29,807 bases of DNA from a virus. The notes under the pieces are model-generated. The model saw only the letters and a program-made list of their open reading frames with translations, searched no databases and was not told the origin of the DNA. The translations under genes and the position numbers were made by a program. The stretch covers positions 1 through 29,807 of IMG/VR virus record IMGVR_UViG_3300017772_000073; one strand, 5' to 3'. Each line of letters opens with the position of its first letter. The first letter of the stretch is position 1. Positions 1-29,807 of this stretch are shown here, one piece after another.

Positions 1-123
1 AAGCGTTGAAGAATTACTATATACCTCAACTCCGTTTGAGTATAATTTTAACGCACCAACAGCATCAGTTCCATCATATGTTAAAGCTATATTAAACCAA
101 TTACCACTTTGTAAATTAGTTAT
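1..123. repeat. Terminal direct repeat, left copy
   Basis: These 123 bases are identical to the last 123 bases of the window (29685-29807). A single open reading frame continues in phase across the join, so the repeat is best read as the overlap left when a circular or circularly permuted molecule was assembled. It lies inside a coding sequence, so it is not obviously a packaging site. Confidence 0.95.
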
Positions 124-1080
124 TGTTACTTCGCTTCCTGTACCTGAACCATTTGAATGAAATATAAAAAATTTTATTTTACCATTTGTTCCTGAACCAT
201 AAAGGTACTGAATAAACCACCCTGTACTGCCACTTCTTTTGTAAGCAATATTTTGATAACTACTTGCATTGGTTGAAGTTGTACTCACCCAAGTTGAAAA
301 ACTTAATTCACTTGTGTTATCTATATCTCCTACGGTTATATTGCTATTATTAAATGAAAATACAAAATCTTGCTCTGCTCCGTTAGGCACTAAAAATTCT
401 CCGTTAAAAGCTGAATTACCTAAAGGGTAATATGCAACAGGTTTTCTACCGTTTGTTATTGCCATAGGGTTTCCAATAGCTGAACCAGTACCATACAATT
501 GTGTAATTTGTGAAGCTGAAAGTGAGTAGTCAAATATGGATAACTCTGTTAGTTTGCCTTCTAACCCCCAAAAATTAGGGCTATTACTTGCTCCTAACCA
601 CATTGTTGAACTCAGCATTGTTCCCGTTTGTGTTGGAATAGTACCTGTGTAAGTAAGAGTAATTAAAGTATCATTGATATATAATTTTAATCTATCCGCA
701 TTAGCTGCACCACTTCCATCAAAAACAACTGTTGCATTATACCAAACATCAGCAGAAACTACACCCGTTGCACTTATGCCGTATGCATTACTTGTTCTAT
801 AATTATAAACAACAAATGAACCATCATTCACTAACATTAATTGAAGATAACCATCAGCTCCGTCAAACCAAGAATAAATAACTTGATACAAATTATTTAA
901 AGGTGTTTTAAACCAAGAAGAAATGGAATATTCTGTTGCATTTTGCAAAGAAGATATTGAACCAACATTTACATATTGACTACTTCCATCAAAATCCAAA
1001 GAATAGTTAGACACTCTATTTGCTTCTGCATTTGCGTTGGTTGGCATTAACCAACTATTAGATATAAATTCTGTTGCCAT
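1..1080 (-). CDS. LamG-domain tail fibre/adhesin, N-terminal part (gene continues across the join)
   Basis: This is the first 360 codons of a 748-residue protein; the rest is at 28518-29684. It starts at ATG 1078-1080 after a run of ten A. The N-terminus begins MATEFISNSW. Residues about 25-200 form a LamG (concanavalin-A-like, Laminin_G_3-type) jelly-roll, with the opening SLDFDGSSQY, a central WYNATVVFDGSG and the closing IFDYSLSASQITQLYGTG. A second LamG starts near residue 235 and runs over the join. Such domains bind sugars, so a receptor-binding or virion-surface adhesin role is inferred. It follows a second LamG gene at 1117-2019. No catalytic motif is seen. Confidence 0.85.
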   Translation of the reverse strand, partial: MATEFISNSWLMPTNANAEANRVSNYSLDFDGSSQYVNVGSISSLQNATEYSISSWFKTPLNNLYQVIYSWFDGADGYLQLMLVNDGSFVVYNYRTSNAYGISATGVVSADVWYNATVVFDGSGAANADRLKLYINDTLITLTYTGTIPTQTGTMLSSTMWLGASNSPNFWGLEGKLTELSIFDYSLSASQITQLYGTGSAIGNPMAITNGRKPVAYYPLGNSAFNGEFLVPNGAEQDFVFSFNNSNITVGDIDNTSELSFSTWVSTTSTNASSYQNIAYKRSGSTGWFIQYLYGSGTNGKIKFFIFHSNGSGTGSEVTITNLQSGNWFNIALTYDGTDAVGALKLYSNGVEVYSNSSTL

Positions 1081-1116
1081 ATTTTTTTTTAATTAATCAT
1101 TTTTAATCTGCCATTA

Positions 1117-2019
1117 TTATTCACCCATTCTATACCAAGCTGTAGGGTCTGAAGCATTAGTCAATTCATCTAAATCGTTAGGAACTCCACTTCCATAAAT
1201 CTCCGTTACTGCATCTGAACTTAAAGCACTATTCCAAACTGCAACCTCGTCAATGCTGCCGTTACTATATGTACTTCCATTTGATAAACCTATATGAAAA
1301 TTATTAGATAAATTACCACTTGTGCTTGATGGTTGCCCTGTTTGAGTATCTACTAAAGAGCCGTTAATATAAAGTTTAATAGTATTTGTACTTCCTTCAA
1401 AAGTTCCAGCAATATGATTCCAATCATAGGTAGTTAAGGATGAAGAAGCAGCAGCCGAAGCCGAACCGTTTCTAACACTCCAATAAACGTTATTATCACT
1501 CCACCAATATAAAATTACTCTATCTGTTGAACTAACAAAACTTTCAAATCCAACTACATTTCCACTTGTTTTTTTAACCCATCCTGAAAATGTTAAAGCA
1601 GTTGCATTATTTAAAGTGCTTATATCAGCATCAAAGTAGTCATCAACTCCATCAAAAGAAAAGCTTCTTGTACTTGAAAATGGTGGTGCAGTAATCTGCA
1701 TTGATTGCTCTGCAAATGTTGTATCTGGTAAAGTGTATCTTATTGTATAAGAATTAACAGTTGAAGTTGATAGTGTAATTTCACCTGTTGATGCGTTTAA
1801 AGTTAACCCTGAAGGCGTAGCTGTAAAAGTACCACCAGCATCACCCGTTATTGTAGGTGTAGGATCAGTACCATTTGTAGGGTAACTGTCTAAAGGATAA
1901 CTAAATGAAGCATCAGTACAGTTTGCTATTGATTTATAAGATGAACCCCATCCAATAGTATTATCACAAACACCAACACCCCAATAAGAACTTTCATATA
2001 TTTTACCGTAACCTGACAT
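1117..2019 (-). CDS. Ig-like plus LamG-domain virion surface protein
   Basis: A 300-residue protein with three parts. Residues 1-50 are a short Cys/aromatic N-terminal region. Residues about 53-111 resemble the Bacteroidota Ig-like surface repeat, with GGTFTATPSGL followed by NASTGEI and SYTIRYT. Residues about 119-285 form a LamG jelly-roll (FSFDGVDDYF, WNHIAGTFEGS, IDEVAVWNSAL). It ends in AWYRMGE, the same kind of W-x-x-G linker start that separates LamG units in the larger neighbour downstream. There is no signal peptide, consistent with a virion protein. It begins at ATG 2019 after an eight-A tract. It is likely a receptor-binding or fibre component; the carbohydrate-binding role is inferred from the fold. 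Confidence 0.8.
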   Translation of the reverse strand: MSGYGKIYESSYWGVGVCDNTIGWGSSYKSIANCTDASFSYPLDSYPTNGTDPTPTITGDAGGTFTATPSGLTLNASTGEITLSTSTVNSYTIRYTLPDTTFAEQSMQITAPPFSSTRSFSFDGVDDYFDADISTLNNATALTFSGWVKKTSGNVVGFESFVSSTDRVILYWWSDNNVYWSVRNGSASAAASSSLTTYDWNHIAGTFEGSTNTIKLYINGSLVDTQTGQPSSTSGNLSNNFHIGLSNGSTYSNGSIDEVAVWNSALSSDAVTEIYGSGVPNDLDELTNASDPTAWYRMGE

Positions 2020-2038
2020 ACTTTTTTTTATTTAATAT

Positions 2039-2548
2039 TTATAATACCCATCCACCAAAATTTGCTACTGTATCTGGATCAATATCACCATTTGAATTAC
2101 TATTGTATTCAGGGAATAAATCCGTATTAAAACAAATGTAATCAATGAATCTGTTTGTGTAGTGCTGTGCTGTATTTCTGCTATTTTCAATTAAAAAATC
2201 AACTCTGCTTTTATCAAGTGAAGTAGCGTTCTCAGGATTGTGCGTATAAATTCCACCATTAGCAATATTAACACCAGCATATGGTAAATATTCTACCATT
2301 GCCCAGTAAATTGTCATATCCTTAACATAATCTCTAACTAAGTTAAAGTAATTAGGATTTAGTAATTCTGTTAATTGCCCATTTTCAATTAATGTTTCAA
2401 GCTTTTCGTATAAATCCGTACCTAAATAGTTCTGTATGTGTATATCTTGACTTATACGAATATAAGGTAGAAATTTATCTGGATCAAGGTTACCATTGGC
2501 ACTTGTAAAAGTTACTAAATCTTGACGGGTAATAAAAAGTGCTTTCAT
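2039..2548 (-). CDS. Head-tail connector/adaptor-like structural protein
   Basis: 169 residues, mostly helical, with FLPYIRISQDIHIQNYLG near the N-terminus followed by a DLYEKL segment. This pattern (surfaces contacting an early conserved YLG-x-DLY) recurs in an uncharacterised Bacteroidota phage family, DUF6712-like by memory, often found near portal and capsid genes and considered an adaptor candidate. The gene follows the portal and two coiled-coil genes by only a few bases, so it belongs to the head/connector module. It starts at ATG 2548. The adaptor role is an inference from position and helical character, not from a recognised motif. Confidence 0.5.
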   Translation of the reverse strand: MKALFITRQDLVTFTSANGNLDPDKFLPYIRISQDIHIQNYLGTDLYEKLETLIENGQLTELLNPNYFNLVRDYVKDMTIYWAMVEYLPYAGVNIANGGIYTHNPENATSLDKSRVDFLIENSRNTAQHYTNRFIDYICFNTDLFPEYNSNSNGDIDPDTVANFGGWVL

Positions 2549-2549
2549 A

Positions 2550-2972
2550 TTATCTTAATAAATCATTTAATCTTCCTGTTAAATTTTCCATAGATTTTTT
2601 GTTTTTTACAACATTATCTAAAAGCTTTTCAACTTGAGTAAAATTTTGTATTTCATTTGTATTTATTCCAAGTTCTTTAGCTATATTTTTTGCTTTATTT
2701 AATGCATCTTCTGCTAACTCTATTTTACCATCAATAGAATTTATAATGCTTTTATTTGTTTTTGCTCTTTCTTTAGCTTTGGGTATTGTAGATGTTAATT
2801 CACTAATTAATTTTTGTGATTCAGGCAAAACCCTATCATCAATTGATAATTGAGAATTTAAAGCATTAACTAATCTTTTTAAATCTGAAGCTACTGATAA
2901 TTCAACTTTATGTGTACCTAATTCAGTTTTATCTGTATTTAGTTTGTTATATACTGTTTCTATTGTTTTCAT
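2550..2972 (-). CDS. Coiled-coil structural-module protein, twin B
   Basis: 140 residues, almost wholly helical, rich in Lys, Glu, Asn and Ala. The first 25 residues (MKTIETVYNKLN, then KTEL-THK-EL) are nearly the same as those of the gene just upstream at 2976-3356, while the remaining parts differ. That implies an ancient tandem duplication, or a shared docking segment joined to two different helical bodies. It lies between portal and adaptor genes, with only one base before the next gene. The function is unknown; a minor head or scaffold-like role is possible. No membrane segment or signal peptide is present. Confidence 0.6.
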   Translation of the reverse strand: MKTIETVYNKLNTDKTELGTHKVELSVASDLKRLVNALNSQLSIDDRVLPESQKLISELTSTIPKAKERAKTNKSIINSIDGKIELAEDALNKAKNIAKELGINTNEIQNFTQVEKLLDNVVKNKKSMENLTGRLNDLLR

Positions 2973-2975
2973 TTT

Positions 2976-3356
2976 TTATACTTTAAATTTTCTTAATTTA
3001 CTTTCTGCACTTTGTGATTTAATTTGATAATCTTTAATTTCTTCTGCTGCTTCTAAATATTTTTTTCCAACTTCTGTACTTCTTATATCTACACCTAAAT
3101 CTTTTGCCATTTTATCAAATCTTTCAAAAATTTTATCCATTTCAGAATCTAACTTTCTAAGTTTTTTAAAACTTTCATTCATTTTAGATGATGCGTTTAA
3201 TATTTCTGCTTCTGATTCTTTTTTAGCATTAAAATAAATTTGTTCAGCTTCTTTTTTAAATTGTATAGCATCTTTAGCAGCCAATTCAATCTTATGCGTT
3301 GCTAATTCTGTTTTAGCTTGGTTTAATTTATTGTATACTGTTTCTATTGTTTTCAT
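2976..3356 (-). CDS. Coiled-coil structural-module protein, twin A
   Basis: 126 residues with strong heptad character and no aromatic core, likely a long helix or coiled coil. The N-terminal 25 residues match the downstream neighbour (MKTIETVYNKLN, then KTELATHKIEL). The central part has FKKEAEQIYFNAKKE and the end is basic. It starts 13 bases after the portal stop and is followed 3 bases later by its twin. The function is unknown. Its position within the head module suggests an internal, connector or assembly role; that is inference. Confidence 0.6.
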   Translation of the reverse strand: MKTIETVYNKLNQAKTELATHKIELAAKDAIQFKKEAEQIYFNAKKESEAEILNASSKMNESFKKLRKLDSEMDKIFERFDKMAKDLGVDIRSTEVGKKYLEAAEEIKDYQIKSQSAESKLRKFKV

Positions 3357-3369
3357 ATCTTAATTTATT

Positions 3370-5202
3370 TTACACAGGATAATGTCCGTTATTAGGCATA
3401 TTTTCTGGTGCAATTTTAGCTTTTTTACTACCAGCTGGTGACCTTCTATATGTTTTAGGTATTTCTTTTACTTTTTTATAATCTTCTAAATTCTTACTTC
3501 CTTTTTTACCATCAAGTGCTGCTTTTGTTTTCATCTTGTACAATACTTGCACCCATTTATGTCTGCAATATACACCACCTTTAAATTTAAACAATGAGTA
3601 TGATTGGTTATTGTGCATTGGTAATTTAGCACTTGTTTCAAATACTTTATTACTTGCTTTATCAATATCTTCAATTCTATAAACAATTTTTTGTGCTGTT
3701 CTTGCCATCATTTGTTGACAGAATGGCCTTGATGTATTGCCTTTTTTATTTGGCTTTCTTGAACCTACTGCATACTTAAATCTAATCTTATAGTAAGATT
3801 TATCTAAAATACTAAATCCACTTGGCCTATCATCTATTACAGCTAAATCAGTTTTTATTAAACTATTCGCCCATTCTTCTTCATCATCAGTTTCTAAGTA
3901 TTCACGTTCTGCTACTTCCTCCCAATCTTCATCCATTACTTCACCCTCTAAGCCATCAAGTATTAAATCAAATTCTTCATCACTCAAATCTTCTTTATTT
4001 TCTGATTTGCTTAGTTTAGATTTATTTACTAAATCTTCTATTTGTTGGTATTCATCTTTTTGTTCAAAATCTTGATCTTCAACTGCAACACCTGTTTCTT
4101 CTTCAATAACTTCAGCATCCATATCTTTGTCAATCTCAATGAATTCTAATGGTTCGATAGTTTTAAAATATAGATTTAAACTAATGTCATTTACTGCAAA
4201 CATCTCGTCTAAGGCATCAATCAATAATTCTTGGTAAGGTTTTATAACTACGTTATCAAATAATAATGATGCGTTTTTAATTTCATCAGCATTACTTGAA
4301 AAGCCATTAGATGAGTTTAAACCGATTAAAATAGGTGAAGTGACACGATGTGTTACCATTATCTTTTTGCCGCATTCTTCGCTTAGATATTGATAGTGTG
4401 ATGGTGCATCATTTAAAGGTACATCATCAATAGTAGTTTTACTTTCTGCATCGTTATTAAAAGCAATTATTACTTTTTCACCATAACTTCCTGTAAGCTT
4501 GTTCATCACATCATTCTTGATGCTTAATTGTTTTTCGCGATCAGGTACACCATTGTTGAAATTCACAACTTTAGTACCGCTAAAACCTGACTGACAATCG
4601 TTAATTAAATAGTCAGCAATTTCTTTTTCTAAAGTAGCGTAGCTTATTTGATAGTCAGCTGGTGAGTAGTAATAATACCCTGTTACGTATCTTCTAACAA
4701 TAAATATTTCATTCTGAGAACCAGAACCAAAAACAGGAAATCTTTTTAATTTAGTATTTCTGTTTACATTCTGCCAATCTGCACTATAAAAATAAGCTTC
4801 AATTTCCCCTTCTTCATTGCATTTTTCTGCTCTTAATGTTTCTCTTGGAAAATGGGTAATACTTTTTATTTTTTTACCTTGATATGTAACTTGAAATGCA
4901 CCTTCACCTAATAACTTTAAATCTTGGCATACTCTACGTAAATCTTTCTTTTTCAAGATTGATTTCATATTAGCATACTCATCTGGTTTTTTATGGCTGT
5001 CAGTAGCATCTAAACCTTTACCGTAAATTCTATCTACAATACCATTAATTACAGCATTATTAGTAGTTGAATCCATAAAGGCATCTATCAAACATTGATA
5101 GTAATCATTATTTTCGCCAATACCAATCCAATCTCTGTTTTTATCCTCAGTAATAACTGGCCTTTGATATTCGTTTAATTGTATTAAGTGTAAGTTATCC
5201 AT
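3370..5202 (-). CDS. Portal protein with C-terminal basic domain
   Basis: 610 residues. The N-terminal 360 or so are portal-like: DRDWIGIGENN-style opening with a YYQCLIDAF helix, then DLKLLGEGAF, FPRETLRAEK and a late THRVTSPILIGL-x-NGFSSNADE segment typical of flavobacterial phage portals. An acidic stretch (about 365-450) leads to AVIDDR at 454-459. A separate C-terminal domain follows (about 460-610; YYKIRFKYAVGSR, RPFCQQMM, GGVYCRHKW, ending MPNNGHYPV), strongly basic. This domain recurs at the end of Bacteroidota phage portals; its role is unknown, and it may be a minor-head-like extension. The start ATG overlaps the upstream stop as TAATG. The portal forms the dodecameric DNA channel at the capsid vertex. 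Confidence 0.75.
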   Translation of the reverse strand: MDNLHLIQLNEYQRPVITEDKNRDWIGIGENNDYYQCLIDAFMDSTTNNAVINGIVDRIYGKGLDATDSHKKPDEYANMKSILKKKDLRRVCQDLKLLGEGAFQVTYQGKKIKSITHFPRETLRAEKCNEEGEIEAYFYSADWQNVNRNTKLKRFPVFGSGSQNEIFIVRRYVTGYYYYSPADYQISYATLEKEIADYLINDCQSGFSGTKVVNFNNGVPDREKQLSIKNDVMNKLTGSYGEKVIIAFNNDAESKTTIDDVPLNDAPSHYQYLSEECGKKIMVTHRVTSPILIGLNSSNGFSSNADEIKNASLLFDNVVIKPYQELLIDALDEMFAVNDISLNLYFKTIEPLEFIEIDKDMDAEVIEEETGVAVEDQDFEQKDEYQQIEDLVNKSKLSKSENKEDLSDEEFDLILDGLEGEVMDEDWEEVAEREYLETDDEEEWANSLIKTDLAVIDDRPSGFSILDKSYYKIRFKYAVGSRKPNKKGNTSRPFCQQMMARTAQKIVYRIEDIDKASNKVFETSAKLPMHNNQSYSLFKFKGGVYCRHKWVQVLYKMKTKAALDGKKGSKNLEDYKKVKEIPKTYRRSPAGSKKAKIAPENMPNNGHYPV

Positions 5203-5552
5203 TATGCGTAGATGTATTCATTATTTCCTGTTGACTTTTCAATATAAACATTTTTACTAATTTCAAAAGTTGAAAGTGTTTGATCTGTACAAAACAGTTT
5301 ATCTTTAAATATTAAAGTTCCATCTGTTGTGTTGTTAATCTCTATAACGTAAAAATTAGCTTCTGTAAGAGCTTCAGTTGTGCTATAAGTGTAATAATAC
5401 TTAACTGAATTAAATAATGCATTAGAATCAGTTAAAATAACTTTATTCTGTTCTTCGCTTTTTATCTTTAATTCGTACACTTTAGCTGCATCAATAGTTT
5501 CTCTTGGCATAAAATTAAGTAATCTCGTTCCACTTTTAGTAATTATCTGCAT
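5202..5552 (-). CDS. Small beta-rich virion protein, unknown function
   Basis: 116 residues, beta-rich. It has a predicted repeating strand pattern with YYYTYSTTEAL in the middle and IFKDKLFCTDQTLSTF late, ending NNEYIYA. A similar 'KD-x-x-F-x-T-N/D-Q' protein is common next to capsid genes in flavobacterial phages but has no established function. It begins at ATG 5552 after an eight-A tract, directly after the hairpin at 5573-5606, and its stop overlaps the portal ATG (TAATG), which suggests translational coupling. A capsid decoration or neck role is possible. Confidence 0.55.
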   Translation of the reverse strand: MQIITKSGTRLLNFMPRETIDAAKVYELKIKSEEQNKVILTDSNALFNSVKYYYTYSTTEALTEANFYVIEINNTTDGTLIFKDKLFCTDQTLSTFEISKNVYIEKSTGNNEYIYA

Positions 5553-5572
5553 TTTTTTTAATTTATTTTAAT

Positions 5573-5606
5573 AAAAAAAGGAGAGAAACAAATTTGTAAC
5601 TCTCCC
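5573..5606 (-). terminator. Rho-independent terminator after the 182-residue structural gene
   Basis: Read on the minus strand, GGAGAG pairs with CTCTCC (6 bp). The loop region itself holds a self-complementary ACAAATTTGT, and a run of seven T follows. It sits about 55 bases past the stop of the 5661-6209 gene and before the 5552 gene, so it should cut read-through from the abundant capsid-module messages into portal. Confidence 0.75.
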
Positions 5607-5660
5607 TTAGCCAACTAAACTATATATTGAATCACACTAAACTATGAAATTTGTGCCATT

Positions 5661-6209
5661 TTAACTGTTAGTGCCTACTACCACTGTAACTGTCGCACTC
5701 GACATTCCAGCGAAAGGATCAGCACTTGTTCCACCACTAATAAAATTAGCTGGTTTTAACTCTTGAGCAGACATTGTAAGGTTGTAACCTGACAAATCAC
5801 CCATTGCAGCACCTGTTACCACACTTCCACCTGACACTGAACAACCGTGTTCAAGTCCAGCCATAAAGAAATTACCGTTGTAATCTTCAACAGCAATATG
5901 CGGTCTACCGTATGCTAATAATTTCAATTCTTTATTATCTTCCTTAGATAATTTTGGCAATACTAATGTTAAAGTTTGTTCAAAGAAAGTAGTTCCGTTT
6001 TCGTTAGAAGATGTAATAGCTTGGTCTAAACTATTTGCACCTTTTAAATCATACTGATATGCTGAAAATGTACCAGATAAATCTGTAATTTCATCAGCAG
6101 TTTCAGTTACTGTTCCTAAATCTCCGTAATCAACAAACCAAACACGTACAATGCCACCGATAATATCCTTACAAGGAACTTTTCTACCTATACTTAAATC
6201 ACAAGCCAT
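5661..6209 (-). CDS. Structural protein, tail-tube or decoration candidate
   Basis: 182 residues. Conserved-looking features are the N-terminal CDLSIGRKVPCKD, a VWFVDYGDLGTV strand pair, NGTTFFEQTLTLVLPKLSKED, LLAYGRPHIAVED and GNFFMAGLEHG, then a Gly/Ser/Val-rich end. This pattern recurs beside the major capsid gene in flavobacterial phages and is not obviously enzymatic. The size and beta-rich look fit a major tail (tube) protein or a head decoration protein. It sits between two hairpins (6231-6250 and 5573-5606), which suggests separately tuned, high expression. The identity beyond 'structural' is inferred. Confidence 0.6.
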   Translation of the reverse strand: MACDLSIGRKVPCKDIIGGIVRVWFVDYGDLGTVTETADEITDLSGTFSAYQYDLKGANSLDQAITSSNENGTTFFEQTLTLVLPKLSKEDNKELKLLAYGRPHIAVEDYNGNFFMAGLEHGCSVSGGSVVTGAAMGDLSGYNLTMSAQELKPANFISGGTSADPFAGMSSATVTVVVGTNS

Positions 6210-6230
6210 TGTTTATTGTTTTTATATAAA

Positions 6231-6251
6231 GGGGCGAATCAACGCCCCCTT
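6231..6251 (-). terminator. GC-rich hairpin after the major capsid gene (terminator/attenuator-like)
   Basis: On the minus strand GGGGCG and CGCCCC pair across a six-base loop, followed by TTTATATAAA rather than a pure T run. It lies 13-30 bases past the major capsid stop. It is probably a partial terminator or a 3'-end stabiliser for the capsid message, leaving the next gene transcribed at a reduced level. Confidence 0.6.
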
Positions 6252-6263
6252 AAAAGTTATTAA

Positions 6264-7205
6264 TTATGCGTAATATGTTACTTCACCTAAAATTCCGATT
6301 TGAACACCAGCTTTCCATCTTGCAACAAATCTTACGTTTTGGTCACCTAATGTTTCTGAAGTATCAATCAATCTTAATTCTGATAAATCACCTAAAATTC
6401 CACAACCGAAATAAAGGTTAGAAATTTGAGCGCAAACCATTTGATTTGCTGGCATACCAGGCGCTAAGAAAATCTTAACTCCATCAAAACTTAAACCGCC
6501 ACCATCATACCATTGAGTCATTCTATCATTAGTACCAGCTGAACCTGTTAAAGCAAATCCACCAAGTGAACGAATATAAGCTTGGAAAATTCCGTTTCCA
6601 ACATAAATCCTTAAATCTTCTTTGTCTAAGATTGCAGGGCTATTAGCAGCAACATTGTCAACTACTTTGCCAAGCTCAGTTACTACATTTGAAGCAGTTA
6701 CAGTTGTACCTGTTACAGCAGCACCACCAGCTAATGAAGCAGCGTTTGCAGCAGCAATAGTTGTTATACCATCAAATTCACCAGCAGTAGCGTTCACACC
6801 TTGCCATACGTTTTGCTCAGTTTTCTCAGCAATTTTAGCAATGTACTGTTGTACAATAAAATCAGCAAATGATTTAGGAAGTTCTTGATTCATTACAGAA
6901 TATCCCATTTCAGCAGATTGCCAAGTTTGTGCGAAAGTTTTTTTACATTCAGTTTTGTTTACTTGAAATTCTTCTACTTCTAAAATTCTTTCAGAAAGTG
7001 TAAGAGTTCCAGCATCAGCATAATCACAAGTAGCGTTAACTATAAAGTCACTACCCATTACTGATTTTTGAAGCACTTCTTTAAATGCTATGTTAGGAAG
7101 AACAGTCATTCCACCATTGTCAAGAGTTTTCCCACTCAAAAGGGCAGCTGCAATGTATTTCTCTTTGAATTCACCAGCATATGTTGTACTAATCGTTGTT
7201 GCCAT
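6264..7205 (-). CDS. Major capsid protein
   Basis: 313 residues. It opens with MATTISTTYAGEFKEKYIAAAL, then NGGMTVLPNIAFKEVL, and a late region with GILGDLSELRLIDTSETLGDQNVRF and the end KAGVQIGILGEVTYYA. These are features of Bacteroidota-phage major capsid proteins of HK97-like type. The gene follows the scaffold-like gene by 17 bases and has a strong A-tract leader (two A-runs before ATG). A GC-rich hairpin follows its stop. Position, composition (Ala/Gly/Thr-rich, no Cys-based motif) and context support the call. It forms the icosahedral shell and is likely processed or assembled with the XkdF-type protease and scaffold encoded just upstream. Confidence 0.75.
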   Translation of the reverse strand: MATTISTTYAGEFKEKYIAAALLSGKTLDNGGMTVLPNIAFKEVLQKSVMGSDFIVNATCDYADAGTLTLSERILEVEEFQVNKTECKKTFAQTWQSAEMGYSVMNQELPKSFADFIVQQYIAKIAEKTEQNVWQGVNATAGEFDGITTIAAANAASLAGGAAVTGTTVTASNVVTELGKVVDNVAANSPAILDKEDLRIYVGNGIFQAYIRSLGGFALTGSAGTNDRMTQWYDGGGLSFDGVKIFLAPGMPANQMVCAQISNLYFGCGILGDLSELRLIDTSETLGDQNVRFVARWKAGVQIGILGEVTYYA

Positions 7206-7222
7206 CGTTTTTTTTGTTTTTT

Positions 7223-7849
7223 TTAACTATTTAATTTTGCATATATCCTTGATTGTAATGTTTCAGGATAATTATTTTTCTTTAATGTAAATTTAGATTC
7301 ATTCTTTGCTTCTGGATTGTGTTTTACAGGAGCAACAGTTTCAACTGCTGAAAGCTCTACTTCTACATCTTCTTTAATTTCTTCTTTAACTTCTTCAGAA
7401 AGTTCTGCTGTTGCTTCAACTTCTTTTGGTGCATCTACTTTATCAGCTTTAAGATCAGCAATAGCATCTTCAAGGTTTTTGATTCTAATCTCCATACCTT
7501 TCCAATCTGCAACATCAGCTTCTTCAGCCATTTCCTCTTTTACTTCTTCTTCACTTGCTTCTTCTTTTGCTGGAACATCATCAGAAACATCACGCATATC
7601 TGCTATGATGCCTTCTTCTTCAACTACTAAAAGTTTACCATCTTCAAGAACATATTCACCAACAGGCATTGCAATCCTTTCGTCATCTGACTTAATGAAT
7701 ATTGCTTCATCTTTTTTAAATTCTTCTGCTTCAACTACTGTTCCGTTTTGAAGCTTCATTTCAGCTAATTGAACTTCTTTAACTTCTTCAGTTAATTCAA
7801 TACCGCCAATAATTGTTTTGATTTTATTTAACATATCATTTGCTTTCAT
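7223..7849 (-). CDS. Capsid scaffold-like acidic protein
   Basis: 208 residues, extremely rich in Glu, Lys, Val and Ala. The N-terminal third is an ordered-looking segment (QNGTVVEAEEFKKDEAIFI, MPVGEYVLEDGKLLVVEEEG). A long acidic, coiled-coil-like middle follows, then a basic tail (KFTLKKNNYPETLQSRI). Position immediately upstream of the capsid gene and downstream of the protease gene is the classic place for an internal scaffold. Bacteroidota phages often carry a similar protein here. Its leader is one of two copies of a 34-bp element (7850-7883). The scaffold role is inferred from composition and order. Confidence 0.6.
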   Translation of the reverse strand: MKANDMLNKIKTIIGGIELTEEVKEVQLAEMKLQNGTVVEAEEFKKDEAIFIKSDDERIAMPVGEYVLEDGKLLVVEEEGIIADMRDVSDDVPAKEEASEEEVKEEMAEEADVADWKGMEIRIKNLEDAIADLKADKVDAPKEVEATAELSEEVKEEIKEDVEVELSAVETVAPVKHNPEAKNESKFTLKKNNYPETLQSRIYAKLNS

Positions 7850-7883
7850 ACTATATAAATGTTTTTTTTTTGAACTTGTTATA
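7850..7883 (-). promoter_or_regulatory. Two-copy leader element upstream of the scaffold gene
   Basis: From the start codon outward on the plus strand: ACTATATAAATG, ten T, then GAACTTGTTATA. The other copy (16753-16786) before the tail-chaperone gene differs at only three positions and has the same spacing to ATG. On the minus strand this is TATAAC, a short variable part, an A10 tract, then CATTTATATA right before ATG. It could be a late promoter, a translation enhancer, or both. Confidence 0.5.
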
Positions 7884-7905
7884 CCTTTTTTTTATTTATT
7901 TTTAA

Positions 7906-8055
7906 TTATGCTTGTGTTTTACCTATGCCTTGCGCCCTTAACGAGCCATCACAGCATTTAACTTTATAAGTGTTATCCTTGCATAAACAACCCCTTCTAC
8001 CTCCCTTAGGTGATGTTCTGCTTTTTTCTCCTCTTGTTAGTTTATTATTTCCCAT
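7906..8055 (-). CDS. Cys-rich microprotein
   Basis: 49 residues, MGNNKLTRGEKSR at the start. Cysteines at 23, 25, 34 and 35 form a C-x-C-x8-CC pattern between GCLCKDNTYKVKCCDG and the end, which reads RAQGIGKTQA. A similar CLC-x-D-x-T-Y...CC-x-G-S...QGIG protein is often found in flavobacterial phages next to structural genes. It may bind a metal (Zn or Fe-S) or stabilise the virion. Located between protease and scaffold. It is basic at the N-terminus. The start ATG at 8055 lies 3 bases before the protease stop, with no gap. Function unknown. Confidence 0.7.
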   Translation of the reverse strand: MGNNKLTRGEKSRTSPKGGRRGCLCKDNTYKVKCCDGSLRAQGIGKTQA

Positions 8056-8057
8056 AT

Positions 8058-9155
8058 TTATTTATTTATGTGTTTTTCACAAGGCATATACCAAGTTTTG
8101 TTTTCAAATTCGTGCGTATGATAACCTTTACACCCTATATTAATAGCCATTTCTTCAGCTTTGGCTTGTGTGCTATATGCTAAACGGTCATCTATTACTG
8201 CATAATCTTCATCAATTACCATAGATTCTAAATTAACTTCATCAAGTTCTTTTAGTTTGCTTAATGACCACCTTAAACCAGCTTTACCTCCCCACAATAA
8301 ATACGATATTGTTCCACACGCTTTAGTATCGCTTTCATTGTAGTATTCTTCTGCTCTACTTAAATAGCTATACATTCTTTTTATAGTATCTAAACTTATG
8401 TTTTCTTTATTAGCTAATTGTTGCGCCCTTACTTTACCAACTTGTGTTGCACATTTATTATTTACCTTTTCATTTAGTTCTATGCCTCGTTTAGCATTAT
8501 TACTAACTGCATCTGGGTAATCATTATAACTTTCTAAATCAATCCTTTTTTTTTTAAATAGATTTCTAATTTCTTCTATTTTTTTATTTGCTTCTTCTTC
8601 TTTTAAATCTACTTCTTCAACAACTGATTCTACACTTGCTTTTAAATTAGCTTTGTCAGCAAAGTAACCTTCAATACTAAAACCTTTTACTTTGTTTTCT
8701 TTTACATAATCATTCCACACCTCATCGTTATTTACTTTCATTGATACCATCCAAGTTCCAACAGGCACATCAAGATCATACATTCTGCTTTTATCTTGTT
8801 CACCTTCTACAATCCAAGATTCAACAACAGTCAAACCGTTAAGCTCCATATTGTGTTCTAAGGTTGTATTGTTTTGGTTTCCATTCATAAAGAATAATTC
8901 ACTTGCCTTTCTAACTGTATCAGCAGAAAAATAAACGTAAAATTCTTTTTTATCGTTCTTTCTGTATATTGGTTTGTTCGGTATTAATGCTGCGCCCATT
9001 AAGATACGTTTTTCATCATCTACTTTTGCAAATTTGATTTCCTGAGATTTAAAAGCAAGGAAGTTGCTTTCTATGGCTGGTGATGATACAATACTAATTG
9101 CATCTATTCCAGCATTGTCATTTTCTTCGTCTAATAAAAGTTCTATTATTTCCAT
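8058..9155 (-). CDS. XkdF-type prohead serine protease with C-terminal extensions
   Basis: 365 residues. Residues about 45-170 match the XkdF/Peptidase_S78_2 family: RILMGAALIPNKPIYRK, a TTLEHNMELNG motif with candidate catalytic His101, and KGFSIEGYF with candidate Ser160. It normally trims scaffold and capsid proteins during head maturation. Residues about 205-305 form a helical module with YNDYPDAVSNNAKRG, RAQQLANKENIS, IKRMYSYLSR and a SYLLWGGKAGLRWSL end, a module I recall beside other phage head proteases. Residues 319-324 are AVIDDR, also present in the portal. The last about 40 residues carry YHTHEFENKTWYMPCEKH. It precedes scaffold and capsid, the usual order. Confidence 0.75.
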   Translation of the reverse strand: MEIIELLLDEENDNAGIDAISIVSSPAIESNFLAFKSQEIKFAKVDDEKRILMGAALIPNKPIYRKNDKKEFYVYFSADTVRKASELFFMNGNQNNTTLEHNMELNGLTVVESWIVEGEQDKSRMYDLDVPVGTWMVSMKVNNDEVWNDYVKENKVKGFSIEGYFADKANLKASVESVVEEVDLKEEEANKKIEEIRNLFKKKRIDLESYNDYPDAVSNNAKRGIELNEKVNNKCATQVGKVRAQQLANKENISLDTIKRMYSYLSRAEEYYNESDTKACGTISYLLWGGKAGLRWSLSKLKELDEVNLESMVIDEDYAVIDDRLAYSTQAKAEEMAINIGCKGYHTHEFENKTWYMPCEKHINK

Positions 9156-9166
9156 TTTGTTTGTTT

Positions 9167-11245
9167 TTAAAAAGTTGCTGTTTGTATTATTGCGTTATCT
9201 AATTGCTGTGCTGTTGTTACATCTTGTGAAACTACAAATGTTTGTATTGGCGGTTGCTGACCTAATGCGCCAGCTATTTGATTAAATCCAGATTGACCTA
9301 CAACATTAAATGCAGGTGGTTGTGTTGTTGCTCCTGTACCGCCACCTAAACCGCCTGAAGGTGCTGGTGGTGTTGATCCGCCTCCGCCTTGAAACTCTGT
9401 TTTAGCTATCGTTGCCACTTGTGCTGCACCCATTACTGCTGCTATACCAGCTTCAACAAATTGTGCCCCTGTTGCTAATTTTATAGGATTTCCACCAGCA
9501 GTTAATGCAGCGGTAACAGCTAATGATGTATTTACTAATGCTTGTGCAATGCTTACTGCTTTATTTAAGTTAAATGCTTTACGTTGCGCTTCTTCATCTT
9601 CTTTAGCAAATGCAGTTATAAAATTACCAATAGCGCCAAGTGCATCACCAGCCATTTTAATTTTTGCTTGTTCATTAGCTTGTTTAGCTTGTAATTCTTC
9701 TTTTGCAAATTTTTGATTTATATCTGCAATTGCTGTTTCTTGATTAAATCTAAGTTGCGTAGTATCTTCACCATACTGTTCTGCTAATTCAATTAATCTA
9801 AAGTATTTATCTTGTACTGCTTGTATTTCTAATTCTTGTTCACTTATAAATTGTTGATTGTATAAATCGGATTCTATTTCTAATTCAGCACGAAATTCAT
9901 TTTCAATATCTATTAAATTTTGCTTATGCTCTTTTAAATTATCTTCAATTCTTTTTAATCTATCTGCTTCATCCTTTGCTTCTTTTGCGGCAAGTGCATT
10001 TGCAGCTGCTAATTTATCGGCAGCATCTTTTTCTCTTTTCCTTTTTGCTTCCTTTCTTCTATCATTTGTTTTTCTTACAGCTTCTTTTTCTTTTTCTGTA
10101 TTATCTTCAACAACAGCACCTAATTCTTTAATAGCATCAATTTCTGCTTGTAATGATTTTTCAACATTATCAAGAACATCAACTTGTTTTTGTGATTCTT
10201 TAACAGCATCAGCAGTTTTTAAATTGGCTAAATCTTGTGCTGACATTCTAAGTTGTAGTGTAGCTATATGGTCCATCAAGCCAACATTAGAACCTGTTTG
10301 CGCCTCTGTTTGTGCTTGTATTATTTCTTTAAACTTTTCAGTTCTTAGTTCTGCTACTGCTTCTTGTTTAGCTTTTAGTAATAATAATTTTGTATTTAAT
10401 TCTAATGCTCTATTTATTTCTTCAATAGAATTTTTTTCAGCATCTACATTGCTTAATAAACTTGGGTATTCATCTTGTAGTTTTTTTACTGCTTCATTTT
10501 TTTCTTGCCTTGTTAGTGTTTCATCATTTAAAACATCTTTCAATTTATCAGCAGCAGATAATTCTTTAGCTACATTTTCAATAGCTTTTTGTGATGCTTC
10601 ATTATATGCATCTTGTTCTGCTGTTGTTGTGCTTAATGCTTTTGTTAATTTATCAAAGTTTGCAATCAATAAACCAATACCAACAACTAATGCGCCAATA
10701 CCTGTTGCTATAATTGCAGTTCTTAAACCTTTAAATGATTTAGAAGTAGCATCAACAGTTTTACCAAATAGTTTATAAATTCCTGTTGCTACAACTGTAC
10801 CAGCATTATTAATTTTTTGTAATGTATTTGATGTTGCTAAGAAATTATTTAATAATTTTCTACCAGCACTTAAACCTTCAATAGCACCTTTAAATGCCAT
10901 TGATACACCAATAGCAGTTTGTATCTTTTCAACTGATTGCGCTACTGTTCCATCTTCACCACCTAATAAAACAAAAGCACCTGAAACATCGCCTACTGCT
11001 CCTGTTAATGCTCCAAACTCAGATGCTACTTGCTCAGAATCTAATGCCTCTAATGCTAATTCAGTATTCTTTAATTCAGAACGAGCTTTGGTTAACTCCT
11101 TTGATAGTTTTTTAAATTCTTCACTACCAAAGTCAGCTTGTTTTAATTCATCTTCTAATGATGAAATAGCATTTTCTAATCCATCAATATTTCTAATGGC
11201 TTCTGGTGCGCCTTTTAAATCAACCTCTACTAATATTGTTTTCAT
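9167..11245 (-). CDS. Tape measure protein
   Basis: 692 residues. Helical and coiled-coil for most of the length (about 1-70 and 215-520, rich in Ala, Glu, Lys, Gln), with hydrophobic stretches such as about 177-196 (AIIATGIGALVVGIGLLIAN) and others near the end, and a Gly/Pro/Ala-rich C-terminus (about 620-665). This is the expected layout for a tape measure that sets tail length and enters the host membrane during DNA delivery. At this length the tail would be moderately long (about 100 nm by the usual 0.15 nm per residue rule; inference). It begins at ATG 11245, with a 53-residue ORF overlapping its start. Confidence 0.75.
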   Translation of the reverse strand: MKTILVEVDLKGAPEAIRNIDGLENAISSLEDELKQADFGSEEFKKLSKELTKARSELKNTELALEALDSEQVASEFGALTGAVGDVSGAFVLLGGEDGTVAQSVEKIQTAIGVSMAFKGAIEGLSAGRKLLNNFLATSNTLQKINNAGTVVATGIYKLFGKTVDATSKSFKGLRTAIIATGIGALVVGIGLLIANFDKLTKALSTTTAEQDAYNEASQKAIENVAKELSAADKLKDVLNDETLTRQEKNEAVKKLQDEYPSLLSNVDAEKNSIEEINRALELNTKLLLLKAKQEAVAELRTEKFKEIIQAQTEAQTGSNVGLMDHIATLQLRMSAQDLANLKTADAVKESQKQVDVLDNVEKSLQAEIDAIKELGAVVEDNTEKEKEAVRKTNDRRKEAKRKREKDAADKLAAANALAAKEAKDEADRLKRIEDNLKEHKQNLIDIENEFRAELEIESDLYNQQFISEQELEIQAVQDKYFRLIELAEQYGEDTTQLRFNQETAIADINQKFAKEELQAKQANEQAKIKMAGDALGAIGNFITAFAKEDEEAQRKAFNLNKAVSIAQALVNTSLAVTAALTAGGNPIKLATGAQFVEAGIAAVMGAAQVATIAKTEFQGGGGSTPPAPSGGLGGGTGATTQPPAFNVVGQSGFNQIAGALGQQPPIQTFVVSQDVTTAQQLDNAIIQTATF

Positions 11246-11381
11246 TTAATTTTATTTTATTTTGTAATGCTGCTTCTTCAAATGTTTGCACATATAGATT
11301 TAAACCTAATGCAATATTTATGTTTTTATCAAAGATGTTATTCTCTTTGCAAAATTCTAATCCATCTAATATATCTTTCAT
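11220..11381 (-). CDS. Small overlapping ORF before the tape measure
   Basis: 53 residues, MKDILDGLEFCKENNIF at the start, then a Leu/Asn-rich middle and the end IKLNENNISRG. Its ATG shares an A with the stop of the large tail gene (TAATG), as at four other junctions in this block, and its 3' end overlaps the tape measure start by 26 bases in another frame. That spacing argues it is translated. No family recognised. A chaperone or a coupling leader for the tape measure are possible. Confidence 0.55.
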   Translation of the reverse strand: MKDILDGLEFCKENNIFDKNINIALGLNLYVQTFEEAALQNKIKLNENNISRG

Positions 11382-13762
11382 TATGTTGGTTCGTTTAATA
11401 ATTCAAGTGATGATTCACCTGTTTGTAATTTAGTAGTTATTTTATTGATCGTAAAAGCACGACCATTTACAAATATTTTATCAGCTAATGAATACGTTAA
11501 TAAAAATTTTAATGGTAGTATAGCTTTGTATTTAAATATCCTTGTTTTAGTGTTAAATACTCTTAGTATATAATTTTGATAATACAACTGAAATAACGAA
11601 TTATTGTTTCCACCATAATCTGTCAATGTATAGCTGTTTATTTCACTACCAAAGTTTAGATTATATGTTGGTGCAGTTGATGCAGTTCCTAATTCGCTTG
11701 CGTTATGAGGCATCCAATAATAAGTTATTGAAGTTCTTGTACCAGCATCTGCAATACCACCATCTTCTTTTCTTTCACTATCTACAAAATTTATAGGTGT
11801 GCTTATATTAGATTGATAAACTCCATAAAATAGTAATGGTTTTGGTAATACAGGATTGTCTGATTCATTTACGCTTAAACCATATTGTATTTCAGTAAAT
11901 GATTCATCATTTAAGTTTTGTAATCTTTCATACAACATATGACCAAATGGTGTTTCAACTTTATATGTAGCACCTCTACTTGCGTTTGCTTGATAATCTA
12001 ATTTACCATATCTATTGTTATGAATGTTTCCATATGCTAATGCAAGTTTTGTATTTGGTTCTGGATATTCAAGTGTAATATCTGAAAATGGTAATGCTTC
12101 ACTTACTGTGCTATCATCAGTTTTAATATATTGACTAATGTCGTGCGTTGTTGTTGAATCACTATAAAAAGAATCTAATGTTTTAACAACTATTTTATCA
12201 TCTCTATCTAAAAATGCAGTAAGATTAAATTGTTTAAATAAACCTTTAAGAAAATCTAAAACTTTTATTTCTGGCGCTTCTTCGGTTGGTAACAAATATT
12301 GTGGTGAAGCTGAGATTGTAGCAACAGATGTATATGTGCTAAAAAAACTTTGTAATGTTGTAAAAGCATCTATTTCATCATATGTAACAACAAGTTGTAA
12401 TGAAAAACTTATTGAAGTATTTGAAACAACTCTTGTAACTAATTCTTTTTTCTGACCTATTGCAAGGCCTGTTCCTAATATTGTTCCATAACCTACTTCA
12501 ATACTTTGCGTTCCGCTACCTGTAACAGTAGCAACAACTGTATCTGTTAAATCATCAATAATATCAATCGTATAAACTGTTGTTGATACTGTTGGAGTTA
12601 CTTCAGCAGCATATCCGAAAGTATCAAATGAACTTTGACTTTCTATTTTATATTTACCATTATCAAAAAGAGATGTTGAAGTTGCTCCAAAAAATGTACA
12701 AGAGTTTGGTTTTGTATCTACACAATTAAATGATGCGCTAACAACAACATCATATCCAAATGTAGGAACATCTATTTTTCTATTTAACCATAAATACAAA
12801 TTGCTAAATGCAGCAGAATCAAAAAACTCACCTGTTTTAAAAGAAACATTATATTGTTCTTCTATTGCCTTTATAATTAAACTTGCTTTAATTGCTGGTT
12901 TTAAATCTTCAGGAAATACACCCCTTCTGTTATATGTAGGATCATCGGCAGATCCAGCCATAAATACATTACCATTGTCAGCTCTAACTATTGTATAGTT
13001 TTCACCATTAGACATTATGTCGCTACTAAGTGTTAAAGTATTATTATCATCAATAGCATTTACAGTAGCAATAGTATTATCAGTTGTATTTTTTACAACA
13101 TCATTAACTAAAACTTTATTTGTAAAATTTTCACTTATATCTACTAATTTATCGCTTTGTGATGATGTAGCAGTTCCAGACATAACAGTAATATTAGAAC
13201 TATCGTAAATATATCTTTGTTTTCTTGAAATTAAAGGATATATAATTGCATCTGGATATAAAACAGAATCAACAGTAATATCTAAACCAGAATCTAAACC
13301 AGCTCTAATTTGTGGAACTGTATTTAAAAATTTAAAATTATTTAACCATACTAAATCATCTAATTGATCTTCACCAAATATATTATTTAAACTAACTGTT
13401 TTGCCAAAGAATGTAATCTTGTAAACACTTGGTTTATTGTTCTTCATCTTAACTTCCTGAAGTTGTACTTTACCACTTTTAAAATGTTGGTAATTTAGTT
13501 CTATGATTGCTTCACTTTGTATGTTGCTATCAAAACCATCTATGTCAGGATTGTACCAATGTTGGAATAGTTTATTGTTGATCTTAGATGCTGGTAAACT
13601 AAATGTTTGTGAATAGTCAGTAAATACTTTGTCAATATCTCTTACATCTTGTATGACTTGTGTTAGTGTTACATTCTCATCGCTAAACATATCTACCTTC
13701 ACATAATCTTGTGAAACATTATCTCTAAACTGTGGCTTTATAAATAATATTAGTTCTTGCAT
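11381..13762 (-). CDS. Large tail protein, baseplate-hub candidate
   Basis: 793 residues. The N-terminal about 130 residues contain YVKVDMFSDENVTLTQ, VIQDVRDIDKVFTDYSQTF and KITFFGKTVSLNNIFGEDQL, a pattern I recall in flavobacterial phage tail proteins. The centre is long and beta-rich; the end includes INKITTKLQTGESSLELLN. Placed between the 348-residue tail protein and the tape measure. The size and beta-rich nature suggest a hub or distal tail component, but no enzymatic motif was seen. The start ATG overlaps the upstream stop (TAATG), so it is probably coupled to the 348-residue gene. Confidence 0.6.
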   Translation of the reverse strand: MQELILFIKPQFRDNVSQDYVKVDMFSDENVTLTQVIQDVRDIDKVFTDYSQTFSLPASKINNKLFQHWYNPDIDGFDSNIQSEAIIELNYQHFKSGKVQLQEVKMKNNKPSVYKITFFGKTVSLNNIFGEDQLDDLVWLNNFKFLNTVPQIRAGLDSGLDITVDSVLYPDAIIYPLISRKQRYIYDSSNITVMSGTATSSQSDKLVDISENFTNKVLVNDVVKNTTDNTIATVNAIDDNNTLTLSSDIMSNGENYTIVRADNGNVFMAGSADDPTYNRRGVFPEDLKPAIKASLIIKAIEEQYNVSFKTGEFFDSAAFSNLYLWLNRKIDVPTFGYDVVVSASFNCVDTKPNSCTFFGATSTSLFDNGKYKIESQSSFDTFGYAAEVTPTVSTTVYTIDIIDDLTDTVVATVTGSGTQSIEVGYGTILGTGLAIGQKKELVTRVVSNTSISFSLQLVVTYDEIDAFTTLQSFFSTYTSVATISASPQYLLPTEEAPEIKVLDFLKGLFKQFNLTAFLDRDDKIVVKTLDSFYSDSTTTHDISQYIKTDDSTVSEALPFSDITLEYPEPNTKLALAYGNIHNNRYGKLDYQANASRGATYKVETPFGHMLYERLQNLNDESFTEIQYGLSVNESDNPVLPKPLLFYGVYQSNISTPINFVDSERKEDGGIADAGTRTSITYYWMPHNASELGTASTAPTYNLNFGSEINSYTLTDYGGNNNSLFQLYYQNYILRVFNTKTRIFKYKAILPLKFLLTYSLADKIFVNGRAFTINKITTKLQTGESSLELLNEPT

Positions 13763-14808
13763 TAATGTACGTTATTAATTAAATCAAAAGCATAATCAAA
13801 GTTGATTGTATAGTTTATTAATTTATCATTTAAACTTGTTTTATATGTAATTGATGAATCAGTAATAACCATTGGGTATATAGTATTGTTTCGTGTCATC
13901 CATACATATTCACTAACTAATAATTGTTCAAATGTTAAGTTTAAATCTTCGCTATAAAACCCACTATTTAATGTAATGGATTTATTACCGCTTTTGTTAA
14001 ATACCTTTTTACTATGTGCTTTATATGAATATGTTAATGCTGTATAATCTAATAAATTCCTGTTGAATTCTTGCTGGTTAGTTCCTAATCTTTCAACTGA
14101 CTTTTTAAACATCCATAAATCCTGTAATGCTCCGTATTTATTTACAAAGCTTATTTTAGCAGTTGGATATTTACATTCTTCAATTGTTTCTACTGTATAT
14201 GTTCTTGGTAATGTTGAGGTGATTATTACTTGGTCTACATTGCCTACATAATTAGGGTACTGTATTTTTTGATTAGTATTTCCATTATCGCTGATTGTAT
14301 CGGTTTGAACTACTGCACCATTATATTTGAATTGTACTTGTGTTGTTTCTTCAGCTAATACAGGAATAAATAACCTTTGGCCATCTAAAGTATAAATCAA
14401 AGTTGATTCTAATGGTACTTGTGTTGCTGGAAAACCAAAGTTGACACCATCTTGAAATTCAGTATAAGAATCAAAAGCTAAATAATCATTTGTAATAGCT
14501 TCAGGTATTTCACCAGATGATATTGAAAAACTTTGAATTGTTCTAACCCATAATACAGAACCAGCAGATGATGCGTAAGTTCCTGTATATACGTTATCAA
14601 AGTAATCTCTGATTAATTCGCTTATTTCAAATGTTACAGCTAATTCACCATTAATAGGTTCTTTAAACAATGTATATTGTGGTGAAGCTGGTAAATCAGT
14701 TGGTGAAACACCCTCATAGATATATAAATCTAATTGTGTTTTTGTCAATCGTGTAACATCTGATGCCCTTACATAATATGGTGACCTTGCTCTAATTTCT
14801 GTACTCAT
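13762..14808 (-). CDS. Tail protein, distal tail-like candidate
   Basis: 348 residues, beta-rich. Features that recur in flavobacterial phages: opening IRARSPYYVRA, LDLYIYEGVSP, VTFEISELIRDYF, ECKYPTAKISFVNKYGALQ, KLINYTINFDYAFDL. The opening and later pattern resemble proteins usually annotated only as 'tail'. Position between the neck genes and the large hub candidate fits a distal tail or adaptor. Both ends use the TAATG overlap, so it is likely co-translated with the 165-codon neck gene and the hub candidate. The assigned role is inference from order. Confidence 0.55.
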   Translation of the reverse strand: MSTEIRARSPYYVRASDVTRLTKTQLDLYIYEGVSPTDLPASPQYTLFKEPINGELAVTFEISELIRDYFDNVYTGTYASSAGSVLWVRTIQSFSISSGEIPEAITNDYLAFDSYTEFQDGVNFGFPATQVPLESTLIYTLDGQRLFIPVLAEETTQVQFKYNGAVVQTDTISDNGNTNQKIQYPNYVGNVDQVIITSTLPRTYTVETIEECKYPTAKISFVNKYGALQDLWMFKKSVERLGTNQQEFNRNLLDYTALTYSYKAHSKKVFNKSGNKSITLNSGFYSEDLNLTFEQLLVSEYVWMTRNNTIYPMVITDSSITYKTSLNDKLINYTINFDYAFDLINNVH

Positions 14809-15299
14809 TAATCTAATTTTAAATTATCCTCTAAAAATCCTTCTAATATATCATCTTCAAATAATGGCAATGCTGCTTCAAATGGTTTAGTAAAAAACAT
14901 TGTTGCCCTAATACCTTTTCTGTATATGCTCCTTGCTATTAAAAAGTTTAATGATTTTCTTTTTATAAATCTACCTTTTTTATCTCTTGGTGCTATACCG
15001 CTTTTTATAGTCCATTTATCAAATACACTACTTGGAGGCATTTTAGTTGTGTACTTGTGTGGTGATGTACTGCTTTCAGGATATGTTGATTTTGCACCTT
15101 TAACACCTTGATCTAAAAACACACCATAGTTTTCACCTAAAAATGAAACCTTACCTTTTACTATCTTATATCCTAAACTGTTTGATAATGCACCAGATTT
15201 ATCATATGAACCATACTTGCCACCTTTAGCTAAATTCTCTTTAGCTTTCTTGATAACATACTTAGCGTATTTCTCTAATGCCTCTTCAAACTTTCCCAT
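14808..15299 (-). CDS. HK97 gp10-like neck/head-tail joining protein
   Basis: 163 residues when started at ATG 15297-15299, which overlaps the upstream stop as TAATG; a TTG two codons earlier is possible but less likely. Mixed: N-terminal helix (FEEALEKYAKYVIKKAK), then YGSYDKSGALSNSLGYKI, GENYGVFLDQGVKGA, KWTIKSGIAPRDKKGRFI and RKGIRATMFFTKPFEAAL. The 'YG-x-x-LD-x-G' and 'T-x-FF-x-K-P' elements are typical of HK97-gp10-like proteins, which form the neck between head and tail. It follows the terminator-like gene, the usual partner. Confidence 0.7.
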   Translation of the reverse strand: MGKFEEALEKYAKYVIKKAKENLAKGGKYGSYDKSGALSNSLGYKIVKGKVSFLGENYGVFLDQGVKGAKSTYPESSTSPHKYTTKMPPSSVFDKWTIKSGIAPRDKKGRFIKRKSLNFLIARSIYRKGIRATMFFTKPFEAALPLFEDDILEGFLEDNLKLD

Positions 15300-15754
15300 T
15301 AGCAATAAGTCATATCTGTATTAGTATTTATTGTAAATGTGATCGCCCATCCAGCCAACATATTTTCAAACCTTTCAGTAAATGGTTCACAAGTTGCATC
15401 ACCTACAATTTCAAATTCATCTCTATATGCATCTGCCTTTTGTAATACTCTCATTATTCTTGTGGCTAAACCTAATTGAGTGTTTAGTATATCTTGCTTG
15501 TTATCATTGCCTAAGAAAAAGCTAACATCTTCTGACTTGCTTATATCCACTAAATCCATTAGAAAGATTGTCATATTCTGCTGCACTAAATTATTAGTGA
15601 TAGTTGCATTGTTAATCATTATATGGCATAATGGAAATAAACTTTGCTTTTGTAAATCAATATCTGCTATATCGCCAAATGTAACTTGATGATTAAATGG
15701 TTCTGCACTTACTGCATCTTTAATACTATCTATTACCCTGTAAAAACTATTCAT
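15299..15754 (-). CDS. Tail terminator/completion-like protein
   Basis: 151 residues: MNSFYRVIDSIKDAV, then VTFGDIADIDLQKQSLFPLCHI, NLVQQNMTIFLMDLVDIS, GNDNKQDILNTQL and ATCEPFTERFENMLAGW, ending TDMTYC. The pattern of short helices then a 'TFGD-D-D' and 'FPL-HI' strand is common in flavobacterial phages for a protein placed before the HK97 gp10-like gene and equated with the tail terminator or completion protein. The match is by memory of the family and by gene order. Its stop overlaps the next ATG. Confidence 0.6.
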   Translation of the reverse strand: MNSFYRVIDSIKDAVSAEPFNHQVTFGDIADIDLQKQSLFPLCHIMINNATITNNLVQQNMTIFLMDLVDISKSEDVSFFLGNDNKQDILNTQLGLATRIMRVLQKADAYRDEFEIVGDATCEPFTERFENMLAGWAITFTINTNTDMTYC

Positions 15755-15756
15755 TG

Positions 15757-16023
15757 TTATATATTTTTTAAATAGATTGGTGAGTGTTCACCCATATCTT
15801 CTTCTATAAATTCTTCTAACCATTCTAAAGCTTCATCAAAGTTCATATCTTCATCTTTTATGGTTATGTCTAAACACTTCCAAAAATCATATATAGCACA
15901 AGTTGGCTTTCTTGCAGTAACTCCAAGCATTGCATCTTCAAAGCCATCAGCAAGAATTATTACATCATCTTCTAAAAATAGTTTCCTTGTAATCAACTCG
16001 TCTATAATTTCATTTCTTTGCAT
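15757..16023 (-). CDS. Small conserved phage protein, unknown function
   Basis: 88 residues, acidic. It begins MQRNEIIDELITRK, followed by LEDDVIILADGFEDAMLGVT, an AIYDFWKCLDI segment and FDEALEWLEEFIEE, then GEHSPIYL. This 'GFE-A-LG ... YD-x-x-KC ... EALEW ... G-x-x-P' pattern occurs in many phages as a small unannotated protein. It starts 14 bases before the end of the frameshift extension. No known domain; it is in the tail block but is not obviously structural. Confidence 0.6.
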   Translation of the reverse strand: MQRNEIIDELITRKLFLEDDVIILADGFEDAMLGVTARKPTCAIYDFWKCLDITIKDEDMNFDEALEWLEEFIEEDMGEHSPIYLKNI

Positions 16024-16270
16024 TTCTCTTAAGTATACTTTGTTCTAATTCCATTTTATCCTTTTCAAATGATAACATATACAAACATTGATGTAGCTTT
16101 AATTGTGTTACTTCGTGTATGTTTCTAATGTTTCCATTACTGAGTCCGTAAATGGATTGAAACCAACCCCATTTTGCAGCGAAGCTATCAGATGTTGTGG
16201 CAACTTCACGACCTCCTGTTTCGACAAATAGTTCGCTATATGTTTCAACAATTCTGTTTTTAAATTCCAA
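16010..16270 (-). CDS. -1 frame extension of the tail assembly chaperone
   Basis: Residues LEFKNRIVETYSEL at the start; later AKWGWFQSIYGLSNGNIR and LHQCLYMLSFEKDKMELEQ, ending NAKK. The WGWFQSIYGL-type segment recurs in Bacteroidota phages after the gene for the shorter protein. It has no ATG: the first in-frame start-like codon is TTG at 16270, overlapping the T9 slippery run. It lies exactly -1 relative to the 214-residue gene and is open back through the T9 run. I read it as the C-terminal half of a G/GT-like fusion of about 247 residues (161 upstream residues plus these 86), not as a separate gene. Confidence 0.65.
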   Translation of the reverse strand: MEFKNRIVETYSELFVETGGREVATTSDSFAAKWGWFQSIYGLSNGNIRNIHEVTQLKLHQCLYMLSFEKDKMELEQSILKRNAKK

Positions 16271-16752
16271 AAAAAAACCAATGAACCCATTACTACATCT
16301 AATGGCATTTGCTTCATATCGTATTTACTTGCTGTTTCGTATTTTTCAATAATGTATTCATTATTCTTTTTATATTTCACAGGCCTAAATAAAACACCCA
16401 TTGCTAAATGCATATTTTCCCAATCAGCTAAGTATGTATCTAAATCAATATATTCACCGAATGACATATCATCTAACTTAGGTATAAAGCCAAATTCTTT
16501 ATCATTGATTTCACACAATGTTTTTAAAGTTGGTTTAGCTTCAAATATTTTATTTAGTCCAAGTGTGATTTCATTAATATCTTTTGCTTTCATTCTTAAT
16601 GTATCAATCAATCTTGATTTGCAAAATATCTCTATCATCTTTTGTTGAAAGAAACTATTTAATTCTTTGCCTTCTGTGATTCTTAACCATTCTTGGTATT
16701 GGCCTAATGTAATTTCACTTAATGATTCTGGTATGTTTAGTTTGATAGCCAT
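16108..16752 (-). CDS. Tail assembly chaperone-like protein, 0-frame product
   Basis: 214 residues, helical: MAIKLNIPESLSEITLGQYQEW, then SFFQQKMIEIF, LDDMSFGEYIDLDTYLADW, AMGVLFRPVKYK, ASKYDMKQMPLDVVMGSLVFFWNLKTELL. In Bacteroidota phages this protein precedes the short -1 frame segment and matches the role of lambda gpG and gpGT, which chaperone the tape measure. A T9 run at codons 159-162 (GTT TTT TTT TGG) is the candidate slip site. The 0-frame protein continues 53 residues past it. It starts at ATG 16752, just after the second copy of the 34-bp leader element. Confidence 0.65.
   Translation of the reverse strand: MAIKLNIPESLSEITLGQYQEWLRITEGKELNSFFQQKMIEIFCKSRLIDTLRMKAKDINEITLGLNKIFEAKPTLKTLCEINDKEFGFIPKLDDMSFGEYIDLDTYLADWENMHLAMGVLFRPVKYKKNNEYIIEKYETASKYDMKQMPLDVVMGSLVFFWNLKTELLKHIANYLSKQEVVKLPQHLIASLQNGVGFNPFTDSVMETLETYTK
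16269..16277 (-). promoter_or_regulatory. T9 slippery site for -1 ribosomal frameshift
   Basis: Nine consecutive T on the minus strand (GG-T9-GG) where the 0-frame reads V-F-F-W and the -1 frame reads on into LEFKNR. Both A- and P-site tRNAs would keep Phe pairing after a -1 slip, as in known X-XXX-XXX slip sites. A stem-loop downstream was not evaluated. Confidence 0.6.
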
Positions 16753-16786
16753 ATTATATAAATGTTTTTTTTTTGACTTTGTTATA
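16753..16786 (-). promoter_or_regulatory. Two-copy leader element upstream of the tail-chaperone gene
   Basis: Plus strand from the start codon outward: ATTATATAAATG, ten T, then GACTTTGTTATA. Three differences from the copy at 7850-7883, same distance (zero) to ATG. It occupies nearly the whole gap after the terminase stop at 16794. Probably shared expression control of scaffold and tail-assembly genes. Confidence 0.5.
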
Positions 16787-16793
16787 TAGATTA

Positions 16794-18002
16794 TTAATAA
16801 TAATGATATTCACCCTTATTAGGGTTTTGTAATTGGTAGCTAACTGCATATCTTAATGCATCAATAGCGTGGTTAAATTTATCTACAGGTGTTTGTGATT
16901 TCTTTTCTAACCAGCAATAGTTATTTAGTTCTTTAATTAAATCTGTACTTTCTTCATCTATGATTAAATCATAATCTTGTAGTAAGCTTATTCCGTATGT
17001 TATTGATCCTTGACCTTTTATTGCAGCTACTATATTATTGTTTCTTGTTAACTCAGATATTAATCTTGGTTCTGCTGAATCGCCTACTATTAAATCACGA
17101 TTAGCAAACTTACTGTTTAATGTAGCTATCTCGCTTGTAGTTAGCTTTGTTTGATATACACATAGCTTAACATATATTAGTTTATTTTCTTTATCTATGT
17201 TTGTTTGTACTAAGGTTGTTGGATCATTACTAAATCCGTAATCTTGACCAAATACATTTTTACCTACTTGTTTAAACTTTCCTATTTTCCAATTAGTAAA
17301 TATAACACCTTCTGCTTTTTCTAACCAAGCACCAAGTATAGTATGTTTATATCTACTTGGCCTTCTTTCTTTCATTCTCTCTATTTGCTCTACATAGCTT
17401 TTACTTAGGTTATCTATGTTGTCTAAATAGGTTGTGTGTATGTATGTTGTATCATCCTTAGTTATGTTGCTACCAGCTTGTACACCTCTTGCTTCAAACC
17501 ATCTTTGATATATAAAGTTTTCTTTAGTTGTTGGATTTAGTATTAGTATTACTCTATTCTCTAAACCTTTTTGCCTAACTGATAAATCTATTTTGTCAAA
17601 CATATCTTCATCGGTCATTTCTTCAGCTTCATCAAACACCCACGTTGTTATGCCTTGCAATGATTTTAGATTAGCTGTTTGATCTCCTGAACTTGTTTTA
17701 ATACCTCTAAATAGTATTTTAGATTTAGTTACTTTATTTATTACCTCATCTTTAGTTACTATAAAGTCATCTGTTTTTTTTAGTAAATCTATCTTTTCAA
17801 TAAACTCAGGTATAATTGATATACCAGCAGATCTTAATGTATATCTTGTAAATAGTATTGTGTGACCAGCTTCATAGGTTAGTAATAATAAGAATGTATT
17901 AATAGCAAATGATTTGCCAGAACCACGACCACCTGTAACAATGAAGTAACGTGAATCAACTTCTTTAAATGTTCTATACTTTCTACTTAAACTTAATTGC
18001 AC
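16794..18002 (-). CDS. terL: Terminase large subunit
   Basis: 402 residues, Terminase_3 (PBSX/SPP1-like) pattern. The ATPase domain has Walker A GGRGSGKS (24-31) and Walker B VFDEAEE (about 122-128) with the catalytic Glu. The nuclease domain has the acidic residues expected at Asp254 (GQDYGF), Asp308 (GDSAEP) and Asp381 (NHAIDALRY). The enzyme pumps DNA into the prohead and cuts it. It starts at GTG 18000-18002, inside the small terminase gene (20-base overlap). No nearby ATG gives the full N-terminus. Together with the permuted-looking ends this suggests headful or cos packaging; I cannot tell which. Confidence 0.92.
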   Translation of the reverse strand: MQLSLSRKYRTFKEVDSRYFIVTGGRGSGKSFAINTFLLLLTYEAGHTILFTRYTLRSAGISIIPEFIEKIDLLKKTDDFIVTKDEVINKVTKSKILFRGIKTSSGDQTANLKSLQGITTWVFDEAEEMTDEDMFDKIDLSVRQKGLENRVILILNPTTKENFIYQRWFEARGVQAGSNITKDDTTYIHTTYLDNIDNLSKSYVEQIERMKERRPSRYKHTILGAWLEKAEGVIFTNWKIGKFKQVGKNVFGQDYGFSNDPTTLVQTNIDKENKLIYVKLCVYQTKLTTSEIATLNSKFANRDLIVGDSAEPRLISELTRNNNIVAAIKGQGSITYGISLLQDYDLIIDEESTDLIKELNNYCWLEKKSQTPVDKFNHAIDALRYAVSYQLQNPNKGEYHYY

Positions 18003-18324
18003 TAACTAACTTTTTAAAGTCGTGTGATACTGTTTCTGTTGTATTAACATCTACTGTATCTTTTGGTGAACCATATCCTGAATTCATTAAAGCATTATAT
18101 GCGTTTACATCACCTTTCTCAAAAGCTTTCTGCAATACTGCTATTGTCATATGATGTTCTGCTGACATCCATTCATCCTCACCTGTTAACGGATTCTTAC
18201 GCTTTAATAATACTTCTAATAGTTCACGTACTATTGTACTTCTATTCTTACTTCCTTTAGGTCTGCCAGCTGGATTGCCAGATTCTCCTTTAGACCAACT
18301 CTTTAAATTTTCTTCATTCGCCAT
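17983..18324 (-). CDS. terS: Terminase small subunit-like DNA-binding protein
   Basis: 113 residues. The N-terminus has GESGNPAGRPKGSKNRSTI, the glycine/proline/arginine-rich motif of small terminase-like proteins (DUF5681-type by memory), then a helical region (MTIAVLQKAFEKGDVNAYNAL) and a TETVSHDFKKL end. It overlaps the large terminase start by 20 bases, the usual coupling of the two packaging subunits. Recognition of the DNA packaging site is its expected role. It begins at ATG 18324, inside the small ORF at 18314-18424. Confidence 0.75.
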   Translation of the reverse strand: MANEENLKSWSKGESGNPAGRPKGSKNRSTIVRELLEVLLKRKNPLTGEDEWMSAEHHMTIAVLQKAFEKGDVNAYNALMNSGYGSPKDTVDVNTTETVSHDFKKLVSAIKFK

Positions 18325-18424
18325 TATTCAGTGTATTTTCATTGTTCATTTGTTCTAACTGTTCTAAGTATAATAATAATTTTTCTTCAGTTTGTTTTCT
18401 TGTTTTGTGTTCACTTGTTTTCAT
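18314..18424 (-). CDS. Small overlapping ORF before the terminase
   Basis: 36 residues, MKTSEHKTRKQTEEKLL at the start, highly charged and helical, ending NTLNNGE. It overlaps the upstream gene by 14 bases and the small terminase by 11 bases, filling an otherwise empty 86-base gap. The tight tiling supports translation, but no family is recognised and the frame could be a coincidence. Confidence 0.4.
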   Translation of the reverse strand: MKTSEHKTRKQTEEKLLLYLEQLEQMNNENTLNNGE

Positions 18425-18776
18425 TTTCTTGTTCATATGTATTGTATAAAGTTTGCATTTGACTTATTAAATCCCTTACACAACTTCCACAGGTTGATGA
18501 TTCTTTTTTGGCATTGAATACTCTATTGAATATTTTTAATAGTTCTTTCTGTTCTATATTAGTTAAGGTGTTTTTATGTTTGCTAAAGAATTGTTTTAAA
18601 TAGTTGTATTCTTCTTCTACTAAGCAATGAGCATTTTTATATGGAAATAGTTTATTTAGTTTTTGTTTACGTTCTTCGCATCCGCAATCTTCACCCATTA
18701 TAAATTTAGCTACTTTATCAATGCCTGTTGCTTTAGTTATCTTTTCTACTGTATCTCCTAACCCTTTAGATTTCAT
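18411..18776 (-). CDS. Cys-motif protein of unknown function
   Basis: 121 residues: MKSKGLGDTVEKITKATGID, then a MGEDCGCEERKQKLNKLFPY segment, and a helical second half. Cysteines at 31, 33, 51, 96 and 99 (C-x-C, then C-x-x-C) could bind a metal. The opening 'GLGDT-EKITKATGI' and 'CGCEERK...LFPY' pattern is widespread in Bacteroidota phages just before the terminase genes, function unknown. It starts 11 bases before the stop of the sigma-like gene. A link to late transcription or packaging is possible from position alone. Confidence 0.65.
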   Translation of the reverse strand: MKSKGLGDTVEKITKATGIDKVAKFIMGEDCGCEERKQKLNKLFPYKNAHCLVEEEYNYLKQFFSKHKNTLTNIEQKELLKIFNRVFNAKKESSTCGSCVRDLISQMQTLYNTYEQENENK

Positions 18777-19266
18777 CTTTTAGTTTTCTTTTAATTTTTT
18801 TTTTACACTTGCTTATTGTGTTGTGTACTACTACGTGACTAATTTTAGTTGCTTTGCTTAAACTCCGAATTGTATGAAATTCTTTTCTGTATAAATTAAA
18901 TAGTTTTCTATCAAACCAATAGAATGAGTTTACTATTTCATCAATCTTCTTTTCTATATTGAATTTGTTTATCTCTGGTTGTTTTTCTTCTACTGTATGA
19001 TTATCTTTTAGTTCTGTTTTTATGCTTTCATCTTTTTGGATGTCTAAGTACATATTATACAAAATTTTATTGATATATCCTATATGTGGTTTGTTATCTA
19101 CTATTGCTTTGTTTATAACCTCATCTTTTGAATTGTGAATCTTCAGATACATATCTTGTACTATATCTTCAGCAATTATATTTTCATCATTTATTAAAGC
19201 ATCAACGCTTGCTATCCATTTATTATGATATTCAGCTAATAATGTTAATACTTTGTTTTTATTCAC
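18766..19266 (-). CDS. Phage sigma factor-like protein
   Basis: 166 residues. Residues about 1-50 resemble sigma region 2 (EYHNKWIASVDALI, then AEDIVQDMYLKI, the classic 'EDIVQD' segment of ECF-like factors). Residues about 120-160 resemble region 4 with a helix-turn-helix (FNLYRKEFHTIRSLSKATKI, VVHNTISKCKKKIKRKL). The middle is shorter and less conserved than in cellular sigma factors. It starts at GTG 19264-19266. It sits last in the early block, just before packaging and structural genes, so a late-transcription switch is the natural inference. A TAATTTTG -7-like box overlaps just upstream without a clear -33 box. Confidence 0.7.
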   Translation of the reverse strand: MNKNKVLTLLAEYHNKWIASVDALINDENIIAEDIVQDMYLKIHNSKDEVINKAIVDNKPHIGYINKILYNMYLDIQKDESIKTELKDNHTVEEKQPEINKFNIEKKIDEIVNSFYWFDRKLFNLYRKEFHTIRSLSKATKISHVVVHNTISKCKKKIKRKLKDEI

Positions 19267-19278
19267 GATTATACAAAA

Positions 19279-19644
19279 TTATAAATTTTTTTCATTTCTA
19301 AATTCCTGTAACTCTAATAATAAATTTATGAAGTCATTGAATTCGATAGCCACATAATCTAATTGAAAGTTCTTGGTAAATACTACAAGCGGCGTTTTAC
19401 CTCTTGGAGCATCGTTCCTACTTTGTTCTAATGCTTTCCAGATGTTTAATTTTTCTTGGTTCTTACATTCAAAACTGTATTCACTTATTATACTATTGTC
19501 ATCAATGCAAATAATATCACCTTTAAAATCCATACCACCGCTTAATGGTGTTCTTCTTACTTTAATTTTAAATACTTCTTTTAGTTTATTAGCTATTGAC
19601 AATTCAAATCTTTTGCCTTTTAGCTGGCTTGTTCTACCTCCCAT
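19279..19644 (-). CDS. Resolvase-like PD-(D/E)XK nuclease
   Basis: 121 residues. The fold signature is visible: GKRFELSIANKL with Glu14, MDFKGDIICID with Asp43, and YSFECKNQEKL with Glu59-x-Lys61. These are the expected metal and lysine residues of PD-(D/E)XK nucleases, and the short length and 'GKRFE ... GDI ... ECK' spacing resemble phage Holliday-junction resolvases. It may resolve branched replication intermediates before packaging. It starts with the AAACTATG leader typical of this early block. The nuclease call is strong; the precise substrate is inferred. Confidence 0.7.
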   Translation of the reverse strand: MGGRTSQLKGKRFELSIANKLKEVFKIKVRRTPLSGGMDFKGDIICIDDNSIISEYSFECKNQEKLNIWKALEQSRNDAPRGKTPLVVFTKNFQLDYVAIEFNDFINLLLELQEFRNEKNL

Positions 19645-19647
19645 AGT

Positions 19648-19899
19648 TTATTCTTTAGTTTCTAATTTAGTTTTATTTTCTTCTGCTTTCATTAATTCAA
19701 TAAGATCATTAATGTATTCGTGTAAATCTGGATTTGAAAATAGTAATACTGCAATCACACTTACATTCATTTGATTAGGTGATTTAATTTTGATCTTACT
19801 TTTTTCATCCATCATTATTGCACACCACATATGAGCTTTATTGATTTCTTTAATTACTTCTTTTTGTAAAGCTTTCTTTATTTCTCTGTTAGCATTCAT
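19648..19899 (-). CDS. Small protein of unknown function
   Basis: 83 residues, basic N-terminus (MNANREIKKALQKEVIKEIN), then AHMWCAIMMDEKSKIKI and SVIAVLLFSNPDLHEYINDL, ending in a charged helix. No membrane segment is convincing; the VSVIAVLLFS stretch is short. It is three bases from the nuclease gene downstream and overlaps the 51-residue ORF upstream. No family recognised. Probably helical. Confidence 0.5.
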   Translation of the reverse strand: MNANREIKKALQKEVIKEINKAHMWCAIMMDEKSKIKIKSPNQMNVSVIAVLLFSNPDLHEYINDLIELMKAEENKTKLETKE

Positions 19900-20044
19900 A
19901 TAGTTTTCTTATTTGTTCCCCTAATTGTTGATCATTAGGGTATAATTCACAATAGTGTTTTATTATGTTTTTATTTATCCTTTGATGTGGATGAGTATAA
20001 ACACAATCTTTAACTTGTCTGTATTTATTTAGATTTGTTTTCAT
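19889..20044 (-). CDS. Small overlapping early ORF
   Basis: 51 residues, MKTNLNKYRQVKDCVYTHPH, then a helical IIKHYCELYPND and an EQIRKLYEC end. It overlaps the 83-residue gene by 11 bases and the 44-residue ORF by 20 bases. The tidy tiling and the absence of any other candidate in this stretch support a real gene. The function is unknown; the Cys/His-containing start could be a small metal site, but that is speculative. Confidence 0.5.
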   Translation of the reverse strand: MKTNLNKYRQVKDCVYTHPHQRINKNIIKHYCELYPNDQQLGEQIRKLYEC

Positions 20045-20159
20045 AATACTTAGAACATATTGCTATTGCTTGTTCGCTTTTGTAACCTTCATTAATTACT
20101 TCTGGTACACATCTAATCATAAAATCTTTTTTCTTTTCGTTTGGTTTTGGTTTAGGCAT
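20025..20159 (-). CDS. Small conserved-type phage microprotein
   Basis: 44 residues, MPKPKPNEKKKDFMIRC, then VPEVINEGYKSEQAIAIC. This 'P-x-x-NE-x-K-x-DF-x-x-RC-P-V-x-EG...QA-AIC' pattern is a tiny protein seen in many phage genomes, often near head genes, where it is of unknown role. It overlaps the 51-residue ORF by 20 bases and is followed upstream by a membrane microprotein. Start ATG 20159. Confidence 0.65.
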   Translation of the reverse strand: MPKPKPNEKKKDFMIRCVPEVINEGYKSEQAIAICSKYYENKSK

Positions 20160-20162
20160 AAT

Positions 20163-20261
20163 CTATTTTTTAAAATATTCATCAATTAATCTTAATAAAA
20201 ACATACCTGTAAGTATTGCTACAAAATGAGATACCAACAAATACATTGTTATTACTTCCAT
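20163..20261 (-). CDS. Membrane microprotein
   Basis: 32 residues with one hydrophobic segment (about 5-25, MYLLVSHFVAILTGMFLLRL) flanked by a charged end (IDEYFKK). It overlaps the upstream coiled-coil gene by 10 bases. Small membrane peptides of this kind are common in early phage regions and may modify the host envelope. No family recognised; the call rests on hydrophobicity and the gap filled. Confidence 0.45.
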   Translation of the reverse strand: MEVITMYLLVSHFVAILTGMFLLRLIDEYFKK

Positions 20262-20521
20262 TCTTCTAAAGTATTAATTTTTAATTTAAGTTCTACTATA
20301 TCTTTTGTTTGAACTGCATTATCCAATCTAAGTTTTCTAACTTCTTTTAATAAACTTCTATTGTATTCAGCTAACTCATTTATAGTGTCCATTGCTATTT
20401 TAAGCGTTTCTAAGGCATCCAATTTGCTTTTTGGAGGATTACCCTTGTTTATGTCGTGCATTACCTTTATAAGCAAGATATGCAATTTGTTTTTATTTAA
20501 TAGTAATTGTAATTCATCCAT
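20252..20521 (-). CDS. Coiled-coil early protein
   Basis: 89 residues: MDELQLLLNKNKLHILL start, a helical middle (LDALETLKIAMDTINELAEYN) and a long Leu/Lys/Glu-rich coil through RLLKEVRKLRLD-like repeats to LEEWK. It follows the helicase gene by 9 bases and has the AAACTATG leader. A helicase partner or loader is conceivable from position only; no domain is recognised. Confidence 0.5.
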   Translation of the reverse strand: MDELQLLLNKNKLHILLIKVMHDINKGNPPKSKLDALETLKIAMDTINELAEYNRSLLKEVRKLRLDNAVQTKDIVELKLKINTLEEWK

Positions 20522-20530
20522 AGTTTTAGT

Positions 20531-21406
20531 TTATATAGTTAATTGTTTATTCAGTTCATTTTTTAAAGGATTTATACCACCAATAGTAAAACCCATACCA
20601 CGATTAAAATCAAAACATAAAGGATCAGCTAATGTTGGTTTACCACCTGTAAGTTTATCTTTTATTTTTTCTATTCTTACTTGTGTTAATTTATATAATA
20701 TTGGAGAATTTATAAAGCGGTGGATGCTAATAAATGAATCCGTTCTATTGGCGAAAACCTGACCACCTTCAGTATCAGATTTTCTTGGTGGTTGTATATA
20801 AGATTCATATTCGTGCCCAGCTGGAAATACTCTACGTGCTGCCTCTGTCATTGGGTGAGTCATAATATAAACTGTTTTACCTGTTTTATTACAAAATTCT
20901 CTAATGTCATTACAGATTAAATAGTTACGTTCATATTGGCTAACCCTTCTATCGTGATTCAAAGCTGTATAGGGATCAATAGCACAAGCATCACAATTGG
21001 ATTCTTTAAATATTTTTAATAAATCTTTATGACTATACATTTTTTTATTACTAACAAAAGTAAACCATTTAGAAATTTGATTATAATAGTTTTGTATTTG
21101 TGTTTTACTTAAATCATTAATTTCTGTTTGTGAATACATTTGAATTAAATCTCTTGTAAGTTGACCAGCAGAATTTTCACCTGACCAAATACACCACTTC
21201 ACATTATGCTTAACACTTAAACACAAAAAATACCATAATAAAAAAAATGTTTTTCCAACATTATCAAGGCCAATAACAACAGTCATAGTACCTTTTTTAT
21301 GTACATAGTAATTATCATATTCACAACCAATACCTAAACCTTTTTGAATTTTACCTTCTTTAAAAGCATATAAGTATTTTAGTTGTTCTTCTTTATTTAC
21401 TATCAT
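20531..21406 (-). CDS. RecA-fold replicative helicase-like ATPase
   Basis: 291 residues, a single RecA-type ATPase domain without an N-terminal primase or DnaB N-domain. Walker A GLDNVGKT (46-53), SGEN with candidate catalytic Glu77, Walker B-like CAIDPYTAL with Asp144 and a sensor-like MTHP with His184. Order and spacing fit DnaB/T7 gp4 C-terminal helicases. It is next to the initiator-like gene (14-base overlap), so replication is the likely role. Being only a C-terminal-like domain, it may need a host primase. Start ATG 21406. Confidence 0.75.
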   Translation of the reverse strand: MIVNKEEQLKYLYAFKEGKIQKGLGIGCEYDNYYVHKKGTMTVVIGLDNVGKTFFLLWYFLCLSVKHNVKWCIWSGENSAGQLTRDLIQMYSQTEINDLSKTQIQNYYNQISKWFTFVSNKKMYSHKDLLKIFKESNCDACAIDPYTALNHDRRVSQYERNYLICNDIREFCNKTGKTVYIMTHPMTEAARRVFPAGHEYESYIQPPRKSDTEGGQVFANRTDSFISIHRFINSPILYKLTQVRIEKIKDKLTGGKPTLADPLCFDFNRGMGFTIGGINPLKNELNKQLTI

Positions 21407-21884
21407 CGTTTTTTTGTTTTAAATAATTATTAATGCTATTGGTTGACATATAAGGAATTAAAATTTCTTTTTTTTGTTTATTTTTTTTCTTCTTTTCATT
21501 CTTATCATTCTTGTTACTGGTCGTTTGCTGGTCGCTCGCTGGTCGCTTTGCGGTCACTTCGTTGGTCGTTACTTGATACTTTTCATAGTTAACTACTTGT
21601 ATCTTAGTTCCTTGTGAACTTGATTTGATGGTCACTTCGTTGGTCGTTTTTAGCTTAGTTAGTGCAGTTCTCACTTGTCTTATTGTTAGACCTGTTTCAT
21701 TTGCAAGTATCTCTCTACTTGTTAAATGTTCACCAATTTGTATAAGTTCGCCTTTATAGTTTTTTGATTTGTGATTAGCTTTTAAAAGTATGTGTAAAAA
21801 TAACCTTGTTACATTTATGTCATCATACCACTCCCATTCTAAAAGCTGTCTATGGATTTTTATCCATCCTTGTATTTGCTTCAT
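21393..21884 (-). CDS. Winged-helix replication initiator-like protein
   Basis: 163 residues. Residues about 1-95 form a DnaD-like or replisome-organiser winged helix: GWIKIHRQLLEWEWYDDINV, LFLHILLKANH, LTSREILANETGLTIRQVRTAL. The motif TTNEVT occurs twice (about residues 79 and 105) because a 19-bp direct repeat is coded there. The rest is a Lys/Asn-rich linker and a short conserved-looking C-terminus. The gene contains seven GGTCR repeats (21519-21646), probably its own binding sites, like lambda O. Overlaps the helicase gene by 14 bases, so loading is the expected function. Start ATG 21884 has a tandem AAACTATG leader. Confidence 0.7.
   Translation of the reverse strand: MKQIQGWIKIHRQLLEWEWYDDINVTRLFLHILLKANHKSKNYKGELIQIGEHLTSREILANETGLTIRQVRTALTKLKTTNEVTIKSSSQGTKIQVVNYEKYQVTTNEVTAKRPASDQQTTSNKNDKNEKKKKNKQKKEILIPYMSTNSINNYLKQKNDDSK
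21455..21500. other. A/T-rich tract beside the iterons, possible unwinding element
   Basis: Nearly pure A/T with a long pyrimidine-rich strand (T8, then GTTTA, then T8). It encodes the Lys/Asn-rich linker of the initiator-like protein. Position next to the iterons is like the A/T-rich half of lambdoid origins. Low complexity may simply reflect the coded linker. Confidence 0.4.
21519..21568. repeat. Iteron-like array, 11-bp phased
   Basis: On the plus strand GGTCG/GGTCA starts at 21519, 21530, 21541, 21552 and 21564, so steps are 11, 11, 11 and 12 bases. On the minus strand the unit reads A[AG]CGACCAGC[AG] with small changes. The array is inside the initiator-like gene, and a very A/T-rich tract (about 21455-21500) lies beside it. 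This is the layout of an origin with initiator sites and an unwinding region. Confidence 0.65.
21630..21648. repeat. Second part of the iteron array (19-bp direct repeat)
   Basis: GGTCACTTCGTTGGTCGTT here is identical to 21552-21570, 78 bases away (26 codons, in frame). It holds two further GGTCR units spaced by 12 bases, making seven in total. Confidence 0.7.
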
Positions 21885-21924
21885 AGTTTAAATTCATAGT
21901 TTAGTTAAAATAAAATAGTTTTTT

Positions 21925-22422
21925 TTATTTGTTGTATTGTAGTTTTAAAATTTCTAAATGTTTTATATCATCATATTTTACTTTTATAATTTCATCTTTT
22001 TTACCCCATTTAGATCGTGTATAGATTTTATTATATTCTAATTTATTATCAGTATATTCATTAATATTTTTTATATGATTATATAAATCAATTCTTTTAA
22101 AAATACAAAAAGATTTTAGTTCTAAAATATCAAACGCTATATATTGAACTTCACCAAGTAGCCAACCCTTATTACCATTTATATTTTTTTTCTCTAACCA
22201 AATAGTTTCTAAATGTCGTTTAGCTTTAATATCAAAAGAACCACCATTAATATAATAATCTATATGTAAATTTCTATCTTCATAGGGTGTGCTTTTTCTA
22301 ATATTAACTTTTTTATTTTTAGATTTTAAATATTTACTAAAAACATCAATAAATAAATTTTCTGCTTTATCACCAATTTCTTTAGATATTTTTAATCTAT
22401 TTTTATTTATAGTATTATTCAT
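21925..22422 (-). CDS. PD-(D/E)XK endonuclease-like protein
   Basis: 165 residues. HIDYYINGGSFDIKAKRH carries the nuclease signature: Asp55, then Asp64-x-Lys66. Further, TIWLEKKNINGNKGWLLGE and VQYIAFDI resemble known phage nucleases where 'EFKN-GNKGWLYG-ADYIAF' follows. The N-terminal helix (EIGDKAENLFIDVFSKYL) fits the usual alpha-beta-beta fold. It may act in host DNA breakdown or replication intermediates. Very high Asn/Ile/Lys content. It overlaps the HTH gene by 8 bases. Confidence 0.6.
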   Translation of the reverse strand: MNNTINKNRLKISKEIGDKAENLFIDVFSKYLKSKNKKVNIRKSTPYEDRNLHIDYYINGGSFDIKAKRHLETIWLEKKNINGNKGWLLGEVQYIAFDILELKSFCIFKRIDLYNHIKNINEYTDNKLEYNKIYTRSKWGKKDEIIKVKYDDIKHLEILKLQYNK

Positions 22423-22711
22423 AGTATGCTATATGTTTTTCTTTATATTGTTCGTAAAATAGTTTTTCTAATTGGCTTAATGATTGCCAAGTATAAATCT
22501 TATTGAAAGTAATAGAATCACCTTTCGGCAACTCTACTACTTCTTTTTTTTGTTGTTCAAAATCTATATACTTAAAACCTTTTTTTGTTGGTTTATATGC
22601 ACAAGCTATTGTAGTAGGATGAAAACCCCATTGCTCAGCAAGTTCTGGTATTGTATAACCTTCAATTATTAATTCTTCTATAAGATTTGAAAGTGATTTT
22701 AAACCCTTCAT
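22415..22711 (-). CDS. Helix-turn-helix-like small protein
   Basis: 98 residues. A probable HTH is at about 8-40 (LSNLIEELIIEGYTIPELAE, QWGFHPTTIACAY), followed by a basic KPTKKGFKY and a helical end (SQLEKLFYEQYKEKH). It could be a transcription or replication regulator. It is between the SSB-like and nuclease genes and overlaps the latter by 8 bases. Family not identified. Confidence 0.45.
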   Translation of the reverse strand: MKGLKSLSNLIEELIIEGYTIPELAEQWGFHPTTIACAYKPTKKGFKYIDFEQQKKEVVELPKGDSITFNKIYTWQSLSQLEKLFYEQYKEKHIAYYE

Positions 22712-22740
22712 TATTTAATAGTTTAATAGTTTGTTTATAC

Positions 22741-23073
22741 TTAAAAGGGTAAATCACCTTCTTCTTCAACTGCTACTTCTTCTTTCTGTTTGCTGTTATC
22801 AGCTTTGAATACTTTCCAAGCATCTAAAGAAGTGAAGTATTTACCTTGCCATTCATTAGTTTTTACATTAAAGTCAACATCAACTACATCACCTTTAGAG
22901 TTGTATTGTAAAAATTTATCTACTTTTTCTTCTCCGAATACATCAAAGCAATATAGATTATTGTATTCATCATCTGTTTTAACTACAAAAGATGTTTTTT
23001 TCCATTGCTTACCAGCTTTTGTTGTTCCTGTTTGAGTTTGTAAAATGTTCTCAATTTTTCCTGTTACTTTCAT
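22741..23073 (-). CDS. SSB-like protein (DUF3127-type OB-fold)
   Basis: 110 residues. MKVTGKIENILQTQTG at the start, KAGKQWKKTSFVVKTDDEY and a YFTSLDAWKVFK segment match the DUF3127/SSB-like pattern. An acidic tail ends in EEEGDLPF, the typical SSB C-terminal tip that recruits partners. It is next to exonuclease and helicase genes, supporting a replication or recombination role. Binding of single-stranded DNA is inferred. The ORF starts at ATG 23073. Confidence 0.75.
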   Translation of the reverse strand: MKVTGKIENILQTQTGTTKAGKQWKKTSFVVKTDDEYNNLYCFDVFGEEKVDKFLQYNSKGDVVDVDFNVKTNEWQGKYFTSLDAWKVFKADNSKQKEEVAVEEEGDLPF

Positions 23074-23075
23074 TT

Positions 23076-23192
23076 TTATTTGTTTTTTGTTTGTTTATTA
23101 TAATATCCGTTATTTAATCTTTCATCAACAAGTCGTTCATACGCTTCATCAATTAAATCAAAAAAATCTCTTGTTTCTTCTTCTTCATCCAT
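23076..23192 (-). CDS. Acidic microprotein
   Basis: 38 residues, MDEEEETRDFFDLIDEAYE at the start, then a helical ERLVDERLNNGYYNKQ end. It fills the 122-base gap between the SSB-like and 67-residue genes and carries the AAACTATG leader used by the early block, which supports translation. Its highly acidic start could mimic DNA, but that is speculation. Family unknown. Confidence 0.55.
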   Translation of the reverse strand: MDEEEETRDFFDLIDEAYERLVDERLNNGYYNKQTKNK

Positions 23193-23195
23193 AGT

Positions 23196-23399
23196 TTATA
23201 TTTTACTTACAGTTTTATTTTTATATACTATTAACATAGTATTTAATTTAGTAATTACTTCATTATATATTTTAAATACTTCGTCTAATTCTTTATAATC
23301 TAAATTCCATTGTGAGTTAATTTTATCGTGTTCTAAAACATCAATTAAAAATTCTAATTCAAAATCATTTAATTGTATTTTTTCTTTTTTTGTTTCCAT
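23196..23399 (-). CDS. Small early protein of unknown function
   Basis: 67 residues, METKKEKIQLNDFELEFLI at the start, helical throughout with LDYKELDEVFKIYNEVI and KLNTMLIVYKNK. No membrane or catalytic motif. It carries the AAACTATG leader and is separated by 18 bases from the exonuclease gene upstream. Unknown function. Confidence 0.5.
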   Translation of the reverse strand: METKKEKIQLNDFELEFLIDVLEHDKINSQWNLDYKELDEVFKIYNEVITKLNTMLIVYKNKTVSKI

Positions 23400-23417
23400 A
23401 GTTTATATATTTATTGG

Positions 23418-24122
23418 TTAATCTTCTTTGTATGCTAATTCTTCTATTTCTTCAGAATATCCTTTAGGTTTACCATCCCACGCTTTGTATTTAGTTACTA
23501 AATCAATGTAATCTAAGTAACCAGCTTCAAGCATATTATCGCCTAATTTAAATACTTTAATATTATAAGGTATTGATTTTTCTACTGCAATAATATAGTA
23601 TTTAGTATTTGGTGGATAGTTTTCAAGATACATTGCACCTTGCATTTTATAATCGTTATAATACATTTCACGCTTTAATTTTAAGGCATCTGCACACGTT
23701 TTTATATCAGCTATCCAACCATCGCCAACCATATCTACAAACCCTTTAAAATTCACACCTTGCTCTGTCCATTCAACACGTTGTTCTCGCTTTGTACATT
23801 TGCTTATTAAGTCCATAAATACTTTATCATTAGCAACTGCATTAGTTATTTGTAAAGCATTATCTAATTCACTTTGCTTTATGATAGTTTTATTTTTATT
23901 TAGTTCTGAAAATTCAACCCAATCTTTACCCCTTCTTGCTTTGCCTTGATACACTACATATTCAAAATCAAAGGTTTCAGGTTCTAATATAATCTTATGA
24001 ATTAACGAACCAAACAGCATTGCATCGGTTCTTGTTTGTTTACCTTCCCAATAAGCAAGTAAATGGTTTGGTGACTTTTTAAATTGCGTTAATGCTGAAT
24101 AGCTTAGATGTTCTTTTTTCAT
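23418..24122 (-). CDS. RecB/RecE-like PD-(D/E)XK exonuclease
   Basis: 234 residues. LSYSALTQFKKSPNHLLAY at the start and MLFGSLIHKIILEP with His42 are typical of the RecE/YqaJ-related phage exonuclease family. Catalytic residues: Asp130 (FKGFVDMVG), Asp139-x-Lys141 (IADIKTCADA), then a YKMQGAMYLE helix with Gln161 and Tyr165. The enzyme should resect double-stranded ends to give 3' overhangs for annealing. It is one small gene downstream of a candidate annealase, forming a possible two-part recombination system. AAACTATG leader. Confidence 0.75.
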   Translation of the reverse strand: MKKEHLSYSALTQFKKSPNHLLAYWEGKQTRTDAMLFGSLIHKIILEPETFDFEYVVYQGKARRGKDWVEFSELNKNKTIIKQSELDNALQITNAVANDKVFMDLISKCTKREQRVEWTEQGVNFKGFVDMVGDGWIADIKTCADALKLKREMYYNDYKMQGAMYLENYPPNTKYYIIAVEKSIPYNIKVFKLGDNMLEAGYLDYIDLVTKYKAWDGKPKGYSEEIEELAYKED

Positions 24123-24125
24123 AGT

Positions 24126-24281
24126 TTAGTTTTTATGTTGTTTAGATATTTGTTCTAATAAAGTTTTATATGCTATTTTCTTTTCGCTTGATGTTTTACA
24201 TTCATCTTCTATTAAGATTATGCGTTGGTCTATTGTTGATAGCAATATATTTAGGTAGTATTGTTCGCACGTATTATCCAT
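24126..24281 (-). CDS. Small early protein of unknown function
   Basis: 51 residues when started at ATG 24279-24281, MDNTCEQYYLNILLSTIDQR. A longer frame to 24341 exists but would overlap the upstream gene by 68 bases, so the inner start (8-base overlap) is preferred. Mostly helical, acidic middle and a basic end. No family recognised. It is between the candidate annealase and the exonuclease. Confidence 0.5.
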   Translation of the reverse strand: MDNTCEQYYLNILLSTIDQRIILIEDECKTSSEKKIAYKTLLEQISKQHKN

Positions 24282-24657
24282 TTTTAGCTTGTTTAAAGGC
24301 ATCAGCTTCAACATCTGAGTAGATACCATATTCATACGCATTTATAAGTTTTAAAACGCATCTATCAATCCCACGCTTTTCGGCCATTGCTCCATAATAA
24401 GTAGATGTGCAATTTTTAGTAGATGCTTCACCCACGCTAATAATACTTCTATCTCCTTTTTTCATAGTAATTAAAAACCTTGCAAAATCAACTTCAGTGT
24501 TTAATATCTCAAAGTTTATTAATTGAATGTTTTCAATGATGGCAATTTTTTCAATGGCATCGTGTGTGATTATCCACATACTTTTCTGACCTCGTTTAAG
24601 TTCCCAGAAATCATCTTTTCCAAGATTATACTTTTTAGCTAATTCTTTTATTCTCAT
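24274..24657 (-). CDS. Candidate single-strand annealing (Rad52-like) protein
   Basis: 127 residues. MRIKELAKKYNLGKDDF at the start, then SMWIITHDAIEKIAIIE, SVGEASTKN and YYGAMAEKRGIDRCVLKLIN, ending EADAFKQAKNG. The 'GEAS-x-KN...AMAEKR-x-x-DR-x-LKL' stretch resembles Rad52/DUF1071-like annealases by memory, and an exonuclease gene follows after one small gene, the typical partner. The length is short for a full annealase, so the call is tentative; a general DNA-binding role is possible. It has the AAACTATG leader. Confidence 0.4.
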   Translation of the reverse strand: MRIKELAKKYNLGKDDFWELKRGQKSMWIITHDAIEKIAIIENIQLINFEILNTEVDFARFLITMKKGDRSIISVGEASTKNCTSTYYGAMAEKRGIDRCVLKLINAYEYGIYSDVEADAFKQAKNG

Positions 24658-24949
24658 AGTTTCTAATTGTTATTATTGATTGTTTTATAGTTTTCATTCT
24701 TTTGGCGAAATAATTATAATCATTTATTTTTAGTTTATTATCTATGTCATTAAATAATTCTAAATATTGATTGAATCTTTCCTTGTGAGTTGTTATATCT
24801 TTTTTGCTTGGCATCCAAGAATCAGAACATAATAATCTTTTATTGTAGTTTATTCTAAGCACTAAAAATTTAAGTTCTTCATTTAGTTCTGATGTTCTAT
24901 TAAACCTTTCCCATTCTTCAAGATATGTCATATAGTGGTTTAAACTCAT
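24635..24949 (-). CDS. Helical early protein of unknown function
   Basis: 104 residues, MSLNHYMTYLEEWERFNR at the start, then LKFLVLRINYNKRLL and a SKKDITTHKERFNQYLELF coil with a basic end (KRMKTIKQSIITIRNYENK). It overlaps the neighbour at 24274 by 23 bases and the gene upstream by 4 bases (ATGA). No domain recognised. A coiled-coil role is possible. Confidence 0.5.
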   Translation of the reverse strand: MSLNHYMTYLEEWERFNRTSELNEELKFLVLRINYNKRLLCSDSWMPSKKDITTHKERFNQYLELFNDIDNKLKINDYNYFAKRMKTIKQSIITIRNYENKRIS

Positions 24950-25143
24950 AGCATTTCTTTTATCTTGTTAATTATCTTGTGTACTTCCATAAATTCTCCT
25001 GTTTCAGCTACTAAATAATAATTAGTATCAAAGCTTTCAAATTGAATTATTGTTGGTTGACCTTCTTTCTGTTCAATACTTACTTCAACATCTGTATGAT
25101 CATCTTGTAGTTGAAATACTCTTTTAGTTGGTGTTACGTTCAT
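24946..25143 (-). CDS. Small acidic early protein of unknown function
   Basis: 65 residues, MNVTPTKRVFQLQDDHTD at the start, a beta-rich core (IQFESFDTNYYLVAETG) and a helical end (EVHKIINKIKEML). It has the AAACTATG leader and overlaps the next gene by ATGA. Unknown function. Possibly an early host-interaction protein. Confidence 0.5.
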   Translation of the reverse strand: MNVTPTKRVFQLQDDHTDVEVSIEQKEGQPTIIQFESFDTNYYLVAETGEFMEVHKIINKIKEML

Positions 25144-25147
25144 AGTT

Positions 25148-25285
25148 TTAGTTTTTATTGTTTATGTAATCTTCCATAAATTCTACGATTAGTTTAGAAT
25201 AGCTTGTTCCGTTTTGTTGTGCTTGTTCTACAAACTTCATCATTGTTTCTCTTTTATCTTCTGGAATGTAAAATGTTCTTACCAT
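25148..25285 (-). CDS. Ribbon-helix-helix-like regulator candidate
   Basis: 45 residues. The layout matches a ribbon-helix-helix (Arc/CopG-like) protein: an initial strand RTFYIPED, helix 1 (KRETMMKFVEQAQQ), a turn NGTSYSK and helix 2 (LIVEFMEDYI). Such proteins bind operators as dimers. Being the third gene after the early promoter, it could repress that promoter (inference). It fits the gap between the 68- and 65-residue genes. Confidence 0.55.
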   Translation of the reverse strand: MVRTFYIPEDKRETMMKFVEQAQQNGTSYSKLIVEFMEDYINNKN

Positions 25286-25288
25286 TGT

Positions 25289-25495
25289 TTATTTTATTTT
25301 AGTTAATTCTTTAAGTATGTATTTTTCTTGTTTCTTTCTTTCTTTTAAAGCAAGTTCTGCTAAGTTAGCAATGTCATTGAATAATGTATCAGCATTAAAA
25401 ACTACTGTGCCATTATCACAAGCTAAATAAACTTCACCATTGTCGCTCCATAGCGTATGTGATTCGTGAACGTATATTGTTTTATCTTGTTCCAT
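25289..25495 (-). CDS. Small early protein of unknown function
   Basis: 68 residues: MEQDKTIYVHESHTLWSDN at the start, a beta-like GEVYLACDNGTVVFNADTL middle and a Lys-rich helix (LALKERKKQEKYIL). Second gene of the early operon, with the AAACTATG leader. No family recognised. Confidence 0.5.
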   Translation of the reverse strand: MEQDKTIYVHESHTLWSDNGEVYLACDNGTVVFNADTLFNDIANLAELALKERKKQEKYILKELTKIK

Positions 25496-25497
25496 AG

Positions 25498-25590
25498 TTA
25501 AGCTATTTTTAAAATGATTAGTATTATAAAATGATAAGCAACATAGATTGCTCCGATTAATGTTAGTGATTGTAATAGTAGTTTTTTCAT
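25498..25590 (-). CDS. First early gene, membrane microprotein
   Basis: 30 residues, MKKLLLQSLTLIGAIYVAYH, mostly one hydrophobic helix ending LKIA. It is the first ORF after the early promoter and carries the AAACTATG leader. A 5' untranslated region of about 15 bases is expected. Small membrane peptides expressed first often act on the host envelope; here no evidence beyond hydrophobicity. Confidence 0.5.
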   Translation of the reverse strand: MKKLLLQSLTLIGAIYVAYHFIILIILKIA

Positions 25591-25611
25591 AGTTTAATTG
25601 TTAATTATATT

Positions 25612-25642
25612 CAAATATATATAAATATATTTATAAACCAAA
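25612..25642 (-). promoter_or_regulatory. Early promoter, Bacteroidetes type
   Basis: Minus strand: TTTG (25642-25639), a 19-base spacer and TATATTTG (25619-25612), a full match to the TTTG-N17-19-TAnnTTTG consensus of primary-sigma promoters in Bacteroidota. Transcription is expected to start near 25605, about 15 bases before the first early gene. It is in the only real intergenic gap of the genome. Confidence 0.8.
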
Positions 25643-25663
25643 GCAATACAAAGAAAAAAAATA

Positions 25664-25711
25664 AAAACAGGGAATTGAATAGGGGTTTTTAGGGGAATTG
25701 ATTAAAACAGG
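25664..25711. other. G-tract direct-repeat segment at the end of the late block
   Basis: The plus strand has AAACAGG, GGGAATTGA (25670-25678), AGGGG, T5, AGGGG, GGGAATTGA (25693-25701) and AAACAGG (25705-25711). It lies between the last late gene and the early promoter, overlapping the last gene's end. It does not form a hairpin. A terminator, packaging or replication role is possible; none is shown. Confidence 0.4.
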
Positions 25712-26760
25712 TGTGTTAATCTTGCAACCTGTCCATTGTTTTTAGAAAATATAAAACTTTCTATAGCTTGGTTATTAGATGAGGTGTAACCTTGACGAGA
25801 ATGCCACGTATCAGCGGGTGAAGGTGAACGGAAAGATTCTAAACTGCAACCGACAAAATCCTTGCCTACTTTATGATGAACGTGATGCGTAAACATATAT
25901 CTATACTTGGTGCTGCTCCAATCTTTTGATTCATCAGCCATTAATAAAGGCAGTAAATCCCATTTAGCTCCGTGTCCGTGAGTGCTGCCAAAAAGATTAT
26001 TATGCCACTTATAGTACTTCCTATGATGTAAACTAATATCAAAAGTAATGTTCTTGTTATTCTTAAAATAAGTTGCTATTACATCAGCTAAACAAAAACC
26101 TGTCAAGTAATCGTGATTAGAAGAATTATAAATTACGTGTATATCTGGATAAAATTCCAGCAAAGATTCAATAATATTAATATATAATCTTTTTGCGATA
26201 TGAAAATGCTCATAAAACATTCCATCCACATCTTGAACAGTACCACTTGTAGTTTTTCCACCACTTGGTGTATCAATATGCATTGCATCATTGCCTATTA
26301 TTAGAATAATTTTGTCTATATTGAACCCCTTGCTTTTTTCTAAGCAACCTTGAACACCCTCTAAAGTTCTTAATACTGCTGTTTGTTTATTGTATTCTTC
26401 ACCTGTTACAAATGATTTGCAAAGCTTACCAATGTGTATATCTGCTGGTGATATTAACAAACAATGGCCATCGTGAACTTGTGGTTTTTTAACCTTTTCA
26501 AATTCTGGTGCATATTCCTGTAAATCTTTAACTAAATCATTTTTAAACTCTTTTAAACTTTGCGTTTTATATCCGCTGTTCTTAAAATATAATGATGATT
26601 TCTTTGATTTTATCCAACCTGAATGTACATCATTTGGATTGACACCCTCAAATTCAGCTTCTTCTTTTATTCTTCTATACTCTCTAATTATTTCAACCTC
26701 ATCAGCTTGTAACCTATATCTTGCATTTCCCCTACCTTTTTCTTTTTTATTAGGTTTCAT
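25702..26760 (-). CDS. Calcineurin-like metallophosphoesterase
   Basis: 352 residues. N-terminal 95 residues are basic and helical. The phosphoesterase core begins at about 100, with all the expected metal motifs: ISPADIH (Asp107, His109), IIGNDA (Asp158), NSSNHDY (Asn215, His216, Asp217), STHGHG (His261, His263) and FTHHVHH (293-296). Phage members are thought to hydrolyse nucleic-acid or nucleotide phosphates; the substrate is not defined. It is the last gene of the late transcription unit, placed after the lysis genes, and its ATG overlaps the spanin stop by four bases. Confidence 0.8.
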   Translation of the reverse strand: MKPNKKEKGRGNARYRLQADEVEIIREYRRIKEEAEFEGVNPNDVHSGWIKSKKSSLYFKNSGYKTQSLKEFKNDLVKDLQEYAPEFEKVKKPQVHDGHCLLISPADIHIGKLCKSFVTGEEYNKQTAVLRTLEGVQGCLEKSKGFNIDKIILIIGNDAMHIDTPSGGKTTSGTVQDVDGMFYEHFHIAKRLYINIIESLLEFYPDIHVIYNSSNHDYLTGFCLADVIATYFKNNKNITFDISLHHRKYYKWHNNLFGSTHGHGAKWDLLPLLMADESKDWSSTKYRYMFTHHVHHKVGKDFVGCSLESFRSPSPADTWHSRQGYTSSNNQAIESFIFSKNNGQVARLTHLF

Positions 26761-27185
26761 AATATACCAAGTTTTTTACCAATCTTTAAACCAATCAAAA
26801 CTAATATTCCCATTATAGCCATTGATCCGTATTTCTCCCAAAGCGTTTGTTCTTGAATAGTGACCGTTTCATAAGGTATAAATCTATTTTCAATAATTGT
26901 GTCGTTCTTACACGTGATTTCGTGGTATATTTCTTGCCGTAATGTGTCGAAATAATACCTTGCTTCAATTCTGTCATTGTTTACTATAATCGTGGTGTCG
27001 TGGAAAGTTACAGTTTCTATTGTATCATAACTATAATTAGGTACAATAATAGTATCAATGATCTTAATAGTATCTATTTTGCTTAAATGTGGATGATTTC
27101 TAACTAACCTGTTTAATCGCTTTTGAGGTGAGCAGCTAATTAATAAAATTAAGATGAAAACTTGGATAATGCCTTTCTTAACCAT
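26757..27185 (-). CDS. Unimolecular spanin-like lipoprotein
   Basis: 142 residues. The signal sequence (MVKKGIIQVFILILLIS) ends at the lipobox LISC (Cys18), expected for outer-membrane anchoring. A long beta-rich periplasmic stretch with repeated DTI-type units follows (KIIDTIIVPN, YDTIETVTFHDTTII). A C-terminal transmembrane helix (about 121-135) anchors the inner membrane. This double anchoring is the hallmark of u-spanins, such as T1 gp11. It is in the lysis cassette (amidase, holin-like, spanin). Fusing inner and outer membranes is the inferred function. Overlaps the holin-like gene by 37 bases. Confidence 0.65.
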   Translation of the reverse strand: MVKKGIIQVFILILLISCSPQKRLNRLVRNHPHLSKIDTIKIIDTIIVPNYSYDTIETVTFHDTTIIVNNDRIEARYYFDTLRQEIYHEITCKNDTIIENRFIPYETVTIQEQTLWEKYGSMAIMGILVLIGLKIGKKLGIL

Positions 27186-27349
27186 TCTTTAGTTTCAGTT
27201 CCTTTAAATAAAAACAATGCTAATGAAACTGCTAAGATGCTCAAAAAGCTAACTAAGGTTTCACCATTGTAATAATACATATAAACATTATAAATAAATA
27301 ATGCAATGCCTAAAATGTTAGTTATGATGTTCTTTACTTTATTACTCAT
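27149..27349 (-). CDS. Holin-like two-TM protein
   Basis: 66 residues with two transmembrane helices (about 8-26 and 31-48), a short loop with YYYNGE, and a basic C-terminus (TKEWLRKALSKFSS). The size, topology and place between amidase and spanin fit a class II-type holin, which would form the lesion that releases the amidase. It overlaps the amidase stop by 8 bases. An antiholin is also possible. Confidence 0.6.
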   Translation of the reverse strand: MSNKVKNIITNILGIALFIYNVYMYYYNGETLVSFLSILAVSLALFLFKGTETKEWLRKALSKFSS

Positions 27350-27869
27350 TTGAATCTTTTTTTATTTCTTTTTTAATATCTCTTGCTTTCTTGCTTTTAG
27401 CTTTAAAACTTTTTGGTTGAAATTCTATGTACTCTACTTCCGCATTAAAACAAGGGCATTGCTTCATAAATTCGTGTGCTTCAACCCCATCACCATCTTT
27501 ATCTTTGCTGTAATCTCTGTGTCCGTGTATAGATGCTTCAGGATAGATATTCTTTAGTATTTTAATAATCTTTATTAGTGCTGCTTTTTGCGCCTCTGTG
27601 CGTGTATCTTTTGCCTTTTTAAAAGCTTTATCCATACCGCCAATATAAGCTATACCTATTGATGCTTTATTACCACCGCCTCCAACGTGTGCACCCATAA
27701 TATTTACAGCCCTTCCAGATTCAATTTTTCCGTCTAAACCGATCACATAATGGTAACCGATTTGGTTAAAACCTCTTTTTCTATGCCATCCATCAATGGT
27801 TGCTGCACTAACATTTCTGCCTTCTGGTGTTGCACTACAATGTATTACAATTTTATTTACTGCTCTCAT
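27342..27869 (-). CDS. N-acetylmuramoyl-L-alanine amidase (endolysin)
   Basis: 175 residues. Amidase_2/T7 lysozyme-like: KIVIHCSATPEGR with His10, GYHYVIGLDGKI, GAHVGGGGNKASIGIAYIGG, then IHGHRDY with His115 and QCPCF with Cys138, giving the zinc ligands His-His-Cys. It cleaves the bond between MurNAc and L-Ala in peptidoglycan. The C-terminal about 35 residues are Lys-rich. There is no signal peptide, so it needs a holin for export, and a holin-like gene follows. Strong call. Confidence 0.9.
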   Translation of the reverse strand: MRAVNKIVIHCSATPEGRNVSAATIDGWHRKRGFNQIGYHYVIGLDGKIESGRAVNIMGAHVGGGGNKASIGIAYIGGMDKAFKKAKDTRTEAQKAALIKIIKILKNIYPEASIHGHRDYSKDKDGDGVEAHEFMKQCPCFNAEVEYIEFQPKSFKAKSKKARDIKKEIKKDSNE

Positions 27870-27931
27870 AATTTTTAGTTTCTACGTAAGTATAATAATA
27901 CTCATAATTTTCACTGCTATGTTGGTAGTAT

Positions 27932-28255
27932 TTACTCACTTGGTTTTCTTTTTCTTGATACTGATTTCTTAGCGTTCTGAATCAATCTTTCTTCCATCTT
28001 AGCAACCTTTACTCTTAGTTCTGTATTCTCTGTTATTAATACATCTATTTTAAGTTCTAATGCTGAAATTTTATCTTTTAGTTCTTCAATAACTTTTAGT
28101 GATAGATCATCAACACGCTCTTCTTTTGATGCTCTAATATCCATTCGTTTTTTAACGATGTTCCAAATTTCCTTCAACCCTAAAGCCGATACAATACCAG
28201 CTAAAGCAACCAACAAACTGTGATCTTCCATTACTATGTTATTATTTTTATTCAT
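27932..28255 (-). CDS. Small membrane coiled-coil protein of the lysis region
   Basis: 107 residues. A possible membrane segment (SLLVALAGIVSALGLKEIW, about 13-31) is followed by a long coiled coil (LSLKVIEELKDKISALELKI) and a basic tail ending RKRKPSE. There is a second ATG at codon 9 (MEDHSLL), so two products differing by a short polar N-terminus are possible, as in dual-start holins. Gene order puts it just before the amidase. Could be a second holin or a regulator; function unproven. Confidence 0.5.
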   Translation of the reverse strand: MNKNNNIVMEDHSLLVALAGIVSALGLKEIWNIVKKRMDIRASKEERVDDLSLKVIEELKDKISALELKIDVLITENTELRVKVAKMEERLIQNAKKSVSRKRKPSE

Positions 28256-28257
28256 TA

Positions 28258-28500
28258 TTATTCAGGCATTGGTTCACTCCACGCTGATGTTGCCATTAAT
28301 TCTAAACACTCTTGGTGATTCATTTTATCACCTACGTAAGGCAATACTCCGCTTGTTACATAACTTGGTTCTGTAATGTAGCTTAATAACCCTTGTGTGT
28401 TTGCTAAATTTCTTCGCATTGTCTGAGCAGATGTTTGATTAACCTGTGAGTAATCTACTTTGCTTGTTTCTGTTAATTCTATTACTATGTATGTTGCCAT
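28258..28500 (-). CDS. Small virion-region protein of unknown function
   Basis: 80 residues: MATYIVIELTETSKVDYSQV at the start, then SAQTMRRNLANTQGLLSYI and a SGVLPYVGDKMNHQECLEL end with Glu/Met-rich residues. It is 18 bases after the large LamG gene and before the coiled-coil membrane protein. Not a recognised family. The position suggests tail or assembly. Confidence 0.5.
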   Translation of the reverse strand: MATYIVIELTETSKVDYSQVNQTSAQTMRRNLANTQGLLSYITEPSYVTSGVLPYVGDKMNHQECLELMATSAWSEPMPE

Positions 28501-28517
28501 TTTATTTTATTTTAATA

Positions 28518-29807
28518 TTATGTTGGTGTTGATGTTGATTTAGCTGTTACACTCATATTGTAAGATACTGCATTTGATTCAGAATAAGGTGCATCTCCTG
28601 TTCTATTTGTTCCGCTTGACATTCCCGAAGATAAACCACTTCCTGTTGCTCCTACTCCGTCAACTAAATCTGCTTGAGTCATATTTGCTGAAACTCCATT
28701 GTTTCCGCTTGTAGAAATTTCATCCAAAACAGTCCAATTTGAACCGTCAAATGATGAATTTACAGCTCCTAATCTCCACCAAGATACAGGTGTTACTGCA
28801 AAATTATTAAGGTCAAAAGGTTTGCCTTCATTATAAAGAGTTTTTACTTGTGCTGCTGATAAAGCTGAGCTAAAAATTGAACAGTTAGAAATTGAGCCGC
28901 CAAACTCAAATGAACCTAAAGTATTACTTTCGCCTAAAATAATATCAACAGTTTTATTTGCTATAGAAGATGGAATACTTGTAGAATTTGTATTATTTAA
29001 AACACCATCAATATATATTTTTAATGAATTTGAAGCGTCATAAACAGCAGTTAAATGATGCCAATTTCCATCATCAACTCTAATATTACTATCTACATAA
29101 AATATTGCATTGCTTTCATCCCAAACAATAAATTGAACAAAATTATTTGTTTGATAAGCATTTGACCATAAACTCCAACATCTATTAGAGCCAAAAGCAT
29201 CTTTAGAAATTACAACAGAATCTTGTTGAGTTGTTTGCTTTATCCAAACAGAAACAGAAAAAGAACCTGTTATTTGCAAGTTGGAAGGATTTCCAAAATT
29301 TATTCTATCTGAGCCAACAGCATCAAATTCTAAACTAAAACTATCATACGGTGCATTTATAATAAGGTCGGATTGCACAAGGTTTGCAGCAGTCATATTT
29401 GATGATGTGCCTGTGTTAGAATTACTTGAAGCATCTGGAATACTCCAATTAGAGCCATCAAAGGTTGCTGAAGCGTCTAATTCCCAAAAACCTTGTAAGT
29501 TGCTATAAGAAGCTATATTTGGTGGTGTACCGTAGTTATATAAAGATTCAACTGATTCTGTTCCTGTTGCGGGTAAACCAGTATCAAACAATGAAATATT
29601 ACTTAATTTACAAGTAAAAAATGCACTACTTGCACTTCCTCCAATATATAAATTATCATTATTTACTGCTAACCCTGTACCTCCAAGCGTTGAAGAATTA
29701 CTATATACCTCAACTCCGTTTGAGTATAATTTTAACGCACCAACAGCATCAGTTCCATCATATGTTAAAGCTATATTAAACCAATTACCACTTTGTAAAT
29801 TAGTTAT
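28518..29807 (-). CDS. LamG-domain tail fibre/adhesin, C-terminal part
   Basis: This is the C-terminal 388 residues of the 748-residue protein that starts at 1080. Bases 29685-29807 duplicate 1-123. It finishes the second LamG (to about residue 415) and adds a third at about 475-646. A linker module is present twice, near residues 426 and 662; each copy has an aromatic-rich start, FDGSNW, a D-S-rich stretch and NMT-A-LV. The tail after residue 715 is Ser/Thr/Gly-rich. A TTG codon at 29591 could be mistaken for a start, but the frame is open upstream and encodes the end of the second LamG. The product is probably an extended multi-domain fibre for host polysaccharide binding (inference). Confidence 0.82.
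   Translation of the reverse strand: MTNLQSGNWFNIALTYDGTDAVGALKLYSNGVEVYSNSSTLGGTGLAVNNDNLYIGGSASSAFFTCKLSNISLFDTGLPATGTESVESLYNYGTPPNIASYSNLQGFWELDASATFDGSNWSIPDASSNSNTGTSSNMTAANLVQSDLIINAPYDSFSLEFDAVGSDRINFGNPSNLQITGSFSVSVWIKQTTQQDSVVISKDAFGSNRCWSLWSNAYQTNNFVQFIVWDESNAIFYVDSNIRVDDGNWHHLTAVYDASNSLKIYIDGVLNNTNSTSIPSSIANKTVDIILGESNTLGSFEFGGSISNCSIFSSALSAAQVKTLYNEGKPFDLNNFAVTPVSWWRLGAVNSSFDGSNWTVLDEISTSGNNGVSANMTQADLVDGVGATGSGLSSGMSSGTNRTGDAPYSESNAVSYNMSVTAKSTSTPT
29685..29807. repeat. Terminal direct repeat, right copy
   Basis: Exact copy of bases 1-123. Removing one copy gives a 29,684-bp circle. A true short terminal repeat of the virion is possible but less likely, because the repeat sits within a fibre gene. 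Confidence 0.95.

Follow-up and report, generated by a model that had tools for sequence, protein, structure and literature searches.

Positions 21455 to 21648 of the phage genome studied here very probably constitute its theta-type replication origin, which lies inside the phage's own initiator gene. The window, that is, the whole stretch of DNA that was analysed, comprised 29,807 nucleotides (positions 1 to 29,807 of the IMG/VR virus record IMGVR_UViG_3300017772_000073). The features of the region are collected in Table 1. In the sequences compared, it was possible to observe directly the repeats, the selection acting on them at the DNA level, the lineage-specific forms of the iterons, the covariation between the main array and an upstream pair of units, the fixed spacing between the last iteron and a conserved word that we call W, and the conservation of W as DNA. 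The binding of the initiator, the melting of the duplex, the identity of the factor that reads W, the loading of the helicase, and the start of replication at this place are only inferred. Among the features by which an intragenic iteron origin is recognised, an array of short direct repeats in the initiator gene and an A/T-rich region next to the iterons are present.

Table 1: Features of the putative origin and of the replication module. Positions are those of the window.
Feature	Position	Strand	Evidence
DnaB-like helicase, RecA fold, 291 aa	20531–21406	−	phrog_18375 DNA primase/helicase, E 1.4e-24
Initiator gene, 163 aa	21393–21884	−	PHROG matches, AF2 model
T-rich flank past W (A-rich on the coding strand), easily melted	21455–21491		Nearest-neighbour (NN) stability among the lowest ~2.6% of window values
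Conserved DNA word W, AACAAGAATGATAAGAATGAAAAG	21492–21515	−	Codon invariance, initiator specificity, two frames, plasmid copy
Main iteron array, five 11-bp units, core GACC (GGTC on the + strand)	21516–21570	−	Repeats, 11-bp periodicity in the family, invariant cores
Upstream iteron pair, cores at 21630 and 21642	21630–21648	−	19-bp exact repeat, codon covariation
Single-strand DNA-binding protein, DUF3127, same replication module	22741–23073	−	PF11325, E 2.4e-23; phrog_4932

The Initiator Gene and the Replication Module

The best family match of the initiator was PHROG 2514, a DnaD-like helicase loader (E 2.5e-27). The O-like families phrog_345 and phrog_391 were also matched, and by tblastn the protein was related to the lambdoid O of HK620 and HK022 with E about 1e-6; on these grounds the homology to lambdoid O was accepted. 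The predicted layout consists of a winged helix at about residues 5–104, modelled by AF2 with a pLDDT of about 85–94 over residues 11–100, followed by a hydrophilic linker (residues 105–142), which is encoded by the iterons and W and is disordered in the prediction, and by a short C-terminal helix. When the winged-helix model was compared with known structures, it matched RepA_N initiators (4pt7, Z 8.9; 4pta, Z 7.8) and the Rep-DNA structure 5kbj (Z 8.2); generic winged helices, CRP among them, scored equally well. The DnaD-like and O-like matches and the winged-helix model qualify the product as a replication initiator that carries a DNA-binding domain, and they bear out the earlier sequence-only reading, which had placed the array inside the gene of a winged-helix initiator-like protein. 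As for the DnaB-like helicase gene, which is located downstream of the initiator gene, the Pfam DnaB_C match of its product was 8e-4, below the Pfam cut-off. It is likely the enzyme that is loaded at the origin, the loading being inferred.

The Iteron Array

Seven GGTCR units were located, at 21519, 21530, 21541, 21552, 21564, 21630, and 21642, each at the position previously claimed for it. Their successive steps are 11, 11, 11, 12, 66 (that is, 6 × 11), and 12 bp; the near-exact 11-base steps that had been proposed for the first five units agree with this measurement. The exact 19-bp repeat described at a distance of 78 bases was also recovered, since 21552–21570 is identical to 21630–21648. 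On the coding strand the units take the form CGACC or TGACC and fall in frames 1, 1, 1, 1, 0, 2, and 1, so that all three reading frames are used, in line with the claim that the units occur in different codon settings. The upstream pair is separated by 66 bp from the main array and encodes TTNEVT within the winged-helix domain. With six exact copies in 128 bp, TGGTC forms the joint densest cluster in the whole window among 5-mers with at least three G/C; AGCAG also reaches six, as a coding repeat of a gene at 6.6–6.8 kb. None of 100 first-order Markov simulations of the window reached six for G/C-containing 5-mers.

Selection on the Iterons at the DNA Level

In six close relatives, none of the 28 columns of the GACC cores was variable, against 11 of the 43 remaining columns of the linker (Fisher P 0.002), and the residues that changed in these relatives were T (to V, L, or A), V (to L, M, or K), and S (to T or N). 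The alignment of homologues had been put forward as a check of the origin, and its outcome was favourable: the cores are kept in 28/28 columns while the encoded residues vary.

The periodicity of the linker DNA was then compared, in 110 non-redundant homologues, with a synonymous null made of recodings of the same proteins, which is conservative because the repeated amino acids are retained. The identity at lag 11 was 0.536, compared to 0.401 under synonymous recoding, with a combined Z of 29.3 at lag 11 and of 21 at lag 22. An 11-bp period was detected (P ≤ 0.05) in 87/110 linkers, and in 4/110 and 5/110 of the winged-helix and C-terminal controls, respectively; in the same test HK620, ListA118, ctekg1, and several others lacked a significant 11-bp periodicity. 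These P values should be taken as indicative, because the homologues are related by descent.

The repeat unit differs by lineage, as exemplified by TGTCCAACGGA, ACGACACGAAA, and GGGCGAACAAA. The threonine codons of the upstream pair are ACC together with an ACC-type array and ACA together with an ACA-type array (9/0/0/7, Fisher P 9e-5), and the other threonine codons, used as control, had no link with the array type (P 0.57). The covariation between the pair and the array indicates that the two form one set of sites. Judged by these comparisons, the 11-bp repeat is maintained as DNA and not as coding sequence.

The A/T-Rich Flank and the Form of the Genome

A nearly pure A/T stretch next to the array had also been reported. 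The region between 21455 and 21512 is indeed A/T-rich, having 9 G/C in 58 positions and a duplex stability within the lowest ~2.6% of the window; the description as nearly pure holds only in part, and the tract is not extreme, as the window has many places that are less stable. Owing to these less stable places, A/T content by itself was dropped as an origin marker.

Positions 1–123 of the window are identical to 29685–29807. From this exact terminal direct repeat of 123 bp it follows that the record is circular and complete at 29,684 bp, which is the size that the sequence-only reading had assumed. GC skew across this circle was negative almost throughout, since almost all genes have the same orientation, and no switch was found at 21.5 kb, where a flip had been expected, or elsewhere. 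The skew is uninformative here and was rejected as an origin marker.

A Conserved Word Adjoining the Array

The most conserved part of the region, as far as the homologues compared indicate, is W, an element that had passed unnoticed in the first reading. It is a repeat of about 9 bp, AAGAATGAW, and directly adjoins the last iteron. Its codons were compared in 25 non-redundant homologues that had not been found by means of the word, whose winged-helix domains have a median identity of 33%. The lysine codons of W were AAG in 25/25, 25/25, and 24/25 genes, AAG being 27% of the lysine codons elsewhere in those 25 genes, and the asparagine codons were AAC, AAT, and AAT without exception (N1 AAC 25/25, N3 AAT 25/25). 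At conserved two-fold sites of the winged helix in the same genes, the majority codon reached a fraction of 0.68. Because NKNDKNEK was among the peptide search patterns, the presence of the peptide is biased; the choice of codons is not.

A search of IMG/VR with the exact 20-mer of W gave, among the matches listed, 79/80 in initiator linkers directly after the array and one unrelated. All 79 initiator matches listed are read as NKNDKN; one of the other two frames of the 20-mer contains stop codons, which accounts in part for this frame lock. When the 64 synonymous spellings of W were considered, a single one accounted for 61/80 of the matches listed, and nearly all the remaining spellings were, again among the matches listed, chance sites outside initiators. 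In a set of 64 homologues that had been gathered without using the word, W was distinct (at least 22 of 27 matches) in 35 and went beyond the synonymous null (P ≤ 0.05) in 32, about half of the set having no clear W. The average over 76 genes had a loose iteron consensus in 11-bp steps, with a phase fixed relative to W. The positions nearest the array were the most conserved and conservation dropped with distance past the first 20 positions of W; the first 10–20 positions are partly fixed by the way in which the genes of this average were selected.

Among sampled bacterial genomes of two phyla, W was present in 1/345 and 1/348, both of them already reached via an initiator locus, and the backwards control gave 0; W is therefore not a general chromosomal motif. 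No earlier description of W or of the peptide NKNDKN was found in the open literature searched, which did not cover key reviews, and prior notice is not excluded. Taken together, W is constrained as DNA and is a candidate unwinding or loading element; the constraint itself does not prove a role in unwinding.

W in a Second Reading Frame and outside Intact Initiator Genes

The 19-mer variant ACAAGAATGTAAAGAATTA had 22 matches, 20 of them in initiator genes. It is read as NKNVKNYKN in 3/20 and as QECKELK in 17/20, the latter including one gene cut by the end of its contig and two near-duplicates. The bases altered in the second-frame variant are those that would give stop codons there (GAT to GTA, TGA to TTA). 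Several of the second-frame genes have winged-helix relatives (60–66% identity) in which W is read in the first frame, and in the second-frame genes W keeps its distance from the last iteron. The idea that W is the plain code of a conserved peptide was rejected on the grounds of codon choice and of the switch in frame.

W was also found outside intact initiator genes. In plasmid pDMB13 of Bacillus safensis there are five 11-bp repeats together with W, and the array has stops in all three frames. This mobilizable plasmid of 6.6 kb (NZ_CP150834; locus L301, 1136–1230) has no initiator gene annotated nearby, and its array and W may be a captured phage origin, either a decoy or a helper-dependent replicon. 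Porphyromonas phage005b, a prophage-like record (locus L303, 1150–1232), has the array and W with remnant C-terminal coding sequence and without the N-terminal half of the initiator; they are located among structural genes, far from the phage's own, different initiator gene at 9.6 kb. Lactobacillus phage CL1 likewise keeps the array and W and has lost the N-terminal part of the initiator; it is a weak case of a non-coding copy, because in iLp1308 nearly identical DNA (99%) lies within an annotated gene.

A blastn search with the word alone recovered mainly initiators of Listeria, Lactobacillus, Bacillus, Anoxybacillus, Staphylococcus, Vibrio, and Shewanella phages and of phage-like plasmids. 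Separately, the record of Dulem virus 31 (PP511318), a genome of 35.8 kb with a replisome organiser and an exonuclease, is labelled Microviridae, which looks like a taxonomic mislabel.

Proposed Mechanism and Alternative Explanations

In the mechanism that we propose, the winged-helix domains of the initiator would bind the 11-bp iterons with one monomer per helical turn, all on a single face of the DNA, and the upstream pair, six turns away, would give a second contact. The assembly of the initiator may destabilise the adjoining A/T-rich DNA, where W (strand ATTCTT...ATTCTT) would be read as a sequence-specific unwinding or loading element, and the phage DnaB-like helicase would then enter at W. 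Since the iterons vary with the initiator and W is constant, the reader of W should be common to these phages; it might be a host factor, a shared surface of the loader, or some property that the initiators have conserved. With moderate confidence, we propose that the near-invariant W (AACAAGAATGATAAGAATGAAAAG and its second-frame variants), locked to single-turn 11-bp iterons, defines a class of intragenic origins that is widespread in phages of Bacteroidota, Bacillota, and Gammaproteobacteria, in which the iterons diversify with the initiator and a conserved machine, of the host or a shared loader, reads W in strand opening or helicase loading. This points to a single conserved factor that reads the same DNA in distant hosts, with the recognition of the iterons diversifying. 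One stretch of DNA would serve as gene and as origin, the DNA being retained across changes of reading frame. Most phage origins are unmapped, and an 11-bp array followed by W offers a sequence rule for candidate origins in many phages and phage-plasmids.

It has to be considered whether the DNA repeats could simply follow from linker peptides, TTNEVT and NKNDKNEKN, that are conserved for the sake of the protein. The almost constant reading of W as NKNDKN in initiator genes and the hydrophilic, disordered character of the linker would agree with this, but the synonymous positions of W are near invariant, the periodicity of the iterons goes beyond the synonymous null, a different frame reads the same word as QECKEL, and pDMB13 has a copy in which no frame stays open through the array; we find the explanation scarcely credible. 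That same plasmid copy, and the fact that W is locked to DNA iterons, make it highly improbable that W acts in the mRNA, as a signal for translation, stability, or frame, and not in the DNA, even though in every initiator gene W lies on the sense strand. It is common for initiators to repress their own genes, and the iterons sit in the initiator gene, so the array could be an autoregulatory operator and not an origin. Little weight can be given to this, however, as the sites are in the middle and at the end of the gene and not at its start, and the adjoining A/T-rich W and the origins annotated in homologous genes suit an origin; the roles of operator and origin may also coexist.

The remaining alternative, that W is a recombination junction at which the winged-helix/iteron half is swapped against the C-terminal half, with the array alone as the origin, draws on several mosaics and is nevertheless unlikely. 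In Staphylococcus SA7 and SAP33 the C-terminal halves are near-identical and the winged-helix/iteron halves differ, the switch being at or just past W; the same pattern, with the switch at the same place, is seen between Listeria A118 and PSU-VKH-LP040, and the frame-2 W is found on many winged-helix backgrounds. Against a mere junction stand the kept spacing between W and the last iteron, the highest conservation at the positions nearest the array (partly fixed by the selection of the set), and pDMB13, a small plasmid that retains the array and W and has no gene to recombine. Moreover, a functional conserved DNA would turn into a junction anyway.

Comparison with Known Origins

In the origin of lambda, iterons are followed by an A/T-rich tract within gene O, and this tract is needed for unwinding (PMC7466680). 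Our locus has the same arrangement inside the initiator gene, and together with the O homology this supports the lambda-like origin that had been suggested; the finer details of lambda are not shared. The lambda record has four annotated 18-bp iterons at 20–24 bp, whereas the steps here are of 11–12 bp, so that the strict lambda-type arrangement (18-bp iterons at a spacing of about two turns) is not fulfilled. Lambda also has no W-like word (best 15/27), while here W adjoins the array. Insofar as sequence features alone can tell, the locus works like the lambda origin and yet falls in a separate class, with single-turn 11-bp repeats and an extra conserved element.

The records of HK620 and Sf6 have a replication origin annotated at the matching place of the homologous initiator gene. 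Sf6 and ST64T, whose word has diverged, have the 11-bp period in common with our locus, whereas HK620 is without an 11-bp signal, and in P22-type phages, HK620, and Sf6 the word that follows the array resembles W only weakly (16/27, not above the null). The replisome organiser of TP901-1 and Tuc2009 is reported to bind direct repeats in its own gene, which have been demonstrated to be the origin (PMC8965321, citing Ostergaard 2001 and McGrath 1999); the TP901-1 gene has neither an 11-bp array nor W.

Precedents for the proposed reading of W are found outside phages. In plasmids RK2 (TrfA) and F (RepE), iterons stand beside a DUE of repeated 13-mers, and the winged-helix Rep binds single strand specifically (PMC4081077, PMC10797057). 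Those repeats are unrelated to ours, the origin is here inside the initiator gene, and there are no data on single-strand binding for this initiator. In B. subtilis, DnaD reads pairs of TnnT, short single-strand motifs at oriC (PMC10201434); likewise, a short repeated single-strand motif stands there beside double-strand sites, and the strand of W is also T-rich at 3-nt steps. DnaA-trios are read by DnaA, and the repeats of W are at 9 bp. A strict identity of W with the DnaD TnnT motif or with the DnaA-trio was rejected, as the 3-nt rhythm is interrupted in the GTA variants and the polarity of the trio is opposite. The plasmid DUE and DnaD cases serve by analogy as precedents and are not evidence of identity.

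An initiator from a metagenome (locus L027) carries the iteron GATGTCCAACG, almost identical to that of the P22-type phages Sf6 and ST64T. Its upstream pair is of the GACC type and does not match its own array, which may mark a recent exchange of the array.
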